Source of the DNA: Carnobacterium sp. CP1
Lineage (GTDB): Bacteria > Bacillota > Bacilli > Lactobacillales > Carnobacteriaceae
NCBI RefSeq assembly: GCF_001483965.1
Contig: NZ_CP010796.1
Coordinates: 1,612,001-1,676,000, forward strand
Length of the DNA: 64,000 bases
Direction: 5' to 3'
Shown here: piece after piece, positions 1 through 64,000 of the stretch
Layout: every line of letters begins with the position of its first letter
How positions within the stretch are numbered: position 1 is the stretch's first letter
Notes under the pieces: generated by a model
What the model was told of the DNA's origin: nothing
What the model saw: only the letters and a program-made list of their open reading frames with translations
Databases searched by the model: none
Translations under genes and position numbers: made by a program

Positions 1-306
1 AGTGAAAATAACACAATAAATCCAAACCAACTAGCCCCAAGCACTGCTCAGGAAAATAGTGATGAATTTGTAGAAGTCCTTTCCAGTAACATAAAAGACA
101 TCATTTCTGATATTATCGGTCCTTCTATTTTTGATGAAAATTTTCTTCTAAATCAAGAAGCAAAAATTCATATCGTAGAGCAGTTAGAGAAGAAAGGAAT
201 CTTCCAACTAAAGGGGGCAGTCTCCCAAGTAGCCGAAGTTTTAAATGTATCCGAGCCAAGTGTTTATCGTTACTTAAAAATTGTAGCCAAAACAAATCAA
301 GCGTAA
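1..306 (+). CDS. YheO-like PAS/HTH transcriptional regulator, C-terminal part
   Basis: The open frame runs from the window edge to TAA at 304-306 (101 residues seen). Its last 45 residues form a helix-turn-helix of the HTH_22 type found at the end of YheO-family regulators: a long helix (IHIVEQLEKKGIF), then LKGAVSQVAEVLNVS and EPSVYRYLK. In that family a PAS-like YheO domain precedes this HTH; it would lie outside the window. The protein should bind DNA in the cytoplasm. The sulfurtransferase gene follows on the same strand after about 300 bases with no gene, so co-regulation is possible but not shown. The ligand and targets cannot be inferred. Confidence 0.75.
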   Translation, partial: SENNTINPNQLAPSTAQENSDEFVEVLSSNIKDIISDIIGPSIFDENFLLNQEAKIHIVEQLEKKGIFQLKGAVSQVAEVLNVSEPSVYRYLKIVAKTNQA

Positions 307-602
307 GTCAGCCTTAATAAAACTTTATTGCCTTATAGTTCGTTTCTGTTAGCTTAAATCAAAATTTTCCCTAATTAAAAAACAAGTAAAGCAATCTAGT
401 TCCAATTTTTATAAATCAGTCAAGTTCTTTCCTAATAAAGGTTTTTATATATGCTCATCCGTAGCAGCAAACCTTTACAGTAACTTTGAATAAACTATCT
501 TATCAACCATTGCAAAGAATTTTTTTCAGAAAAATGCGAATTGAACAGTTTTAGTGTGTGATTAGTAATTTATTTCAACAATTTATCTATTTAGGAGGAC
601 AT

Positions 603-1430
603 ATGAAGAATTTTGTTACGCAATCGTGGTTGCTAGAGAATCGTTTAAATGATGATTTGATCATACTAGACGCCCGCGCAGAGTTGAATGACGCGAAAGC
701 AGGCTTTAATCAGTACAAAGAAGGACATATTAGCAGAGCTCACTTCGTCTCCATGGAAAATACGATGACCGGTGAAATTGGCCCTCATGGCGGCAGACAT
801 CCCTTACCCGATATGAAAATCTTTATTGACGAGATGAAAAATTTAGGAATCAATGATTCCTCTACAATCATCGTTTATGATGATGGAAATTTGGCCATGG
901 CGGGCAGACTATGGTGGCTGCTAAAATATGCTGGTAAGGATAACGTATTTTTATTAGAAGGCGGCATCAAGCATTGGATTGATAACGGTCTAGAAACGAC
1001 TACAGCTATTACAAAGCCTAGAATATCTACATCTTTAAATTTAAATCTAAATTCAGCCATGATCGCTGAGATCTCAGAGGTAAAAACAGCTGCTGCATCA
1101 ACCTCTACAGCCATTGTCGATTCCAGAGCACATGAACGGTATTCGGGACAAATAGAGCCTTTAGATAAATTGCCTGGGCATATTCCTAACGCTCTAAACT
1201 ATCCTTGGATGGATTTGGTCAATGAAGGCACGATAATAGATATCGAAAATATAAACGAGAAGTTCAAATCTCTTGATAAATACGAGGAAATCATTGTCCA
1301 CTGCGGTTCAGGCATAACCGGAACAGTCAATGTGTTATTCATGGAAGAAGCTGGTTTGAAACCCAAGTTGTATCCAGGCGGCTATAGTGATTGGGTTAGT
1401 TACGATGATAACGAGGTAGTAAAAGATTAA
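603..1430 (+). CDS. Two-domain rhodanese-like sulfurtransferase
   Basis: This 275-residue protein has two rhodanese modules, the length and layout of thiosulfate or 3-mercaptopyruvate sulfurtransferases (SseA/YnjE-like). The N-terminal module carries LDARAELN and GHISRAHF; the C-terminal module carries VDSRAHERYSG and GHIPNALN. The catalytic loop is CGSGITG with the active Cys at about residue 234. The enzyme would move sulfane sulfur through a Cys persulfide in the cytosol. I chose the ATG at 603 because AGGAGG sits 5 bases upstream; an ATG at 558 has no ribosome site. The substrate cannot be settled from the loop alone. It stands alone and ends at a strong terminator. Confidence 0.85.
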   Translation: MKNFVTQSWLLENRLNDDLIILDARAELNDAKAGFNQYKEGHISRAHFVSMENTMTGEIGPHGGRHPLPDMKIFIDEMKNLGINDSSTIIVYDDGNLAMAGRLWWLLKYAGKDNVFLLEGGIKHWIDNGLETTTAITKPRISTSLNLNLNSAMIAEISEVKTAAASTSTAIVDSRAHERYSGQIEPLDKLPGHIPNALNYPWMDLVNEGTIIDIENINEKFKSLDKYEEIIVHCGSGITGTVNVLFMEEAGLKPKLYPGGYSDWVSYDDNEVVKD

Positions 1431-1500
1431 AAAGATATCGAGCTTACGATATCCGTAAATTTTGAACTAAAGTTGTTGTTTTATTGACAAACTTAATAAA

Positions 1501-1552
1501 AAACAACCAAACAGCCGGGATCCTTTAGAGGATTCAGCCTGTTTGGTTGTTT
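1501..1552. terminator. Terminator between convergent genes
   Basis: A 14-base arm (AAACAACCAAACAG) pairs with CTGTTTGGTTGTTT around a purine-rich loop and ends in T-rich sequence. The A/T flanks on both sides let it serve the sulfurtransferase and the facing glycosidase relic. Confidence 0.8.
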
Positions 1553-1618
1553 TGTTTGACCCTTATTCCCTTATCAGTCTCCAATTAACGACTAATAAGC
1601 GGTAAGCATCATGTACTC

Positions 1619-3383
1619 TTAGTATTTAGTGTCTTCAAACCCACAGAATGCGTCAACTGGACTAACGCCAGCGAATTCAGAACGTCCCAACATTTTTTCT
1701 ACTAAAGCATCTACTGTGAAGTCTTTGCTGTCGTAAGTGTTGATATACGTTTGAACTTGAGGTACGTCTGCCAAATGGAATGGTGACAATAATGAAATAA
1801 AGATTGTCGGTACTTCTTGCACGTAGAATGGAATATCTGGTGTACCTTTACTTGCAGGCCATTGGATTCGTTGATTCGTATTTGGGTTAACCACCGACAA
1901 GTTAATGATCAAGTCATAGTTATCTGTTAATTCTGAAATCGGACGTTTTTGAGCGTAAACATTTGCGATGGCAGCTTTCATTTCTTTTTCAGGAAGCTTC
2001 ATGATTTTATCCATCGCAGATTCTCAAATACTGACTTCAAAGCCTTCAGCTTCTAATCTTTCTTTCAACATTTCAGAAGGTTTTTGCCCACCTCCACCAA
2101 TTAAAGCCCCAAAACCGCCTTCTACACCTTTAATGTCTACTAATAAAACACGGTTTTGTTTTGCTGGTGAAATCGGGAAAATATCTTCATTGTTTTTAAC
2201 CAAAGTAATTGCTTTGTCCGCAACTTCTTCAGCAATTTTCTTGTTTTCAGGTAAACCGATCTTAGCTAAAGCTTCTTCTTTAGGCGGCATAATTTCAGTT
2301 TTAATTTTTTTATGCAAACCTAATGCTGCTTTAGTTCCTAAAATACGCGTTAACGCTTCTTGTAAACGGTCTTCCGTAATAACGCCGTTTTCGTACCCTT
2401 CCATCATTCATTGGAAATCTTCGTCTGGATCATTAAAGAACAAGAATAAGTCTGAACCAGCTGCAACTGCTGCCGGCAACATGTCTTTACGTTTCATTGG
2501 AGAAGTTAAAGCAACCATGTGGCTCGCATCCGTAACAACTAACCCATTGAATTCCATTTTTATCGCGCAATAAATCTATTAAAATATACTTGTTTAGTGT
2601 TGCAGGGAATGTTCTTTCTTTAATGGTTGCATCTGGATTGAAATAGCTGACATATTCAGGCAAGCCAATGTGTCCAGCCATAATCGAAGGTAAGCCCGCT
2701 TCGAATAAACTGCTGTATACTTTTCCAAATGTTGCATCCCATTCATCAACCGACAATGAGTTTGGAGCAAATGATAAATGCTGATCACGTTCATCAATTC
2801 CATCTCCTGGGAAATGTTTTGCAGCTGGTGCAATGCCGCTTTCTTGAATCCCTTTCATGTAAGCTAATGACAGTTCGATCGTTTGGTCTACATCCGCTGA
2901 CCAAGTACGAGTTGAGATGATTGGGTTGCGCCAGTTGCGGTTGATGTCAACGATTGGAGCAAAACTCCAGTTGCATCCAATCGCAGCAGCTTCAACTCCG
3001 GATACACGCCCCATTTCATATGCGTATTTCGGATCATTTGTTGCAGCAATTTTCACTTCATGCCCAATGTACGTTCCGTCAGTACAAGCGCCGTTTCCGC
3101 CTGCTTCTGTATTAGCAGCGATCAATAAAGGAATTTTACTGTTTTCTTGCAAGATTCTATTTTGTTAATAAACTTCTTCAGCTTTACCTGGATTGTAACG
3201 TACACCAGCAATGTGGTAATCATTTACAACACTTTTCAGGTAATCTTCATCACGAGTAGCTCCCATGTTGATAAATAGTTGACCAATTTTTTCTTCAATG
3301 GTCATCTCTTCAATGGTATCTTTCACCCATTTTATTCCAGTTTCATCTAAATTATAAGGTTGTGCTTGTAAATCCACTTTCAT
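1619..3383 (-). pseudogene. Glycoside hydrolase family 3 (beta-hexosaminidase-like), decayed
   Basis: Four consecutive minus-strand segments together make one GH3 protein of about 585 residues. The first carries the N-terminal TIEEKIGQLF; the second carries the family motif KHFPGDGIDERDQH and GHIGLPEY; the third and fourth hold the remaining part of the (beta/alpha) fold and the C-terminal domain. Breaks are an in-frame TAA at 3165-3167, an extra A in an A-run near 2557 that shifts frame inside RDK/MEFNGLVVTDASH, and two TGA codons (near 2407 and 2016), both at places where TGG (Trp) would fit. The intact ancestor would have cleaved N-acetylhexosaminide or glucoside linkages. The start at 3383 has AAGGAG 9 bases upstream; the ATG at 3392 abuts the ribosome site. 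Confidence 0.85.
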
Positions 3384-3465
3384 TATAGACATCTCCTTTT
3401 AACATTAATTTCTAGTTATTCTTATATTTTGCTGCTTGTTCCATTTTCTACAAAAATATCTACCC

Positions 3466-3480
3466 GGAAAAACGTTTTCA
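3466..3480. promoter_or_regulatory. cre-like site upstream of the GH3 relic
   Basis: On the minus strand this reads TGAAAACGTTTTTCC, close to the CcpA cre consensus TGWAANCGNTNWCA. A catabolite-repressed carbohydrate gene would be expected to carry such a site. The rest of 3384-3770 is AT-rich and holds no gene I can support. Confidence 0.45.
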
Positions 3481-3618
3481 ATTATAGTTAACGGTTTCTA
3501 TGAGGAATGCTAATAATATTAACAAATTCAAGAAACAACAACGATTGAACTATCTTTTAACGCTTTCTTGTTTTTACTTTTACGAATAGCTAAGTATCGA
3601 ATAATGAAACTTGGTATC

Positions 3619-3632
3619 ACAAAGCGTTTTCA
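3619..3632. promoter_or_regulatory. Second cre-like site upstream of the GH3 relic
   Basis: On the minus strand the sequence is TGAAAACGCTTTGT, matching the cre consensus except for the last two bases. It lies about 240 bases upstream of the GH3 start; with the first site it suggests former CcpA control. Confidence 0.4.
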
Positions 3633-3770
3633 TTATAGCATTTTTAATTTATTTTGTCATACCCATTTTTCTAAAATTGGCACTAAAATTTAAATTCATC
3701 CCAAAAAATTGCGTATTGTGTCCTTTAAATCAGAATCTTCCTGAGGTATTCAAACTGTAATAGAATAAAA

Positions 3771-3800
3771 AAAACTGCTCACTATTTCGTGACCAGCTTT
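3771..3800 (-). terminator. Terminator of the DUF2975/HTH pair
   Basis: Minus-strand stem CTGGTCAC/GTGAGCAG (one mismatch) with a GAAATA loop is followed by eight T residues. Confidence 0.7.
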
Positions 3801-3865
3801 AAAATATTTATCCATTTAAATTACTCGTTAGTTAAACGAATCTGAACCTACTTTATTTATTTCCT

Positions 3866-4081
3866 TTAAACATCTTCATCCCTTTGGTATTCCAAAATAT
3901 CTCCAGGCTGACATTCTAAGGCCTTACAAACTGCCTCTAAAGTTGTTAATCGAATCGCTTTTGCCTTTCCGTTTTTTAATATAGAAAGATTCGCCATCGT
4001 AATTCCAACCTTCTCCGAAAGTTCCGTTACGCTCATTTTTCTTTTAGCCAACATCACATCAATATTGATTATAATTGCCAT
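3866..4081 (-). CDS. Small Cro/C1-type HTH regulator (YozG-like)
   Basis: This 71-residue protein is one HTH_XRE domain: LAKRKMSVTELSEKVGI for helices 1-2 and MANLSILKNGKAKAIRLT for the recognition region, then a short tail (CKALECQPGDILEY). It matches the small stand-alone repressors that accompany DUF2975 membrane proteins. The preferred start is the ATG at 4081, 8 bases after GAGG; an alternative GTG at 4090 overlaps the ribosome site. It lies directly behind the DUF2975 gene with about ten bases between stop and start, so the two are co-transcribed. It probably controls its own operon; targets are not visible. Confidence 0.85.
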   Translation of the reverse strand: MAIIINIDVMLAKRKMSVTELSEKVGITMANLSILKNGKAKAIRLTTLEAVCKALECQPGDILEYQRDEDV

Positions 4082-4091
4082 ATTATTCACC

Positions 4092-4568
4092 TCAGACCGT
4101 TAATTCATTTTCTGATTTTATCTTAATTGCTTCTTGTAACAGCCTCTGCAGAACTGCAGCAAAAACGGCAATCACCAGTGAAGCAAAAACAGGAACCATT
4201 CCGACTAAGACTAGACCAGGGGCATCATCCATTTGGGCTAAGCCAAACATAAATGGCAAAATCACCAAATATAAGCCACTGATTAGCAGTGCACAAAACT
4301 TGATATTTTTTAACGCTTTAACTGATAGATCAGAAAAAGATTGGTTCCTATCAATATGATTTAATAGCTTAAACGCTTGGTATAAAGCAGCGAAAAATGG
4401 GAATACAGATACATATATACCAATCAAAATGGGATATAATAATTGATTATAGGCTGGGCTTGCTGGATTATTAATTAACCAAGTCAGTCCAAATAAACTC
4501 AATGCAAGAATAGGAAGCCCGATAAGAAGAACAGCTAACTTTAAAAAGAGTGTAGTACCTTTTTTCAC
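4092..4568 (-). CDS. DUF2975 family integral membrane protein
   Basis: The protein (about 158 residues) has four hydrophobic stretches, near residues 10-30, 45-65, 90-110 and 120-145, and the overall pattern of the DUF2975 family, whose function is unknown. The start is a GTG at 4568 placed 6 bases after TGAGGTG. In Bacillota such genes are typically paired with a small XRE regulator, exactly as here, so the two probably form a self-regulated membrane/regulator unit. No enzymatic residues can be recognised. Confidence 0.8.
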   Translation of the reverse strand: MKKGTTLFLKLAVLLIGLPILALSLFGLTWLINNPASPAYNQLLYPILIGIYVSVFPFFAALYQAFKLLNHIDRNQSFSDLSVKALKNIKFCALLISGLYLVILPFMFGLAQMDDAPGLVLVGMVPVFASLVIAVFAAVLQRLLQEAIKIKSENELTV

Positions 4569-4723
4569 AAAAAACACCTCATTTAATAATTATTTATTTT
4601 ACTTTAGCACCTTATTTATCGTATTACAATATATTTATATCGGTTTACGTTTTTCTTAAACTATAATAAATAAACAAATATAAAAATAGTGAGAAAATAG
4701 GACTGAATACTTTTTAAATCTAT

Positions 4724-4760
4724 TGACTTCTCTTCTATCATTTATCAAAATAGAAGAGAA
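4724..4760 (+). promoter_or_regulatory. Inverted repeat overlapping a putative -35 upstream of the SAP gene
   Basis: TTGACT (4724-4729) is followed by an 11-base perfect inverted repeat, TTCTCTTCTAT/ATAGAAGAGAA, with an 11-base spacer. The arms cover the space between -35 and a weak -10 (CAAAAT), so the repeat could be an operator or a 5' hairpin for the gene at 4793. Confidence 0.4.
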
Positions 4761-4792
4761 TCATAATTATTTATCATGGAAAGGAGATTCTA

Positions 4793-5395
4793 ATGAATAC
4801 AACTAACATCGATAAACAAAATAGTCATTTAGATTTAAAGAACAAAGACGTACAAAACGTTCTCTCACTCTATCAGGATTATGCAGAAGCACCTTATATA
4901 TCGCCAAACCGTGATTTGGAAGAGTGGTTAAACTCGGTCAGTATCGGCTCAGGAAATACTGTCCCAAAACGAAACATGATTCGTTTCGAGGAAGATATCT
5001 TGCCTGGTCACCTTATTTTATTATGGCGCATAAATTTTGGTACATTTACGAATACGAGCGTTTTTCCAAAATATTTTGAATACGATTACGGCATCAACGC
5101 AAAACAAGCATTAGATGAAGTCCAACAAATGGGTTATGCGAAAGAACTTTCGGCAACTGACTCATTAACTCACCTCAATGCTGCACAGTTAAAAGCCATT
5201 TTCAAACAATTTGGACTGACTGGCTATTCTAAGCTGAACAAAACAGAGTTAATGGAATTAGCTAAAGAACAATTAACAGAAGAGCAACTCGCTCCATATT
5301 TCAAAATCAGAGGTTACCAACTGACGCCAGCTGGAGAAGAATTGCTTGCTAAATACCCAGAAGTAATTGATCGGCACCCAAAAAAGAAATATTGA
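4793..5395 (+). CDS. SAP-domain protein of unknown function
   Basis: The 200-residue protein starts at an ATG with AAAGGAG 7 bases upstream. A SAP-like helix-extended-loop-helix motif, about residues 122-165, contains LNAAQLKAIFKQFGL and LNKTELMELAKEQLT; such motifs usually bind nucleic acid. The N-terminal 100 residues resemble no family I recognise. There is no signal peptide or membrane segment, so it should be cytoplasmic. It stands alone between a possible operator and a strong terminator. A role in DNA or RNA binding is an inference from the SAP motif only. Confidence 0.7.
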   Translation: MNTTNIDKQNSHLDLKNKDVQNVLSLYQDYAEAPYISPNRDLEEWLNSVSIGSGNTVPKRNMIRFEEDILPGHLILLWRINFGTFTNTSVFPKYFEYDYGINAKQALDEVQQMGYAKELSATDSLTHLNAAQLKAIFKQFGLTGYSKLNKTELMELAKEQLTEEQLAPYFKIRGYQLTPAGEELLAKYPEVIDRHPKKKY

Positions 5396-5403
5396 TTTTA
5401 AAC

Positions 5404-5451
5404 AAAAAAGTATGCTGCGCCCCTAATATTAGGGAGGCAGCATACTTTTTA
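5404..5451. terminator. Bidirectional terminator
   Basis: AAAAAGTATGCTGC pairs with GCAGCATACTTTTT around a GC-rich loop. It lies between the SAP gene and the facing mutarotase gene. Confidence 0.85.
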
Positions 5452-5499
5452 AAACGAGTTGTGCTTTTATGAATGTTGAGCTTTTGGTTCATTTCATTC

Positions 5500-6378
5500 T
5501 TAGAATGTTGCAATCGTAAAGGCGACATCTTTTTGTTCTTCTGCTTCTAACAAGATAATGCCTTCTTTTTCTTCAAGCGTTCCAACTTCTCCGATGACAT
5601 CTGGAAGTCCATAGAATGGTTCGATACAAATAAAAGGTGCATCCATTTGTTCTTTAGTCCATAAGCATAAATAAGGAAACTCTGAAACATCAACTGTGAC
5701 TCCGTGTTTATTGTTAGGCGATGCTAACGTAACCGTTTCAATATTTGGTTCATCTATAATGATCAGTCCATCACGGAATGTTTCATGGTTCATTTTTAAA
5801 ATGCCGTTTTCCATGTCTTTAAAGGGTTTCTTGTCACCGCTTCGGTAAGGAACTGGATCAATTTCGAAATAACTCACTTCTTTTTTAGGATCAATGGTCA
5901 ATGTATAGTCATCGTAAGTTCCTTCGCCATTCATTGGAATATTAAATGCAGGATGGCCTCCGATTGAAAAAGGCATTGTTTCAGCGGAATGGTTTTTCAC
6001 TTTATAAGCCACCTTAAGTTCAGGACCTTCTAAACTATAAGTAATCGTTAGAGTAAAATCGTATGGATACATTGCTTGTGTTTCTTCATTTGATTTCAAC
6101 ACAAACACTGCTTTTGCAGCGGAAGATTCTGCTACTTCAAATTCAAAATCTTTCGCAAACCCATGTTGCGGCAATTCGTAAGTTTGTCCATCTTTGTTGT
6201 ATTTGTACTCATTTAAACGACCAATAATTGGAAATAAATTCGGTGCATGGCTTCCCCAAAAATCAGGATTTCCATCCCAAAGATAATCAAATTTTTCTTT
6301 TTTATGATAAATTTTTTGCAGCTCTGCTCCTTGTGCAGCTACTTCAACAAGTAATTGGTCATTTTCTAATTTCAGCAT
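5500..6378 (-). CDS. Aldose 1-epimerase family protein (LacX/YeaD-like)
   Basis: The 292-residue protein has the galactose-mutarotase beta-sandwich pattern: WDGNPDFWGSHAPNLFPIIG, QHGFAKDFEF with the family His, SIGGHPAFNIP with the second His, and a C-terminal Glu in CIEPFYG. These positions fit the proton-shuttling residues of aldose epimerases. LacX-type members have no firmly assigned substrate; a phosphorylated or free hexose is likely. It has no signal peptide. It appears to be a single-gene unit, with about 140 bases separating it from the cupin gene upstream. Confidence 0.85.
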   Translation of the reverse strand: MLKLENDQLLVEVAAQGAELQKIYHKKEKFDYLWDGNPDFWGSHAPNLFPIIGRLNEYKYNKDGQTYELPQHGFAKDFEFEVAESSAAKAVFVLKSNEETQAMYPYDFTLTITYSLEGPELKVAYKVKNHSAETMPFSIGGHPAFNIPMNGEGTYDDYTLTIDPKKEVSYFEIDPVPYRSGDKKPFKDMENGILKMNHETFRDGLIIIDEPNIETVTLASPNNKHGVTVDVSEFPYLCLWTKEQMDAPFICIEPFYGLPDVIGEVGTLEEKEGIILLEAEEQKDVAFTIATF

Positions 6379-6502
6379 TTTTTTCCTCCTCTATTTCTAT
6401 TGCGCTTTTCAAGCATACGCTTCCATCCTTTCAAAATCAATAGAATCAGAAATGTTGAATCTTCCCTTCCAGAAAAAATCGGTGCTTTAAAGAAGAAAAA
6501 AA

Positions 6503-6525
6503 GACCTAGAATAATTTTCTAGGTC
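6503..6525 (-). terminator. Terminator overlapping the cupin stop codon
   Basis: GACCTAGAA/TTCTAGGTC arms are followed on the minus strand by seven T residues. The TAG stop of the cupin gene lies inside the stem. Confidence 0.8.
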
Positions 6526-7022
6526 CAATGCTTTATGACTGCTCCATCTTCCCCTTCAACTGGGTCTTTAGCTGGCCGAACAACAGAAGCAATCAGTTGT
6601 TTGATGACCTCATAATTTTCTGCTTCGCCTTTTTGCATATCTGGTTCAAGCCCTTCAGGATAAGCGCCTACTATCTTGAAATCATGACTTGCATCTATCC
6701 GCTTATGAGCTACGCCTGCTGGCAGGAGCAACACATCTCCTTGAGTAAATGGGTACTTTTCTGCATCTGGACCACCCAGCTGTATGGTCGCTTCGCCAGC
6801 AATACAAGCCAATACTTCGTGGGTCGTAGCATGAAAATGATGATAAGGAAAGATACCATTCACCCAACCATTTGAATAACCGTTTTGTTCAAATAGAGCC
6901 AGTACATTCTGTGCTGGATCAGACTTGTCTAATAAATCAGCCACTCCTTGAGGATAATAAAGGACAGGGAGCGAATTGTTAGGAAAGGGTTTATTTTCTT
7001 CGGTATAAAAAATTTCTACCAT
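6519..7022 (-). CDS. Cupin-domain protein
   Basis: The 167-residue protein has a single cupin core: the first motif is HHFHATTHEVLACIAGEATI and the second is YPFTQGDVLLLPAGVAHKRI, with His/Glu residues suited to metal binding. Its length and the ending match uncharacterised cupins of Firmicutes that are often annotated as cupin-domain enzymes. It lies 42 bases behind an aldo/keto reductase gene on the same strand and probably shares its transcript. Catalytic activity (isomerase or dioxygenase) cannot be decided from the sequence. Confidence 0.8.
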   Translation of the reverse strand: MVEIFYTEENKPFPNNSLPVLYYPQGVADLLDKSDPAQNVLALFEQNGYSNGWVNGIFPYHHFHATTHEVLACIAGEATIQLGGPDAEKYPFTQGDVLLLPAGVAHKRIDASHDFKIVGAYPEGLEPDMQKGEAENYEVIKQLIASVVRPAKDPVEGEDGAVIKHWT

Positions 7023-7064
7023 CGTTTTTAACTTCCTTTCTCTTACACCTGTTCAAAAATTATC

Positions 7065-7913
7065 TTAATCAAACTCTTCATATTCATTTGGATGTTGTCC
7101 TTCTACCCTGCCAGCTTCCCCTTTATCTAAAGCATCGATTTTTTGACAGTCTTCTTCTGTTAATTCGAAATCAAAGGCATCGAGATTGGCTTTTTGATGA
7201 CTGAAAGAAGAAGCTTTTACAATGGGCATAACGTTATTTTGCAAATTCCAACGGATAATAATTTGAGCAGGTTCTTTTCCATATTTTTCCGCAATCGCAA
7301 CAATGGTTTCATTTTCCAATACATCATTGATTTCACGACCAAACGGACTCCAAGCTTCTGTTACAATACCCAGTTCATTATTGGCTTCGACCAACTCTTT
7401 ATTATTAAAGTAGGGATGGCGTTCAATTTGATTCGTAGCAGGAGTAACACCCGTCTTTTCGATAATGCGTTCAAGGTGCTCTGGTAAGAAGTTCGATACG
7501 CCAATCGTTTTGATCAGACCAAATTTTTGTGCATCTACCAACGCTTGCCATGCTTCTTCGTATTTGCCTTGTTTAGGCAACGGCCAGTGAATCAGATATT
7601 TATCAAAATAATCAATGCCGATACGATATAACGATTCTTGAATCATTTTGATTGCCTTATCGTATTCATGCGCTTTTCCTGGTAATTTTGAACTGATGAG
7701 CAATTCTTCGCGCGGAACGGTCGAACGACGAATCGCTTCTCCTACCATACCTTCATTCATATAGTTGGTTGAAGTATCGATGAGTCGATAACCCGCATCA
7801 ATCGCTGTAAGAACACTGTTCACACCTTTAGCTCCTTGAATATTTACCGTTCCAAATCCAATCGCCGGCAAACTTGTTCCATCATTTAATTCGAATTTTT
7901 CTGTTTTTGTCAT
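7065..7913 (-). CDS. Aldo/keto reductase
   Basis: The 282-residue protein is a typical AKR barrel. The catalytic tetrad can be seen as Asp in GYRLIDTS, Tyr in STNYMNEG, Lys in ISSKLPG and His in LIHWPLP. C-terminal motifs PIVKASS and NLQNNV match the NADPH-binding end of YtbE/diketogluconate-reductase-like enzymes. It would reduce small aldehydes or ketones in the cytosol with NADPH. It is the first gene of a pair with the cupin. The real substrate is unknown. Confidence 0.88.
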   Translation of the reverse strand: MTKTEKFELNDGTSLPAIGFGTVNIQGAKGVNSVLTAIDAGYRLIDTSTNYMNEGMVGEAIRRSTVPREELLISSKLPGKAHEYDKAIKMIQESLYRIGIDYFDKYLIHWPLPKQGKYEEAWQALVDAQKFGLIKTIGVSNFLPEHLERIIEKTGVTPATNQIERHPYFNNKELVEANNELGIVTEAWSPFGREINDVLENETIVAIAEKYGKEPAQIIIRWNLQNNVMPIVKASSFSHQKANLDAFDFELTEEDCQKIDALDKGEAGRVEGQHPNEYEEFD

Positions 7914-8100
7914 CTTGCTTTCATCCTCTCCATGAATAATAGCTTACATTATTCAGTATAAAGGATTAAGAGAAGTCTATCATGTAATACGCATTCAGTA
8001 GCTGAAATATCTCCTAATAAAAACATACCTTCTACTTAGCGCGACTAATGTTTAATAAAATCTTTTCTGCTATACTAAAAATAAAAGCGAGGGATTATGA

Positions 8101-8532
8101 ATGGAAGTTGTAGAATTTGATTTTGTTGTAAAGGATAGTTTAAAAGCTCTTGAATTATATGAAAAGATCTTCCCGGTTAAACGTGTAGAAGTGTCTGACT
8201 TTAAACCTGGCACAAATGAAGTTGTCTTTACTATTTTCGAAGCTCGTTTTCATATGCTAGACGAGAACCCTGAATACCACTTAGTAGCTCCTAAAGAAGG
8301 TCATCCGCAATCTTTTTGGTTCAATATTATGGTTAATGATATAGATAAGACCTATCAAGCCGCTATTGAGAATGGCTGCTCAGAGATACAAGGTGTAACA
8401 AGAATGGAAGAATTCGGCATTTCAAATGCACAGTTTTTAGACCCTTTTGGTTATGTTTGGATGCTGCATGAAATTCACCGCGAAGTGAGCTATGAAGAAA
8501 GAATTGATATCTTAAAAGAAACGTTTGACTAA
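8101..8532 (+). CDS. VOC superfamily (PhnB/glyoxalase-like) protein
   Basis: The 143-residue protein has two beta-alpha-beta-beta-beta halves of the vicinal-oxygen-chelate fold: FDFVVKDSLKALELYEKIFP at the start, and WFNIMVNDIDKTYQAA with the end motif FLDPFGYVWMLHEI, which is typical of PhnB-like members. GAGGG lies 7 bases before the ATG. It stands alone. VOC proteins of this kind include dioxygenases, lyases and resistance proteins; nothing here fixes the function. Confidence 0.8.
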   Translation: MEVVEFDFVVKDSLKALELYEKIFPVKRVEVSDFKPGTNEVVFTIFEARFHMLDENPEYHLVAPKEGHPQSFWFNIMVNDIDKTYQAAIENGCSEIQGVTRMEEFGISNAQFLDPFGYVWMLHEIHREVSYEERIDILKETFD

Positions 8533-8547
8533 TTCATTGTCCATACA

Positions 8548-8586
8548 AAAAAAGGAGAACTGCAGCGATGGCAGTTTTCCTTTTTT
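8548..8586. terminator. Bidirectional terminator
   Basis: AAAAAAGGAGAACTGC pairs with GGCAGTTTTCCTTTTTT. It separates the convergent VOC and permease genes. Confidence 0.85.
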
Positions 8587-8593
8587 GTTCTTT

Positions 8594-9535
8594 CTATTTA
8601 GAATCGATTTTATGAGTCTGTTGGTACAATTTGCGAGCCAACATCGGTGTAACTAGAATAGTGATAATGGCTAAAGTGACGATTTGTGTCGTTGCACTGG
8701 TAACGTAAGACTCTAGCCCAGGATTGACTTGAGCGATGATGGCTGGGAAAGACGCTGAAACTCCTGCAACTGCATTCATGGATAATGCGGCCACTCCATC
8801 GTTCTTTAGAATCATTTTATCCACTACAACTAGCGGACTCATCAAGACATAGAATACGACGACTAGTATAATTCCATAAATACCAGATTGCAGTCCTTCA
8901 ATCAAGTTCATTCCTTGACCAATATTCCAGCCAAGTATTGGAAGCAGTACACTGATTCCTGCACCAAAAATCTTTGAAAAATCTTTATCTAAATTCCCTA
9001 AAATCATTCCCAATATAAGCGGCAAAATAGTTGAGATAATCGGCATCCATGCGATTTCTCCTTGACCAGAAATGGCATAAATAAGCATGGGTACTGCAGG
9101 AATTCCAAATAAACCGACTAAACCAATAGCTGCTTTATCTACTTCGTCTCCGAAATCATTTACAATTGAAATATAAAGAGCAGGATTCATACTGCAAATG
9201 GCTACTATAAAAGCCAAAGCACTAATACCAAAAACGCCAGATTGTCCAAAAAGGGCGATAAATAATAGTCCAAAACCAACAGTTAAAACCAACTTCACGA
9301 GCAACAATACCCCATGGCGTTTAAAAAGTTTGCCAAGTGTTTTAAGATTGATCCCGATTCCGGAACAAAAACAAATCAATCCTATGATAAAATTCGTTCC
9401 GCTTCCTCCAAGAAAAGCATTTGTAATCCCACCTAGATTGCTAAATAAATTCGGCCATAAAGTATAAAGCAATGCACTCAGCAGCATTGGAACGAGAAAC
9501 GTTCCTGCTGGAATCTTATTCATAAATTTTACCAT
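8594..9535 (-). CDS. kdgT: 2-keto-3-deoxygluconate permease family (KdgT-like)
   Basis: The 313-residue membrane protein has about ten hydrophobic segments and family motifs of KdgT: IPAGTFLVPMLLSALL near the N-terminus, GGSGTNFIIGLICFCSGI, AICSMNPALYISIVNDFGD and ALSMNAVAGVSASFPAIIAQ. KdgT imports 2-keto-3-deoxygluconate, a pectin/uronate breakdown product, by proton symport. The start ATG at 9535 has GGAGG 8 bases upstream. No other ketodeoxygluconate or uronate gene lies next to it, so the pathway genes would be elsewhere or lost; a related organic-acid substrate is possible. Confidence 0.85.
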   Translation of the reverse strand: MVKFMNKIPAGTFLVPMLLSALLYTLWPNLFSNLGGITNAFLGGSGTNFIIGLICFCSGIGINLKTLGKLFKRHGVLLLVKLVLTVGFGLLFIALFGQSGVFGISALAFIVAICSMNPALYISIVNDFGDEVDKAAIGLVGLFGIPAVPMLIYAISGQGEIAWMPIISTILPLILGMILGNLDKDFSKIFGAGISVLLPILGWNIGQGMNLIEGLQSGIYGIILVVVFYVLMSPLVVVDKMILKNDGVAALSMNAVAGVSASFPAIIAQVNPGLESYVTSATTQIVTLAIITILVTPMLARKLYQQTHKIDSK

Positions 9536-10117
9536 GTTTCTTCCTCCTCAGTCCTTCCGTTTGAAACGGATTAGGCTTGTTCATTTATTGAAAAAATAAA
9601 AAGAATTCATTATGTGCACTTAAAACACGAATACATTTGCTGCTCAACAAGGGAACTTGTAGAATATTATACTTTCTATTCTAGCTTCCTTGTTTGATTA
9701 ATGCACTTAAGAAAGCTTCTATGTCTTTTTCAGCTAGGAATGTACGCACCTAACTCTATTGTTTCTGCATTTTACTATACTACCATTTTCCCCAGTACTT
9801 GCAGGCATGATAAGCATTAACTTTTTAAACTTGTTCAAGCGACAAAAAAGCTGCTGCTTTATCAAACCTTTATCGATTTAGAACAAGCCATGGGGGCCTT
9901 AACTGTACAGTAAAAGTCGGATTAAGGCGCGCAAAACTCTCTTGAGGAACGATAAAGACCTTATTGTGGAACAATGAATGTTTCATGCAACCCTAGATAG
10001 GTCATAGAATTTAATTTTTCATAATATGTTCTCTTGTGATAATATAGTTGAGTGAAAGCTGCTATTTTTTTGCTTCTTTAAGTTTTATGAATAATTAAAA
10101 GAGAAGGGTGTGCTTGT
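9536..10117. other. Gene-poor stretch with possible decayed coding sequence
   Basis: No intact gene is visible. Near 9682-9741 the minus strand holds an open piece ending FLAEKDIEAFLSALIKQGS then stop, with stops just upstream, which looks like the tail of a lost gene I cannot name. A single palindromic-repeat-like unit lies at 9896-9936. Confidence 0.4.
9896..9936. repeat. Degenerate solo copy of the roughly 51-bp palindromic repeat
   Basis: GCCTTAA and TTAAGGC arms flank about 19 bases, and the right arm continues as GCGCGCAAAA, like the CTTAAGGTACGCAAAA arms at 37.1 and 56.2 kb. The outer left arm is lost. Confidence 0.45.
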
Positions 10118-10681
10118 ATGATTTTTCAATTTAAAATTTCTTTACTAGATATCGGAGTACCCGTATGGCGAAGAGTCCAGGTGAATAGTGATTCCACTTT
10201 TCGTGAACTACATGAAGTTATTCAAGTTGCTTTCGATTGGTATAATTCTCATTTACACAACTTTTCTATTCGAAAATCAAATGGTCGAAAGATCCAAAAT
10301 ATTTTTATCGAACCTGATAATGAGTATCAAGGGCCTAACTCGGATGCTAGCTGGGGCAACTTCGCCTCGTTCATTGAAAATTTAAATGAGGAAGAAGAAA
10401 CTCTAGCTAAGTGGTTCAAAAAAGAAAAAGATCGAGTTGTTTATACATATGATTTCGGAGATGACTGGGAACATGAAATCGTACTCGAGAAAATTTTAGA
10501 ACCTGCTCCTGATATGTACTACCCTATTTGTCTTAAAGCAAAAAATGACACTCCTGAAGAAAACAGCCGAGGCGAACTAATAGACGGTGATTTCTTATTA
10601 ATTAATCCAGATTCGAAGGAGATTGTCGAAGACATCAATGATATGTTGGGGGAAGGATTTTCTGATTTAGATTTTAAGTAA
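10118..10681 (+). CDS. pRiA4b ORF3-family protein
   Basis: The 187-residue protein is nearly all one PRiA4_ORF3 domain (PF07929). Recognisable parts are FKISLLDIGVPVWRRVQV, the FRELHEVIQVAFDWYNSHLH helix and YTYDFGDDWEHEIVLEK near residues 108-124. The family is named after a plasmid gene and has no agreed biochemical function; it is common in bacterial chromosomes. A second member, with an added N-terminal domain, lies at 17699-18790. It stands alone with an imperfect ribosome site and a clear terminator. Confidence 0.85.
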   Translation: MIFQFKISLLDIGVPVWRRVQVNSDSTFRELHEVIQVAFDWYNSHLHNFSIRKSNGRKIQNIFIEPDNEYQGPNSDASWGNFASFIENLNEEEETLAKWFKKEKDRVVYTYDFGDDWEHEIVLEKILEPAPDMYYPICLKAKNDTPEENSRGELIDGDFLLINPDSKEIVEDINDMLGEGFSDLDFK

Positions 10682-10796
10682 TCAATAAAGTTGGAATAAG
10701 ATAAACTATAGCTATACCGACTATGGATTGATTCGTTGCGCTTTTCAGTGACTTTCTTTTCATTAATCTTGCGTAACCTTAATGGTTTTAAATAAA

Positions 10797-10833
10797 GGCC
10801 CGATTTCTCAATATTAAATCGAGAAATCAGGCC
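10797..10833. terminator. Bidirectional terminator
   Basis: GGCCCGATTTCTC pairs with GAGAAATCAGGCC around an AT-rich loop. Confidence 0.7.
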
Positions 10834-10874
10834 ATTATTACTTAGAAAAAACGTTCAGTTATTAAAAACAACTG

Positions 10875-11261
10875 CTAATAGAGGCCAGTACCAGCTAATT
10901 GCAGCAGTGTATGTACGATATACTTTTTACCGAGCTCGTCATCCTTAAAGTTTTTTTCATGGAAGATCGAACCTCTTTCGCTAAAAAAAGTAGTCCATTT
11001 GTCTTCTTCTTTAAAATAATGGAAGCCTTCAGCCATAGATGATCTTGTTGCATCACTCTGCGGGATACCATGGATCAATGTATAGTCATATACTTCTGCT
11101 TCACTAACCGTAAAAACGTTAGAGTACTTATGGTACCTCATATTTTTAATCCCAAGAGTTTTACAGGCAAAATCTAATGCATTTCCATACAACAGTATCT
11201 TTATTTGTGTTTCTTTATCAACCAAGACTATCAACCCCTTATAGGACTTTTGTATACTCAC
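10875..11261 (-). CDS. Hypothetical protein, 128 residues
   Basis: The frame is open with a GTG start at 11261 and only a weak ribosome site. It has no signal peptide or membrane segment and reads like a compact soluble alpha/beta protein (YKGLIVLVDKETQIKILLY, then YDYTLIHGIPQSD). I recognise no family. It sits alone between a bidirectional terminator and the formaldehyde operon, and its base composition matches its neighbours. Confidence 0.55.
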   Translation of the reverse strand: MSIQKSYKGLIVLVDKETQIKILLYGNALDFACKTLGIKNMRYHKYSNVFTVSEAEVYDYTLIHGIPQSDATRSSMAEGFHYFKEEDKWTTFFSERGSIFHEKNFKDDELGKKYIVHTLLQLAGTGLY

Positions 11262-11354
11262 TTGCTGCTTTACTTTAATAACATTAGCATAATTTTATAG
11301 ACGCACATACACATGATTTTCAAATCACCAATACTCTTGATACAGCGCTAAAAA

Positions 11355-11398
11355 AAAACAGTCAGCCATACCAGTATGCTGGCATTACTGACTGTTTT
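11355..11398 (-). terminator. Terminator of the formaldehyde-detoxification operon
   Basis: AAAACAGTCAG pairs with CTGACTGTTTT; on the minus strand it is followed by a T-run. Confidence 0.85.
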
Positions 11399-11432
11399 AT
11401 TTCTAACCGATTTGTTTACAGAAAGTCTTCGT

Positions 11433-12281
11433 TTATTGATTATTAGCCAATTGAGATAAGTGAAACTCTAGGTGTTCTTCAATAAAACTCGCAATCGTAT
11501 AATAACTATGGTCATGTCCTTTTTGCATTCGGACCGTCAACGGATAGTTTTTCTCCTCTGCAACAGCCGCTAGCTTAGATGGCTGCAATTGTTTTTCATA
11601 AAAAGAATCCGCATCTCCTTGATCAATCAACACTGGAATCTTTTTGCCCGTGTAATTCTTTAGCAGTTCTGCTGCATCCCATTCACGCCATTTTTCTTTA
11701 TCGCTGCCAAGATACGCGTTGAAGGCTTTTATCCCCCACGGAACTTGACTAGGATTAACGATCGGCGCAAAAGCAGAAATCGAGTGGAACCGCTCTGCAT
11801 TACGCAGTCCAACCACTAAAGCCCCATGGCCGCCCATAGAATGACCTGAAATAAATTCTGGGCCAGTTAATTGAAACTGGTCATGAGCGATGGCAGACAG
11901 TTCTTTAGTGATGTAATCGTACATTTTATAATGAGGCTCCCACGGCTGTTCGGTAGCATTAAGGTAAAATCCTGCTCCTTGGCCTAAATCCCAATCCTCT
12001 GAATCTGCTACATGCTCTCCACGAGGACTAGTATCTGGCATGATCATCGCTACGCCTAAACGCGCAGCAGCTTTTTGTGCGCCGGATTTTTGCGTAAAAT
12101 TATCATCGGTGCACGTTAAGCCTGATAACCACCAAAATAAAGGCGGATTAGAAAACTTTTCTTTATTTGGCAAAAATAAACTGAAGGTCATTGGGCAACC
12201 TAAAGTGTGTGAATCATGACGATATTTGTATTGTGTTCCGTCAAAAACAACGTGTTCTTCAAGCAGTTCTAATTTTGACAT
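11433..12281 (-). CDS. fghA: S-formylglutathione hydrolase
   Basis: The 282-residue alpha/beta hydrolase carries the esterase-D nucleophile motif GHSMGGHGA (Ser near residue 149), the oxyanion region LSGLTCTDDNF, and catalytic Asp and His in LIDQGDADSFY and GHDHSYYTI. It hydrolyses S-formylglutathione to formate and glutathione. The gene lies 35 bases behind the class III alcohol dehydrogenase gene, giving the two-step formaldehyde detoxification route. I use the ATG at 12281 because GAGGGGG lies 6 bases upstream; an ATG at 12296 overlaps that site. No FrmR-type regulator is adjacent. Confidence 0.93.
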   Translation of the reverse strand: MSKLELLEEHVVFDGTQYKYRHDSHTLGCPMTFSLFLPNKEKFSNPPLFWWLSGLTCTDDNFTQKSGAQKAAARLGVAMIMPDTSPRGEHVADSEDWDLGQGAGFYLNATEQPWEPHYKMYDYITKELSAIAHDQFQLTGPEFISGHSMGGHGALVVGLRNAERFHSISAFAPIVNPSQVPWGIKAFNAYLGSDKEKWREWDAAELLKNYTGKKIPVLIDQGDADSFYEKQLQPSKLAAVAEEKNYPLTVRMQKGHDHSYYTIASFIEEHLEFHLSQLANNQ

Positions 12282-12316
12282 GTTTATCCCCCTCATATGA
12301 AATTGATTGAAACAAC

Positions 12317-13775
<1,459 letters not shown>

Positions 13776-14921
13776 TTAACTTCTGCCCTCTAGTAGAGAC
13801 AATACGATGGATCCCATTCCGAAAAATGCAATGACAAGACCAACAATCATACCAATTATTGGGGTAACTCCTAAAACAGAGAGAATAATTAATCCTAATA
13901 AAAACAACCAAAATGATCGTGCATTGGACCAATTAAATCTTTTTTGGAACCAAAGACCCATAAAAACTGAAAGAATGATCTTTGAAATATAAAAAGCTAC
14001 TCCATATAGTGCTAATAAGATAAAACTTAACGGTATCCCTATAACTGTAATCATTAAAAGGATAGAAACGATAGGAATCAATACAACAGCTAAAGCTCCA
14101 AAACCAAGGACTCTAAGTGGAGAAACTGCTATTTTTTCAGCTACGTTAGGCCAAAACTCCGGTCTGATCCATCTAACAAAAAGCCATACAACTAAAGGAG
14201 CTATTATGCTAAAAAGAATTTTCATCAAGAGTGCAGTCGTAAACACTGACTTAGCAGATTCAGAAGATTTAGGTTCAATTTTTTTCCAAGTTGTTTCTCC
14301 TATGACTTCAGAATTATTGGAAAAATCTGCTTTGTTTTGACTGCTGTATTTTAAATCTCCGCCGATCTTACCATCAATAGATAAAGAATCACTTGAACTA
14401 GACAAATCACCATTGATTACGCCATTTTGATAAACTTTAGCTCCACCAACAAAAACATCTTTCTCAATGACTGTACCCTTTTCAACGAAGATATTTTGTC
14501 CTGCTAAAAAAGCACTGCCGTTTGTTTGAGACTTCACTTTCAATGTAGCTCCAGCTAGATAAATAGTATTTTCAACAACACCATTTAGAGTGACATTTTG
14601 CCCAGCCACAAATACGCTACCTTTGACTGTACCATTTATAACCGTACTTTGACCTGCTACAAATAAATCTCCATCAATCGTTCCATTAACCTCTACGTTA
14701 CCAGCAGTTATAAAAGTAGTCCCATTTATATCCCCATCGACACGAACATTTTCTCCTGAAAGAAAACTCGTTTTTTCTAATGTTTCACCTGACTCTACAA
14801 CAATATTGTCCCCAGAAATACTTTCCGCTAAAACACTCGCAAAAGGAATCGACATAAATACAACCAAGAGCAACGATAGAAGTAGTGCTTTAAATTTCTT
14901 GTTGCGGTTGATCTTTAGCAT
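13776..14921 (-). CDS. Bactofilin-like beta-helix protein with signal peptide and membrane C-terminus
   Basis: The protein (381 residues from the ATG at 14921, AAGGAGAGG upstream) starts with a signal peptide (LLSLLLVVFMSIPFASVLA). A long polymer-forming cytoskeletal/bactofilin-type parallel beta-helix follows at about residues 35-200, with repeats such as VEVNGTIDGDLFVAGQ. The C-terminal third has four or five membrane segments. The arrangement suggests a surface-exposed beta-helix anchored in the membrane, found in many Firmicutes without known function. An extracytoplasmic scaffold is an inference. A minus-strand open stretch lies just upstream at 14963-15106. Confidence 0.8.
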   Translation of the reverse strand: MLKINRNKKFKALLLSLLLVVFMSIPFASVLAESISGDNIVVESGETLEKTSFLSGENVRVDGDINGTTFITAGNVEVNGTIDGDLFVAGQSTVINGTVKGSVFVAGQNVTLNGVVENTIYLAGATLKVKSQTNGSAFLAGQNIFVEKGTVIEKDVFVGGAKVYQNGVINGDLSSSSDSLSIDGKIGGDLKYSSQNKADFSNNSEVIGETTWKKIEPKSSESAKSVFTTALLMKILFSIIAPLVVWLFVRWIRPEFWPNVAEKIAVSPLRVLGFGALAVVLIPIVSILLMITVIGIPLSFILLALYGVAFYISKIILSVFMGLWFQKRFNWSNARSFWLFLLGLIILSVLGVTPIIGMIVGLVIAFFGMGSIVLSLLEGRS

Positions 14922-14962
14922 AAGACCCCTCTCCTTTAAGTTTTTCACCTATTTGGAAATCA

Positions 14963-15106
14963 TTAGCTGCCGTTTAGTTCATCAAATCTATGGGAAATTA
15001 GCTGACCACTATTAACCAAACAGTTTAACATCAAATCACTAAGTGAGATGGATAACCGCTCCAACTGTTCTGGTTTTGTGATAGTTTCATCGCGTCTCTT
15101 ATAAAC
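14963..15106 (-). other. Open frame without a start codon upstream of the bactofilin-like gene
   Basis: About 47 codons are open (for example DETITKPEQLERLSISLSDL) but there is no ATG and no ribosome site at the left end. It could be the tail of a lost gene that once preceded the bactofilin-like gene. Its upstream edge contains TATAAT near 15108-15113, a possible -10 for the downstream gene. Confidence 0.3.
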
Positions 15107-15109
15107 TTA

Positions 15110-15263
15110 TTATACTACACCATTGTTGCAAGCGGTAACAAATAGAGTTGTTCGTTGATATCAAAATATTCTCGTAACATTTTCGAATCCGAAAAACTTC
15201 CATGAACAACAAACAAGCTTCGGCGACATGATCAATGTTGCTCTGGAAGCAGCTATTAAATAA
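15110..15263 (+). pseudogene. deoD: Relic of purine nucleoside phosphorylase deoD (C-terminal end)
   Basis: Plus-strand pieces read LYYTIVASGNK, then in other frames SCSLIS, and finally FHEQQTSFGDMINVALEAAIK ending at TAA 15261-15263. The last piece closely follows the end of DeoD ([23 protein letters not shown] in E. coli), lacking a few residues. Frames change and stops intervene, so it cannot encode a protein. Only the last 50 or so codons remain. A strong terminator follows directly, probably the original deoD terminator. Confidence 0.6.
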
Positions 15264-15280
15264 TAAAACTTTTACACAAA

Positions 15281-15333
15281 AAAACATTCCATTACGACAT
15301 GCTCTTAACGAAACATGTGTAGTGGAATGTTTT
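15281..15333 (+). terminator. Terminator behind the deoD relic
   Basis: AAAACATTCCA pairs with TGGAATGTTTT, with further pairing inside (CATG/CATG), followed by TCTTTTC. Confidence 0.75.
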
Positions 15334-15443
15334 CTTTTCGTTAAATTAAAGAAGTTTTATAAACCGAATAGTGCCCTAAAAAAATAGGGTATAAACTCAC
15401 AAACAATTTCTCTTTGTTTATGACTGTCTTTCTTGATTTCAAT

Positions 15444-16658
15444 TTACCTTTGTAATCCGGGGAATTGCCATATACCAGAAGTACGAATGAAGTCACGGTA
15501 GATAACCATCTCTTCTTCTTCCGTCACTTTTTGTGCTTCTTCTTCACTATCGTAATCCATATACACAACATTCGTAAATTCTCGATTTGATGTTTTATTC
15601 TCTAACGTATCCATCAATTGACTGGCTTCATTAAACGTTACAAGTGCCCGTCTCATATGACTTGCACTCGTAATCAACGTAATATCTTGCAGTCCCTCTT
15701 CTCTTACGATATCCATAGAAAACAATGCATTCTCAACAGTATCTGTGGCCAATGCTTCTTTAAATATTCTTTCTTTATCAATACCTTTTTCAACTAGCCA
15801 ATCATACATTAGTTCTGCTTCTGTGTGTCCTTTTTTAGGTACTCCGCCCGTTACAATGATTTTTGAATCTGGGTACTTCTCTGCAGCCTTCAAAGTGACT
15901 TTTAATCTTTCTAAGAGGGTTTCCTGCATTTCTCCTTCATCTGAAAGAGCGTAACCTAAGGTAATGATAGCATGATTATCTTTAGTAATATTTTCAGGAA
16001 CTTCAGAATTAAGTGTCGTTTTTTCTATTTCCTCAATAGAATCAAATTTCACCTCGTATTCTTGCCCTCGTTCTTGGTCTATTTCAGAAAGTTTTTGTAT
16101 GTCTTTTTCAAATGAGTCTGTATCTCCTGTAACTTTTGAATAAGCAGCATGCAGTATGTGAGCTTCAAAATTATCAGGGTCAATATCAATAATTTCTTCA
16201 AATGACTTTAGGGCTTCTGGTATTTTATCTTGTAATATCTGTGCAGAAGCCAATGAACGCTTTAATTCGACGTCATAAGGGTCGATAACTGTCGCACGGG
16301 CAAAAGATTGTTCTACTACATCATAATCGCCATGCAACGTTATTCCTTGAAACAATTCTTTTTCAGCTTTTTTCATATCACCGCCATACCAATAATAATG
16401 CATCGCGATTTCTTCAAGAGCTGCTATTCGCTCGCTTGTAGGCTCATTATTACGAACTTGTTGGAATAATTCTTCCGTATTCTCTTTTGGTTCTTCTGTT
16501 TCTAAAGAGCTTTCATTTGCGTTATCTTTTACCTCAGAAGTTTCTACAGCAGTAGAAGTTGCAGAATTATCGTCGGTTATAGTATTGCCTGAATCAGAAC
16601 ATGACGCAAGAATAAGCGTTGCAAACGCTATAAAGAACAAAGAAACTTTCTTATTCAC
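15444..16658 (-). CDS. Lipoprotein with TPR region and DUF218 (SanA/YdcF-like) domain
   Basis: The N-terminus is a lipoprotein signal (VSLFFIAFATLILASC, lipobox LASC). A low-complexity Ser/Thr/Glu linker follows, then a TPR-like region (about 70-190) with DPYDVELKRSLASAQ and DPDNFEAHILHAAY. The last 180 residues are a DUF218 domain: AIITLGYALSD, SKIIVTGGVPKKGHTEAELM, ATDTVENALF and LITSASHMRRAL. DUF218 proteins act in envelope processes; this one would sit on the outer face of the membrane. The GTG at 16658 has AAGGAAGG 8 bases upstream and is preferred over the GTG at 16667. Confidence 0.85.
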   Translation of the reverse strand: MNKKVSLFFIAFATLILASCSDSGNTITDDNSATSTAVETSEVKDNANESSLETEEPKENTEELFQQVRNNEPTSERIAALEEIAMHYYWYGGDMKKAEKELFQGITLHGDYDVVEQSFARATVIDPYDVELKRSLASAQILQDKIPEALKSFEEIIDIDPDNFEAHILHAAYSKVTGDTDSFEKDIQKLSEIDQERGQEYEVKFDSIEEIEKTTLNSEVPENITKDNHAIITLGYALSDEGEMQETLLERLKVTLKAAEKYPDSKIIVTGGVPKKGHTEAELMYDWLVEKGIDKERIFKEALATDTVENALFSMDIVREEGLQDITLITSASHMRRALVTFNEASQLMDTLENKTSNREFTNVVYMDYDSEEEAQKVTEEEEMVIYRDFIRTSGIWQFPGLQR

Positions 16659-16939
16659 TGTTAACACCTTCCTTTTTTATTATTTTATCCAACTCCCCCG
16701 AAACGGAAATCGCTTTCATTTCATATCACTAACATAGCACATTGTTATTTTTGCGTCAAAACTTCAACCTGACTTTGCGGGAACTAAAACCGTTATTTAA
16801 TTCGTTGAACTATAGTATCTAAAGAAATTAAAAAATACGACCAGAAGAAATAGTGTATTTAATCAAAATAACCTTGTAAAAGTAAAACGAACTCTATAGT
16901 ATGAACGTTAGACTAGAAACAGAAAGAGGCAGCGTGACC

Positions 16940-17386
16940 ATGAAAATCATTCAAGCAGAACCCGCTAATATAGAAGAATTAAAAATCAAAGCGACTACAA
17001 AAGACAGCTGGGAAACCAGACTCGCAGCCGTTAACGAATTGGCGAAGTACGATTGCCAAAAATCAAGATATATTCTAACGAAACTTGCATCAAGCGACCG
17101 GGTTTTTGCCGTTAAAGAAGCTGCTTTTAATGCCGCACAAGCGATGGGCATCACGAAAAAAGGTGTACCTCTAGTATTGAAAAGAAAAGATATCGGATAC
17201 AGCAGTAAAGATTTTGCTAAGATTTTTAGCCGCGTTAAACGAGACACGCAGATGGAAGAATTTGATCTGCCTGTCTTCAAAAAACAATTCCAAGTTGTCA
17301 GCTCTGAAATGTATGATGTGATGCAATACGAAGAACAAGAAAACTTCGATTTGTGGATCACTGCTCTATATGCAAATTTGCGCTAA
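16940..17386 (+). CDS. HEAT-repeat-like protein
   Basis: The protein (148 residues from ATG 16940, AGAGG upstream) has helical repeats of HEAT type in its first half: WETRLAAVNELAKYDCQKSR and DRVFAVKEAAFNAAQAM. The second half is charged and unfamiliar. It is soluble and has no enzyme motif; HEAT proteins mostly serve protein-protein contacts. An ATG at 16901 would add 13 residues but lacks a ribosome site. It stands alone with a very strong terminator. Confidence 0.7.
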   Translation: MKIIQAEPANIEELKIKATTKDSWETRLAAVNELAKYDCQKSRYILTKLASSDRVFAVKEAAFNAAQAMGITKKGVPLVLKRKDIGYSSKDFAKIFSRVKRDTQMEEFDLPVFKKQFQVVSSEMYDVMQYEEQENFDLWITALYANLR

Positions 17387-17444
17387 ATCCTGAACTTAAA
17401 TAAAACCGTTCAAATGGATGGACTGTACCAAAACATTGATATGT

Positions 17445-17505
17445 TCCCTTTGTGATAGACACAGACCTGCTCAAGGTTGTGTCTATCACAAAGGGATTTT
17501 TGTAT
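17445..17505 (+). terminator. Strong terminator of the HEAT-repeat gene
   Basis: A 19-base perfect arm (TCCCTTTGTGATAGACACA) and its complement are followed by TTTTTGTATTATTTT. Confidence 0.9.
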
Positions 17506-17544
17506 TATTTTCAAAAAAAGAATTCAGCAAGCTGATTGCATAAA

Positions 17545-17585
17545 AAAGCACTTCCTTAGTTTTATCAGAATTAAGGAGGTGCTTT
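17545..17585 (-). terminator. Terminator for the minus-strand pRiA4b-family gene
   Basis: Minus-strand arms AAAGCACCTCCTTA/TAAGGAAGTGCTTT (one G-T pair) are followed by a T-run. Confidence 0.75.
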
Positions 17586-17698
17586 GATCTATGCCGCATG
17601 TTTTGCTTTTAACTACGCTATATTACTTTTTAGATAGATATCCTTTTATTCTCTAATCCTTTAGTTGATCTTATGTCTAAAGCTTTTTATTTCTTTTC

Positions 17699-18790
17699 CT
17701 AGAGACCTTTCAAATCATGATTGATTCGTTTGCTGTTCGGCTCGCTATAACCTTGCATCTTTGCCCACTTCCTCATGTTTTCATATGCTTCATTTTCTGA
17801 ATCTCCAATAATACTCAGAAAGTCCTCGTAGCCATAACGTCCGCCTACGTCTTCTGGCGGTGTAGTCCCTTCTATTTTTGTACAAATTGGATGATTGAAT
17901 TCTCCAGCTGCGCTTATCTTCTTCACTAAGATGTTGTGTTCCCAATGATCTCCAAAATCATAAATATACTGAAACAATAAGCCCTCAGTCAAATAGTCGG
18001 CTAATGTGACCTCATGATCTCGAATCAGTTTTTCAGCACCAATTGCATATTCAAATGCCTCTTCATCCATCACTAACCGGGTTCGAGGCCTTCCATTTTG
18101 TGCAGTAAAACTAAATTCATGGAGATGGCTATTCTGCCATCCAAATGACGCTTGCAGAATCTCATGAAGTTCTTCAAATGTTCGGGATAACGGCACACTC
18201 AGTTGTCTAATGGTTGGTTTGCCTTCCAACTGCAATTGAACCTCTAGTTCTGCCATAGGACAACTAAATACCGCTTCCCCGTATCGTTTTTTAAATTCTG
18301 AATAAAACCATTCATTTGGATATCTGTAACTTCCTGATCCATCTCCCACCAGTCGCTTGCCGGAACGAATGGCGGCATCTATTTGAATAATAGTTTCTGG
18401 GTTCAACTCTTCCTCCCAAAAGGATAGTTCCTTTATGGCCAAGTTTAGCTGCGCTACATGTGAGCGATTCTTTGTTTTTCCAAATCTGACTGGCCCAGCT
18501 TCATTTAGATAACGTTCAACCAGTTCTGGCTTTATTTGTTCTGCAAGCATCGTCTGCCTAATGGCTTCTATGATCCAATCATCGATTTTTTGAAACTCTT
18601 TCTGTTTCATTCCCCATAACACCACGATGTAGCGTGAAGTATCTTGCATCAATATCACTGCTTTTCGTCGATTGATTATCACTAAGTTCGCATGCCAGCA
18701 AAACAGTGCTTCTTCCTCTGGCAAAACCGTTAAATCCGCTGGTTTTAGTTTTAATTGATCCAACAATTTCTTTGTTCCTTGTATCAACAT
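17699..18790 (-). CDS. pRiA4b ORF3-family protein with extra N-terminal domain
   Basis: The 363-residue protein has an N-terminal domain (about 1-130) with LFCWHANLVIINRRKAVILM and SRYIVVLWGMKQKEF, seen fused to this family in other Firmicutes. The PRiA4_ORF3 domain lies at about 185-330: LSRTFEELHEILQASFGWQN, HLHEFSF and YDFGDHWEHNILVKK. The C-terminus (YEDFLSIIGD) belongs to the same family. No catalytic function is known. GAGGAGG lies just ahead of the ATG. It is a paralogue of the shorter protein at 10118-10681. Confidence 0.85.
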   Translation of the reverse strand: MLIQGTKKLLDQLKLKPADLTVLPEEEALFCWHANLVIINRRKAVILMQDTSRYIVVLWGMKQKEFQKIDDWIIEAIRQTMLAEQIKPELVERYLNEAGPVRFGKTKNRSHVAQLNLAIKELSFWEEELNPETIIQIDAAIRSGKRLVGDGSGSYRYPNEWFYSEFKKRYGEAVFSCPMAELEVQLQLEGKPTIRQLSVPLSRTFEELHEILQASFGWQNSHLHEFSFTAQNGRPRTRLVMDEEAFEYAIGAEKLIRDHEVTLADYLTEGLLFQYIYDFGDHWEHNILVKKISAAGEFNHPICTKIEGTTPPEDVGGRYGYEDFLSIIGDSENEAYENMRKWAKMQGYSEPNSKRINHDLKGL

Positions 18791-18844
18791 ACTCGTTCCT
18801 CCTCTTATTATAAGTTTAAGAACAATATCTTATTCCTTGAATGA

Positions 18845-18919
18845 AGAGATTCTTGGTTTATCATTATTTTCATTCCTACTTATATTGGTCTATATTATAG
18901 CATTGTTTATAGAATAATT
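18845..18919 (+). pseudogene. Relic of a tandem paralogue of the gene at 19007
   Basis: The stretch translates RDSWFIIIFIPTYIGLYYSI and on, matching RNPWFIITFVPAFIGLYYSI in the gene 250 bases downstream. Many of the DNA differences are silent or conservative, so the copy was once under selection. The codon before it is TGA where the paralogue has TGG (Trp). No ribosome site or start remains. The frame stays open into the intact gene, apparently by chance. Confidence 0.7.
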
Positions 18920-19006
18920 AATGTTACACTTAAACTGTATCGCTTTTCTAATGAACCAAATAATCCATCAAATAAAGGACAATTTTTATGTAGAAGAGGT
19001 GTAATA

Positions 19007-19351
19007 ATGAGTCGATTAAAAAAAGATAGTATTATCATCCTATTGGTTACGATTGTTTGTTTTTTATTTGGTCTTTCTTTTAATTTCTTTTTTGATTGGA
19101 GAAATCCTTGGTTTATCATTACTTTTGTCCCTGCTTTTATTGGTCTCTATTACAGCATTGTTTATAAAAAACGCTTTAGAAAAGTAAAGGTGTGGAAAGA
19201 ACAACTCAACTTATCCGAAGAAGACTTAATTCGATTAAGCCATGCCAGCAAATACGATATTCCAAAATGGGAAAAAGGGAAAGTATCTCTCTCATGGCCA
19301 AAAATGTGCCGTTTAACAGATAAACTAGAAGAAATGATTCAGCAGAGTTAA
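19007..19351 (+). CDS. Small membrane protein with a charged C-terminal domain
   Basis: The 114-residue protein begins at an ATG 5 bases after AGAGGTG. Residues 8-30 and 34-52 form two membrane segments joined by a short FFDWRNPW loop. The cytosolic tail (60-114) is helical and charged, with NLSEEDLIRLSHASKYDIPK, which looks faintly like a helix-turn-helix of XRE type. No family is recognised. A decayed copy lies immediately upstream. Confidence 0.6.
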   Translation: MSRLKKDSIIILLVTIVCFLFGLSFNFFFDWRNPWFIITFVPAFIGLYYSIVYKKRFRKVKVWKEQLNLSEEDLIRLSHASKYDIPKWEKGKVSLSWPKMCRLTDKLEEMIQQS

Positions 19352-19409
19352 TGTTCTTAAGATATTAATTTATACAGAATACCCGTTATGAATTGGAAGG
19401 TAAAATAAA

Positions 19410-19574
19410 ATCACTAAAAAACTAGTTCTATTCTTTTTGGTGTTGGTAAGTGGAATATCTGTATTTGCATTGTATCAGGAAGGTTTCTTTTTGTATTATA
19501 AAAGCATCCAGAGAAACCTTATTGACTTCTCTAGATACTTTTTCTTTTTAGCTACGTTTTATCAAACCTCTTGA
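19410..19574 (+). other. Possible small membrane-peptide gene or relic
   Basis: A 54-codon open stretch reads KKLVLFFLVLVSGISVFALY, a signal-like hydrophobic segment, followed by a polar tail. GGAAGG lies 12 bases upstream, but the frame begins with ATC, not ATG, so it is a relic or uses an unusual start. Confidence 0.3.
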
Positions 19575-19581
19575 TGCATTT

Positions 19582-20565
19582 TTATATTACAATCTGGTTT
19601 CCACCATTTTTTTGGGCGGCTACTAATTTCTTAGCAACCTTTTGAATCAACTCGCTGATTGCTTCTTCTGATTGAAATGTAGAAATTCCTCCACTAATCG
19701 TTATATGGTGAGGCACATCAAAAACAGTTTCCAAAACGGTCTGCTTGATTGTTTCAGCCAATATCAACGCTTCTTCTATTTGCGTATTTTCCAATAGGAT
19801 TAAAAACACAGAATCTCTGTATCTTCCAGCCACATATTTGTCTTCAGTAGCAGCTTTTATCACCTGTCCTACGACTTTCAATATCTCTTCACTTAACACT
19901 ATTCCAAAATCTTCTTCATATTTAGTGTAATTATCGACATTTAGAACCATCACTGATAACGGGATGTCCTCTTTTTTCGATCTGTTCGCATGTTTTACCA
20001 ACTCTACGATAATAGACGATCGTGTGCGCAGAGAAGTAAGCGTATCTATCTTCATTCGACTAGTTAAGTTTTTATTTTTAACCTTCAATAGCTCTCTTTC
20101 CTGCTCTTCTTGTGTGATATCAAATACTATTCCTTTAAGAAAAAGCGGTTCATTTTTTTCGTTTCGCTCCGTTACCTTTCCACGATCCTGATACACTTTC
20201 CATGAGCCATCTTTAGCTTGAATACGGTACTTCACTTCCCAAACGGGCGTTTTCCCAGTCAGGTGATTTGTCATCTGCTGCATCACTTCATCTTTATCAT
20301 CGGGATGAACTTTGTCTGTAAAAAATTGATAAGGAACTTTCTCTGGTAAATCTTCTTTCATATACCCAATAGCTTCTGCTTTTAAAGGGTTAAATGTTAC
20401 TTCATTGGTAGTAAAATCCCAAAACCATTGCCCTAGATTTCCTGTCCATCCAAATTCTAGTCGTTCTGACTCTTGAATGGTTTGCAACAATTCTTTATTT
20501 AATCTGGTCAAAGAAGTCATCTGCAGAATCAACTCTTCTTTTGTATATTCTTGATAGTCTTGCAT
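19582..20565 (-). CDS. PAS-GGDEF protein with a degenerate GGDEF motif
   Basis: The 327-residue protein has an N-terminal PAS domain (about 30-155) with WFWDFTTNEVTFNPL and the PAC end FLKGIVFDITQEEQ, a short coiled linker, and a GGDEF fold (about 165-327) with DTLTSLRTRSSI and VLNVDNYTKYEEDFG. Where active cyclases have RYGGDEF it has RYRDSVF, so the GTP-binding/catalytic loop is lost. The end of the domain, ISGGISTF, is intact. A diguanylate cyclase activity is therefore unlikely; a receptor or scaffold role is possible. There is no membrane segment. AAGGAG precedes the ATG. Confidence 0.88.
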   Translation of the reverse strand: MQDYQEYTKEELILQMTSLTRLNKELLQTIQESERLEFGWTGNLGQWFWDFTTNEVTFNPLKAEAIGYMKEDLPEKVPYQFFTDKVHPDDKDEVMQQMTNHLTGKTPVWEVKYRIQAKDGSWKVYQDRGKVTERNEKNEPLFLKGIVFDITQEEQERELLKVKNKNLTSRMKIDTLTSLRTRSSIIVELVKHANRSKKEDIPLSVMVLNVDNYTKYEEDFGIVLSEEILKVVGQVIKAATEDKYVAGRYRDSVFLILLENTQIEEALILAETIKQTVLETVFDVPHHITISGGISTFQSEEAISELIQKVAKKLVAAQKNGGNQIVI

Positions 20566-20672
20566 AGTCCAGTCTCCTTTTTAAAACTTCCACATAGTTC
20601 TGGAATTTTTTAAACAACACCTTCCAATAATAAAAGGTAATTCTTTTTACTCTACACCAAAGTTCCCATTTC

Positions 20673-21221
20673 CTAATCTGATTTAAGGATGGCGTAAGTT
20701 GCTATATCGCAAAGATTTCCTTCATTATCTTTTGCTCCTTCTCTTTTGGTTCCTTCAAAACTCATGCCAACCTTTTCCATAACTTTTCCGGAACCTGGAT
20801 TTTCAGTATGGTGGCTGGCTTCTATTCTATTAATCCCAACTTCTTCAAATAAAAAGTCCTTAACAGCAATGAATGCTTCTGTCATAGTCCCTTGACCCCA
20901 GTAACGTTTAGCCATGCAGTATCCAATCATTGCGCATTCAATGTCGCTATTTATCTCGACCACGTCAATTGTTCCGATGACTTGCCGGTTTCCTTTTAAT
21001 TCTATACACCAACGGTAGCAGTCTTCTTGTTCTAATTCTTTTTCCCAACTTGAGATAGTGGCTTTTGTATCCTCGATACTTTTATGCGGTTTCCAAGTTA
21101 AATGTTTGGTTACTTCCTTATCACTTGCCCAGTTATGATACATATCTTCTGCATCATTCAATGTGATTCTTCTTAAGAGTAATCTTCCTGTTTCGAGTTG
21201 TTGAGTTCCTTTGTTTCTCAT
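20673..21221 (-). CDS. GNAT N-acetyltransferase (RimJ/RimL type)
   Basis: The 182-residue protein has LETGRLLLRRITLNDAEDMY at the start, IGYCMAKRYWGQGTMTEAF with the acetyl-CoA-binding pattern, and NRIEASHHTENPGSGKVMEK, the RimJ/RimL signature. It would transfer an acetyl group to a protein N-terminus or small amine. It is a single gene with a GGAGG 8 bases before the ATG. Substrate unknown. Confidence 0.88.
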   Translation of the reverse strand: MRNKGTQQLETGRLLLRRITLNDAEDMYHNWASDKEVTKHLTWKPHKSIEDTKATISSWEKELEQEDCYRWCIELKGNRQVIGTIDVVEINSDIECAMIGYCMAKRYWGQGTMTEAFIAVKDFLFEEVGINRIEASHHTENPGSGKVMEKVGMSFEGTKREGAKDNEGNLCDIATYAILKSD

Positions 21222-21486
21222 CCGATTATCCTCCCCAGGTATCGTTCTTCTATGTATATATAATACCTGATATATTTATACAATTCAGCAGATAATTTTT
21301 TTACAAATTATGGCTTTAAATGCTCTGAGTGAATATAGGCGCATATCAGACAGTTATCTAAAAAACACAAGAAAAAAAGCCTCTAACAAAATAAAATGGA
21401 CCCTACAAAACAGCTGAAGTTGCTTAGGGGTATTATCTGTGAGGTAGAAGTTCCAAGTCTAAACGCTTTTTCCCACACTATTTTTG

Positions 21487-21642
21487 CTATTCTTCTAAAT
21501 AAGAAATGTCTTTTTGGACAGTAACTTTTATACCGTCAAATTGTTCCTCGATATACTCTTGTACTTCTTCGTTATGGTATAGTTCGTCCAATTTCACTAT
21601 CGCTTCATTTATTATGTCAAATTTGTTCACATTATTTGGGTC
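21487..21642 (-). pseudogene. C-terminal relic of a MetQ/NlpA-type lipoprotein
   Basis: The minus strand reads DPNNVNKFDIINEAIVKLDE, LYHNEEVQEYIEEQFDGIKV and ends at TAG 21487-21489. This is the pattern of the last 50 residues of methionine-binding lipoproteins (a helix with LxxxYHSxEVQxYIxxxYxG). A TAG precedes it at 21643-21645, and nothing upstream continues the gene, so it is a remnant. A GTG at 21628-21630 could start a 47-codon frame, but no ribosome site is clear. The rest of 21222-21752 holds only the terminator below. Confidence 0.5.
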
Positions 21643-21677
21643 CTAAACAGCAAAAAAAACACCTTCCAATAATTAAA

Positions 21678-21719
21678 GCTGCTAAAGAGTCAAATAATCC
21701 TATCTGATCCTTTAGCAGC
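21678..21719 (-). terminator. Terminator of the P1B-ATPase gene
   Basis: GCTGCTAAAG pairs with CTTTAGCAGC around a long loop, with a weak T-rich tail on the minus strand. Confidence 0.65.
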
Positions 21720-21752
21720 CTTCTCTTTGGCAAGTGCTTTCTTTTAAAAAAA

Positions 21753-23663
21753 TTAAGCAGTATGTGCTGCTTCTGATGTTGAGTTAGTTTTCGTTTTCTT
21801 GAGGATCCTTTTGCCTTGTAAACGATAGTTCAATAGTCTCATTCCATTGAAAATAACAACTAAGATGCTTCCTTCGTGCACCAGCATGCCGATAGACATA
21901 TTCATCCATTCACTAAAGAAGACGCTGGCCAATAAGACTAAGACCACACCGACTGCAATGATAATATTTTGTTTCATATTTAGAGCAGTGGCTTTTGCCA
22001 AACCTAACGCATGCGGTAAACGGCTGAAGTCAGAGTTCATCAAGACCACATCGGACGTTTCAATGGCAACGTCTGTTCCATTTCCCATCGCAATTCCGAT
22101 ATCCGCTAAAGCTAGAGAAGGACTGTCGTTAACCCCATCTCCGACAAAAGCAACGATTTGGCCTGCTCTTTGTAATTTCTCGATATGAGCCGATTTATCT
22201 TCCGGCAGCATGTGTCCATGTGCTTCTGTTAATCCTAGTTCGCGAGCAACGGCATCCACCGTTCCTTGATTATCGCCAGAAAGAACAACCAGGTTTTTCA
22301 CACCTAATTTTTTTAACTCTTGCAGATCTTCTTTTACTCCCAAGCGGACTTGATCACGAATGCCCATCAGAATCTTCAATTCGCCATCGACCGCTGTCAG
22401 TACCAACGAGTTGCCATTTTTTTCAAAGCGTTCTACGTCTTTTTGTGCTTTTTTACTGAATACGGCATGTTCTTTTTCCATCAATGCAACATTTCCAATA
22501 GCTAGCCGGTGTCCGTTCACGTTTGCCACAATACCGCCGCCTTTGACGACTTCTGTTCCTTCCACGGTAGAAAGAGTCGTTTCGCCAATTTGTTGGAGGA
22601 CGGCTTTTGCAAGCGGGTGATCGGATTCACGTTCCACACTTGCCAAATAACCAAGTACTTCAGTGCCACCTTTCCCATAAAATTCTGTTTCCGCTACAGT
22701 TGGGTTCCCTACTGTCAATGTTCCTGTTTTATCAAATACGATCGTATCCACTCGGCTGAAGTCATGAATAACTTCGCTTCCTTTTAGCAGAACCCCGTTA
22801 CGGGCACCATTTCCAATACCGGCAACATTCGAAACGGGAACTCCGATAACCAATGCACCTGGACAGCCCAGCACCAAAATGGTAATCGCCAATTCGATGT
22901 TTTGGCTGAACACCCACACAACAAATGCAAGTACTAAGACAATTGGCGTGTAGTATTTGGCAAAGCGGTCAATGAACCGTTCTGCTTCGGATTTAGAATC
23001 TTGTGCTTCTTCAACCAATTCAATGATTTTTCCAAACGTCGTGTCTTCTCCCACTCGATCAGCACGAATTTGGATCGTTCCATTTTCTAAAATGGTGCCT
23101 GCAAAGACTTCTGAACCAACTGTTTTGTTTGCTGGAACTGATTCCCCTGTGATACTGGCTTCATTAATATGGCCTTCACCTGAAATGATGGTTCCATCTA
23201 CTGGGACTTTTGCGCCGGTTTTGACGAGCAAGACCTCTCCTTCGTCTACATCCTCCACGTCTACTTCTTCAAATTCTCCATCTTCCATTTGTCTTAAAGC
23301 ACTTTCTGGTGCCATTTCAGTTAATTCTTTGATAGCAGATCGGGTTTGATTCAATGTGCGTTGTTCCAAGAAATGTCCAAATAAAAATAAGAAAGTAACA
23401 ATAGCTGCTTCTTCGTAATTTTGAATTAAAAAAGCTCCGATGACAGCGATAGTGACTAGCAAATCAATGCTGACAACTTTTACTTTTATTGCTTGATACG
23501 CTTGGATAGCAATTGGAGCGACTCCAAAAATAGAAGCGATGATCAAAGACCATTCAGAGATCCTCACGTTTTCTAAAATAAAATGGCTAAAGAATCCTAG
23601 TCCGATCAACACACCGCTGATCAATGTCATTTGGTTTTTCTTACTTAGTATATAATGCTGCAT
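21753..23663 (-). CDS. P1B-type metal-translocating ATPase with a CPG motif
   Basis: The 636-residue pump has the P-type core: phosphorylation site DKTGTLTVGN, hinge GDGVNDSPSLALADIGIAMG, TGES actuator loop (ITGESVPANK) and an HP motif (SDHPLAKAVL). The metal motif in the sixth membrane helix is LGCPGAL: CPG rather than the usual CPC or SPC. It has no N-terminal HMA domain; a free HMA protein is encoded 0.5 kb upstream. The C-terminal HEGSILVVIFNGMRLL is typical of Zn/Cd/Co-type pumps. The ATG at 23663 (GGAGG 8 bases upstream) is preferred to a TTG at 23678. An FNR-like site lies at its promoter. The metal is not determinable. Confidence 0.92.
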   Translation of the reverse strand: MQHYILSKKNQMTLISGVLIGLGFFSHFILENVRISEWSLIIASIFGVAPIAIQAYQAIKVKVVSIDLLVTIAVIGAFLIQNYEEAAIVTFLFLFGHFLEQRTLNQTRSAIKELTEMAPESALRQMEDGEFEEVDVEDVDEGEVLLVKTGAKVPVDGTIISGEGHINEASITGESVPANKTVGSEVFAGTILENGTIQIRADRVGEDTTFGKIIELVEEAQDSKSEAERFIDRFAKYYTPIVLVLAFVVWVFSQNIELAITILVLGCPGALVIGVPVSNVAGIGNGARNGVLLKGSEVIHDFSRVDTIVFDKTGTLTVGNPTVAETEFYGKGGTEVLGYLASVERESDHPLAKAVLQQIGETTLSTVEGTEVVKGGGIVANVNGHRLAIGNVALMEKEHAVFSKKAQKDVERFEKNGNSLVLTAVDGELKILMGIRDQVRLGVKEDLQELKKLGVKNLVVLSGDNQGTVDAVARELGLTEAHGHMLPEDKSAHIEKLQRAGQIVAFVGDGVNDSPSLALADIGIAMGNGTDVAIETSDVVLMNSDFSRLPHALGLAKATALNMKQNIIIAVGVVLVLLASVFFSEWMNMSIGMLVHEGSILVVIFNGMRLLNYRLQGKRILKKTKTNSTSEAAHTA

Positions 23664-23700
23664 AATTTTTTCCTCCAATGTGTATTTTGTTGTTAAGTAA

Positions 23701-23742
23701 AGTATAGGACAATTTCAAAATATATAACTTGACGGCCATCAA
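23701..23742 (-). promoter_or_regulatory. FNR-type site and promoter of the P1B-ATPase gene
   Basis: TTGACGGCCATCAA (23729-23742) is a near match to the FNR box TTGAT-N4-ATCAA. On the minus strand TATACT (23706-23701) serves as -10, placing the start near 23694 and the box centre at about -41.5, the class II activator position. Confidence 0.7.
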
Positions 23743-23788
23743 GTTTGGAGAATTTCTATTTATTTCATTGGAGTTAATTAAGAAAAAA

Positions 23789-23820
23789 GCCCAGAAAGAA
23801 TAGTTAGTTTCTTTCTGGGC
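23789..23820 (-). terminator. Terminator between the small protein gene and the ATPase gene
   Basis: GCCCAGAAAGAA pairs with TTCTTTCTGGGC and is followed by TTTTTT on the minus strand, so the ATPase needs its own promoter. Confidence 0.85.
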
Positions 23821-23841
23821 GTACATTTTTTTAAAGATACA

Positions 23842-24135
23842 TCAAGCTTGGTACGCTTGATCTGTTTCAGAAAGCATGTTGTATACCGCAGCATACGTTC
23901 CGCAAACATCACCAGGGATGGTGTAATTGTTTGTAACTTCACGCAATTGAGTGAGTTCCGCATCTAAATTGGGTTTAGTTGAACCGGCTATTTGTATTTT
24001 CTCCTTTATTTCACTGAACAATTCTCGTACTTCAAACGCTTCAGGGTGGTTCTTACCATGGGCACGTGTAATTGCTACTGTAAATATATCTAATTTTTCA
24101 AAATACTTATCTGCCACTTCATTGAGTAGTGCCAT
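23842..24135 (-). CDS. Small helical protein resembling an iron-sulfur-repair (RIC) half
   Basis: The 97-residue protein is all-helical: LNEVADKYFEKLDIFTVAIT, HPEAFEVRELFSEIKEKIQ and DVCGTYAAVYNMLSETDQ. The HPE-x-x-x-V-x-x-LF-x-x-I pattern recalls segments of di-iron RIC/ScdA-like proteins, but only a few His/Glu ligands are present, so I do not assert iron binding. It lies 31 bases after the HMA-protein gene, in the same unit, and before the P1B-ATPase. A metal-linked or redox-linked role in anaerobic conditions is inferred from its FNR-controlled neighbours. Confidence 0.65.
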   Translation of the reverse strand: MALLNEVADKYFEKLDIFTVAITRAHGKNHPEAFEVRELFSEIKEKIQIAGSTKPNLDAELTQLREVTNNYTIPGDVCGTYAAVYNMLSETDQAYQA

Positions 24136-24166
24136 TATACATTCCTTCTTTCTGATTTGTGTTCGT

Positions 24167-24403
24167 TTAAGAAGATTTCACTTTGGTTTTAAGGACTGGG
24201 TAGCCCAAGTCGATGATTGCTTTTTCAATTTCTTCAATAGAAAGAGTATCTGCATCAAAATCGGCTTTTACTTTACTGGAGTTAAACAAAACCTTTACAC
24301 TGTCTTTGTCGATTCCGTTCAACCCTTTTACTGCGCTCTCAATTTTTTGCAAACAACTTGGACAAGATAATGCTTCTAATGTAAGGACTGCTTTTGACAT
24401 CAT
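24167..24403 (-). CDS. Heavy-metal-associated (HMA/CopZ-like) domain protein
   Basis: The 78-residue protein is a single ferredoxin-like HMA domain. The metal-binding loop reads LSCPSCLQKIESAVKGL (CxxC), followed by the conserved VKVLFNSSKVKADFD and IEEIEKAIIDLGYPVL. Such proteins carry Cu(I), Zn or similar ions to P1B-ATPases, and the pump nearby lacks an HMA domain, so this is its likely partner. AAGGGG lies 6 bases before ATG 24403. An FNR-type promoter is upstream. The Pro-Ser spacing in the loop does not fix the metal. Confidence 0.88.
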   Translation of the reverse strand: MMSKAVLTLEALSCPSCLQKIESAVKGLNGIDKDSVKVLFNSSKVKADFDADTLSIEEIEKAIIDLGYPVLKTKVKSS

Positions 24404-24470
24404 TCATTTCCCCTTTATTTTTTTATTTGTAGTAGAGGTTTTTTCTTCGCCTCTTTCTCTTTACACTTGT

Positions 24471-24512
24471 AGTATAGTTGGTTTGTACTGAATAAAAATT
24501 GACGCGCATCAA
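24471..24512 (-). promoter_or_regulatory. FNR-type site and promoter of the HMA-protein operon
   Basis: TTGACGCGCATCAA (24499-24512) matches the FNR box with one change. The minus-strand -10 TATACT (24476-24471) puts the start near 24464 and the box centre at about -41.5, the same geometry as the ATPase promoter. Confidence 0.7.
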
Positions 24513-24606
24513 GTTTTTATTTTTTTTTTGAATTTGGATGCGTTCGCATTTGTTTTACGTGTTTATTTCAGAAAAAAACGGTTGGATCATTTCTTGGAAA
24601 ATAATT

Positions 24607-24850
24607 GAGGCGAACAGCTGCAGTTGGTTTACTTGGTGAACGGCTGCTAAAAAAGGTGCCATTCCGCTTCTGGTGTTAGCGGCCCCATCTTCGCCTCTAC
24701 TATATAAAAAAATCAGGATAAGCCCGCTTTGACTAGAAAGAAATTTAGGAAATCAGGCTTGGGGAGCAACGCAGAGCGTAATAGGCAGGAGACTTCCAGC
24801 TTTAGTCGGTTCGTCGAATCGTACAAAGCGAGTGCAGCGAGATTTTGAAC
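24607..24850. other. GC-richer structured intergenic segment
   Basis: No gene is visible. Nested complementary pieces, GAGGCGAA/TTCGCCTC (24607-24614 with 24690-24697) and GGCTGCTAA/TTAGCGGCC (24642-24650 with 24676-24684), could form a large hairpin. A second GC-richer part (24760-24850) is unlike the AT-rich flanks and ends shortly before the etfA terminator. It may be a decayed repeat element or structured RNA. Confidence 0.4.
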
Positions 24851-24910
24851 CCTTTGGTAAAAGCTTTTTTCCTATTTTCCTACAATTGTTTTATACTATT
24901 CTATACCAAA

Positions 24911-24958
24911 AAGAACAGCAGTACACATCCACGGTCATGGATATGTATTGCTGTTCTT
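24911..24958 (-). terminator. Terminator of the acd-etfB-etfA operon
   Basis: AAGAACAGCA and its complement TGCTGTTCTT form the base of a long stem; on the minus strand it ends in TTTTT. Confidence 0.85.
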
Positions 24959-25045
24959 AATATGTTTGGCGTAGAAATTTACATTTTACCTTTGGCTTTT
25001 TTTTTTTATAAAAATTGTTTCACCATAACACACGGTCTCTCATCA

Positions 25046-26014
25046 TTACTGAACAACTTTTAAGAAGCCTTCTAAGAAGCTGACTGAGTCTCCAATGTAA
25101 CTGTAATCTGAATGTTGGAAAATGGGTGCTTCTGGATCCTTATTAACAGACACGATTAGTTCTGCACTTCCAATTCCAGTTGTATACTGTACTGCTCCAT
25201 GGATACCCAAATTAATCAATAGTCTGGGTGCAATAGCATTTCCAGATTGTCCAATTTGATCATCTCCACTAAATTTAGGATGATCTGTTAGAGGACGTGT
25301 CACTCCGATTTTTGCCCCAAGTTTGCGGGCAAGTTCTTCTGCCAAAGCAACAGCTTTTTCATCTGCAGCTCCTCTTCCTAGTGCGATTACTCGATCTGCA
25401 TTTGCAATACTGTCGCTTTTAGAAAGTAGAGGAGTTTCTTCTATAATTTTCACTCGTTTTGCTTCTTTAAAAGACAAATCACTTACTTCTGTTACTGTAA
25501 CTAATTCACTATTACTTTTCTTAGCTTCAAAGGTATTTGGTCGTACGGAAGCCATTTGCGGGCGATGGTCCGGACAGATAATCTCACACATAATATTGTC
25601 ACCATAAGATGGTTTTATTTGAACAAGTAAATCGCCATCGAACGTTAGATTTAAGCAATCTGATGTCAGACCAGTATTTAGCTTTGCTTGCAAGCGAGGT
25701 GCAATTGAACGGCCGACAACTGTAGCTCCAAAAAGAATACTATTTGGCTTGCGATGTTTTGCTAACTCTGCCATTAGACTAGCAATTTCAGAATCGGTTG
25801 CATCTTTCAAACGATCATCTTTTACTACGACTATTTCATCTGGACCGTACTCTTTAATGTTATCTTCTAATTTTTTATCAGTTGCTTCAAATAAGATCAC
25901 AACAACCTTTTTATCACCAGCAATCTCTTTTGCTTTGGTTATCAATTGGTAGGTAACGGGTTGGATGATTCCTACATGCTTTTCCGCGTATACCCAAATT
26001 TCCTGGCTAGTCAT
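25046..26014 (-). CDS. etfA: Electron transfer flavoprotein alpha subunit
   Basis: The 322-residue protein has the EtfA layout: an N-terminal domain with IWVYAEKHVG and LFGATVVGRSIAPRLQAKL, then the FAD domain with RVIALGRGAADEKAVALAEE, LGAKIGVTRPLTD, IGQSGNAIAPRLLINLGI and the end motif GIGSAELIVSVNKDPEAPIF. Together with EtfB it accepts electrons from the acyl-CoA dehydrogenase encoded first in the operon. The ATG at 26014 has AAAGG 8 bases upstream. It is the last gene of an operon under an FNR-type site. The final electron acceptor is not encoded here. Confidence 0.95.
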   Translation of the reverse strand: MTSQEIWVYAEKHVGIIQPVTYQLITKAKEIAGDKKVVVILFEATDKKLEDNIKEYGPDEIVVVKDDRLKDATDSEIASLMAELAKHRKPNSILFGATVVGRSIAPRLQAKLNTGLTSDCLNLTFDGDLLVQIKPSYGDNIMCEIICPDHRPQMASVRPNTFEAKKSNSELVTVTEVSDLSFKEAKRVKIIEETPLLSKSDSIANADRVIALGRGAADEKAVALAEELARKLGAKIGVTRPLTDHPKFSGDDQIGQSGNAIAPRLLINLGIHGAVQYTTGIGSAELIVSVNKDPEAPIFQHSDYSYIGDSVSFLEGFLKVVQ

Positions 26015-26029
26015 TTTTCTCAACCTTTC

Positions 26030-26824
26030 TTAGAGCAAATTGCTGGCTCTCATTTGTATTAATAATTCACGAATGGCTTCATCAGGTGTTCCTTCAAGAA
26101 ATGTTGTGGCTTTCACTTCTTTTTCCGGCGCCCATACACTACGCACGACTGTTGGTGACCCTTTTAAGCCTATTCTCTCAGCGTCAACAGCTAAGTTGTT
26201 TTCATCCCAAACACGAATATTTTTTTGATAGCTTTTTTGGATGTTGCGAGGATTTGGGTAACGCGGCTCGTTCAGTTCACTACGGACTGTCACTACTGCA
26301 GGCAATTGGAACTCAATTTTTTGCTGCATATTCTCTAATAACCGAGTTGCAGTCATTACTTGTTTATCGTGACCATGCAGTTCACTAACAAATGTAATTT
26401 GTGGCCAGTCTAAAAATTCAGACACGATTGGTCCAACCTGACTCGTATCAGCATCTACTGACTGGCGTCCAAATAAAACTAAATCTACATTTTTCAATTT
26501 CTTGACAGCTTGCGATAAAACATAGCCTGTTGCTAAAGTATCTGCTCCACCGAACTTTCTTGAACTTAATAGTACAGCATCATCACAACCCATAGCTAAG
26601 CCTTGTCGTAAAGTCATCTCAAAATCTGGGGGACCCATAGACAACAAGATAACCTCTCCTCCCCACTCATCTTTCAAGCGAAGTGCTGCTTCAATGGCAT
26701 TTTTATCATAAGGGTTCATCACTCCAGGTTCTCCTGAGCGAATTAAGTTTTTAGTAATCGGATCAATTTTCAAGTTATTAGAAACAGGCACTTGTTTAAT
26801 ACATACGACAATCTTTAAGCTCAT
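26030..26824 (-). CDS. etfB: Electron transfer flavoprotein beta subunit
   Basis: The 264-residue protein has EtfB features: KIVVCIKQVPVSNNLKIDP at the start, VMNPYDKNAIEAALRLKDEW, LFGRQSVDADTSQVGPIVSE in the nucleotide-binding part, and the ADVTVRSELNEPRYPN-like stretch VVTVRSELNEPRYPN. It pairs with EtfA to form the FAD-carrying heterodimer. The ATG at 26824 (AAAGGAG 8 bases upstream) starts 5 bases after the dehydrogenase stop. Whether the dimer is bifurcating cannot be told by eye. Confidence 0.95.
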   Translation of the reverse strand: MSLKIVVCIKQVPVSNNLKIDPITKNLIRSGEPGVMNPYDKNAIEAALRLKDEWGGEVILLSMGPPDFEMTLRQGLAMGCDDAVLLSSRKFGGADTLATGYVLSQAVKKLKNVDLVLFGRQSVDADTSQVGPIVSEFLDWPQITFVSELHGHDKQVMTATRLLENMQQKIEFQLPAVVTVRSELNEPRYPNPRNIQKSYQKNIRVWDENNLAVDAERIGLKGSPTVVRSVWAPEKEVKATTFLEGTPDEAIRELLIQMRASNLL

Positions 26825-26829
26825 TGAAC

Positions 26830-27960
26830 TCACTCCTTTCCCTCACTTACAACTTCTTTAGCTATTTCAATCATCATTTTTTCTAATGATCCTTCAGCAA
26901 GCTGCAAAGCACGAGCATCACGTAATAAATGTTCCACTGGATATTCTCGGCTGTAGCCATAACCGCCCAGCACTTGTAAAGCATGATCGGCTGCAGTGTA
27001 TGAAGCGCGGCTGCCATATGATTTCGCCATGGTAGCTACTTTAGCATAAGGTTTACCTGCTATTTTTAATTTAGCTGCCTCTTGATAAAGCAATTGGGTA
27101 TTCTCTTTGGCAATCGCAATTTCTGTGATTTTTTCTTGAATAGAATACAATTGAGTGATAGGCTCGCCTTTCACTTCACGTTGTTTTGCGTAATCAATTG
27201 CAATATTCAAGGCATGTTCAGTGATCCCGGCTGCAATCGCACCCATCAAAATACGAGCATCATAGTGGGCATTGTCTCCTATTGCTACACCTTGCCCTAC
27301 AGTTCCAAGCAAGTGTTCTTCACTGACAATAACGTTTTCCAGAAAAATTTCTCCTATAGGTGTCCCATTCATCCCAATGAAATTCTCTCTTTTTCCATGT
27401 TTAAAACCAGGCATATCTTCATCAACAAGGAAGCAAGATAACTCTGTTGGAGATGTTTTAAGAAGCACACAATATACTTCTGCTAATCCGCCATTTGTTA
27501 TCATGGTCTTATTGCCATTTAAAACCCACTTATCGCCTTCTTTAACTGCCTTGGCTGTATGGCCCATCACATTAGATCCGCCTTGCGGCTCTGTTGAAGA
27601 GAAACCAAAAATCCGATTATTTGCTTGAGGTAAATATTTTTCTTTTAACTCAGTTGTTCCATATTTTAATACTTGATCAACTGACTTATAATGGCCTTCT
27701 AAAGTAAAAGCTATGCTGGCATTTCGAACAGCAAAATCATAAACTGTTTGAGAACTAGCAATAACATCAAATCCGGCACCACCGTATTCTTCTGGTATTG
27801 TTAAGCCTAAAAACCCGGTGTTTACAAATTTATCCCATAATTCTGCAGGGAAATTCCTCTGTTTATCAATCAATATATCCAATGGTTTTACTTCTTTATC
27901 CGCAAAATCTGTAACCATCTGATGTAACATGACTTGCGACTGAGTTAATTTTATACTCAT
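26830..27960 (-). CDS. Acyl-CoA dehydrogenase
   Basis: The 376-residue enzyme has the standard three-part fold. Recognisable are PEEYGGAGFDVIASSQT, FSSTEPQGGSNVMGHTAK with the FAD-contacting Ser/Thr, NGNKTMITNGGLAEVYCVL, and LQVLGGYGYSREYPVEHLLR near the end with AEGSLE holding the catalytic Glu position. It oxidises an acyl-CoA to the enoyl-CoA (or works in reverse) with EtfAB as partner. It is the first gene of acd-etfB-etfA, and its promoter carries the perfect FNR-type palindrome, so anaerobic activation is likely. No thiolase, CoA-transferase or other beta-oxidation gene is adjacent, so the substrate is open. Confidence 0.93.
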   Translation of the reverse strand: MSIKLTQSQVMLHQMVTDFADKEVKPLDILIDKQRNFPAELWDKFVNTGFLGLTIPEEYGGAGFDVIASSQTVYDFAVRNASIAFTLEGHYKSVDQVLKYGTTELKEKYLPQANNRIFGFSSTEPQGGSNVMGHTAKAVKEGDKWVLNGNKTMITNGGLAEVYCVLLKTSPTELSCFLVDEDMPGFKHGKRENFIGMNGTPIGEIFLENVIVSEEHLLGTVGQGVAIGDNAHYDARILMGAIAAGITEHALNIAIDYAKQREVKGEPITQLYSIQEKITEIAIAKENTQLLYQEAAKLKIAGKPYAKVATMAKSYGSRASYTAADHALQVLGGYGYSREYPVEHLLRDARALQLAEGSLEKMMIEIAKEVVSEGKE

Positions 27961-28019
27961 TCTTTACACTCCCTTTGTTCAAATATACACAAGAAAAATC
28001 CTAATACTTCAATAAACTA

Positions 28020-28025
28020 AATATA
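28020..28025 (-). promoter_or_regulatory. -10 of the acd-etfBA operon
   Basis: Minus-strand TATATT gives a start near 28013, with the centre of the FNR-type palindrome (28054.5) at -41.5. Confidence 0.55.
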
Positions 28026-28042
28026 GCGTATTTTTTTTCATA

Positions 28043-28066
28043 TGTACTTGATTTAAATCAAGTACA
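28043..28066. promoter_or_regulatory. Perfect FNR-type palindrome between divergent operons
   Basis: A 24-base perfect inverted repeat has the core TTGATTTAAATCAA (28048-28061), the exact FNR consensus TTGAT-N4-ATCAA. It is shared by the acyl-CoA dehydrogenase operon on the left and the FNR-like regulator on the right. Confidence 0.85.
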
Positions 28067-28082
28067 ACAGTATTCTTTTGTT

Positions 28083-28088
28083 TATAAT
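28083..28088 (+). promoter_or_regulatory. -10 of the FNR-like regulator gene
   Basis: TATAAT gives a start near 28095, with the palindrome centre about 40.5 bases upstream, so the regulator may activate its own gene. Confidence 0.55.
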
Positions 28089-28165
28089 TGCTTAGTCTAT
28101 TCTTCAGAGCAGAAAAGTGATAAAATTAAAGAGACATACAAAGTATTAATAGAGGAGAGTATAAG

Positions 28166-28867
28166 ATGGACAAAAGAAAATCAATATCTCATCATACTTG
28201 TGAATGTGCATGCAAAGCTAAAAAACAATACTGTATACAGACTGTTCCTATATTCCAATCCTTAACAGCTGAACAAATGGGAAAGGTTCATTCCTTAATC
28301 CACCGAAAACAATTCTTCCATGGAGAGATGATTTATCGTCCTGGAGAAATAGCTGATTCCTTTTATTTTTTAAAAAGCGGGAAATTACGTGTGTACCGTT
28401 TATCAGAAACAGGAAAAGAACAATTAGTACGAATGGTTAATCAAAATGAATTTACTGGAGAATTGGCTTTATTCAAGAAAGGCGTTTATGAAGCCTTTGC
28501 GCAAGCGCAATCAGATTGTTCTATTTGTGCAATTAGACATGAAGATTTCCGTGAGCTACTATTAGAACATCCAAGTATCTCTATTGAAATGCTAGGTGCC
28601 ATTACCAACAGGTTGAGTACTTCTGAACAACAAACTGCTTGGGCAACAACTGAAACGGTTAGAAACAGATTGCTGCACTTTTTAATGAGCTTGGTTGATT
28701 CTGCAGAAAAAGAGCCCATTGTTGAATTAAACATGGCTAAAAAAGATTTGGCTTCTTACTTAGGAACAACTTCTGAATCGTTAAGCCGAGAGTTGACCTG
28801 GTTAGAAAAAGAAAAAATCATTGAAGAAATTGCATATGGGAAATTTAAATTGTTAAACATTTTATAA
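28166..28867 (+). CDS. FNR-like Crp/Fnr family regulator with N-terminal cysteines
   Basis: The 233-residue protein has Cys at 12, 14, 16 and 23 (HTCECACKAKKQYC), a cyclic-nucleotide-binding-like beta-roll (about 28-150) with YRPGEIADSFYFLKSGKLRV, two further Cys at 118 and 121, and a winged HTH (about 165-233). Its recognition helix, TSESLSREL, holds the E-S-R set that in FNR reads TTGAT. An oxygen-sensing Fe-S cluster is therefore likely. It faces the acd-etfBA operon across a perfect FNR-type palindrome and lies near two further such sites, so it is probably their activator in anaerobic cells. Confidence 0.9.
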   Translation: MDKRKSISHHTCECACKAKKQYCIQTVPIFQSLTAEQMGKVHSLIHRKQFFHGEMIYRPGEIADSFYFLKSGKLRVYRLSETGKEQLVRMVNQNEFTGELALFKKGVYEAFAQAQSDCSICAIRHEDFRELLLEHPSISIEMLGAITNRLSTSEQQTAWATTETVRNRLLHFLMSLVDSAEKEPIVELNMAKKDLASYLGTTSESLSRELTWLEKEKIIEEIAYGKFKLLNIL

Positions 28868-28898
28868 AAAATAAAACTAATCATTATTCTTAAATACT

Positions 28899-28938
28899 AA
28901 AAAAGTTGCTAATAAAATTTATTAGCAACTTTTTTTAG
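28899..28938 (+). terminator. Terminator of the FNR-like regulator gene
   Basis: AAAAAGTTGCTAATAAA and TTTATTAGCAACTTTTT form a near-perfect hairpin with an A/T run on both sides. Confidence 0.9.
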
Positions 28939-29025
28939 TTTAGATATTATACTTTTAACTAACACTATTTCGATCTAACGAAGCAGCGAAATTAGGCTAT
29001 TGTATTAAAACTCCTAACCTTCGTC

Positions 29026-29136
29026 TCACATGATCTCGGCATTGCCCATCAAGTAACTTGCTCCAACTTGTGAAAAGAAATCATGATTAGCTGTTTCATT
29101 GGATATCTCATTCATAACAATGGGATTGACATCTTT
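29026..29136 (-). pseudogene. Possible relic of a Cof-type HAD hydrolase end
   Basis: A 36-codon minus-strand stretch ends NHDFFSQVGASYLMGNAEIM then stop. The ND-x-x-MF-x-x-VG-x-x-x-AMGNA pattern of Cof hydrolases is close. A TAG at 29137-29139 precedes it and nothing upstream continues it. Identity is tentative. The region 28940-29224 otherwise has no gene. Confidence 0.3.
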
Positions 29137-29224
29137 CTAATTGTTGAGTATCTGTGTTTTTCATCTGATTACTCCCTTGTGATGTTCACCATAAAAAACC
29201 TATTACTTCTTGGTCTATTATTCG

Positions 29225-31111
29225 TTAATTCATTTCAAATGCACCGGTATATAATTGATAATACTCTCCTTCTTGAGCAATCAACTCTTCATGGTTTCCT
29301 CTTTCAATGATTCGTCCTTGTTCCATCACCATAATCGCATCTGAATTGCGAACTGTTGAAAGCCGGTGGGCAATCACAAATACCGTTCTTCCCTTCATTA
29401 AGGCATCCATTCCGCTTTGAACAACCGATTCCGTCCGCGTATCAATACTTGAAGTTGCTTCATCAAGAATCAGAACTGGCGGATTTGCTACTGCAGCTCT
29501 GGCGATTGCGAGCAATTGCCTTTGTCCTTGAGAAAGCGAGCCGCCATCACCTGTTAATTCAGTATCGTAACCATGCGGCAATTGTCTGATAAAGAAGTCA
29601 GCATTGACTAATTTTGCAGCTGCTTCAACTTCTTCATCGGTGGCATCTAATCTGCCGTAACGAATATTGTCTTTGATCGTTCCTGAGAATAAATGCGTGT
29701 CTTGCAATACAATACCCAATGATTTTCTTAAAGCATCTTTTTTGATTTTTTTGACATCAATGCCATCATAAGTGATGGTCCCTTCTTGAATATCATAGAA
29801 GCGATTGATCAAATTGGTGATCGTTGTTTTTCCAGCTCCAGTTGCCCCAACAAACGCAATCTTTTGACCGGGTTTTGCAAATAGATTAATATTGTGAAGA
29901 ATCGTTTTATTGGGATTATACCCAAACGTTACACCGTTAAAGCGCACATCTCCCGTTAATTCCGTATAAGCAACCTCGTGATCAGCAGTCGTTTGTTTCC
30001 ATGCCCATTCACCTGTGCGTTGTCTGGATTCTTCGATTTTCCCGTCAACACTTTTAGTGATATTAACTAACTCAATTGTTCCAGTGTCTTCTTCAGGTTT
30101 TTCAGCTAATAGTTTAAAAATACGTTCTGCACCCGCTAACGACAAGATGATCGCATTAAACTGTTGCGAAATTTGCGATACAGGCATGCTAATGCTTTTC
30201 GTGAATTGAACAAACGACGCGATACTTCCTACTGTCAGCGTCGTGATTCCTGTAATCGAAAAAATGGATCCTATTACAGCCGTTAATAAATACATAAAAT
30301 TCCCAATATTTCCCATGATCGGCATTAAGATATTGGCATAGGTATTGGCTTTCGTAGCATTTTCTCTTAGGTTTTCATTCAAATCACTAAAATCAGCAAT
30401 TGCCTCTTCTTCATGGTTAAAGACTTTAACGACCTTTTGGCCTTCAATCATTTCTTCTATATAGCCATTCAATGTTCCCAATGCAGCTTGTTGAATAGAG
30501 AAGTAACGGCTGCTTTTACTACCGATCGTACGAACAACGGCAATCATCACACCTATCATAGATAAGACAACCAACGTCATCGGTATATTAATAATGAACA
30601 TCGCAATAATAATTGATAAAATCGTAATCAGTGCAGAAAAAATTTGCGGAATCGATTGGCTGATCATCTGTCTTAGCGTATCAATATCATTCGTGTAATG
30701 ACTCATAATATCACCTGTCGCATTGCTATCAAAGTAACGAATCGGCAAAGATTCCATATGCGTAAACAGTTCATCCCGAATGTCTTTTAAGATTCCCTGC
30801 GATACAGTCACCATTGTACGATTAAAAATATAGGTGAAAAGGGCACCGGTCAAATACAATAGTGCCATTAGACTAATAATACGTGCTAGATTTGAAAAAT
30901 CAGGCGTTTCTTGAGTAAGAAGAGGAGCAATATAGTCGTCAATCAATGTTTTCGTAAAGCTGATTCCAATTGCATTGGTTGCTGCACTAATGATAATACT
31001 GACAATTACGATGAGTATCCGTACTTTATATTGCTTCGTTGCATATGAAAGAATTCTTTTAAGTGTTTTTAATGGACTAACAGCTGGTTTCACGTTCGAG
31101 TTATTCTTCAA
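29225..31111 (-). CDS. ABC exporter half, canonical-site subunit (LmrD/YheH-like)
   Basis: The 628-residue protein has six membrane helices (about 30-320) and an ATPase domain with Walker A GATGAGKTTI, signature LSQGQRQLLAIARA and Walker B ILDEATSSID with the catalytic Glu. A linker (about 345-400) rich in charged residues is typical of the larger subunit of heterodimeric multidrug exporters such as LmrCD or BmrCD. It starts with TTG at 31111, overlapping the partner gene by 11 bases with GGAGGG upstream. It would pump hydrophobic compounds. The linked MarR gene suggests drug-induced control. Confidence 0.93.
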   Translation of the reverse strand: MKNNSNVKPAVSPLKTLKRILSYATKQYKVRILIVIVSIIISAATNAIGISFTKTLIDDYIAPLLTQETPDFSNLARIISLMALLYLTGALFTYIFNRTMVTVSQGILKDIRDELFTHMESLPIRYFDSNATGDIMSHYTNDIDTLRQMISQSIPQIFSALITILSIIIAMFIINIPMTLVVLSMIGVMIAVVRTIGSKSSRYFSIQQAALGTLNGYIEEMIEGQKVVKVFNHEEEAIADFSDLNENLRENATKANTYANILMPIMGNIGNFMYLLTAVIGSIFSITGITTLTVGSIASFVQFTKSISMPVSQISQQFNAIILSLAGAERIFKLLAEKPEEDTGTIELVNITKSVDGKIEESRQRTGEWAWKQTTADHEVAYTELTGDVRFNGVTFGYNPNKTILHNINLFAKPGQKIAFVGATGAGKTTITNLINRFYDIQEGTITYDGIDVKKIKKDALRKSLGIVLQDTHLFSGTIKDNIRYGRLDATDEEVEAAAKLVNADFFIRQLPHGYDTELTGDGGSLSQGQRQLLAIARAAVANPPVLILDEATSSIDTRTESVVQSGMDALMKGRTVFVIAHRLSTVRNSDAIMVMEQGRIIERGNHEELIAQEGEYYQLYTGAFEMN

Positions 31112-32837
31112 CTATCGTCCCTCCCTTTACTTGAGAATCGAATACTTCTTTATAGATCATATTGTTTTCCAACAATTCTTCGTGTGTCCCAATGCCATCG
31201 ATCTTGCCTTCTTCTAATACGATAATGCGATCAGCATCCTGAATGGAAGAAATGCGCTGTGCCACAATGATTTTTGTTGTATTCGGAATTTCTTCTGTAA
31301 ATGCTTTTCGAATATAAGCATCTGTTTTTGTATCTACTGCACTGGTCGAATCGTCTAAAATTAGGATTTTAGGTTGTTTTAATAATGCGCGCGCAATCGT
31401 CAACCGCTGTTTCTGACCACCGGAAACATTCGAACCACCTTGATCCAACACCGTTTCATAGTTATCTGGAAAGGCTTGAACAAAATCATCTGCTTGAGCT
31501 AATTTGGCAACTCGTTGAACTTCTTCTTCAGAAGCTTCTTTGTCTCCCCATCTCAAATTTTCAATGATCGTTCCTGAGAATAATGTGTTCTTTTGCAATA
31601 CCATTGCAATTTGGTCACGCAACGTCACTAAATCATAGTCTTTTACATCATGTCCTGAAACGTATACTTCTCCTTCAGTTGCATCATATAATCTGGGAAT
31701 CAACTGAATAAGTGTACTCTTTCCACTACCCGTTCCACCAATGATCCCTATCGTTTCACCAGACTTGATGGTTAAATTAATCTGACTTAAATCTGCCTCT
31801 TCTGATCGTTTATTGTATTTAAACTGAACATTTTTAAATTCAATGTCGCCATTTTCAATTGTCGTAAGCGGCTTTTCTGGATTTGACAATGTCGCTTTTT
31901 CATTCAGAACTTCAGCAACCCGTTCTACCGAAGCTTCAGAAATAACGATCATCACAAAAATCATGGAAATCATCATAATACTCGTTAAGATTTGCATCAT
32001 GTAAGTAATAAAACTCGTTAACTCACCCGTACTCATTGTTCCGCCGACAACATACTTGGCCCCAAACCAATAAACAAGGAGCAAACAAGAATAAATAGCG
32101 ATCTGCATCACCGGAGCATTAAAAGCAATAATTTTTTCTGCCTTCATAAATAGAGATTTAATATCCTCAGAAGCTTTTTTAAATTTTTCAATTTCTTTCT
32201 CTTCACGAACGAACGATTTCACCACACGCACTCCATTAATATCTTCTTGTACGGTTTGATTTAATCGATCATATTTTTTGAAAACTTCTATAAAATAAGG
32301 ATGCACACGATAGATAAGACCGATCAAAATGAACGCTACAATAGGAACAATGATGAGAATGGTCAAAGATAATTTCAAATTTGTATAAGATGCCATTGCA
32401 AATGCAAATGCAATCATGAATGGCGAGCGAATAATAGTTTTTAGTACCATTTGAAAAGCCATTTGAATATTCGTAATATCTGTTGTGAGTCTTGTAATCA
32501 GACTAGATGAGGAATATTTGTCAATGTTATCAAATGCAAAGGTTTGAATATTTTCGTAGATATCTTGACGAAGATTCGTTGAAAGTCCTACTGCCGCATC
32601 GGAAGAAAATTTTCCGGCCAATACTCCAAACAGCATGGAAAAACAGGCCATCACAAACATTAATGAACCTATTTTCAAAATATACGCTATATCCCTTTCC
32701 ATCAACCCTCTATCAATAATCTTTGCCATAAGAAAAGGAATGAAGATTTCCACAGCAACTTCTAAGGCCATAAACAGCATGGTCAAATAGGCAGGTTTCT
32801 TATATTGCCGCAATGATTTCATTAATGTTTTATACAT
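31101..32837 (-). CDS. ABC exporter half, degenerate-site subunit (LmrC/YheI-like)
   Basis: The 578-residue partner has six membrane helices and an ATPase domain with Walker A GGTGSGKSTL, signature VSGGQKQRLTIARAL and Walker B ILDDSTSAVD. The catalytic Glu is replaced by Asp, the usual asymmetry of heterodimeric exporters in which one ATP site hydrolyses poorly. It is co-transcribed with the MarR gene ahead of it (18 bases apart) and with the larger subunit behind. The substrate is not determinable. Confidence 0.93.
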   Translation of the reverse strand: MYKTLMKSLRQYKKPAYLTMLFMALEVAVEIFIPFLMAKIIDRGLMERDIAYILKIGSLMFVMACFSMLFGVLAGKFSSDAAVGLSTNLRQDIYENIQTFAFDNIDKYSSSSLITRLTTDITNIQMAFQMVLKTIIRSPFMIAFAFAMASYTNLKLSLTILIIVPIVAFILIGLIYRVHPYFIEVFKKYDRLNQTVQEDINGVRVVKSFVREEKEIEKFKKASEDIKSLFMKAEKIIAFNAPVMQIAIYSCLLLVYWFGAKYVVGGTMSTGELTSFITYMMQILTSIMMISMIFVMIVISEASVERVAEVLNEKATLSNPEKPLTTIENGDIEFKNVQFKYNKRSEEADLSQINLTIKSGETIGIIGGTGSGKSTLIQLIPRLYDATEGEVYVSGHDVKDYDLVTLRDQIAMVLQKNTLFSGTIIENLRWGDKEASEEEVQRVAKLAQADDFVQAFPDNYETVLDQGGSNVSGGQKQRLTIARALLKQPKILILDDSTSAVDTKTDAYIRKAFTEEIPNTTKIIVAQRISSIQDADRIIVLEEGKIDGIGTHEELLENNMIYKEVFDSQVKGGTIVEE

Positions 32838-32855
32838 TGTCGTACTCCTCTTCTT

Positions 32856-33302
32856 TTAATTGAGCAAATGTGCTCGCTCCATTAGATCATGTATTCGGTA
32901 AATCGTTTTGATCGTCAAGCGGATGTCTTCATCCGGAACTTCTTCTAAAATCTGACTATTTTTGTGATGAAAATCGTAGACCATTTTTTGATGCAACGCT
33001 AACCCCTTTTTAGTTAATCGAATATTTACCACTCGCTTATCTTCTTTGTTTGCTTCTTTATTGATATAACCCTGTTTTTCTAACGTTGTGATATTCTTAG
33101 TAATACTCGGCAACGTTACCCCAATTGTCTCAGCAATGTCACTGATGCGTACTTCATCCAACTTTATTGACAAGTTATACAATGTTTTGATGATATAAAT
33201 ATGCCTCTTTTGTACTTCAAGAGGCGGCTCAGGCAAAAACTGTATCGTTTGTTTTGCACACATACAGGCATCAATATATTCTTCCGATAGTTGATGATCC
33301 AT
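32856..33302 (-). CDS. MarR-family regulator of the ABC exporter
   Basis: The 148-residue protein has the MarR winged helix (about 45-115): IAETIGVTLPSITKNITTLE, KQGYINKEANKEDKRVVNIRLTKKG. Flanking helices serve dimerisation. The ATG at 33302 is preceded by AAGGAGAGGG; a start at 33338 would be inside the palindromic operator. It heads the operon with two ABC exporter genes and probably represses it, released by a ligand that the exporter removes. Confidence 0.9.
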   Translation of the reverse strand: MDHQLSEEYIDACMCAKQTIQFLPEPPLEVQKRHIYIIKTLYNLSIKLDEVRISDIAETIGVTLPSITKNITTLEKQGYINKEANKEDKRVVNIRLTKKGLALHQKMVYDFHHKNSQILEEVPDEDIRLTIKTIYRIHDLMERAHLLN

Positions 33303-33331
33303 TGTTTCCCTCTCCTTCCGAATTAAGTTAC

Positions 33332-33362
33332 CTAACATAGTTACTATAAGTAACTATGTTAG
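33332..33362. promoter_or_regulatory. Palindromic operator of the MarR/ABC operon
   Basis: CTAACATAGTTACT and AGTAACTATGTTAG are perfect 14-base arms around ATA. The site lies 30 bases ahead of the MarR start, the usual place for a MarR operator. Confidence 0.8.
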
Positions 33363-33483
33363 CAAAAAAAAAAATAAATAGATAGATAAATCTACTTACC
33401 TTTTCAAAGTAATTTTATAAAAATACATTGCTTTTCTCTTACATGATCAATATTATTTTTGAGATAAAATTAAGCGTCTCAAC

Positions 33484-34071
33484 TTAGTCTTTCTTTTGAG
33501 CAATGATAACGTAAATAGCATCTGTCGGATGATATTTCTTGGTTACTTCAAACCCTGCTCGGTTTAGCTGTTGTTCCATTTCAGTTGAAGCTATTCTTGG
33601 GTGATGCTGACTTGAATTTTCCTCTTTTTCTAATTCCACACATACAAATGTGCCCTTTGTTTTAAGGACTTGGTTGATGAACTGTAATATCTCAGGTAAA
33701 GGATTTATCTCATGCAGGACTAACGAAGCTAAAACAATATCCATTGAATTGGCTGATAAAGGCAAATCTTTCATTTCTTCTTTAATGGTTCGTATATTTT
33801 TAAGTCCTTCTTCATCAGCCTTAGAACGGATGATCTGCAACATTTTAGGATCTATATCAAGAGCATAGACCAGACCATCAGTTGCTTTAGCAGCCGGTAT
33901 CGTTAAAAATCCCGTTCCTGCCCCTATATCTAAAATAGTGTCGTTAGCGTTGATTGGAAATTGTTTCAGCAACTGTTCTGGCGGGAATTCCTCTCTTCTT
34001 TTTGCATTGTCTAGAGACGCGACTTTCTTTTCAAAATTACCCTTATGATGTGAGTGGTCATAGTTTTTCAT
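33484..34071 (-). CDS. Class I SAM-dependent methyltransferase
   Basis: The protein (195 residues from ATG 34071, AAGGAG 7 bases upstream) carries motif I, ILDIGAGTGFLTIPAAKAT, motif II-like YALDIDPKMLQ and post-motifs MDIVLASLVLHEI. Its end (TKKYHPTDAIYVIIA) resembles UbiE/YodH-like small-molecule methyltransferases. An N-terminal DHSHHKG stretch is His-rich. It follows an Rrf2-type regulator gene on the same strand and may be its target. The substrate is unknown. Confidence 0.85.
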   Translation of the reverse strand: MKNYDHSHHKGNFEKKVASLDNAKRREEFPPEQLLKQFPINANDTILDIGAGTGFLTIPAAKATDGLVYALDIDPKMLQIIRSKADEEGLKNIRTIKEEMKDLPLSANSMDIVLASLVLHEINPLPEILQFINQVLKTKGTFVCVELEKEENSSQHHPRIASTEMEQQLNRAGFEVTKKYHPTDAIYVIIAQKKD

Positions 34072-34142
34072 ATTCATTCTCCTTTTCAATTTAACTGTTT
34101 GGCACCGTAGATAAAACTGCCAACAGTCCCTTGTTCTTCATT

Positions 34143-34559
34143 TTATTTGTTTTTATGCATATGCTTTTCTTCCATTTTAGAGACGATATCAATGAGATAG
34201 TTATGCTCAAGTTCGTCTTTCATATTTTGTTCTGCTTTTATCATGACATCCTCAATCATGCAGCCTTGATTATGGTTTATAGAACAACTGAACAAACTAG
34301 AGTCTCCTTCAATTGCTTTTATGACATCTAAAAATGTGATGTTATCTTTTGGTTTAGAGACTCGATATCCTCCCTTAACTCCCCGTGTCGATTCTACTAA
34401 TCCAGCTTTAGCAAGTTTCGTTAATATCTTTGACAAATAGGTTGGCGAAAGTCTTTGTGTTTCCGCTAGGCTCTGAACCCCTATCATATCTCCTTCAGGC
34501 AAAGTCATTAAATACACCATTGTGTGCAATGCATTATCAGTAGCTTTTGAGTATTTCAT
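34143..34559 (-). CDS. Rrf2-family transcriptional regulator
   Basis: The 138-residue protein has the Rrf2 winged helix: YSKATDNALHTMVYLMTLP, SLAETQRLSPTYLSKILTKL and VESTRGVKGGYRVSKP. Two Cys in FSCSINHNQGC recall the cluster-binding loop of IscR/NsrR, but a third ligand is not evident, so redox or NO sensing is only possible. The gene is followed 71 bases later by the methyltransferase gene and probably regulates it. GGAGG precedes the ATG. Confidence 0.9.
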   Translation of the reverse strand: MKYSKATDNALHTMVYLMTLPEGDMIGVQSLAETQRLSPTYLSKILTKLAKAGLVESTRGVKGGYRVSKPKDNITFLDVIKAIEGDSSLFSCSINHNQGCMIEDVMIKAEQNMKDELEHNYLIDIVSKMEEKHMHKNK

Positions 34560-34776
34560 GGTTTCCCTCCTTATTAAAGATATTAAAGACTCTTATTATC
34601 CTTAATTAAATTTCATCTTATCATTTAATGATAATTTAGTCAAAACATCTTTTTGAAATAAATTTAAAATAACACTAAACTAACAATATGTTATTATGTG
34701 TTGCTTTTATTCCGTTAAATGTTACAATGAATGAGAAGAAACCAACACCAGTAGATAAGTTAAGGAGGTGTTTCAA

Positions 34777-35562
34777 TTGAATCAAACGAAAAGACAAGAA
34801 CTTATCCTCGATTTAGTAAAAATCAATGGTGAGGTTACTACAAAAGAACTAGCTGATGAACTAAGCGTCTCTATGATGACGATCAATCGAGATTTAAAAG
34901 AGCTCGCCAAATGGGAAGAAATCCAATTGGTCCATGGAGGTGCTATCTACCGAGAAGATGCCTCACTTGAAAACCCAATATCGATCAAAGAAGAAGTCAG
35001 TATTTATGAGAAAAAAATGATTGCCAAATTTTGCCGAACCTTAGTCAAACCTGGAAGCTCTGTTTTTATTGAGACCGGAACAACCACGTTAGCCGTTGCC
35101 AGAGAATTATTCAATATCGAAAATTGTCAGTTTTATACCAATTCATTATTGGTTATGAATTCTTTAGCTAAATTTGAGGACATTCAGCTGCATTGTGTTC
35201 CTGGAAAGTATCGAGATCTTTCAAAAGGCTTTTTAGGTTTAGAAACATCTGATTTTGTCAAAAATTTCAATTTTGATATTGCCTTTATAGGCACAGAAGG
35301 CATTACTGTTAACTCAGGGATTACACTGCCAAATGGAGAAGATGCTTTTACCAAAAAGAATATTATGAAACAATCTAGAAAAAATGTGCTCGTAGCCGAT
35401 CACAAGAAATTTGGTTTGTCTTATCTCCATAAAGTAGGGGAAATTACCGACTTTGATATGATCGTAACGGACTTGGAAAGTGAACAACCTGTATTTAAAG
35501 AAATAAACCAATTAACCAATATAAAATCTGTTAGAAAAGAGGAAATTAAAAATGAACATTAA
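34777..35562 (+). CDS. DeoR-family transcriptional regulator
   Basis: The protein (261 residues from TTG 34777, AAGGAGG 8 bases upstream) has a DeoR HTH at the N-terminus (RQELILDLVKINGEVTTKEL, VSMMTINRDLKEL, HGGAIY) and the sugar-phosphate-sensing domain with ETGTTTLAVARELF and GTEGITVNSGITLPN. It overlaps the M24-like gene by 11 bases and therefore regulates it or the same pathway. DeoR proteins respond to phosphorylated sugars; no sugar enzyme is adjacent, so the ligand is open. Confidence 0.9.
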   Translation: MNQTKRQELILDLVKINGEVTTKELADELSVSMMTINRDLKELAKWEEIQLVHGGAIYREDASLENPISIKEEVSIYEKKMIAKFCRTLVKPGSSVFIETGTTTLAVARELFNIENCQFYTNSLLVMNSLAKFEDIQLHCVPGKYRDLSKGFLGLETSDFVKNFNFDIAFIGTEGITVNSGITLPNGEDAFTKKNIMKQSRKNVLVADHKKFGLSYLHKVGEITDFDMIVTDLESEQPVFKEINQLTNIKSVRKEEIKNEH

Positions 35563-36937
35563 TTTAAACACTGTAACGCTGCCTACTATACACTCTAACC
35601 CGCAATCCGTCATATTAACGGACGAAACAATGGCTGCTAGAAAAGAAAACTTTCTAAAACAAATGAAAACCTATTCAATGGATACGGCGATCATCTATGC
35701 CGATCGTGAACACGGAGCCAACTTTGAATATTTTACTGGCTTTATCCCACGGTTCGAAGAAGCTTGCTTAGTCATTCATGCTAATGGAGACAGTTATTTA
35801 TTATTAGGAAATGAAAATCTGAAGTTGGCGGAACATTCTAGAGTGGATGCTAAACCAATCCATGTTCCTTTCTTCTCTCTTCCAAACCAACCGATGGATG
35901 GCGAAAAAACGTTGGAAGATCATTTTGAAGAAAGCCAAATTAAACCAGATGCTCAAATTGGTATCATTGGCTGGAAACTTTTTACTTCTAGCAGTTACGA
36001 TAATGCAGATTTATTTGATTTGCCATTTTATATCATAGACAGCTTGTTAAACTATGTTTCGAACAGAAGCCAGTTAAAGAACTTCACGTTTTCTTTGAGC
36101 TCTCCTGAAGGCGGCTTGCGTACAACGCATAATGCCAATGAAATTGCTCATTTTGAATACGGTGCTTCTCTAGCAGGTATCGGCATGTTTAATGCGATAC
36201 AAGCAATTGAAGCTGGCAAAACCGAAAAAGAAATTGGCGCTTTGCTTGCACAAGATGGACAACCAAATACTGTCACGACCATTAGTGCTGCCGGACAACG
36301 GTTCACTAATGCGACTCTTTATCCAAGAGATAAAGAAGCCCAATTGTCCGACAACTACTCCATAACTGTAGGCTACAAAGGCGGTTTGAGCAGTCGTGCT
36401 GGATTTGTAGTTTCTTCTCAAGAAGAACTGCCAGAGAATCAAAAAGATTATTTGGATAAATTGGGCAAACCTTACTTCACAGCCTATGCAACTTGGTTAG
36501 AAAATATCAGCATTGGTATTTCTGGCGATGAATTTTACTCTATGATCGAGAAAGTATTCCCTTCTGACGTTTATGGCTGGACCCTAAACCCTGGACACTA
36601 CACAGGAGATGACGAGTGGATGTCTTCTCCATTCTACCCAGGATCTAAAGCTGTAGTTAAAAGCGGACAACTGTTCCAAGTGGATATCATTCCAAGTGTG
36701 CCAGGCTACTCAGGTGCAAGCGCTGAAGAACCAATCGCTATAGCCGATAAAGCTTTGAGAGACGAGTTAAAACAGCAGTATCCAGATGTTTGGAAACGTA
36801 TTGAAGATAGAAGAAACTACATCAAAAATGTAATCAACATTGATCTTTCTGATGATATTTTACCTTTAAGCGATACTGTAGCTTTCTATACTCCATTCTT
36901 CTTGAATAAAACACTAGCTTATACAAAAGAAGCGTAA
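35552..36937 (+). CDS. M24 (creatinase/aminopeptidase P fold) protein with incomplete metal site
   Basis: The 461-residue protein has a creatinase-type N-terminal domain (about 30-170) with FEYFTGFIPRFEEACLVIH and a pita-bread C-terminal domain with ATTISAAGQ-like VTTISAAGQRFTNATLYP, LNPGHYTGDDEW and ASAEEPIAI. In active M24 enzymes two Asp ligands lie in a D-x-G...SD-x-TR pattern; here the equivalent stretch reads VGYKGGLSSRAGF, without either Asp. It is thus probably not a metallopeptidase. It is translationally coupled to the DeoR gene. A non-peptidase hydrolase or binding role is inferred. Confidence 0.8.
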   Translation: MNINLNTVTLPTIHSNPQSVILTDETMAARKENFLKQMKTYSMDTAIIYADREHGANFEYFTGFIPRFEEACLVIHANGDSYLLLGNENLKLAEHSRVDAKPIHVPFFSLPNQPMDGEKTLEDHFEESQIKPDAQIGIIGWKLFTSSSYDNADLFDLPFYIIDSLLNYVSNRSQLKNFTFSLSSPEGGLRTTHNANEIAHFEYGASLAGIGMFNAIQAIEAGKTEKEIGALLAQDGQPNTVTTISAAGQRFTNATLYPRDKEAQLSDNYSITVGYKGGLSSRAGFVVSSQEELPENQKDYLDKLGKPYFTAYATWLENISIGISGDEFYSMIEKVFPSDVYGWTLNPGHYTGDDEWMSSPFYPGSKAVVKSGQLFQVDIIPSVPGYSGASAEEPIAIADKALRDELKQQYPDVWKRIEDRRNYIKNVINIDLSDDILPLSDTVAFYTPFFLNKTLAYTKEA

Positions 36938-36989
36938 ACTAAAATTTCGCTTTCAACTTACTCGTTAAAAAAAAATAAACAAATAAACA

Positions 36990-37033
36990 TGACACCTTTC
37001 TCCTGTATAAAAAAGAGGAAGGTGTCATTTTTT
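36990..37033 (+). terminator. Terminator of the deoR/M24 operon
   Basis: GACACCTTTCTC pairs with GAGGAAGGTGTC (one mismatch), followed by ATTTTTT. Confidence 0.85.
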
Positions 37034-37108
37034 ATTATATATGGAAGAATCCTACCGATTTAGCCAAAATAAGTAGGAGGTTAAAGACATTATTTTATTC
37101 AAAAAAAG

Positions 37109-37260
37109 TTTGCGTGACTTAAATGATAGTCTTTTTCTCCTTTAGGGCATGCAAAATTGATTTGCGTGCCTTAAGGGAGAAATTTTATCCTACTTAAGGT
37201 ATGCAAAATGGATTTGCCTGCCTTATCGATAGAAATTCAACCAACTTAAGGTACGTAAAA
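37109..37260. repeat. Array of three palindromic units, period about 51 bp
   Basis: Units begin at about 37109, 37160 and 37211. Each has a left arm like TTTGCGTGCCTTAAG, 17-20 variable bases, and a right arm like CTTAAGGTATGCAAAA. The units are joined by ATTGA or ATGGA. Arms vary by one to three bases. The rest of 36938-37335 carries only the terminator above. Similar units occur at 56239-56336. Confidence 0.85.
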
Positions 37261-37335
37261 GGAATTGAGTATCTATCTTCTACATTTTTTCACTATCTAT
37301 TTTACAAATAGAGAATCAACACAATACCAAAAATT

Positions 37336-38169
37336 CTATAGTTTGTGAAAGATAGGTTTCATTTTATCAAAAGTACAAAAATGAGTATAACCAATATCTT
37401 TTAAAATTTTCTTGGATTCTTTGATGTGAAACCCTAAATGTTCTGGTTTATGACTATCGCTGCCAATCGTAATGATCTTACCTCCAAGCTCATGATACAA
37501 TTTTAAGATTTCTATAGAAGGCGTCAAACCGTTGATTCCATACCGAACTGAGGATGTGTTTATTTCTATTCCTTTATTGTCTTCTATCACTTTTTTTAAT
37601 ATTTTCACTATTTTATCTTTACTATACTCAAACATATCAACTTCTTTATCTAGGTAACGTCTCACCAAATCCATATGTGCCAACACGCTATACTCTTTAT
37701 AAGAAGTGACTAATTGATACATCTCATCGTAATACCTATCGTAACTTTCCCGATGTGTGTGCCCTTTTTGAAATTCTCCTGTCCAAAATTCTTTATTTTC
37801 AATTTGATGGACTGATAACAAAATAAAGTCAAAGTCTTGAGACTGATAGAGTTTCTCAAACTGCGGAATTGTATGGATTTGCATACCGAACTCTAGGCCT
37901 TTTTTAATGGTTATGTTTTTTTCATATTTCTTAGAAAGTTTCTCTAGCTCCGAAAAATAAAGTTCGTAATGAACATTTTTAACGTCTTTATTCTCACCTG
38001 CTTGAAACTCTTCCTCTGGTTTCCAATCGGGTTTGACCCCATAATCTACATGATCAGTAAAACAAATTTCCTCTAAACCTAACTGAATAGCATCTTTTAC
38101 GACATCTTCCATTAAATACCAGGAATCGTCACTGTAATCGCTATGGACATGATAATCCGCATAAACCAT
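37336..38169 (-). CDS. PHP-domain phosphatase (histidinol-phosphatase HisJ-like)
   Basis: The 277-residue protein is a PHP domain: DYHVHSDYSDDS with the first metal ligands HxH, EEICFTDHVDYG, LSVHQIEN, VLAHMDLVRRY and ITIGSDSHKPEHLG. These residues bind a trinuclear metal centre in HisJ-type phosphatases. It would dephosphorylate histidinol phosphate or a similar monoester. No his gene is nearby, so the natural substrate may differ. GGGAG lies 10 bases before the ATG. Confidence 0.85.
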   Translation of the reverse strand: MVYADYHVHSDYSDDSWYLMEDVVKDAIQLGLEEICFTDHVDYGVKPDWKPEEEFQAGENKDVKNVHYELYFSELEKLSKKYEKNITIKKGLEFGMQIHTIPQFEKLYQSQDFDFILLSVHQIENKEFWTGEFQKGHTHRESYDRYYDEMYQLVTSYKEYSVLAHMDLVRRYLDKEVDMFEYSKDKIVKILKKVIEDNKGIEINTSSVRYGINGLTPSIEILKLYHELGGKIITIGSDSHKPEHLGFHIKESKKILKDIGYTHFCTFDKMKPIFHKL

Positions 38170-38339
38170 CTAAACAAAACTCCCTTAAGTCATCCATTTT
38201 TTTATTCGCCATTCTTTGCTGTATGGTAATCGCGCATCGCTTTTCCCCCTATTTTTATAATCGCTCTAGACAGTTAATAGGTTGGTACTTCTTTTATCCT
38301 TTATTTCATCAACCTGTTAATTCTTGATTCCTTTCACCA

Positions 38340-38852
38340 TTAAACCAATTGTTTTGTCATGATGAGATCTGTTTGTTCGTCATCTCCCATGAAAAAGGAG
38401 TGTGAGCTCGTCTGAACAAATCCTCTATCTTTGTAAAAGGCTAGAGCTGCTGTATTTTCCTCCCAAACACCTAACCAAATAGCCTTTTTGTTTGCTTTTT
38501 GAGCAAACCTTTCAGCTTGTTCTATCAAGAATTTCCCATAACCCTTTCTTTTATAATGACTGCGAATGTAAATTCGTTCGATTTCCATAGCACTTTCAGC
38601 AATATCCTCTGTTTGGGCATCCTCTACGTTTACTTTTAAATAACCTACTGTTTCTTCATTATCTTGTAAAAAGAAAAAAGAAGATTTCTCATTAGCTAAT
38701 TCTTTTTTGAGCTGATCAACAGTATAAGCTTTCTCTAAATACTGTTTTAGATCTTCCTCGGTATTTTGTTCTTTAAAAGTATCTGTAAATGTTTCAATAC
38801 TGATTTGCTGAAGCAGCATTACATCAGCTAATGTGCCTTTTTTAAATTCCAA
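38340..38852 (-). CDS. paiA: PaiA-like GNAT polyamine acetyltransferase
   Basis: The 170-residue protein matches Bacillus PaiA along its length: QQISIETFTDTFKEQNTEED at the start, EIERIYIRSHYKRKGYGKFL with the acetyl-CoA loop, IWLGVWEENTAALAFYKDRG and HSFFMGDDEQTDLIMTK at the end. PaiA acetylates spermidine and spermine and helps polyamine balance. It starts with TTG 9 bases after GGAG and lies 14 bases behind a MarR gene, forming a two-gene unit. Confidence 0.88.
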   Translation of the reverse strand: MEFKKGTLADVMLLQQISIETFTDTFKEQNTEEDLKQYLEKAYTVDQLKKELANEKSSFFFLQDNEETVGYLKVNVEDAQTEDIAESAMEIERIYIRSHYKRKGYGKFLIEQAERFAQKANKKAIWLGVWEENTAALAFYKDRGFVQTSSHSFFMGDDEQTDLIMTKQLV

Positions 38853-38866
38853 ATTTAACAGCTCCT

Positions 38867-39319
38867 TCAGTAAGTCCTTTTATTTCCTTTTTTTACAAAG
38901 CCCCAATCTCGTTCAGTATTGAGTTTGATTTTGCTTAAAAGTTGAGAAAAAGTCTCGATTTCCTCATCCGTCAAACCCTTTAAAGCAACTTCATTCGAGT
39001 ATTCATTCTCTTTGATTATAAAATCAGCTAACTCATCGCCTTTTTTGGTAGTAAATAATCTTTTTATCTTTTTGTTTGCTGAATCGGATCTCTTCTCAAT
39101 AAACCCGCGTTCCTCAAGTTTTCGAATGGCTCTTGACGCAGTGGTTCGATCAATTTTTATCATTTCGCTTAAATTATCCGGTATAATTCCCGGGTTCTCC
39201 TTAATTCTTACCAAATAAAGGTACTGTCCTCTTGTAAGATTTAACTCTTTAAACTCTATATTGGCGATCGAATCTAACGATCTCGCAATGACACCAATAT
39301 CACGAAGAATATTTATCAT
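38867..39319 (-). CDS. MarR-family regulator
   Basis: The 150-residue protein has a MarR fold: LNLTRGQYLYLVRIKENPGI, LSEMIKIDRTTASRAIRKLE and IEKRSDSANKKIKRLFTTKKG. It is followed 14 bases later by the PaiA-like gene, so it probably represses this small operon and itself. GAGGG precedes the ATG. The inducer is unknown. Confidence 0.9.
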   Translation of the reverse strand: MINILRDIGVIARSLDSIANIEFKELNLTRGQYLYLVRIKENPGIIPDNLSEMIKIDRTTASRAIRKLEERGFIEKRSDSANKKIKRLFTTKKGDELADFIIKENEYSNEVALKGLTDEEIETFSQLLSKIKLNTERDWGFVKKGNKRTY

Positions 39320-39382
39320 CTCGTTCCCTCATTTCATCATTGACACTCTTATTGTATAAAAACTTTGTTGCAAATACAACAA

Positions 39383-39419
39383 AAAAGAGAGGTGCCGTAT
39401 AAGCAGTCCTCTCCCTTTT
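39383..39419 (-). terminator. Terminator of the phosphatase lipoprotein gene
   Basis: GAGAGG pairs with CCTCTC, with an A/T extension; on the minus strand a T-run follows. Confidence 0.75.
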
Positions 39420-39446
39420 GATAAATTATGTTCTACCTACGTACTT

Positions 39447-41192
39447 TTACTCTTTCACAATTCCAAATTCATGTACTTTTTCAACTGCACGTTCTTCGCC
39501 TTCCAGCAGCTCGCCAAATACTTGGTAAATTTCTACTGTCAGTTCGTCTCCATTTACATTATAAACGGCAAAGTTTTGAACAGTGGAGTCCCGATTGTTG
39601 GAATGCGAATTTGCAAATACACCATCTTTTTGCGGTTGTCCGCCGAAAGCAAAAAGGTTGTTGTAGTAATCTAAATCTTCTTGAGTCATCCAATCTAAAT
39701 CCGGTCTTACCTCATGAACATGTTCCAGTGATTTGCTGTAAAGATCATCATAGGCTTTTGTCCCTCCTGTGTTCGGTAATACAAATACTGTCCCAGACGG
39801 GTTCTTGTAGTATTCGACATTGTCTTCTCCAATAACAACTTCTGACTGGTCGATTGTAGCATTGGAGAAATTTTCATCTGTCGGTACAAAGTTCAGAGAC
39901 TTCGTTCTAGAGATGACATGATCGTGTCCTTGTAAAGCCAGGTCAACATCTAATTCATCAATCATTTGCATAAATTCTTCTCTGACTTTTTGAACATCTT
40001 CGTCTTGAAGCGAATGATAAGATTTAGAGTACAACGGTTTATGGTAAGTTAACACAACCCATTCAGCACCATTTTCACGAGCTTGTTTGATATCTGCTTC
40101 GATCCATGCTAATTGTTCTTCGCCTAAAGCCTTGCCTTCTGGATTGTCTTCAGATACTTTATTGTCGTTCGTATTAGCGACTACGATATGTACGCCATTG
40201 TAATCAAGCGAGTAATAAGATCCGCCATCGACTTTATCATTTGTTACCGGCACATTGACATGTTCATTAAATTTCTCAGTTAATTGAGAGTCGCCATACT
40301 TTAACGCATATTCATCATGGTTTCCTGGGGCAACGACTAACGGCTGCTGCAACCAAGATTCTTCAGATTGAGAAAATATATCGATCCATTCATCTTCTAC
40401 TTCGGCTGTTTCCACGACATCCCCTGTGTGCAGCACAAAATCGGCATCAGCAATTTCCAAAGCTTGTTTAATGGTATCTGCACCGTAAGCCGCTTCATTG
40501 AGGACATTTTCATTCCAATAAGCATTTTGAGTATCGGTGTATTGTACGAAAGTAAATTCATCGCCTGATTCACCTGAGGTATTGAATGTTCCCACCTCGC
40601 TCTTTTCGCCCGTTTCGCTTCCAACTTGGTAGTAGTAAGTGGTGCTCGGCTCTAAATCCGTTGCTAAGGTCTTATAAGAGTATTCTGTCACGTCAACCAA
40701 ATCTAACGAACCGACTGCATCTCCGCTTGTCCATTCCGGTCCGCTTTTGCCTTCATCTGTGTAGTAGCCATTCACAACGGGTTCGCTGTTTTCTCCTTCC
40801 ACAGGATTTCCTTCTTCATCCATTTCCAAATCTGCATAAATATAAAAACCGTCTTCTGTTCTTTCTGCGTATTGATTCGTCACTTCGACAGCTTCTGGTT
40901 CAAAAATTAATGGATCGCTTAAATCTTCTGACGTACTTACCCACGCTTTGGCATCGTCAAATTTATCCGTTGTATACCAATTAAAGCCCATTTGAGTTTG
41001 AGTATCTCCATTGAGTGTCGTAATGATACGGTTAGGTACATTGTTTGCTTCAACTTCAGCCACCTTTGGCTTACTCTCTAATAACTCTATCTCATTTCCT
41101 GAAGAACTAACCACTGAAGAAGCCGTTTCTGAAGTGCTTGGTGCTGCGTTTGTTTGGCAGCCGGCTAACACAAACGGTACCAACAAAACCAC
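39447..41192 (-). CDS. Purple-acid-phosphatase-like lipoprotein (metallophosphoesterase)
   Basis: The 581-residue frame starts with VVLLVPFVLAGC (lipobox LAGC), a fibronectin-III-like domain (about 55-205), and a metallophosphoesterase domain with YTDTQ (Asp ligand), HTGDVVE, APGNHDEYA, TYHKPLYS and LQGHDHVISR. The metal ligands are complete, so it should hydrolyse phosphomonoesters at the cell surface. The signal peptide's positive start is not in this frame: a TTG at 41242-41240 with GGGAGG upstream reads MHIKKK, but an A9 run (41234-41226) throws it out of frame by one; ten A would join them. Without that, translation would start at the GTG 41192, or an unusual ATT at 41243. Confidence 0.85.
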   Translation of the reverse strand: MVLLVPFVLAGCQTNAAPSTSETASSVVSSSGNEIELLESKPKVAEVEANNVPNRIITTLNGDTQTQMGFNWYTTDKFDDAKAWVSTSEDLSDPLIFEPEAVEVTNQYAERTEDGFYIYADLEMDEEGNPVEGENSEPVVNGYYTDEGKSGPEWTSGDAVGSLDLVDVTEYSYKTLATDLEPSTTYYYQVGSETGEKSEVGTFNTSGESGDEFTFVQYTDTQNAYWNENVLNEAAYGADTIKQALEIADADFVLHTGDVVETAEVEDEWIDIFSQSEESWLQQPLVVAPGNHDEYALKYGDSQLTEKFNEHVNVPVTNDKVDGGSYYSLDYNGVHIVVANTNDNKVSEDNPEGKALGEEQLAWIEADIKQARENGAEWVVLTYHKPLYSKSYHSLQDEDVQKVREEFMQMIDELDVDLALQGHDHVISRTKSLNFVPTDENFSNATIDQSEVVIGEDNVEYYKNPSGTVFVLPNTGGTKAYDDLYSKSLEHVHEVRPDLDWMTQEDLDYYNNLFAFGGQPQKDGVFANSHSNNRDSTVQNFAVYNVNGDELTVEIYQVFGELLEGEERAVEKVHEFGIVKE

Positions 41193-41403
41193 GGCAGCTA
41201 TACTTGGAACAGAAAATCTATTAACTTTTTTTTTATATGCAATTCTTTTCCTCCCAAATCAAGATATATTTATAAGCCCTCAATCAAATGAGCCTATACT
41301 CTTACTGTAGAGGACGAATGTTTAGTGTTGATCAATAACACGTAAAGATTCAGTAAACATGGATTTACACAAAGAAAGAGCTGCCAAATAAACAGTCCTT
41401 TTT

Positions 41404-41575
41404 TTGACAATCAATTATGAAGAATAGAATGAATTCACACTGGGCAATTGCTATTCTAAGTTGAGTTTGGTGCTTCCAAAACTGAGGATTTGTACATACT
41501 TTTTGATTTCAATATGAACGTTTCGTGGAAAATAGAATCAATATAAAATGGCACTCTTTAAAATTTAAAAGTGCC
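41404..41575 (+). other. Promoter-terminator pair without a gene (possible small RNA)
   Basis: TTGACA (41404-41409) and TAGAAT (41425-41430), 15 bases apart, face a small hairpin GGCACT...AGTGCC (41550-41575) followed by TTT. No coding frame lies between. The spacing is short, so the case is weak. The remainder of 41247-41659 has no gene. Confidence 0.25.
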
Positions 41576-41620
41576 TTTAAGCATTGGTATGTATAATATT
41601 AACGTTTTGAAACACAAAAA

Positions 41621-41645
41621 AACGGGAAGCTTTCTGCTCCCCGTT
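41621..41645 (-). terminator. Terminator of the gap gene
   Basis: Minus-strand AACGGGGAGC/GCTTCCCGTT stem is followed by a run of seven T. Confidence 0.85.
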
Positions 41646-41659
41646 AATTAGCCTGTTGT

Positions 41660-42670
41660 TTAAATAGCAGCAAAATGTTCTAAAGTACCTACCATGTTAG
41701 ACACAAAGCCATACTCGTTATCGTACCAAGCAACCGTTTTGACTAATTGTCCCTTAGTGCCTTCGATTACTTTTGTTTGAGTGGCATCAAAAATTGAGCC
41801 AGCAGGTACTCCGATAACGTCTGAAGATACGATTTCGTCTTCAGTATAAAGAAACGCATCGTTTGAAGCTTCTTTCATTGCCGCGTTTACTTCTTCCACT
41901 GTTACTTCTTTATTCAAAACAGAGTATAGTTCTGTCATTGATCCCGTAATAGTCGGAATTCTGACAGCCGTTCCGTCAATTTTTCCATCTAATTCAGGAA
42001 TAACTTTCCCTACCGCTTTGGCAGCACCTGTTGAAGCCGGTATAGCATTTTGTGCCCCTGCACGGTTTTTACGTCCACCTGGGGAATCTTGCAATGCTTG
42101 CGATGCAGTATACGCATGAATTGTTGACATTAAAGCACTGTCGATTCCATACTTGTTGTTCAATACATTTGCCATTGGTGCTAAACAGTTCGTGGTGCAC
42201 GATGCTGCAGAGACGATTTTGTCATTTTCATCAAGCGAATCATGATTCACACCATAAACGATTGTTTTAGTATTGTCTACTTCCGCTCCCGCAGCTTTTA
42301 CCGGTGCAGAGATTAAGACACGTTTTGCACCTGCATCCAAATGGGCTTGTGATTTTTTCGCTGAAGTATAAAAACCAGTACATTCCAAGACAATGTCGAT
42401 GCCTAAATCGCCCCATGGTAACTGACTAGCATCTTTTTCTTCAAACGATTTGATTTTTTTCCCATCTACCACAATCGCATCGTTCCCAACTTCTACATCA
42501 TACGGGAACCGGCCTTGTGCCGTATCGTATTTTAGCAAATAAACCAAGTCGTCATTATTCGTCAAGTCATTGATTGCGACAACCTCTAAGTCTGTGTCCT
42601 TTTCCAACATCCGACGCAATGCCAAACGTCCAATACGTCCAAATCCATTAATCGCTACTTTTATCGACAT
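41660..42670 (-). CDS. gap: Glyceraldehyde-3-phosphate dehydrogenase
   Basis: The 336-residue enzyme has the NAD-binding [15 protein letters not shown], the active-site [17 protein letters not shown] with its catalytic Cys, [15 protein letters not shown] with the catalytic His region, and [12 protein letters not shown] near the end. It makes 1,3-bisphosphoglycerate in glycolysis. AGGAGG lies before ATG 42670. It is a single gene, without the pgk-tpi-eno cluster common in Firmicutes; an extra or relocated copy is possible but not testable here. Confidence 0.95.
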
Positions 42671-43071
42671 CAATATTTCCTCCTTCTTTATTTGTATCTA
42701 TTTTTATGGTAACGCTTTTACAACAAAGTTTCCAATTGTATGCTTCATTCGTTTTGGCTGCTAGGCACAGTCCGTTCTACAAACACTTTCCATGAAGGAA
42801 TAACAATGAAAAATGGGGCAGAATTATATTAAAAGTTTCCCGGATTTTCCTAGTCTATATCAGTATTAAGATGCGGATTCCAGCGAGTTAAGACCGTTAT
42901 TTTTCAAGCATAAAAAGAGAACCGCATATAAGCGGTTCTCTTTTTATGCTATATATTCCAAACAGTTACTTTCAAATGTATCAATAAATTGATTGCTTTA
43001 GTTGAAAAAGCACAACTAAAAATAGAATTTCTACAAAACTGTAGGTTCTATGTTATTACTACTTGATTGCC
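42671..43071. other. Promoter region of gap and terminator
   Basis: No gene is visible. The stretch holds the gap upstream region and the hairpin at 42912-42945. Confidence 0.5.
42912..42945. terminator. Strong bidirectional terminator
   Basis: AAAAAGAGAACCGC and GCGGTTCTCTTTTT pair perfectly around ATATAA. Confidence 0.92.
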
Positions 43072-43464
43072 TCATAGTCCAGGAATCGGCTCTACTAGTA
43101 ATACCTGATGATCAGTGCTGTAATAAGTGACTTGTTTCGATACTAAATCGCTTGTCCAAACTGGAACGCCAGCTTCTCCAGCTAACTCGCAAAATTTTTC
43201 AAAATCAAACTCTCCTGATTGAGCTCTTTTGACAGCCGATTTGATGGCTTCAGGATTACTTTGTTCAAAAACTTCTTTTGGGATCCCATTCAATTTTAAG
43301 TCAACAGAATTATCCTCATCAAAATAGCGATAGATTCCTTCAGCTACTAAGTAATCATAGCGTTTAACACCTAATTTTTTTAATTCGTGCATTAATTGCG
43401 CAAATTCACCAGCATTTTTTTCTGCATTGACCACTTTTTCAATCTCTTGATAATTTAGACTCAT
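43072..43464 (-). CDS. DUF1398 family protein (YbcV-like)
   Basis: The 130-residue soluble protein matches DUF1398: FAQLMHELKKLGVKRYDYLV, YRYFDEDNSVDL and the C-terminal AGEAGVPVWTSDLVSKQVTYYS. The family includes E. coli YbcV and plasmid or phage proteins, without known function. AAAGGAG precedes the ATG by 10 bases. It follows the hydroquinone reductase gene (45 bases) on the same strand and may be co-transcribed with it. Confidence 0.85.
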   Translation of the reverse strand: MSLNYQEIEKVVNAEKNAGEFAQLMHELKKLGVKRYDYLVAEGIYRYFDEDNSVDLKLNGIPKEVFEQSNPEAIKSAVKRAQSGEFDFEKFCELAGEAGVPVWTSDLVSKQVTYYSTDHQVLLVEPIPGL

Positions 43465-43509
43465 TTAGATAAGCTCCTTTTGCTGAACGGTTTCTTTGAT
43501 TCTATTCAA

Positions 43510-44472
43510 TCAATTCAAACTAAAATCCAATTCTGGTCCTACTGGAACGATACTCGTCGGATTAATGTTTTTATGGCTGCGGTAATAATGTTCTTTGATG
43601 TGCTTAAAGTTCACCGTCTCCGCTATACCCGGCCAATTGTATAACTCTCTTGTGTAGCGCCAAAGATTTTTGTAGTCCGTTATTCGTTTGATATTGCATT
43701 TGAAATGACCGTAATAGACACTATCAAAACGGATCAACGTCGTAAACAATCTCCAATCAGCTTCGGTTATTTGGTCGCCTATTAGATAGCGGTTCTCCCC
43801 TAACCGTTCTTCTAGTTCATCAAGAGCATCAAATAGTTTAGTGACTTCTTCTTGGTAAACCTCTTGCTTCGTTGCAAATCCTGCTTTGTATACCCCATTA
43901 TTGACAGAATCATACACTTTCTCATTGATCGTATCGATCTCTGAACGCAACTCTTCAGGATAATAATCGCCTGCTTTTGCGCCGACTTCATCAAAAGCCG
44001 AATTTAAGATGCGCATAATTTCAGCAGATTCATTGTTTACGATTTCATTTTGTTTCAAATCGTATAAAACAGGCACGGTCACGCGCCCGCTATACTCAGG
44101 TTCGACATGCGTATAAACTTCATAAAGATAGTTTGCATCAATCACCGGATCAGGAATCACACCTTCTTCTGGTTCAAATGTCCAGCCGTTTTCTGCCATT
44201 AAAGGATTCACAACAGAGACTGAAATCATCTCTTCTAATCCTTTTAATTTACGCATGATCAGCGCACGGTTTGCCCAAGGACAGGCTAATGCTACGTATA
44301 AATGATAACGTCCAGGTTCAGCTTTAAACCCGCCTTCACCGCTTGGTCCTGCACTTCCATCTGGTGTGATCCAGTTCCGGAACTGTGACTCTTGACGAAT
44401 AAATCGTCCTCCGCTGCCTTCAGTGTCATACCATTGATCATGCCACTTGCCGTCTACTAATAATCCCATCAT
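43510..44472 (-). CDS. Glutathionyl-hydroquinone reductase (Xi-class GST, YqjG-like)
   Basis: The 320-residue protein begins with the thioredoxin-like domain carrying GRYHLYVALACPWANRALIM (catalytic CPWA Cys near residue 59) and VPVLYDLKQNEIVNNESAEI, then an all-helical C-terminal domain with LFTTLIRFDSVYYGHFKCN. The pattern is that of Xi-class enzymes that reduce glutathionyl-hydroquinones. Presence of glutathione chemistry agrees with adhC and fghA at 11.4-13.4 kb. AAGGGG precedes the ATG. Confidence 0.9.
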   Translation of the reverse strand: MMGLLVDGKWHDQWYDTEGSGGRFIRQESQFRNWITPDGSAGPSGEGGFKAEPGRYHLYVALACPWANRALIMRKLKGLEEMISVSVVNPLMAENGWTFEPEEGVIPDPVIDANYLYEVYTHVEPEYSGRVTVPVLYDLKQNEIVNNESAEIMRILNSAFDEVGAKAGDYYPEELRSEIDTINEKVYDSVNNGVYKAGFATKQEVYQEEVTKLFDALDELEERLGENRYLIGDQITEADWRLFTTLIRFDSVYYGHFKCNIKRITDYKNLWRYTRELYNWPGIAETVNFKHIKEHYYRSHKNINPTSIVPVGPELDFSLN

Positions 44473-44700
44473 TATTCCCCTTTCAAATACTGAACTTTAT
44501 ACATTATTTGTAGTTGTCTTCTATTTTCATTATAGGTAGCATGATCAAGAATAACAAATAGATTAGTCTGTTAATTAAACGTTTATCTGCTTTTTTTAAA
44601 AACAACTGTTTTTATATCCTGGTTAATAAAACTTCTAATACTTTAGTTTCCCAGCTTGATCAGATTCTTTTTGCTTTCTGCTTAATAACCGTATCTAAAT

Positions 44701-45345
44701 CTAGACAGTATCAGTTGGTTCTTCTTCTAAATCCTTATACAACTGTGGATACTCATGGCACTTCTTATTTCTGGGTGTGCATATTTCTCTTCCGAGTGAG
44801 ATCATGGACTGGTGTGCTCTTCCCCAGTATTTTGCTGGGATAATTTCTGTCACGCGTTCTTCAATTTGTTTGGGCGTGGCATTTTCTTCTACTATTTTGT
44901 GATGCTTACAAACTCGTGCGACATGTGTGTCCACTGCAAAAGCATCTTGGCTAAAGGCGACATTCAATAATATATTAGCTGATTTAGGTCCAATTCCAGT
45001 TAATGATTGCAGTTCCTTGCGTGTATTTGGAACTTTTCCATCAAATTTTTCAAGTAATTGACAACTGCTTTTATAGATATACTTTGCTTTGTTCCGGTAA
45101 AGTCCGACTGTTTTTATGTATGATTCAATTTCTTCCGGTGAAGATTCGCTAACAGCTTGAGGATTGGGATAGCGTTCGAATAACTTGTCTTTCACTTTAG
45201 CGACTGACACATCTGTTGCCTGCGCACTTAAGATAACGACCATCAACAATTGAAATGGGTTTTGATAGTGCATCATTGGGACAGCGTTAGGATAAAGTTT
45301 CATAATTTCATAGATAACGTGTTGAGCGGCTTCTTTTGTCAGCAT
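44701..45345 (-). CDS. nth: Endonuclease III with incomplete Fe-S cysteine set
   Basis: The protein (214 residues from ATG 45345, AAAGGAAA upstream) is a base-excision glycosylase/AP lyase. LQSLTGIGPKSANILLNVAF is the helix-hairpin-helix with catalytic Lys, and AVDTHVARVCKH carries the catalytic Asp. The C-terminal loop should hold four Cys in a C-x6-C-x2-C-x5-C set. Here it reads CTPRNKKCHEYPQLYKDLEE: the first two Cys are present, the third is Tyr and the fourth is gone. A 4Fe-4S cluster is therefore unlikely. An upstream TTG/ATG extension to 45435 lacks a ribosome site. Confidence 0.9.
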   Translation of the reverse strand: MLTKEAAQHVIYEIMKLYPNAVPMMHYQNPFQLLMVVILSAQATDVSVAKVKDKLFERYPNPQAVSESSPEEIESYIKTVGLYRNKAKYIYKSSCQLLEKFDGKVPNTRKELQSLTGIGPKSANILLNVAFSQDAFAVDTHVARVCKHHKIVEENATPKQIEERVTEIIPAKYWGRAHQSMISLGREICTPRNKKCHEYPQLYKDLEEEPTDTV

Positions 45346-45538
45346 AGGCTTTCCTTTCTTTATTCGTTTTTTAAAATATACCATATTTTCAACAGCACTA
45401 AAATACATTCCCATCGGTTCTTTAGCGCTGCACATTGATTCTCTGGTATTTAGAATACTAGAAAGGCAAAGAATAATCTTTATGTGTCAACCCCTAATGT
45501 TAAATAAAATAAACCTGTAAAAAACGTGAAAGTTATCT

Positions 45539-45555
45539 CTGAACATAATGTTCAG
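45539..45555. promoter_or_regulatory. Palindrome upstream of the Gfo/Idh operon
   Basis: CTGAACA and TGTTCAG arms flank TAA, about 120 bases before the first oxidoreductase gene. It could be the operator for the nearby RpiR-type regulator. Confidence 0.4.
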
Positions 45556-45672
45556 GTTATATTACTTTATTTGGAAGAAACAAGAACTTGGGAACCTGAA
45601 TGGATGAGTAACGGTTTATTTCAATCATTTTCATATATAATCTAATTATCAGATACTATAGGAGGTTTTTTT

Positions 45673-46689
45673 ATGTTAACAATAGCTTATATCGGTAATG
45701 GGAAAAGTACGAATCGTTATCATTTACCTTTTTCATTAAAAACAGGGAACATTAAAGTGAAGACTATCTATTCTCGTCATGAAAATAGTTCATGGGATAA
45801 GGTTCCTGGAGTCCACTACACAACGAATTTAGAAGACATTTGGAATGATCCAGAAATTCAATTGGTTGCAATTTGCCTTCCTAGTTCATTACATTTTGAA
45901 TTTGCAAAATTATCACTAGAGAACGGGAAAAACACACTAGTTGAAAAACCTTTTACCGAAACTGCTGAAGAAGCAAAAGAACTATTTGAGTTAGCAAAAT
46001 CAAAAAATTTACTCGTTCAATGTTACCAAAACAGACGCTACGATTCAGATTTTCTGACCGCACAAAAAATTATCGAAAGCGGCGTTATAGGTGAATTGCT
46101 AGAAGTAGAAATGCATTATGATTATTTCAGACCAGAAGTTCCAGAAAACAGCACAGAATTTTCAGCATCTTCAAGCTATTTGTATGGACATGGGTGCCAT
46201 ACAATCGATCAAGTTCTTTCCTATTTTGGAGATCCAGACTCCATTCATTATGATGTAAGACAATTATTGGGTCCTAATCGAATGAATGATTATTTTGACT
46301 TGGACTTTTACTATTCAAAAATAAAGGTTTCTGTTAAATCAAGTTACTTCAGAATAAAACCACGACCAAGTTTTGTTCTATATGGTAAGAAGGGCATGTT
46401 TATCAAGCAAGAGAAAGATAGACAAGAAGAACACCTAAAATTGTTCTATATGCCAACTAATGCCGATTTCGGGATAGATACCCCAAATCATTACGGTACT
46501 GTGACTTATATAGATACTGATGGCCTTTATCATGAAGAAAAAGTCATTTCAGAAATTGGGGATTACAGTCGTGTTTATGAAGGATTGTATGAGTCTATTA
46601 TCAATGGAAAAGATAAGTCCGTGAAAGATGAAGAAACGATTCGTCAACTAGAGATACTTGAAGAAGGTATTCAAAGTATTAAATATTAA
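45673..46689 (+). CDS. Gfo/Idh/MocA-family oxidoreductase
   Basis: The 338-residue protein has an N-terminal Rossmann domain (IAYIGNGKSTNRYHLPF, LVAICLPSSLHFEFAKLSLE and the active-site-type LVEKPFTETAEEAKEL) and the C-terminal (alpha/beta) substrate domain with HGCHTIDQVLSYFGDPDSIH. The Lys in VEKPF is the usual catalytic Lys. It oxidises or reduces a sugar or inositol-like substrate with NAD(P). AGGAGG precedes the ATG. It is followed 54 bases later by a second member. Confidence 0.9.
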   Translation: MLTIAYIGNGKSTNRYHLPFSLKTGNIKVKTIYSRHENSSWDKVPGVHYTTNLEDIWNDPEIQLVAICLPSSLHFEFAKLSLENGKNTLVEKPFTETAEEAKELFELAKSKNLLVQCYQNRRYDSDFLTAQKIIESGVIGELLEVEMHYDYFRPEVPENSTEFSASSSYLYGHGCHTIDQVLSYFGDPDSIHYDVRQLLGPNRMNDYFDLDFYYSKIKVSVKSSYFRIKPRPSFVLYGKKGMFIKQEKDRQEEHLKLFYMPTNADFGIDTPNHYGTVTYIDTDGLYHEEKVISEIGDYSRVYEGLYESIINGKDKSVKDEETIRQLEILEEGIQSIKY

Positions 46690-46743
46690 TTTATCTATTC
46701 GTTAGAAAAACAAGGATCATTCAACTAAGAAAGAAGGTTTACA

Positions 46744-47721
46744 ATGAAACTAGCCATTATAGGTTCTGGCATGATCGTGAATGATTTTTTAACTATGGTC
46801 TGTGATGTTCCAGGGATTCAATTAGAGGCAATTGTAGGAACGGATAGAAGCATGGATAAAATGAGGCTTTTAAAAAACAACTATGGCATTCGTCAAGTCT
46901 TAACTAATTATGAAGATTGTTTAAAAAGTAAGGCTATCGATACTGTTTATATTGCATTGCCCAATCATTTGCATTTTTCTTTTGCTAAACAAGCCATCCT
47001 TAATAAAAAAAATGTTATATGTGAAAAACCTTTTACCTTAAACTTATCCGAAATGAAAGAACTAAGAGAATTAGCTTCAGCAAACAATGTCATGTTGTTA
47101 GAAGCTATAACCAATCAATATTTAACCAATTACAAAAAAATAAAAGAAGCTATAAAGACTATTGGAGCTATTAAAATTATTGAATGCAATTATTCACAAT
47201 ACTCATCAAGGTATGATGCCTTCAAACAAGGAGATATATTACCAGCTTTCAATCCTAAAATGGGTGGTGGAGCTTTAATGGATATTAATATTTATAATAT
47301 CCATTTTGTAACGGGTATTTTTGGAAAGCCCCAAAAAGTCAGTTACTTGGCAAATGTTGAAAACGGAATTGATACTTCTGGCATCCTAAGCTTGGATTAT
47401 GGGGATAAAAAAGTAGTCTGCATAGGTGCTAAAGATTCTACAGCTCCGATACGAACCATTATCCAAGGCGATAAAGGAGCTATCATTATTGACGGACCGA
47501 CAAGTACTATCGATAGGTTTACTATAATAGACAATCAAAATAAGAGCGAAATCGTTGATTTTAAAGTGCATACGCATCGGATGTATGAGGAATTTACTGA
47601 ATTTGAAAGAATCATAAGAGAATCTGACGTTGAAACGATGACAAACCACCTTGATCACAGTGAAATGGTTATGTCTATTGTAGATAAAGGATTAGATTCT
47701 GCTGGTATATCATTAGGCTAA
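46744..47721 (+). CDS. Gfo/Idh/MocA-family oxidoreductase, second copy
   Basis: The 325-residue protein has the same fold with LAIIGSGMIVNDFLTMV, TVYIALPNHLHFSFAKQAI and CEKPFTLNLSEMKELREL with the catalytic Lys. The C-terminal domain contains GGALMDINIYNIHFVTGIFG. It differs enough from the first to have its own substrate. Both genes are in one unit facing a RpiR-type regulator gene. The family does not reveal the sugar. Confidence 0.9.
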   Translation: MKLAIIGSGMIVNDFLTMVCDVPGIQLEAIVGTDRSMDKMRLLKNNYGIRQVLTNYEDCLKSKAIDTVYIALPNHLHFSFAKQAILNKKNVICEKPFTLNLSEMKELRELASANNVMLLEAITNQYLTNYKKIKEAIKTIGAIKIIECNYSQYSSRYDAFKQGDILPAFNPKMGGGALMDINIYNIHFVTGIFGKPQKVSYLANVENGIDTSGILSLDYGDKKVVCIGAKDSTAPIRTIIQGDKGAIIIDGPTSTIDRFTIIDNQNKSEIVDFKVHTHRMYEEFTEFERIIRESDVETMTNHLDHSEMVMSIVDKGLDSAGISLG

Positions 47722-47765
47722 ATTTTTAAAGTGAAAAACAGATGCTTTTTCAATATATGGATGGG

Positions 47766-48635
47766 TCATAGTTCTTCTGACAAAATTCCATTTTGAATGA
47801 GTGACTGTTTTTCTTTTAATTTTTCCAAATTACTGCTGTATTCTTTTGCATATAAAATAGAATACAACGTGTCTAATACATATTGAAAGGCAACTTGTGA
47901 TGCAAAAGTCCCAACCTTTACAAAATCATATTCTTCCTGGACTACCACTATCGTTTTGGTAGTTAATTTAATCAAATCAGATTCTGTATTCCCTGTTATC
48001 AAAATAGTTGGGATCTTTTTGTTAGAAAAATGTTGTAACATACGCTTGTATTGCGGACTAGTTCCACTATAAGACAGAAATAAAGCACAATCTTTTGGAG
48101 TAAGGTTAGAAGCATTCCATGCCTCATCTGCATATTCTTCAGAAATAATAGCAAATCTATTAATCTTTACTAATTTATTTTGAAAACTTCTCGCTCGTAC
48201 TTGTGAATCACCACGAGAAAACAGAAAAATATGCTTAGATTTGAAAAGAATTTCTGCCACTGATTGTAGTAAATCTTCATCTAATTGATTTAAAGTCTTT
48301 TTTATTGTATCAATCGTTAAATTTGCCATATTCTTAGCTATATCCATGGTTAAATCTTCTTGTTTAAAAGGAAAATTAGCATCTACTTCACTAGGTAAAT
48401 GCAATTGACTATAAACTACACCTGAAATAGCGTCCTTAAAACTTCTAAATCCATCGTATCCCATTTTTTTACAGAGACGGATAATCGTCGAGTGAGAAGT
48501 ATACGTTAATTTTGCTAGATCCTCAATGTATATCGTAGGAATCTTAGTGATGTTTTGGATGATATAATCGGCAATCCTCATCTCCGTATTTGTAAAGTTC
48601 GTTTGATCCTTCAACTTAGTCAATGTTTGTACCAA
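47766..48635 (-). CDS. MurR/RpiR-family regulator (HTH-SIS)
   Basis: The protein (289 residues from TTG 48635, GGAG 9 bases upstream) has an N-terminal RpiR HTH, TNTEMRIADYIIQNITKIPT and YTSHSTIIRLCKKMGYDGFR, and a SIS sugar-phosphate domain with IFLFSRGDSQVRARSFQNK and DCALFLSYSGTSPQYKRML. It converges on the two oxidoreductase genes and probably senses a sugar phosphate to control them. Confidence 0.88.
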   Translation of the reverse strand: MVQTLTKLKDQTNFTNTEMRIADYIIQNITKIPTIYIEDLAKLTYTSHSTIIRLCKKMGYDGFRSFKDAISGVVYSQLHLPSEVDANFPFKQEDLTMDIAKNMANLTIDTIKKTLNQLDEDLLQSVAEILFKSKHIFLFSRGDSQVRARSFQNKLVKINRFAIISEEYADEAWNASNLTPKDCALFLSYSGTSPQYKRMLQHFSNKKIPTILITGNTESDLIKLTTKTIVVVQEEYDFVKVGTFASQVAFQYVLDTLYSILYAKEYSSNLEKLKEKQSLIQNGILSEEL

Positions 48636-48793
48636 CTTTAACAACTCCTTTCTAAAATGAACCTATATCAATTAATTATCATTTACTATCTAACCGCGAA
48701 TATAAAATAATATATCTTTATATACGAACTAAGGAACCCATCAGATGAAAACATTAGGTTTGATTTGGTCATCACTTTTTGCATTATCATAAA

Positions 48794-49486
48794 TTAGGCT
48801 TCCTTGACGAACGATTTATACTCGTTAATAATTTTAATCCCTGAGCTAGTTCCTAATCGCTCAGCACCAGCTTCTACCATTGCTTTAGCCGTTGCAAAAT
48901 CACGTATGCCTCCTGCTGCTTTTATCTTGACCTCTGCTCCTACTGTCTCTTTCATTAGTTTTACATCTGCAATCGTTGCTCCGCCAGTGCCAAACCCTGT
49001 TGACGTTTTTACAAAATCAGGTTTAACTCTTTTAGCAATTTCACAAACAGCAATTTTTTCTTCATTTGTCAAATAACAATTTTCTAAAATCACTTTGCTT
49101 AACACGTTATTCGCTTGACAGGCAGCTACGATTTTTTTCATTTCCTGTTCTATATACGCTAAGTTTCCTTCTTTTAACTCGCCGATATTGATTACATAAT
49201 CAATTTCATCAGCACCATTTTTGATCGCATCCGCGACTTCAAAAACCTTAGCAGCAATTGTAGTCTGCCCCAGCGGAAAACCAATGGCCGCTCCGACATG
49301 AACGGGACTTTCTTTTAATAATTCACTACAAAGAGCAACCGGTGCGGAATTGATCGCCACCATTTTAAACCCATATTCATCAGCTTCTTGACACAATTTT
49401 TCAAATCCGGCTTTCTGTGCATCTGCTTTCAACAATGTATGGTCCACCATATTTGCTAATTCTGTCACGCTCAATTGAAATGTCAT
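48794..49486 (-). CDS. deoC: Deoxyribose-phosphate aldolase
   Basis: The 230-residue enzyme has DHTLLKADAQKAGFEKLCQE, VGAAIGFPLGQTTIAAKVFE, VILENCYLTNEEKIAVCE, FVKTSTGFGTGGATIADVK with the Schiff-base Lys, and VKIKAAGGIRDFATAKAMVE. It splits deoxyribose-5-phosphate into acetaldehyde and glyceraldehyde-3-phosphate in nucleoside breakdown. It stands alone here; a deoD relic lies 34 kb away. GAGGAGG precedes the ATG. Confidence 0.95.
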   Translation of the reverse strand: MTFQLSVTELANMVDHTLLKADAQKAGFEKLCQEADEYGFKMVAINSAPVALCSELLKESPVHVGAAIGFPLGQTTIAAKVFEVADAIKNGADEIDYVINIGELKEGNLAYIEQEMKKIVAACQANNVLSKVILENCYLTNEEKIAVCEIAKRVKPDFVKTSTGFGTGGATIADVKLMKETVGAEVKIKAAGGIRDFATAKAMVEAGAERLGTSSGIKIINEYKSFVKEA

Positions 49487-49697
49487 TTTTGCTTCCTCCT
49501 CTTATTGAATTCGATTTCATTTTAACACAATTAAGACTCTTCTAGGTCTCATCAAGGAAAAAGAACGTTCTGGACTTTGGAGAAGAAAGTTTTTTTAGCC
49601 ATCTGTGTTTTTACTATCCCGTTTCTCGAAAAATCTCTTTTGCGAATGTCACATTTGTGAGATACTACTAAGCGTGACTGAAAACGGAGGGAACAAA

Positions 49698-50699
49698 ATG
49701 ATTTATATAAAAGAAGCCATTTTACACATTTTTGACTTGAACAGCAACGAACCGATTTTTTCTTTTGCTGGATTAGATTTGACGGAGAAATTTACAATGG
49801 ATTATCTTCAAGCCATGATTGAAAAAGTAGAAGATTCAGACAATATGAAAACCGGGATATTAACAGAAGATAACCCTTTAAGCCAAACTTTTTCTACTAT
49901 TCAAGAAGATTTTATTGAGATGACAAAAACGTTGAGCGATAAATTCTTTTCCATTACAAAAATCAATCCAGAAATACCGCCAGCTGATTTATTATTTGTC
50001 TTCTTCACCTTGGACGAAGTGCCTCATTTAGGACTTTTCAAGTTAAATTATTCTGACAGCATCACCCATTATGTCTCTTATGAAGAGGAAATACTAACGA
50101 ATCAGTTGATTGTTAATCGCTCCATTTTACCGAGTGCTCGCCAAGCGATTCAAGAAGGAATGGTGCTGAATTTAAACACCATGGAATATCACATTATCGA
50201 GAAAAAACATATGATTGCTGAATTAGCAGAGAAAGTTTATTATTTTACAGAATTGTTTTTAGAAGATAAACCTCAGCCAAGTCTGAAAGAAAACATCTCG
50301 ATCATAAAAAAAGCTGTTCAAAAAACAAGTAAAGCTTTTAATGATGAAGAGTTCCAAGTGTTGGCCGATACGAAAGAAGCGCTTGTTCATAGTATGACTG
50401 AAGAAAACGTCATTGATAACCAAGTGATTGCCGAGACCCTTTACGGGGATAATCATGCGAAAAAAGAAAAGTTCTTTGAAGAAATAACTGAAATGGGATA
50501 CGTAGATCGCGCTCCTGCTGAAGTAGCCGTAGCTGGCCCGAAATATTCGAAGCAAAAATTCCGTTTAGATAACGGTATCGAAATCAGTATCCCTATAGAT
50601 CTCTATAAAGATCCAGAAGTTGTCGAGTTTATTAATAACCCAGATGGAACCACTTCAGTTATGATCAAAAACATTGAAAAAATAAAAAACTTGTTTTAA
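49698..50699 (+). CDS. NdpA/YejK-like nucleoid-associated protein
   Basis: The 333-residue protein starts MIYIKEAILHIFDLNSNEPI, the family start, and has LLFVFFTLDEVPHLGLFKLN, DTKEALVHSMTEENVIDNQV and IEISIPIDLYKDPEVVEFIN towards the end (PF04245). The family binds DNA in E. coli and is widespread without a clear role in Firmicutes. The ATG at 49698 has GGAGG 6 bases upstream; an upstream in-frame start at 49605 lacks one. It is a single gene with a strong terminator. Confidence 0.85.
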   Translation: MIYIKEAILHIFDLNSNEPIFSFAGLDLTEKFTMDYLQAMIEKVEDSDNMKTGILTEDNPLSQTFSTIQEDFIEMTKTLSDKFFSITKINPEIPPADLLFVFFTLDEVPHLGLFKLNYSDSITHYVSYEEEILTNQLIVNRSILPSARQAIQEGMVLNLNTMEYHIIEKKHMIAELAEKVYYFTELFLEDKPQPSLKENISIIKKAVQKTSKAFNDEEFQVLADTKEALVHSMTEENVIDNQVIAETLYGDNHAKKEKFFEEITEMGYVDRAPAEVAVAGPKYSKQKFRLDNGIEISIPIDLYKDPEVVEFINNPDGTTSVMIKNIEKIKNLF

Positions 50700-50704
50700 T
50701 AAGT

Positions 50705-50753
50705 AAATCGTACCCTAAGTGAGTATTGAAAAACTCATCCAGGGTACGATTTT
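50705..50753 (+). terminator. Terminator of the nucleoid protein gene
   Basis: AAATCGTACCCT and AGGGTACGATTTT form the base of a hairpin with GAGT/ACTC inside. Confidence 0.85.
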
Positions 50754-50889
50754 CTATTTTATTCCTTGCGAGTTTTAAAAGTACTTGTGCCATACTTGCT
50801 AATGTATAATGAAGTAAGAAGATTCATTTTTAACTAGTTTAATTCAGAAGCTTTTCACTAAAAAATCATACGTAAGGATGGTCTTCAAG

Positions 50890-51729
50890 ATGAACAATAA
50901 TCATGAAGAGACACTCGAAAATCTATATAATCTCATACTCAATCCAGCAACTCGGGAATGGGAACGGTCATTATTATTGGCAACCAAAAAAGCTATAGAA
51001 GACGGTGCTAATTTTGAAGATCAGCTTTCAAAACTTGAAGCTGATTTACGTCCGCTTGCTTTAAGAAATAACTTAACTGCTGATGTGACAGATTTTTATA
51101 ATAAGATTACCGGTAATGCTGCTGCCAATACTCAATTTGATTTTACGAAACACTCCACTGATGAACTGGCTTATCAAGATTCCGCTATATTTGCAGGCGG
51201 CTGTTTCTGGTGTATGGTAGAGCCTTTTGAAACTCTTGATGGGATCGTTTCCGTCTTATCTGGGTACACTGGTGGACATATTGACTGCCCCACTTATGAT
51301 CAAGTGAGCGGTCAATATACCGGGCATGTAGAAGCCGTTGAAATTATTTTTGATACAAGAATCATACAGTATGAAGATTTAGTAGAGCTTTATTGGCAGT
51401 TGACCGATCCCACAGATGAGTTTGGTCAATTTCAAGATCGGGGCAATCAGTATCGTCCGATTATTTTTGTTCGAAATGAGAGGCAACGACAGATTGCTGA
51501 AAAATCAAAACAGTGTTTAGTAGAATCCGGCAAATACAAGCATCCAATCGTTACATTAATTGAACCTGCAAGCGTATTTTGGCCGGCAGAAAACTATCAC
51601 CAACAATTTTATAAGAAAAACCGCAAGAGATACAAAAGAATTGAACGGTCTCGTCAACAATTTTTGGCTTTTCAACGTTTGCAAGGTAAATTTAGGACTG
51701 AAGTCAAACGGTTTACTAAGAAACCTTAA
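50890..51729 (+). CDS. msrA: MsrA with an EntA-immunity-like N-terminal helical domain
   Basis: The protein has 279 residues. Residues 1-78 form a helical bundle of the enterocin-A-immunity type ([40 protein letters not shown]). The catalytic domain begins near residue 95: [20 protein letters not shown] with the catalytic Cys at 105, [39 protein letters not shown] and [11 protein letters not shown]. MsrA reduces methionine-S-sulfoxide in proteins with thioredoxin. The last 35 residues are very basic ([16 protein letters not shown]). The ATG at 50890 is preferred over 50878. The added domain is unusual for MsrA. Confidence 0.88.
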
Positions 51730-51768
51730 TCATTAAACAATGTATAGTTTATTGTATCTCACTGCATA

Positions 51769-51810
51769 AAAAGACCCCAAAAGCTAACATAAAAAGCTTT
51801 TGGGGTCTTT
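51769..51810. terminator. Bidirectional terminator
   Basis: AAAGACCCCAAAAGCT and AGCTTTTGGGGTCTTT form a 16-base stem. Confidence 0.9.
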
Positions 51811-51834
51811 GGTTTAATTTTTTTAAACATCTAT

Positions 51835-52488
51835 TTATTTTAAATTACTAATAGCTTCTTCGACGGCTGTATTGCCAGCTAGAACTTCAAATTCTTGTTT
51901 AATCGTGTTGTCATTATGAAGTACAGAAATCAAGGTTTGAGCCACATCTTGACGTGGAATCTCATTGATGTCTTGTCCCATACCAACTTTTATTTGATTG
52001 GTACCAGGTGTATCAACTAATATACCAGGATGGACAATCGTCCAATCTAGTTCTGTACGATTTTTCAACCATTCATCCGCATAATTTTTGGCGATTGTAT
52101 AAACTTGTAAATCATGTTCTTTAGCCATTTCCTCACGGCCTGTACGGAAGGTGCTAACCATAACAAAACGTTTAACGCCAGCTTGTTCTGCAGCGGTCAT
52201 TGCTTTAATAGCTCCATCTAAGTCGATTAGAACAGTTTTATCAAAACCACTTCCGCCAGCACCTGCACTAAAGATAACCGCATCGACATTTTTCATTGCT
52301 TCAGCCAATTCATCTACTGAATTTTTGACAAGATCTAAGAGAACTGTTTCAATCCCTCGTTCTTCGAAGAAACCAGCTTGTTCACTATTGCGGATCATTG
52401 CTATTTCTTCAATAGCAGAATCTTCTTTTGCAAAATCAGCAAAATGACGAGCTACTTTCCCATTGGCACCTACAACTAATACTTTCAT
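51835..52488 (-). CDS. Atypical SDR / NAD(P)-binding protein (YwnB-like)
   Basis: The 217-residue protein has a Rossmann start, MKVLVVGANGKVARHFADFA, then DAVIFSAGAGGSGFDKTVLI and VHPGILVDTPGTNQI. Such NmrA/atypical SDR proteins often act as NADPH-dependent reductases or redox sensors. There is no catalytic YxxxK pair of the classical type. AAAGGAG precedes the ATG. It is the last gene of a minus-strand row of oxidoreductase-type genes; the aldo/keto reductase is 56 bases upstream. Confidence 0.85.
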   Translation of the reverse strand: MKVLVVGANGKVARHFADFAKEDSAIEEIAMIRNSEQAGFFEERGIETVLLDLVKNSVDELAEAMKNVDAVIFSAGAGGSGFDKTVLIDLDGAIKAMTAAEQAGVKRFVMVSTFRTGREEMAKEHDLQVYTIAKNYADEWLKNRTELDWTIVHPGILVDTPGTNQIKVGMGQDINEIPRQDVAQTLISVLHNDNTIKQEFEVLAGNTAVEEAISNLK

Positions 52489-52543
52489 TTGAAAACTCCT
52501 TTCAATATATTACGCGAATTGAATTCAGCATAGCATATATTTC

Positions 52544-53416
52544 TTACTTATTCTTGTATTGTGAACTAAAGACTGGCATGACCTCATCGTCACCATAAGT
52601 CTCGATAAGAGGCAACTCATTTAAAGTTTTCATATCTTCCTCAGAGATCGTAAAATCTACCGCGGCATTAGATTTCATATGCTCTTTGTTAGTAGATTTA
52701 GGCAAAGCGACCATGTCTAATTGTATGACATAGCGAATGCTTAATTGAGCAGGCGAAACCTCGTACTTTTCAGCAATTCCTTTGACAACAGGGTGGTCAA
52801 GAATGGCACCATGAGCGATTGGTGAGTATGCTTCGACAACAATATCGAGACTTTGACTGTACTCAATTACGTCGCTAGGAACATTTGTAATGTGTGCGAG
52901 AATTTGGTTCACCATTGGTTTAACTTTCCCATTATTAATTAGATTTTCCAAATCTATTTGTTCAAAGTTAGAAACGCCTATTGCCCGTAGTTTGCCTGCT
53001 TCATAAGTTTCTTCTAAGGCACGCCAGGCTTCTAAATTTCCTTCAAAGTAATGATTGCCGTCACGGAAGTTAGCCCATGGTTGTGGACTATGAATAATCA
53101 TTAAGTCGATATAAGCCATATCCAAGCGTTCCAGCGATTCATTGATTGCTTTGACAGCTTCATCGTAGTTTTTGATGTCGCCTTCGAGCTTTGTAGTAAC
53201 AAAAACATCTTCGCGGTGGATGCCAGACTCTTTTATACCGCGCCCTACGCCTTCTTCATTAAGATAAGCTTCAGCCGTATCGATATGACGGTAGCCTGAA
53301 TCAAGAGCATCTTTTACAACTTGAACCACTGCTTCATTATCGATCATCCATGTACCTAAACCTAATTTAGGAACTTTAACCCCATTTGATAATGTATACG
53401 TTTCATTTAACACCAT
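52544..53416 (-). CDS. Aldo/keto reductase
   Basis: The 290-residue protein shows the AKR tetrad: Asp in GYRHIDTAEAYLNEEG, Tyr in the same stretch, Lys in VTTKLEGD, His in MIIHSPQPWA. C-terminal VALPKSTNKEHMKSN is the NADP-binding part. A second AKR is at 7065-7913; the two differ clearly in sequence. It probably reduces aldehydes with NADPH. It lies 25 bases behind the RibD-C relic in the same direction. Confidence 0.9.
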   Translation of the reverse strand: MVLNETYTLSNGVKVPKLGLGTWMIDNEAVVQVVKDALDSGYRHIDTAEAYLNEEGVGRGIKESGIHREDVFVTTKLEGDIKNYDEAVKAINESLERLDMAYIDLMIIHSPQPWANFRDGNHYFEGNLEAWRALEETYEAGKLRAIGVSNFEQIDLENLINNGKVKPMVNQILAHITNVPSDVIEYSQSLDIVVEAYSPIAHGAILDHPVVKGIAEKYEVSPAQLSIRYVIQLDMVALPKSTNKEHMKSNAAVDFTISEEDMKTLNELPLIETYGDDEVMPVFSSQYKNK

Positions 53417-53441
53417 TTTATTGCCTTCTTTCTATCTCTGC

Positions 53442-54160
53442 TTATTTTTTGACAGAATAGCGAATCCATATGGTGCCGTGTTCCAATGTTTCAACAGACT
53501 CCAATTGGAAAGCTGTTTCTTTAATTTGGGTATATGGTTCTTTGGCAACGAAGAAACGGTGTCCACCCGGATCCCCATTTGCGATAGGAGACAAGATGAC
53601 ACTGACTTCATCAACCAGTCCGTTTTGAACAAATGACCAGTTAAGCGTTCCGCCGCCTCCAACCATCATTCGCTTGATGCCAAATAGATTGTAGAATTTG
53701 TCCAACATCGCTTCATAGTCGATTTGCTCTTTACCAGCAATGATATACGATATCTTTTTCTTTCTAAGAAAATCTTTATACGCGTTTGACGCTTGTTCCG
53801 TCAAGACTTCTACAATATGAGAAGAAACACCGCCATAATCAGAGAAATTTTCTTCAAAAGCCAGTTCTCCACGTGCATCAATGGACAAATAATACATAGG
53901 AGCATCTGGATCTGCTACATAATCCCCTTCAGGGACGGGTGCTGCATTTTCATCCAGCTTCGGTGTTTTGTAATGGGTCATATTATCTTCAGTTGTCGTT
54001 TTTCCGTTCAAATAACCATGGATTCCGAATTGTTGTTTTCTGGATTTATGGAAAGTTCCTGGTATTGGCGGCTCGCTTCTTTAAATTCTGGCAAATCCAT
54101 GATATCTAGATTGCCATCGATAGAGGTGTGTGTATGGATAATGACATACGGTTTATTCAT
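53442..54160 (-). pseudogene. RibD C-terminal (dihydrofolate-reductase-like) protein, frameshifted
   Basis: The reading frame starts at ATG 54160 (GGAGG upstream) with NKPYVIIHTHTSIDGNLDIM and runs into a stop because a run of four A near 54022 has lost one base: CCAGAAAACAACAATTC would need five A to continue as QQFGIHGYLNGK. The remaining frame (53442-54011) holds the rest of the reductase domain, with DEVSVILSPIANGDPGGHRF near the end. The intact protein (239 residues) would be an NADPH-dependent reductase of the RibD-C family. Sequencing error in the A-run is equally possible. Confidence 0.85.
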
Positions 54161-54196
54161 AGCTTAATTTTCCTCCTATTTATATAAACTGATTGT

Positions 54197-54754
54197 TTAA
54201 TCAATTTCTTTAATGATTCTCGCAGGTGTACCTGCAACAATTACATTGTCTGGCACGTCTTTGGTGACCGTAGCATCTGCTGAAACAATAGCATTTTTAC
54301 CAATTGTTACGCCAGCCAAAACGGTTACATTTGCACCGATCCATGCGTTTTCCTTAATTCGAATCGAATCTACTATTATTCCTCTTCTTTTTGCCGGGTC
54401 CACTAAATGGTTCACTGTGAGCAATCGCGCCCCAGGTCCGATCAACACATTATCTTCAAGGTAAATACCGCCTAAATCAACAAAAGTAACATTTTGATTG
54501 AGAAAAATATCTTTTCCAAATGAAATATGTTTTCCAAAATCTGTGTAAAAAGGCAACGAAACAGTAACTGAAGAATCAATCGATTCACCAGTAATTTTTT
54601 CAAGTGCTGCACGCACATCCGACGGAGCATGGTATTCGGTATTCAATTCCATCACTAATCTTTCATTTTCTGCCTTTTGCTCGTGTATTTCTTCAAAAAT
54701 TGGGGAACCTTTTACTATTTCCTTACCAATAATTTGTTTTAATAAGTCTTTCAT
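54197..54754 (-). CDS. Maltose/galactoside O-acetyltransferase family (LacA/Maa-like)
   Basis: The 185-residue enzyme has an N-terminal helix then a left-handed beta-helix with hexapeptide repeats: NVTFVDLGGIYLEDNVLIG, RLLTVNHLVDPAKRRGIIVD with the catalytic His, KENAWIGANVTVLAGVTIG and TKDVPDNVIVAGTPARII. It transfers acetyl from acetyl-CoA to sugar hydroxyls. The row of genes above and below is of oxidoreductase type; this gene starts 36 bases from the RibD-C relic. A non-essential detoxifying role is known for the family. Confidence 0.88.
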   Translation of the reverse strand: MKDLLKQIIGKEIVKGSPIFEEIHEQKAENERLVMELNTEYHAPSDVRAALEKITGESIDSSVTVSLPFYTDFGKHISFGKDIFLNQNVTFVDLGGIYLEDNVLIGPGARLLTVNHLVDPAKRRGIIVDSIRIKENAWIGANVTVLAGVTIGKNAIVSADATVTKDVPDNVIVAGTPARIIKEID

Positions 54755-55036
54755 ATCCCTTCACCCACCTATTCAGTTATTTCTTGTTATTTAACTTCAT
54801 CATACTAGGATAATCTTAATCTGACTAATACTTATATAGAATACTCATCTATTCTTTTTGTCTATAGCTGGTTATTTTTAATTATCTAGTTCATTAGTTC
54901 GTTACTAGTCTTGATCAGGTATAAGATTCATTAAATTCTCTTCCTATAGAACATTTAGAATTTGTTAAAAAATGAGCTGTTTATGATCAAAGGAAAATTC
55001 GGTGTTCTTAAAACATATCTTATGAGGAGGATTGAA

Positions 55037-55279
55037 ATGGATACTATCATTGGGTTACTTACCACGGCAATAGCACTTGTGTTTATGTATTTAATGATAA
55101 AAAAATATACGGACACATATACGAGTACAACTCACTTTATCTGTCCGAATTGTGGCTCCAGTTTTAAATTATCATAAATAAGTTTTGCACTTGCTTTAAA
55201 AACAGGTATACCCGATGAACGAATCATAACTTGTCCTTTTTGTGGATACAAAGGGCGAATGCCGCTTATTAAAGATTAA
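55037..55279 (+). pseudogene. Membrane-anchored zinc-ribbon protein with an internal stop
   Basis: The ATG at 55037 (GAGGAGG 6 bases upstream) starts a membrane segment (IIGLLTTAIALVFMYLMI), then CPNCGSSFKLS, and a TAA at 55175-55177. In the same frame the sequence continues as LALKTGIPDERIITCPFCGY and KGRMPLIKD to TAA 55277-55279. The two CPxC pairs together form one four-Cys zinc ribbon, so the stop (probably AAA or CAA changed to TAA) cuts it in half. The truncated 46-residue product may still be made. Confidence 0.75.
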
Positions 55280-55427
55280 AAGTTAAATCTACAAACATTT
55301 TTTGAAAATCAAGATTGACATCTAGCCTTTAAATTTTGGCTTTCCAACGTTTACAGATTAAGATCCAGGCTGATACCAACCAGTTTACGGAAAAATCTTA
55401 AGTACACCATCCACCGGCAAAAAAAAC

Positions 55428-55474
55428 AGAGAAATTGCTGCTTAAATCCAAAAAAACTGAGCAGCTCTTTCTCT
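55428..55474 (-). terminator. Terminator of the AbrB-like gene pair
   Basis: AGAGAAATTGCTGCT pairs with AGCAGCTCTTTCTCT (two mismatches); on the minus strand a run of eight T follows. Confidence 0.8.
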
Positions 55475-55510
55475 ACTTACGTGAATCTATTATTATATTT
55501 TTTAAATTTA

Positions 55511-55744
55511 TTATTCTTCCCATTCTCTCACTTGAGGAATGTAGATATCTTCCCATGCAAGTGCTTCACTAAATTCTCCATCTCTCACTTCTTTGAAATA
55601 ATCATCTACTTCAGGTATAAGAACTATTGCGCCATTTTCTTTTTTATGGAAATAATATGTGGCATTCTCTTTTACGTGTAATTCGTCTGGAAGATTAATC
55701 ATTAGTGAATCTCCTACTAAAAAGGTTTTTCTCTTCAAGACCAT
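55511..55744 (-). CDS. AbrB/MazE-like small protein (possible antitoxin)
   Basis: The 77-residue protein begins with a swapped-hairpin-like AbrB segment, RKTFLVGDSLMINLPDELHV, then YYFHKKENGAIVLIPEVDDY and an acidic tail EVRDGEFSEALAWEDIYIP. That layout, a DNA-binding start and an acidic end, is common for MazE-type antitoxins. No toxin gene follows; a basic 65-residue protein is encoded 20 bases upstream and could be the partner. The call as an antitoxin is an inference. Confidence 0.6.
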   Translation of the reverse strand: MVLKRKTFLVGDSLMINLPDELHVKENATYYFHKKENGAIVLIPEVDDYFKEVRDGEFSEALAWEDIYIPQVREWEE

Positions 55745-55764
55745 TAGTATCCTCTTCTTTCTGA

Positions 55765-55962
55765 TTATCTTTTCGCTAATTCTCTAAGAGCATGGTCATA
55801 TCTTTTCATACCTTCTTTCAGAGATTTTTCGAACTTAGTTTCTTTTTTCCTTTTCAACTTTATATATATTTCAGTTGTACTTATTTTGGAGAATGTTTCA
55901 ACTTCAAACCGAGATCTGTAAAATGACAGTTTAACATTCTTAAACTTCCCTCTATATTTCAA
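55765..55962 (-). CDS. Small basic protein upstream of the AbrB-like gene
   Basis: The frame starts with TTG 7 bases after AGGG and encodes 65 residues, very basic: FKNVKLSFYRSRFEVETFSK, then KKETKFEKSLKEGMKRYDH. There is no family I recognise. Because it lies in one unit with the AbrB-like gene, it may be a toxin, a second DNA-binding protein or a remnant. Confidence 0.4.
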   Translation of the reverse strand: MKYRGKFKNVKLSFYRSRFEVETFSKISTTEIYIKLKRKKETKFEKSLKEGMKRYDHALRELAKR

Positions 55963-56091
55963 CCTTTATCCCTACCTTTCTTAATAGATAGCACCTTTTC
56001 TGAACGCATTATAACAATTCACATTCTTATTAGTACATTCATTATAAGGGATTTAAGTTATATAAGTTAAACATTTAGAACCGATAAATCA

Positions 56092-56125
56092 AAAAAACAA
56101 GCACCTAATCAGTGCTTGTTTTTTT
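56092..56125. terminator. Terminator
   Basis: AAAAACAAGCAC and GTGCTTGTTTTT pair around CTAATCA; A and T runs on both sides. Confidence 0.9.
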
Positions 56126-56248
56126 AACGTTAGATTTTTGGTTTGTTTGGTCCACTTTTAATTGAAGGCCTTCTTGTTCTAAGAAATAACTAAACAGTTC
56201 AAGTTCTTCTGCTTCATACTTGCGGTACTCAAAAAGGATTTGCGTACC
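56105..56248 (-). pseudogene. C-terminal gene relic cut by the repeat array
   Basis: An open minus-strand stretch of 47 codons reads ILFEYRKYEAEELELFSYFL, EQEGLQLKVD and ends at TAG 56105-56107 inside the terminator. Upstream the frame stops in the left arm of the palindromic repeat at 56239, so the repeat seems to have replaced the rest of the gene. I do not recognise the family. Confidence 0.45.
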
Positions 56249-56336
56249 TTAAGTTCCATTCGAACCCACTCATAAGGTACGCAACTTGCTTTTGTGTGCC
56301 TTATTTTCTATGTCTATCACACGTTAAGGCACGCAA
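56239..56336. repeat. Array of two palindromic units of the 51-bp family
   Basis: Units begin near 56239 and 56291. Left arms TTTGCGTACCTTAAG and TTTGTGTGCCTTA pair with ATAAGGTACGCAA and TTAAGGCACGCAA. The centres differ. They match the arms at 37109-37260. The remaining 55963-56238 and 56337-56470 hold only the terminator, the gene relic and AT-rich DNA. Confidence 0.8.
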
Positions 56337-56470
56337 CCGCGTTTATCCAATCCGATCGGACCTTTGCGGCCGCAGCCGAAAAGATTTTTTTAAAATAGAA
56401 GTTCAATATTCATGAACCATTAGTTTAAAACCTTTATATCGTTTTTTATATATTATTTTATATATCTGTA

Positions 56471-56499
56471 TTGACATAAATGTTTTAACAGAGTATTAT
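56471..56499 (+). promoter_or_regulatory. Sigma-A promoter of the flavinylation cluster
   Basis: TTGACA (56471-56476) and TATTAT (56494-56499) are 17 bases apart. The predicted start is near 56506, upstream of the 39-codon frame and the regulator gene. Confidence 0.75.
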
Positions 56500-56555
56500 A
56501 AGTGTGTAGAAGATATGTGAATAAAATCACAACAAAAAAGGGATGTGTTATCGAA

Positions 56556-56675
56556 ATGGGAAGATTAAGCGAAAACCTTCATAAATCCTTTGGTAGACGT
56601 GACTTGGCCATTCTAAGAAAAGAGTCAATAGTAGCTATCTTGAATTATTTCTTTATCGATGTAACCGGTTATTAA
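56556..56675 (+). CDS. Short ORF (39 residues) between promoter and regulator
   Basis: MGRLSENLHKSFGRRDLAIL starts a basic peptide with a hydrophobic end (SIVAILNYFFIDVTGY). It starts 50 bases after the predicted transcript start; the ribosome site is poor. The PlcR/Rgg-like regulator follows 49 bases later. Such regulators often respond to short peptides encoded next to them, so this may be a signal-peptide gene; no secretion signal is evident. It may equally be chance. Confidence 0.35.
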   Translation: MGRLSENLHKSFGRRDLAILRKESIVAILNYFFIDVTGY

Positions 56676-56724
56676 AACAAACAAACTCAATAACGAACAA
56701 GTTAACAAACATTGGAGGAACAGC

Positions 56725-57606
56725 ATGAACATTGAGAGATTTATTGAAGCGCGTAAAGCGACAGGGTTTTCTCAAGTAGAATTAGCTGAAGGCATTTGTA
56801 CTCAAGCAACCTTAAGCCGATTTGAAAATAATGGACAAGTCCCCAATTTGAAAATACTGATCAAACTTTGTAATCGTTTAGGACTTCCATTAGCTGATTT
56901 ATTTCCAAGAGTGGGAATCAGGTATACAGAGACGATTGAAACGATGAACAAAGCGGAGTTTTTCCTTGTTACCAGCGAATATGAACAAGCAGCAGCTTTG
57001 CTTAATACTATTGCTGTCAACACGATTGCAGATTCTATTTTATCCTTGCGTTACTTTTATTTAAAAGGGTTTATCATGATTTTTCAAAATTGTGCTATCA
57101 CGGATATTTTGTTCAACTTTGACAAAATCTTATTAGCAGAAGATACCGATGATTCGGAAATTTTTCGATTATTAGCGTATACCGGAACTGGGATGGTTTA
57201 CTTTCGCGAAGCGGATCAAGAAAAAGCCGAATTTTATTTTAATAAAGTTCTTGAACAAATTTATTCTTATGAAACAACGGAATTAGCAGATACTTGGCGA
57301 GTTCTTAATATCGTCTTTCAATGCAGTGTGTTTTACGCTGAAGTTCATGAACTAGAAGCAAGCAATACGTTGTTGAAGTATGCTATATCAATTTGCTCAG
57401 ATAATCACGTAACGTTCTATCTTGCACGAGCCGCTTTCCAGTTAGTCAAAAATGCCGTTAGTCAGAATGAATCAAAAGAACATATTTTAGAATTAGTCTA
57501 TGATGCTAGGGCTTATGCCAAAATCAATAAAAATTATGTTTTGCTCAGAGAGCTGGCTGTACTAGAAAAAACGGTATTGTCTCGTAGCGGTGAAAATAAA
57601 CTGTAA
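56725..57606 (+). CDS. PlcR/Rgg-like HTH-TPR transcriptional regulator
   Basis: The 293-residue protein has an N-terminal XRE helix-turn-helix, EARKATGFSQVELAEGICTQ and ATLSRFENNGQVP, then TPR-like helices (about 70-285), for instance LLAYTGTGMVYFREADQEKA. The layout is that of PlcR/PrgX/Rgg-type regulators, which bind peptides through the repeats. GGAGG lies before the ATG. It heads a unit with apbE and the two FMN-reductase genes and probably controls it. The ligand is unknown. Confidence 0.85.
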   Translation: MNIERFIEARKATGFSQVELAEGICTQATLSRFENNGQVPNLKILIKLCNRLGLPLADLFPRVGIRYTETIETMNKAEFFLVTSEYEQAAALLNTIAVNTIADSILSLRYFYLKGFIMIFQNCAITDILFNFDKILLAEDTDDSEIFRLLAYTGTGMVYFREADQEKAEFYFNKVLEQIYSYETTELADTWRVLNIVFQCSVFYAEVHELEASNTLLKYAISICSDNHVTFYLARAAFQLVKNAVSQNESKEHILELVYDARAYAKINKNYVLLRELAVLEKTVLSRSGENKL

Positions 57607-57650
57607 CGATTTGTTAGCAACATTCTTTAGAAGAAAAGAGGCGATAACAG

Positions 57651-58589
57651 TTGGATCAAAAACGAAGAGTCATTCATTTGATGGGAACCGTCATTGATTT
57701 ATTGGTTCAACACGAAACTCCTGATTTAGTATTAGACGAGTTGGTTACTCGATTAAAGGAATATGAACACCGCTTTAGTGCAAATGATCCAAGCTCTGAG
57801 TTAATGGCCATCAATAAAAATGCCGGGTTCCAACCCGTTTCTGTCCATCCTGACTTATACCAATTGATCAAAATTGGGAAACACCACAGCTGTTCTCCAG
57901 CCAGCAACCTAAACATTGCTATCGGGCCATTAGTTCAAACGTGGCGTATTGGTTTCGATGACGCTAAAGTTCCTGCAGCAGAAGACATTCAACTCCTGCT
58001 CAAAAAAACAGACCCACAAAACATTGTCTTAAATGACGAAGCCCAAACGGTTTTTTTAAGAGAACCTGGCATGCTGATCGATTTAGGTTCTTTAGCAAAA
58101 GGCTTCATCGCCGATTTGCTGATCGATTATTTAAAAAGTGTCGGTACCTTATCTGCTTTGATCAATCTAGGCGGAAACATTGTGGTTTTAGGCCCTTCGC
58201 CTACTAATAAAGACCGTCATTGGAAAATTGGTATACGGCGTCCTGGGCCCTCTCGCGATCAATCGATGGTTGCTTTAAAAGCTTTGAATCAATCCATCGT
58301 CACCTCAGGTATTTACGAAAGAAGCCTGAGCGATAACGAACAAACGTATCATCATATTTTGGACCCACATACGGGCTATCCAATAGAAACCGATGTTGCA
58401 AGCTTAACAATTGTTTCCGACAAATCGATCGATGGCGAAATATGGACGACTCGTTTATTTGGAAAATCGTCTGAAGAAATTATGCATATCTTAAATCAAT
58501 TAGAAGGCATAGACGGATTGGTCATTACAAAAGAAGTAAAAATGCTCTATTCCGCTGCATTAGAAGACAAAATCATCAAAATGAATTAG
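57651..58589 (+). CDS. apbE: FAD:protein FMN transferase ApbE, without signal peptide
   Basis: The 312-residue protein has ApbE motifs: the MGTVIDLLVQH start, DLGSLAKGFIADLLIDYL, SALINLGGNIVVLGPSP, VTSGIYERSL and HHILDPHTGYPIETDVASLT with metal and FAD ligands. ApbE moves FMN from FAD to a Ser/Thr of a target protein. Most ApbE are exported lipoproteins; this one starts QKRRVIHLMGTV without a signal, so it acts in the cytoplasm. It begins with TTG 9 bases after AGAGG. The genes behind encode a protein with three possible target sites. Confidence 0.93.
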   Translation: MDQKRRVIHLMGTVIDLLVQHETPDLVLDELVTRLKEYEHRFSANDPSSELMAINKNAGFQPVSVHPDLYQLIKIGKHHSCSPASNLNIAIGPLVQTWRIGFDDAKVPAAEDIQLLLKKTDPQNIVLNDEAQTVFLREPGMLIDLGSLAKGFIADLLIDYLKSVGTLSALINLGGNIVVLGPSPTNKDRHWKIGIRRPGPSRDQSMVALKALNQSIVTSGIYERSLSDNEQTYHHILDPHTGYPIETDVASLTIVSDKSIDGEIWTTRLFGKSSEEIMHILNQLEGIDGLVITKEVKMLYSAALEDKIIKMN

Positions 58590-58632
58590 TTTATTGCTTA
58601 CACTAAAAACATTACTGAAAGGAAGTACCAAC

Positions 58633-59241
58633 ATGAAAAAAATTATTGGTTTAGTTGGAACAAATTCAGATCACTCTACTAATCGGATGTTATTGCAGTT
58701 TATTCAAAAACATTTTTCAAATCAAGCACAGATTGAAGTGGTTGAAATCAAAGATCTTCCCCTATTTAACAAACCAGAGAACAAACAATTGCCTGTTAGC
58801 GTTCAAGAATTGGCTAAAAAAATTGAGGATGCTGACGGTGTGATCATTAGTACGCCAGAATACGACCACTCTGTTCCTGCATCACTGATCAATGCTCTTA
58901 ACTGGCTTTCATACGGCATATTCCCTTTTGTGGATAAACCCGTTATGACTACTGGAGCTTCTTACGGAACACTTGGTTCTTCAAGAGCACAAATGCATTT
59001 GCGCCAAATCCTCGACGCTCCAGAATTAAAAGCTCGTGTCATGCCAAGTTCTGAATTTTTATTAAGCCATTCTTTACAAGCTTTTAACGAAGACGCCGGC
59101 TTGATCGATTTCGAACAAATTGAAAAGCTAGAAGGACTGTTTGAAGATTTCCAAATTTTTATGGACATCACCAACCAATTAAAAAGCGCACACGCTATCA
59201 ACAAAAAAGAAGCTGAAAGCTTCTCATGGGAAAACCTTTAA
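58633..59241 (+). CDS. NAD(P)H-dependent FMN reductase-like protein
   Basis: The 202-residue protein has the flavodoxin-like FMN-reductase fold: KIIGLVGTNSDHSTNRMLLQ with the phosphate loop, EVVEIKDLPLFNKPENK, DGVIISTPEYDHSVPASL and VMTTGASYGTLGSSRAQMHL. It binds FMN and uses NAD(P)H. It is a paralogue of the N-terminal half of the next protein, sharing SSRAQMHLRQILDAP/SSRAQLHLRQILDAP. The ATG at 58633 has AAGGAAG upstream. The genes overlap or adjoin within 20 bases, so the two products are made together. Confidence 0.9.
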   Translation: MKKIIGLVGTNSDHSTNRMLLQFIQKHFSNQAQIEVVEIKDLPLFNKPENKQLPVSVQELAKKIEDADGVIISTPEYDHSVPASLINALNWLSYGIFPFVDKPVMTTGASYGTLGSSRAQMHLRQILDAPELKARVMPSSEFLLSHSLQAFNEDAGLIDFEQIEKLEGLFEDFQIFMDITNQLKSAHAINKKEAESFSWENL

Positions 59242-59261
59242 AGAATAGGAGACGAAAGAAA

Positions 59262-60515
59262 ATGAAATTAGTCGGTATTGTAGGATCTAACGCAGAAGTA
59301 TCATATAATCGTTTATTGTTAAAATACATTGCTAAACAATTTGGTCATTTGTTCGAATTAGAGGTACTAGAAATCAAAGACATTCCGTTGTTCAACCAAA
59401 GCGATGACCAAACAAGCAGCCCTGCTATTCAAAAGATCAGCAACAAAATCTTAAGTGCTGATGGCGTCATCATCGCTACACCTGAACACAACCGCACCAT
59501 TCCCGCTGGTTTAAAGAGCTTATTGGAATGGTTATCGTTTAAAATCCATCCATTAGAAAACAAACCCGTCATGATCGTTGGCGCATCTTATTACGATCAA
59601 GGTTCTTCTCGCGCACAACTGCACTTGCGTCAAATTCTAGATGCTCCTGGTGTTAATGCGATGGTCCTGCCCGGTAATGAGTTTTTATTAGGCAAGGTAA
59701 AAGAAGCTTTTGACGAAAATGAAAATTTAAAAGATCAAAATACAAGCAACTTTTTAGAAAGCTCTTTGCAAAAATTCATCCAATTTATCAATGTTGTGTC
59801 TTTATTAGAAGGTCCTAAACCAAAACCTGCTGAACCAGAAGATTTGCATGCAACAGGAACTTGCGACACAACCATTGAAGGCGTCGATATGTCTGCTGAG
59901 GATTGGGTCGAGCGAGCTGCTGAAGCCGTTAACGCTGTCGAAGGAAAAGCCTATGTTAAATTAAATCGCGGAATCCTTACCGTTGATCAATTGAATTACT
60001 TCTTAGCGTCTATGCCGATGGAATTAACATATGCTGACCAAAACAACCAGTTCTTATACTACAACCATACAAAACCTGGCAGTGAGATGTTAGCGTCTCG
60101 TGTACCTGGACAAGCAGGAAACCCGTTGGCAAATTGCCACCCAGAAAAAGCATTGAAAAATGTTGAATGGGTTATTCAACAACTGCGTTCAGGAGAACAA
60201 GATGCTGTCCGGGTTCACGTGCCAACACACGGACCAGATAAATACGTCGTTCATAATTACCAAGCCATGCACGACGAAGAAGGCAACTATGTCGGAATCA
60301 ATGAATTCATTTTAGACTTCAAACCAATCATCGACTGGTATTTAAAACAAACCAAACAAACGTTGGTTGGAGATGTCGATGCAGTATCAAGTGCTTCTAC
60401 TAAAGAAAAAGAAGAAGTAGACAGTGTTTCAAGTGCTAGTGTTACCGAAAGCGAAGAAGAAGTTCCAGTAGCTGTAGCCGTAGACAGCGTTTCGAGTGCT
60501 TCTGTTAAGGGATAA
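59262..60515 (+). CDS. FMN-reductase-PAS protein with three predicted flavinylation motifs
   Basis: The 417-residue protein has an FMN-reductase-like domain (1-180: KLVGIVGSNAEVSYNRLLLK, GVIIATPEHNRTIPAGL), a hinge (PKPKPAEPED), a PAS_10-like domain (about 225-365) with LASMPMELTYADQNNQFLYY and NCHPEKALKNVEWVIQQL, and an acidic tail. The tail carries DAVSSAS (373-379), DSVSSAS (387-393) and DSVSSAS (408-414). ApbE targets have D-x-x-[ST]-G/S-A-[ST]; the last residue takes FMN. It has no export signal. I infer a cytosolic redox protein with up to three covalent FMN, modified by the ApbE encoded two genes upstream. Confidence 0.88.
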   Translation: MKLVGIVGSNAEVSYNRLLLKYIAKQFGHLFELEVLEIKDIPLFNQSDDQTSSPAIQKISNKILSADGVIIATPEHNRTIPAGLKSLLEWLSFKIHPLENKPVMIVGASYYDQGSSRAQLHLRQILDAPGVNAMVLPGNEFLLGKVKEAFDENENLKDQNTSNFLESSLQKFIQFINVVSLLEGPKPKPAEPEDLHATGTCDTTIEGVDMSAEDWVERAAEAVNAVEGKAYVKLNRGILTVDQLNYFLASMPMELTYADQNNQFLYYNHTKPGSEMLASRVPGQAGNPLANCHPEKALKNVEWVIQQLRSGEQDAVRVHVPTHGPDKYVVHNYQAMHDEEGNYVGINEFILDFKPIIDWYLKQTKQTLVGDVDAVSSASTKEKEEVDSVSSASVTESEEEVPVAVAVDSVSSASVKG

Positions 60516-60547
60516 TAGTATTAAAACGATCCAACTAAAAAATAAAT

Positions 60548-60579
60548 AGACCCGATAAGCATTTCTGCTTGCCGGGTCT
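60548..60579 (+). terminator. Terminator of the flavinylation cluster
   Basis: AGACCCG and CGGGTCT arms with AAGCA/TGCTT inside, followed by GTTTGTTTT. Confidence 0.85.
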
Positions 60580-60693
60580 GTTTGTTTTAGTAAACGTATT
60601 TTTTATGCTTAGATTTGAACATCCAGCTGCTTGCTTGTCCGCTTTACGCGATTTTATTACTGACAAACCAGACAACTGGCGTATTTCGAACCG

Positions 60694-62637
60694 TTAGCGA
60701 GATCGTAGCAACCGGAGCCCATTTAGTATCACCACTAAAGTACTTCCTTCATGGACGATTACACTAATCGCAATATTGGTTAATCCCAAGAAACTAACGA
60801 CAATTAAAAAGACAACTACTGCCATTGAAAAAATAATGTTTTGCCAAGTAACACGATTCATTTTTGAAGAAACTTTGTGAGCTTCTACTAATTTAGACAA
60901 ATCACTTTGCATTAAAACCAAATCCGATACTTCTACTGCTACATCGGTACCGTCTCCCATAGCAATGCCGATATCTGCTGTAACAAGGGCTGGTGCATCA
61001 TTCACACCATCACCGACCATGGCCGTTACTCCGTATTTTTCTTTTTGTTGTTCTATAATGTTAGATTTGTCTTCAGGCATAACATTAGCGACAACTTCGT
61101 CTATTCCTAATTGTTCAGCAACAGCTTTTCCAGTCATCTCTGAGTCTCCAGTGATCAAAGTCGTATGGATACCGAGTTTCTTAAAGTAATCAATCGTTGC
61201 TTTTGCATTTTTATTCGGAACATCCATCAGAGCTATCAGCCCAATAACTGTTTCGTTTTCGGCTATATATACAACGGTCTTTCCTTCTGATGCCCATTTA
61301 GCATTTAAACGAGTGTATTCAGCAGAAACATCTTCAAAAGAAGTCGGCTTGCCTACACGATATTGGGATCCATCATGTTCTCCAACTAACCCTTTTCCGA
61401 TTTGGTTGGTCACTTCGATGGGTAGTTTGTTTTTGGCATCGAACTTTCTTAATATAGCGTCTGCAAGTGGGTGATTCGATTCTTTTTCAAGAGCGATTAC
61501 GATATCGATCATGTTTTCTTTATTTACAGCATCAGAAAAATGAACATTTGTTACTTCAGGCTTCCCATAAGTAAGGGTACCTGTTTTATCAAAAGCAATG
61601 GCATCGATCTCTGCTAATTGTGATAAATAAGCACTCCCTTTTGACAGCACTCCTCGTTTTGCAAGATTTGAGGTTGCGGACAACGTTGCTGAGACGGTGC
61701 TTGCTGCTAAAGCACAAGGAGAAGCTGCAATCAAAAGAACTAATCCTCTGTAAATACTGTGCGCCCATGACCAGCCCAACATAAAAGGTGTGAATAGAAT
61801 GACTGCTGATGCCAAAATCAAAACTACCTTAACATATTTAGGTTCAAATTTTTGTATAATACTGGCAGCTTTTGTTTGGTTGTTTTGGTTTTGATTGACG
61901 AGTTGTAAGATTTTCGAGAAGACCGTATCTTTGTTTTCTTTAGTGACTTCCATCGTAAAAGTGCCGGTTCCATTAATCGTACTTCCGAAAACCGCATCTC
62001 CTTTTGACTTCTCTTTAGGCATGCTTTCACCGTTGATAGAAGATTCATCAATTGAGGTGGTGCCCGATAAAATCATTCCGTCAATGGGTACTTGGTCACC
62101 ATTTAGTACTTGGAGTTGGTCTCCAACCTTTAACTCGCTGACATCAACGATTTTTGTAGTGCCATCAGTCATGATCAGTCTGGCTGTCGTTGGATTCATT
62201 TCAAGTAATTTAGTGATTTCTCTTTTACTTCTTCCCTCAGCGTACTCTTCAAGAAAATGCGCACCCGAAAAGATGAGAATCAATAACGCCCCTTCACTAA
62301 ATTGGCCTATGAGGGAAGCGCCTAATGCTGCCAACCCCATCAACATATGCGAGTTGGGCATAAATTTCTTTTGGCTTTTAGAGTTTGCAATCGTTTCTTT
62401 GATTCCTTCAAGGATAATAACGTCATAGCCGGCGGTAATAGCAGCCGTCAAAAACAAGACGTTTTTTAACACTAAACTGTCATTTTTTAAAAAGAACGCG
62501 ATAAAAAACGCGATTAACCCAATAAAGTATAATACAACCGGCATTTTTCCGTGACTATGCTCATCTTCGTGACTGTGGTCGTGGCTATGAGAATGATCAT
62601 GACTTGTGTGCATTTGTTTCTTTTCGGCATTTTCCAT
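60694..62637 (-). CDS. P1B-type ATPase, SPC type, with His-rich N-terminus
   Basis: The 647-residue pump starts with a His-rich stretch (HTSHDHSHSHDHSHEDEHSH) that can bind metal. Core motifs are SSINGESMPK, LIAASPCALAASTVSATL with SPC in the membrane, DKTGTLTYGK, SNHPLADAIL and GDGVNDAPALVTADIGIAMG. SPC marks the P1B-4 group, exporters of Co, Fe or Zn. The ATG at 62637 has AAAGG 8 bases upstream. A strong promoter and a palindromic operator lie upstream, without an adjacent regulator gene. The metal is not determined by the motif alone. Confidence 0.93.
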   Translation of the reverse strand: MENAEKKQMHTSHDHSHSHDHSHEDEHSHGKMPVVLYFIGLIAFFIAFFLKNDSLVLKNVLFLTAAITAGYDVIILEGIKETIANSKSQKKFMPNSHMLMGLAALGASLIGQFSEGALLILIFSGAHFLEEYAEGRSKREITKLLEMNPTTARLIMTDGTTKIVDVSELKVGDQLQVLNGDQVPIDGMILSGTTSIDESSINGESMPKEKSKGDAVFGSTINGTGTFTMEVTKENKDTVFSKILQLVNQNQNNQTKAASIIQKFEPKYVKVVLILASAVILFTPFMLGWSWAHSIYRGLVLLIAASPCALAASTVSATLSATSNLAKRGVLSKGSAYLSQLAEIDAIAFDKTGTLTYGKPEVTNVHFSDAVNKENMIDIVIALEKESNHPLADAILRKFDAKNKLPIEVTNQIGKGLVGEHDGSQYRVGKPTSFEDVSAEYTRLNAKWASEGKTVVYIAENETVIGLIALMDVPNKNAKATIDYFKKLGIHTTLITGDSEMTGKAVAEQLGIDEVVANVMPEDKSNIIEQQKEKYGVTAMVGDGVNDAPALVTADIGIAMGDGTDVAVEVSDLVLMQSDLSKLVEAHKVSSKMNRVTWQNIIFSMAVVVFLIVVSFLGLTNIAISVIVHEGSTLVVILNGLRLLRSR

Positions 62638-62764
62638 TTCTATCACCTTTCTAAAACCTTGTGTATTTTTATACGCTTATTTCAAACTATTCGGCTTACA
62701 ACCATCCAGCATTTTGAACTGCATGGCAGTTGGTTTTTTTCGCAAATCGGAACAGTTACGAACT

Positions 62765-62788
62765 ACATATGAACATACACTCATATGT
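62765..62788. promoter_or_regulatory. ArsR/SmtB-like operator
   Basis: ACATATGA and TCATATGT arms flank ACATACAC. The ATATGAACATA half resembles ArsR/SmtB-family operators. It lies just downstream of the predicted start of the ATPase transcript, suitable for repression. Confidence 0.55.
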
Positions 62789-62798
62789 CTACACTTTT

Positions 62799-62826
62799 AT
62801 TATATCCTTTGATTATACTTTGTCAA
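62799..62826 (-). promoter_or_regulatory. Sigma-A promoter of the SPC-type ATPase gene
   Basis: On the minus strand TTGACA (62826-62821) and TATAAT (62804-62799) are 16 bases apart, a near-consensus promoter. Confidence 0.8.
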
Positions 62827-62934
62827 CAGAATCAATCTGTTTTCTTATGCCGTTGTTCCAGACCTTAATAACAACCAATGAATTAATACGGTACACGAAT
62901 AGATAATTTAAAATAAAGGGTAGAAAATAGAATC

Positions 62935-63075
62935 ATGTATGTAGGTGTAGTTTTGACAGATAAAACGGTAACAGAGGGAGCAGATATGATCGGTGTTACC
63001 AAACAAACGGTACAATATCATCTAAAGTCTTTGCCGGCAAACTGTACGACAAAGTTCTTTATAAAATCTGCCTAA
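62935..63075 (+). other. Small HTH-containing frame, probably a truncated gene
   Basis: The 46-codon frame contains EGADMIGVTKQTVQYHLKSL, a helix-turn-helix like the start of plasmid-type DUF536 proteins (ELADELGVSKQTVxYHL). There is no ribosome site close to the ATG and the frame ends directly after the HTH. It is likely a remnant of a longer DNA-binding protein. Confidence 0.4.
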
Positions 63076-63076
63076 C

Positions 63077-63117
63077 AAAAAAGGCAAGTCACTATAACAT
63101 AGCGACTCACCTTTTTT
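63077..63117. terminator. Terminator behind pyruvate oxidase
   Basis: AAAAAAGG...CCTTTTTT with AGTC-CTAT/ATAG-GACT inside. It faces the pyruvate oxidase gene on the minus strand. Confidence 0.8.
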
Positions 63118-63145
63118 ATTAAACTATAAGTTGTACATCAAAAAA

Positions 63146-64000
63146 TTATTTAGCTAAGATAGATTCTAGACCTTCAGCTTTTAGGTACTCGCTAAATGGT
63201 ACTAATTCTTCAGCTTCATATTTTTCTTTGTAAGCTTTGATTTCTTCTGAACTGTACAATGCAGGGTCTAATTTCAATGTTTCTACTGGAATTGGACGAT
63301 CTTTAGTGATCTTAGCATCGATTACAACTGTTTTACCTTCTTTGTTAGCTTTAATAGCTTCAGCCATTACTTGATCCATGTCTTCGATACGGCTTACTGT
63401 GAAACCAACAGCACCTTGTGCTTCACCAATTTTAGCGTAGTCTACATCAGTAAATTCAGTACCGAAAGTGTTTGTGTTTGTATCTTCGTATTTGTTCTTG
63501 ATGAAACCATACTCAGTGTTAGTGAATACTACGTTGATAACAGGCATGTTGTAACGAACGTTAGTAACAACATCTTGGTAGTTCATAGAGAACGCACCGT
63601 CACCCATTAAGTTAAATACTTGACGTCCAGGGTAAACATTATTAGCTGCAATACCACCTGGAAGTGCGATACCCATTGAAGCAAACAATGGAGAAGTTCT
63701 CCACATGTTTTTAGGAGTCATGTGCAAGTGACGGATAGATGTTTGAGTTGAGTTACCAACATCAATTGAGTAGATTGCATCTTCGTCAGCATATTTGTTG
63801 ATAGCGTTGTATACTTGATAAAGTTGTAAAGCACCAGATTCTTTAGTTTCCAACTTAGTCATGTAGTCACGCCAGTTTTGAACGTTTTTCAAGTTAGCAT
63901 TCCACCAAGCTGATTCTTCAACAGGTGCTACTTTTTCTAGTAATGAATGAACTGCTTCACCAGCATCACCAAGAATAGCAACATCTGCGTTATGGCGTTT
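63146..64000 (-). CDS. spxB: Pyruvate oxidase, C-terminal part
   Basis: The frame is open to the window edge (285 residues seen). ThDP-binding features are present: [20 protein letters not shown], the metal/ThDP motif [20 protein letters not shown] and [20 protein letters not shown]. The upstream part shows [20 protein letters not shown]. The protein resembles pyruvate oxidases of lactic acid bacteria, which convert pyruvate, phosphate and oxygen to acetyl phosphate, CO2 and hydrogen peroxide. The N-terminal domain and start are outside the window. The gene is the aerobic counterpart to the FNR-linked block at 23-29 kb. Confidence 0.9.

Follow-up and report, generated by a model that had tools for sequence, protein, structure and literature searches.

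A candidate cytosolic ApbE-flavinylated NAD(P)H:flavin oxidoreductase system with an FMN reductase-PAS fusion in Carnobacterium sp. CP1

We identified a four-gene operon in Carnobacterium sp. CP1 whose products, taken together, are best explained as an NAD(P)H:flavin oxidoreductase system of the cytosol that is flavinylated by ApbE, a reading to which we give a probability of about 70%. The operon lies within a 64,000-nucleotide stretch of contig NZ_CP010796.1 (positions 1,612,001 to 1,676,000), referred to here as the window, and its last gene encodes an FMN reductase (FMN_red) fused to a PAS_10 domain and a C-terminal tail with three flavinylation-like motifs. A first-pass annotation made from the sequence alone had regarded this layout as unfamiliar, which does not hold against the literature: flavinylation of FMN_red tails has been published (PMC11334425), and a PAS-FMN_red fusion and a heterodimer of two FMN reductases have been on record since 2015 (PMC4500961). 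The families of the components are known, and each half of the idea is already in print. A literature search found neither the PAS-bearing variant with three sites nor any recognition that the Lactobacillus johnsonii protein LjPAS is probably a substrate of ApbE, and no paper connecting the tail flavinylation of Lactococcus with FRedA/FRedB-LjPAS.

Operon organization

The four genes are intact and lie on the + strand in the order Rgg-like regulator, cytosolic apbE, FRedA-like FMN reductase and FMN_red-PAS_10 fusion (Table 1). The start of FMN reductase 1 was placed at ATG 58633, inside an open reading frame opening at 58594, with GGAAG as ribosome-binding site, and that of the fusion at ATG 59262 with AGGAG. 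Position 56471 corresponds to the -35 element of a sigma-70-like promoter, a type of match that is at least as frequent in shuffled sequences as in this region. No FMN riboswitch or other known RNA reached the gathering score before the operon, nor was there a credible match. In the regulator, the HTH_3 domain is clear and the TPR matches fall below the Pfam cut-off. A 39-aa open reading frame (56556-56675) was considered as the peptide pheromone of this regulator and rejected, since it has a plausible ribosome-binding site but no counterpart in 40 other loci.

Table 1. Features of the operon, in window coordinates
Feature	Position	Strand	Basis
Sigma-70-like promoter TTGACA-17-TATTAT, in front of the operon	56471..56499	+	Consensus scan, 11/12; consensus match only
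Rgg/PlcR-like regulator, 293 aa	56725..57606	+	Pfam HTH_3 3e-11, then weak TPR-like matches
apbE, FAD:protein FMN transferase, 312 aa, TTG start	57651..58589	+	PF02424 7e-73
FMN reductase 1, 202 aa, corresponding to the partner encoded as a separate gene (type FRedA/FRedB or HcrA)	58633..59241	+	PF03358 6.5e-37
FMN reductase 2-PAS_10-flavinylation tail fusion, 417 aa	59262..60515	+	PF03358 8e-37, PF13596 7.7e-29
Candidate flavinylation motif 1, DAVSSAS, residues 373-379	60378..60398	+	Motif scan; conserved in homologues
Candidate flavinylation motif 2, DSVSSAS, residues 387-393	60420..60440	+	Motif scan
Candidate flavinylation motif 3, DSVSSAS, residues 408-414	60483..60503	+	Motif scan

The operon ApbE scores 245.9 bits against PF02424, for which the cut-off is 25.6. 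Its nearest solved relative is Listeria FmnB (7ESA, E 3e-66), with which it shares the TSGxYER, YHHILDPxTGYP and DLGxxAKG motifs, and close to the metal site its subfamily has Glu in the DGD/DGE region where FmnB has Asp. The N-terminus has neither a hydrophobic stretch nor a lipobox Cys, in agreement with the lack of a signal peptide first noted for the gene at 57651. The second ApbE of this genome is of the lipoprotein type, with a hydrophobic N-terminus and a Cys. It adjoins the only FMN_bind protein of the genome, itself a lipoprotein (match at 1744474-1744734), together with NADH-dehydrogenase-like and prenyltransferase-like genes, an arrangement that resembles the Listeria extracellular electron transfer locus.

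The fusion protein was confirmed to combine FMN_red (8e-37) with PAS_10 (8e-29), and FMN_bind (PF04205), a fumarate-reductase domain and FAD_binding_2 gave no Pfam match in it. The AlphaFold model is confident for FMN_red (residues 1-185) and PAS (215-365), while the tail (371-417) has a pLDDT below 50. The tail is probably a disordered or flexible arm, for which a low pLDDT derived from a shallow, gappy alignment is weak evidence. The PAS part matches the structures 2qkp (Z 16.0) and 3cax (Z 14.1), placing PAS_10 within the PAS fold. Homology allowed no ligand or cofactor to be assigned to it, since 2qkp and 3cax, its closest relatives of solved structure, are uncharacterised and the other matches are generic PAS domains.

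The tail motifs are conserved

With the start at 59262, the three motifs fall exactly at the residues first reported for them. Among all open reading frames of at least 100 aa in the window, the pattern D..[ST][GS]A[ST] is confined to the tail of the fusion. Shuffling the 57-aa tail gives an expectation of 0.007 motifs, against the three seen, and none of 100,000 shuffles produced three. The synonymous codons vary among the three copies, including TCT and AGT at the acceptor serine. Across the whole genome, a DNA scan for the motif gave 29 matches, about as many as a reversed-pattern control (25); among the regions that were read in frame for other targets of the tail type, the only open-frame motifs were the tail triplet and one in an FMN-dependent oxidase-like open reading frame.

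We retrieved 80 homologous loci with peptides from outside the tail, sampled from Carnobacteriaceae, Enterococcus, Streptococcus and some Bacillaceae. Every homologue carries the motifs, always C-terminal of the PAS domain and never in the protein body, in one (7 homologues), two (49), three (23) or four (1) copies, giving 176 motifs where 0.93 would be expected by chance. The linker between motifs diverges freely in length and sequence, and no close homologue in these loci has kept apbE and lost the motifs. Judged by these comparisons, the tail motifs are real and under strong selection. In one relative (L024, genome G059), the tail is degenerate, with DANANAS and DTEASAS, and apbE is unlinked.

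All three window motifs read SSAS and not SGA[ST], and this deviation from the consensus might suggest that the adjacent ApbE serves another target, leaving the tail unmodified, or that the tail only stores or traffics FMN. In a fumarate reductase, replacing the motif Gly by Ala halved flavinylation, and Ser was a poorer acceptor than Thr (PMC12052999). Across the homologues, position 5 of the motif is mostly G (115 cases) or S (61), with 2 cases of A and 1 of D, and 12 of the 80 proteins mix G and S forms within one tail; SSAS therefore behaves as an equivalent of SGAS. Another target would be easier to accept in the many genomes that additionally carry FMN_bind fumarate reductases, and in two Streptococcus genomes with apbE but neither a tail protein nor an FMN_bind protein. 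Nevertheless, we consider this explanation very unlikely. The selection on the motifs is extreme, the sole FMN_bind protein of the window genome has a lipoprotein ApbE of its own, and closely related FMN_red tails are flavinylated by their cognate ApbE (PMC11334425); the plasmid and Streptococcus data given below also speak against it.

Gene neighbourhood and distribution

The small FMN_red partner accompanies the fusion homologue in all 80 loci, in keeping with the suggestion that the second FMN reductase is its partner. In addition, apbE lies within 6 kb in 73 of the loci, and a homologue of the HTH regulator is found at the corresponding position in 40. On an Enterococcus faecium plasmid, all four genes are present between IS1216 copies, with identities of 56-76% (regulator 60%), and 108 plasmid records match at least 80% of the fusion protein; such joint travel of the whole unit speaks against an ApbE serving something else. 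Four genomes of the same genus have no close match, so the operon is patchy at the genus level. In Streptococcus agalactiae, apbE and two adjacent FMN reductase genes drop together in expression (-2.09, -2.11 and -2.12; PMC6224512).

Among 127 Streptococcus genomes, a strong PAS match was found in 105, all of which have apbE, and the three genomes lacking apbE also lack a strong PAS match. In the 68 genomes without an FMN_bind domain, apbE and the PAS match occur together in 63, are both absent from three, and in two apbE occurs by itself (Fisher 2e-4 for the co-occurrence, with no correction for shared ancestry). The 63 genomes with apbE and the tail but no FMN_bind domain again argue against a different target. 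The two genomes with apbE only (G075 and G119) have it at the usual site without FMN reductases or FMN_bind; there apbE keeps its neighbours, genes of the purine and tdk region, which would fit a recent loss of the reductase genes.

Modular rearrangements

FMN_red, PAS_10 and the tail recombine. An 882-aa protein (L113) joins one FMN_red to three PAS units in a row, and each of these four domains is followed by a cluster of motifs, nine motifs in total. PAS-only proteins with motif tails also occur (L115, L116, L117 and L118), and one with a single motif (L147) lies directly beside apbE without an FMN reductase. In another genus of Streptococcaceae (L176, L178 and L180), the motifs are on the tail of a PAS-less FMN_red and a separate PAS_10 gene lies beside apbE. 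What stays constant is a motif tail in a genome bearing apbE, usually next to it, and it is because the modules recombine while the motif tail stays with apbE that we regard the tail as the ApbE target. The proposal that ApbE acts in the cytosol on a tail with several sites gains from motif selection, from apbE linkage and from the flavinylated Lactococcus tails (PMC11334425).

Fusions of about 810 aa with the order FMN_red-FMN_bind-FAD_binding_2 have an N-terminal domain that shares 57-64% identity with the FMN_red domain of the window protein. At one such locus (L114), the same type of FMN_red pair is seen, with a small FMN_red gene beside an FMN_bind-FAD_binding_2 fusion, and in fusions of this kind the same pair may feed a different output module. 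These relationships would fit an enzyme that reduces an organic substrate in the PAS pocket, with PAS in place of the FAD_binding_2 of the HcrB and fumarate-reductase fusions that use the same FMN_red pair. However, catalysis by PAS domains is rare, a conserved catalytic set was not found, and FRedA/B reduced no tested quinone, and we rate this as the least likely of the explanations considered.

Relationship to known systems

The closest parallel is in Lactococcus lactis and L. taiwanensis, where FMN_red tails are flavinylated by the cognate ApbE and the covalent flavin seen on SDS gels is lost on Ser-to-Ala substitution (PMC11334425, Huang 2024). As in the window, these are PF03358 proteins with a C-terminal extension carrying flavinylation-like motifs and a gene near apbE, which here lies two genes upstream. 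The Lactococcus proteins have one or two motifs on an unstructured extension, whereas in the window fusion PAS_10 separates FMN_red from the tail and its three SSAS motifs; the main text of Huang 2024 does not mention PAS. The hydroxycinnamate reductase HcrA/HcrB and related cytosolic fumarate reductase fusions likewise pair a small FMN_red partner with an FMN_red fused to a flavinylated module (PMC10295242), but they carry FMN_bind and FAD_binding_2, both absent from the window fusion. In Klebsiella, as cited in PMC12052999, a cytosolic ApbE without a signal peptide likewise acts on a cytosolic flavoprotein, a soluble fumarate reductase that, in the same account, differs from the window fusion in having another substrate fold and one site.

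In Lactobacillus johnsonii, FRedA and FRedB form an obligate heterodimer with two FMN sites that oxidises NADH and makes H2O2 (PMC4500961, Valladares 2015). FMN is an acceptor substrate with a Km of about 20 uM, and FMN was added to protein made without ApbE (PMC4500961). The same study described LjPAS, a 28-kDa PAS protein, and PAS-FMN reductase fusions in other lactic acid bacteria, named Lp2732 and EF1227; a search of its text found no report of ApbE, a motif or covalent flavin (PMC4500961). The published FRedB and LjPAS primers match one genome (G025) with 0 mismatches, and this exact match identifies LjPAS as L117:15009-15740. Its tail ends with three motifs, DATTGAT, DTATGAS and DTSSGAS, and a signal-less 308-aa apbE is encoded on the strand of fredA, at a distance of about 2 kb and with two genes between. 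LjPAS has PAS_10 (1.4e-20) and is 41% identical to the PAS and tail of the window fusion. The two systems share two FMN_red paralogues of the same family encoded together and a PAS_10 protein, but L. johnsonii has its PAS gene as a separate one, at a distant site from fredAB, and its product was treated as a regulator.

That treatment offers a second way to read the window operon, in which PAS is a true sensor that adjusts how the two FMN reductases assemble or work, and the flavin of the tail does no more than inform PAS of the redox state or stabilise the complex, without carrying electrons. Assembly of FRedA/B was slowed by LjPAS produced in E. coli, pre-incubation of LjPAS with FRedB halved the initial rate, and the LjPAS gene responds to aeration (PMC4500961); PAS_10 does have a PAS fold, and the window operon includes a DNA-binding regulator. 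Yet the LjPAS tested came from E. coli without the cognate ApbE and was presumably unflavinylated, and its effect was gone once the heterodimer had formed with FMN (PMC4500961). Tandem motifs, one to four in the homologues and up to nine in one protein, are needless for a sensor, and PAS sometimes has a gene of its own, with the motifs left on the reductase. A pure sensor role is therefore unlikely in our judgement.

Proposed mechanism

In the flavinylated oxidoreductase that we favour, ApbE would split FAD and attach FMN to the last Ser of at least one D-x-V-S-S-A-S motif, as shown for the Lactococcus relatives. Modification of at least one site is the step we hold most firmly, from motif conservation and this analogy. 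By analogy with FRedA/FRedB, it is only slightly less certain that the fusion would pair through its FMN_red domain with FMN reductase 1 in a heterodimer, which would oxidise NADH via bound FMN. Because FRedA/B treats FMN as an acceptor substrate, the tail FMNs are most likely a tethered form of that free acceptor, carried on a flexible arm that would take electrons at the open FMN sites of the dimer; this role as tethered acceptor or carrier is probable, at a lower level of confidence. The arm could then hand electrons to O2, yielding H2O2, or the PAS_10 domain could provide the ligand or partner that accepts them; O2 as the main physiological acceptor is a tentative suggestion. Several observations weigh against this mechanism: the SSAS form of all three motifs, the Glu in this ApbE subfamily, the two Streptococcus genomes with apbE only, the degenerate tail and unlinked apbE of L024, and the slower FRedA/B assembly with LjPAS.

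Conclusions

In conclusion, the PAS_10 proteins of Lactobacillales with tandem-motif tails, comprising LjPAS and the fusions, may represent a general class of soluble proteins that bear several FMNs. In this broader proposal, which we put at slightly under even odds, the tail would be a tethered substrate arm that makes a free-flavin reductase pair a self-contained electron relay, and many Streptococcus genomes whose apbE would otherwise seem an orphan would have in it their main ApbE substrate or even their only one. If so, LjPAS, published as a regulator of H2O2 in a probiotic, would be re-read from a sensor to a flavin-loaded electron carrier, and the need of recombinant FRedA/B for added FMN would be explained. 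The many streptococcal genomes without an FMN_bind protein (63 of 68 here) would gain a soluble ApbE substrate, and the class as a whole would represent a cytosolic counterpart of the extracytosolic multi-flavinylated proteins.

The cytosolic ApbE subfamily encoded in the window carries DGEIWTTRLF at the position of DGDGLSTATF in FmnB, the Listeria ApbE. Near the metal site, the Asp of FmnB is replaced by Glu, a change common to most of the operon-linked relatives. In genome G059 the tail repeats and an ApbE motif both differ (Table), and it is possible, from the sequences, that enzyme and tail target co-vary there.

The whole cassette is also plasmid-borne in Enterococcus faecium (NZ_CP017793.1), and the fusion protein was matched in 95 plasmid records of Enterococcus. 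Two Streptococcus apbE genes, in genomes that have neither the FMN reductases nor FMN_bind, are still left over as orphans. Upstream of the window promoter lies a long imperfect inverted repeat, for which no Rfam family was reached at threshold.

Among the PAS_10 relatives, a shorter second protein co-occurs with the LjPAS homologue in the same Lactobacillus genomes (L116, L117). The 882-aa protein, with nine flavinylation-like motifs, would be a soluble counterpart to multi-flavinylated proteins.

Table. Features of the window and of related loci
Feature	Locus	Position	Details
Cytosolic apbE	Window	57651-58589	
Inverted repeat	Window	56224-56300	28-nt arms, 79%
apbE, Streptococcus	L173	5636-6571	No FMN reductases or FMN_bind
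apbE, Streptococcus	L174	5415-6350	No FMN reductases or FMN_bind
PAS_10-like protein, 178-182 aa	L116	14250-14795	Single DAESGAS
PAS_10-like protein, 178-182 aa	L117	4217-4750	Single DAESGAS
Regulator-apbE-FMN_red-FMN_red/PAS cassette	L185, NZ_CP017793.1	2286-7959	Flanked by IS1216 copies
Tail-bearing protein, G059	L024	1345-2751	Repeats now DANANAS, DTEASAS, DASASAS
ApbE, G059	L148	5448-6386	TSGVAER replaces TSGxYER
882-aa protein, FMN_red then three PAS_10 units	L113	2500-5145	Nine flavinylation-like motifs
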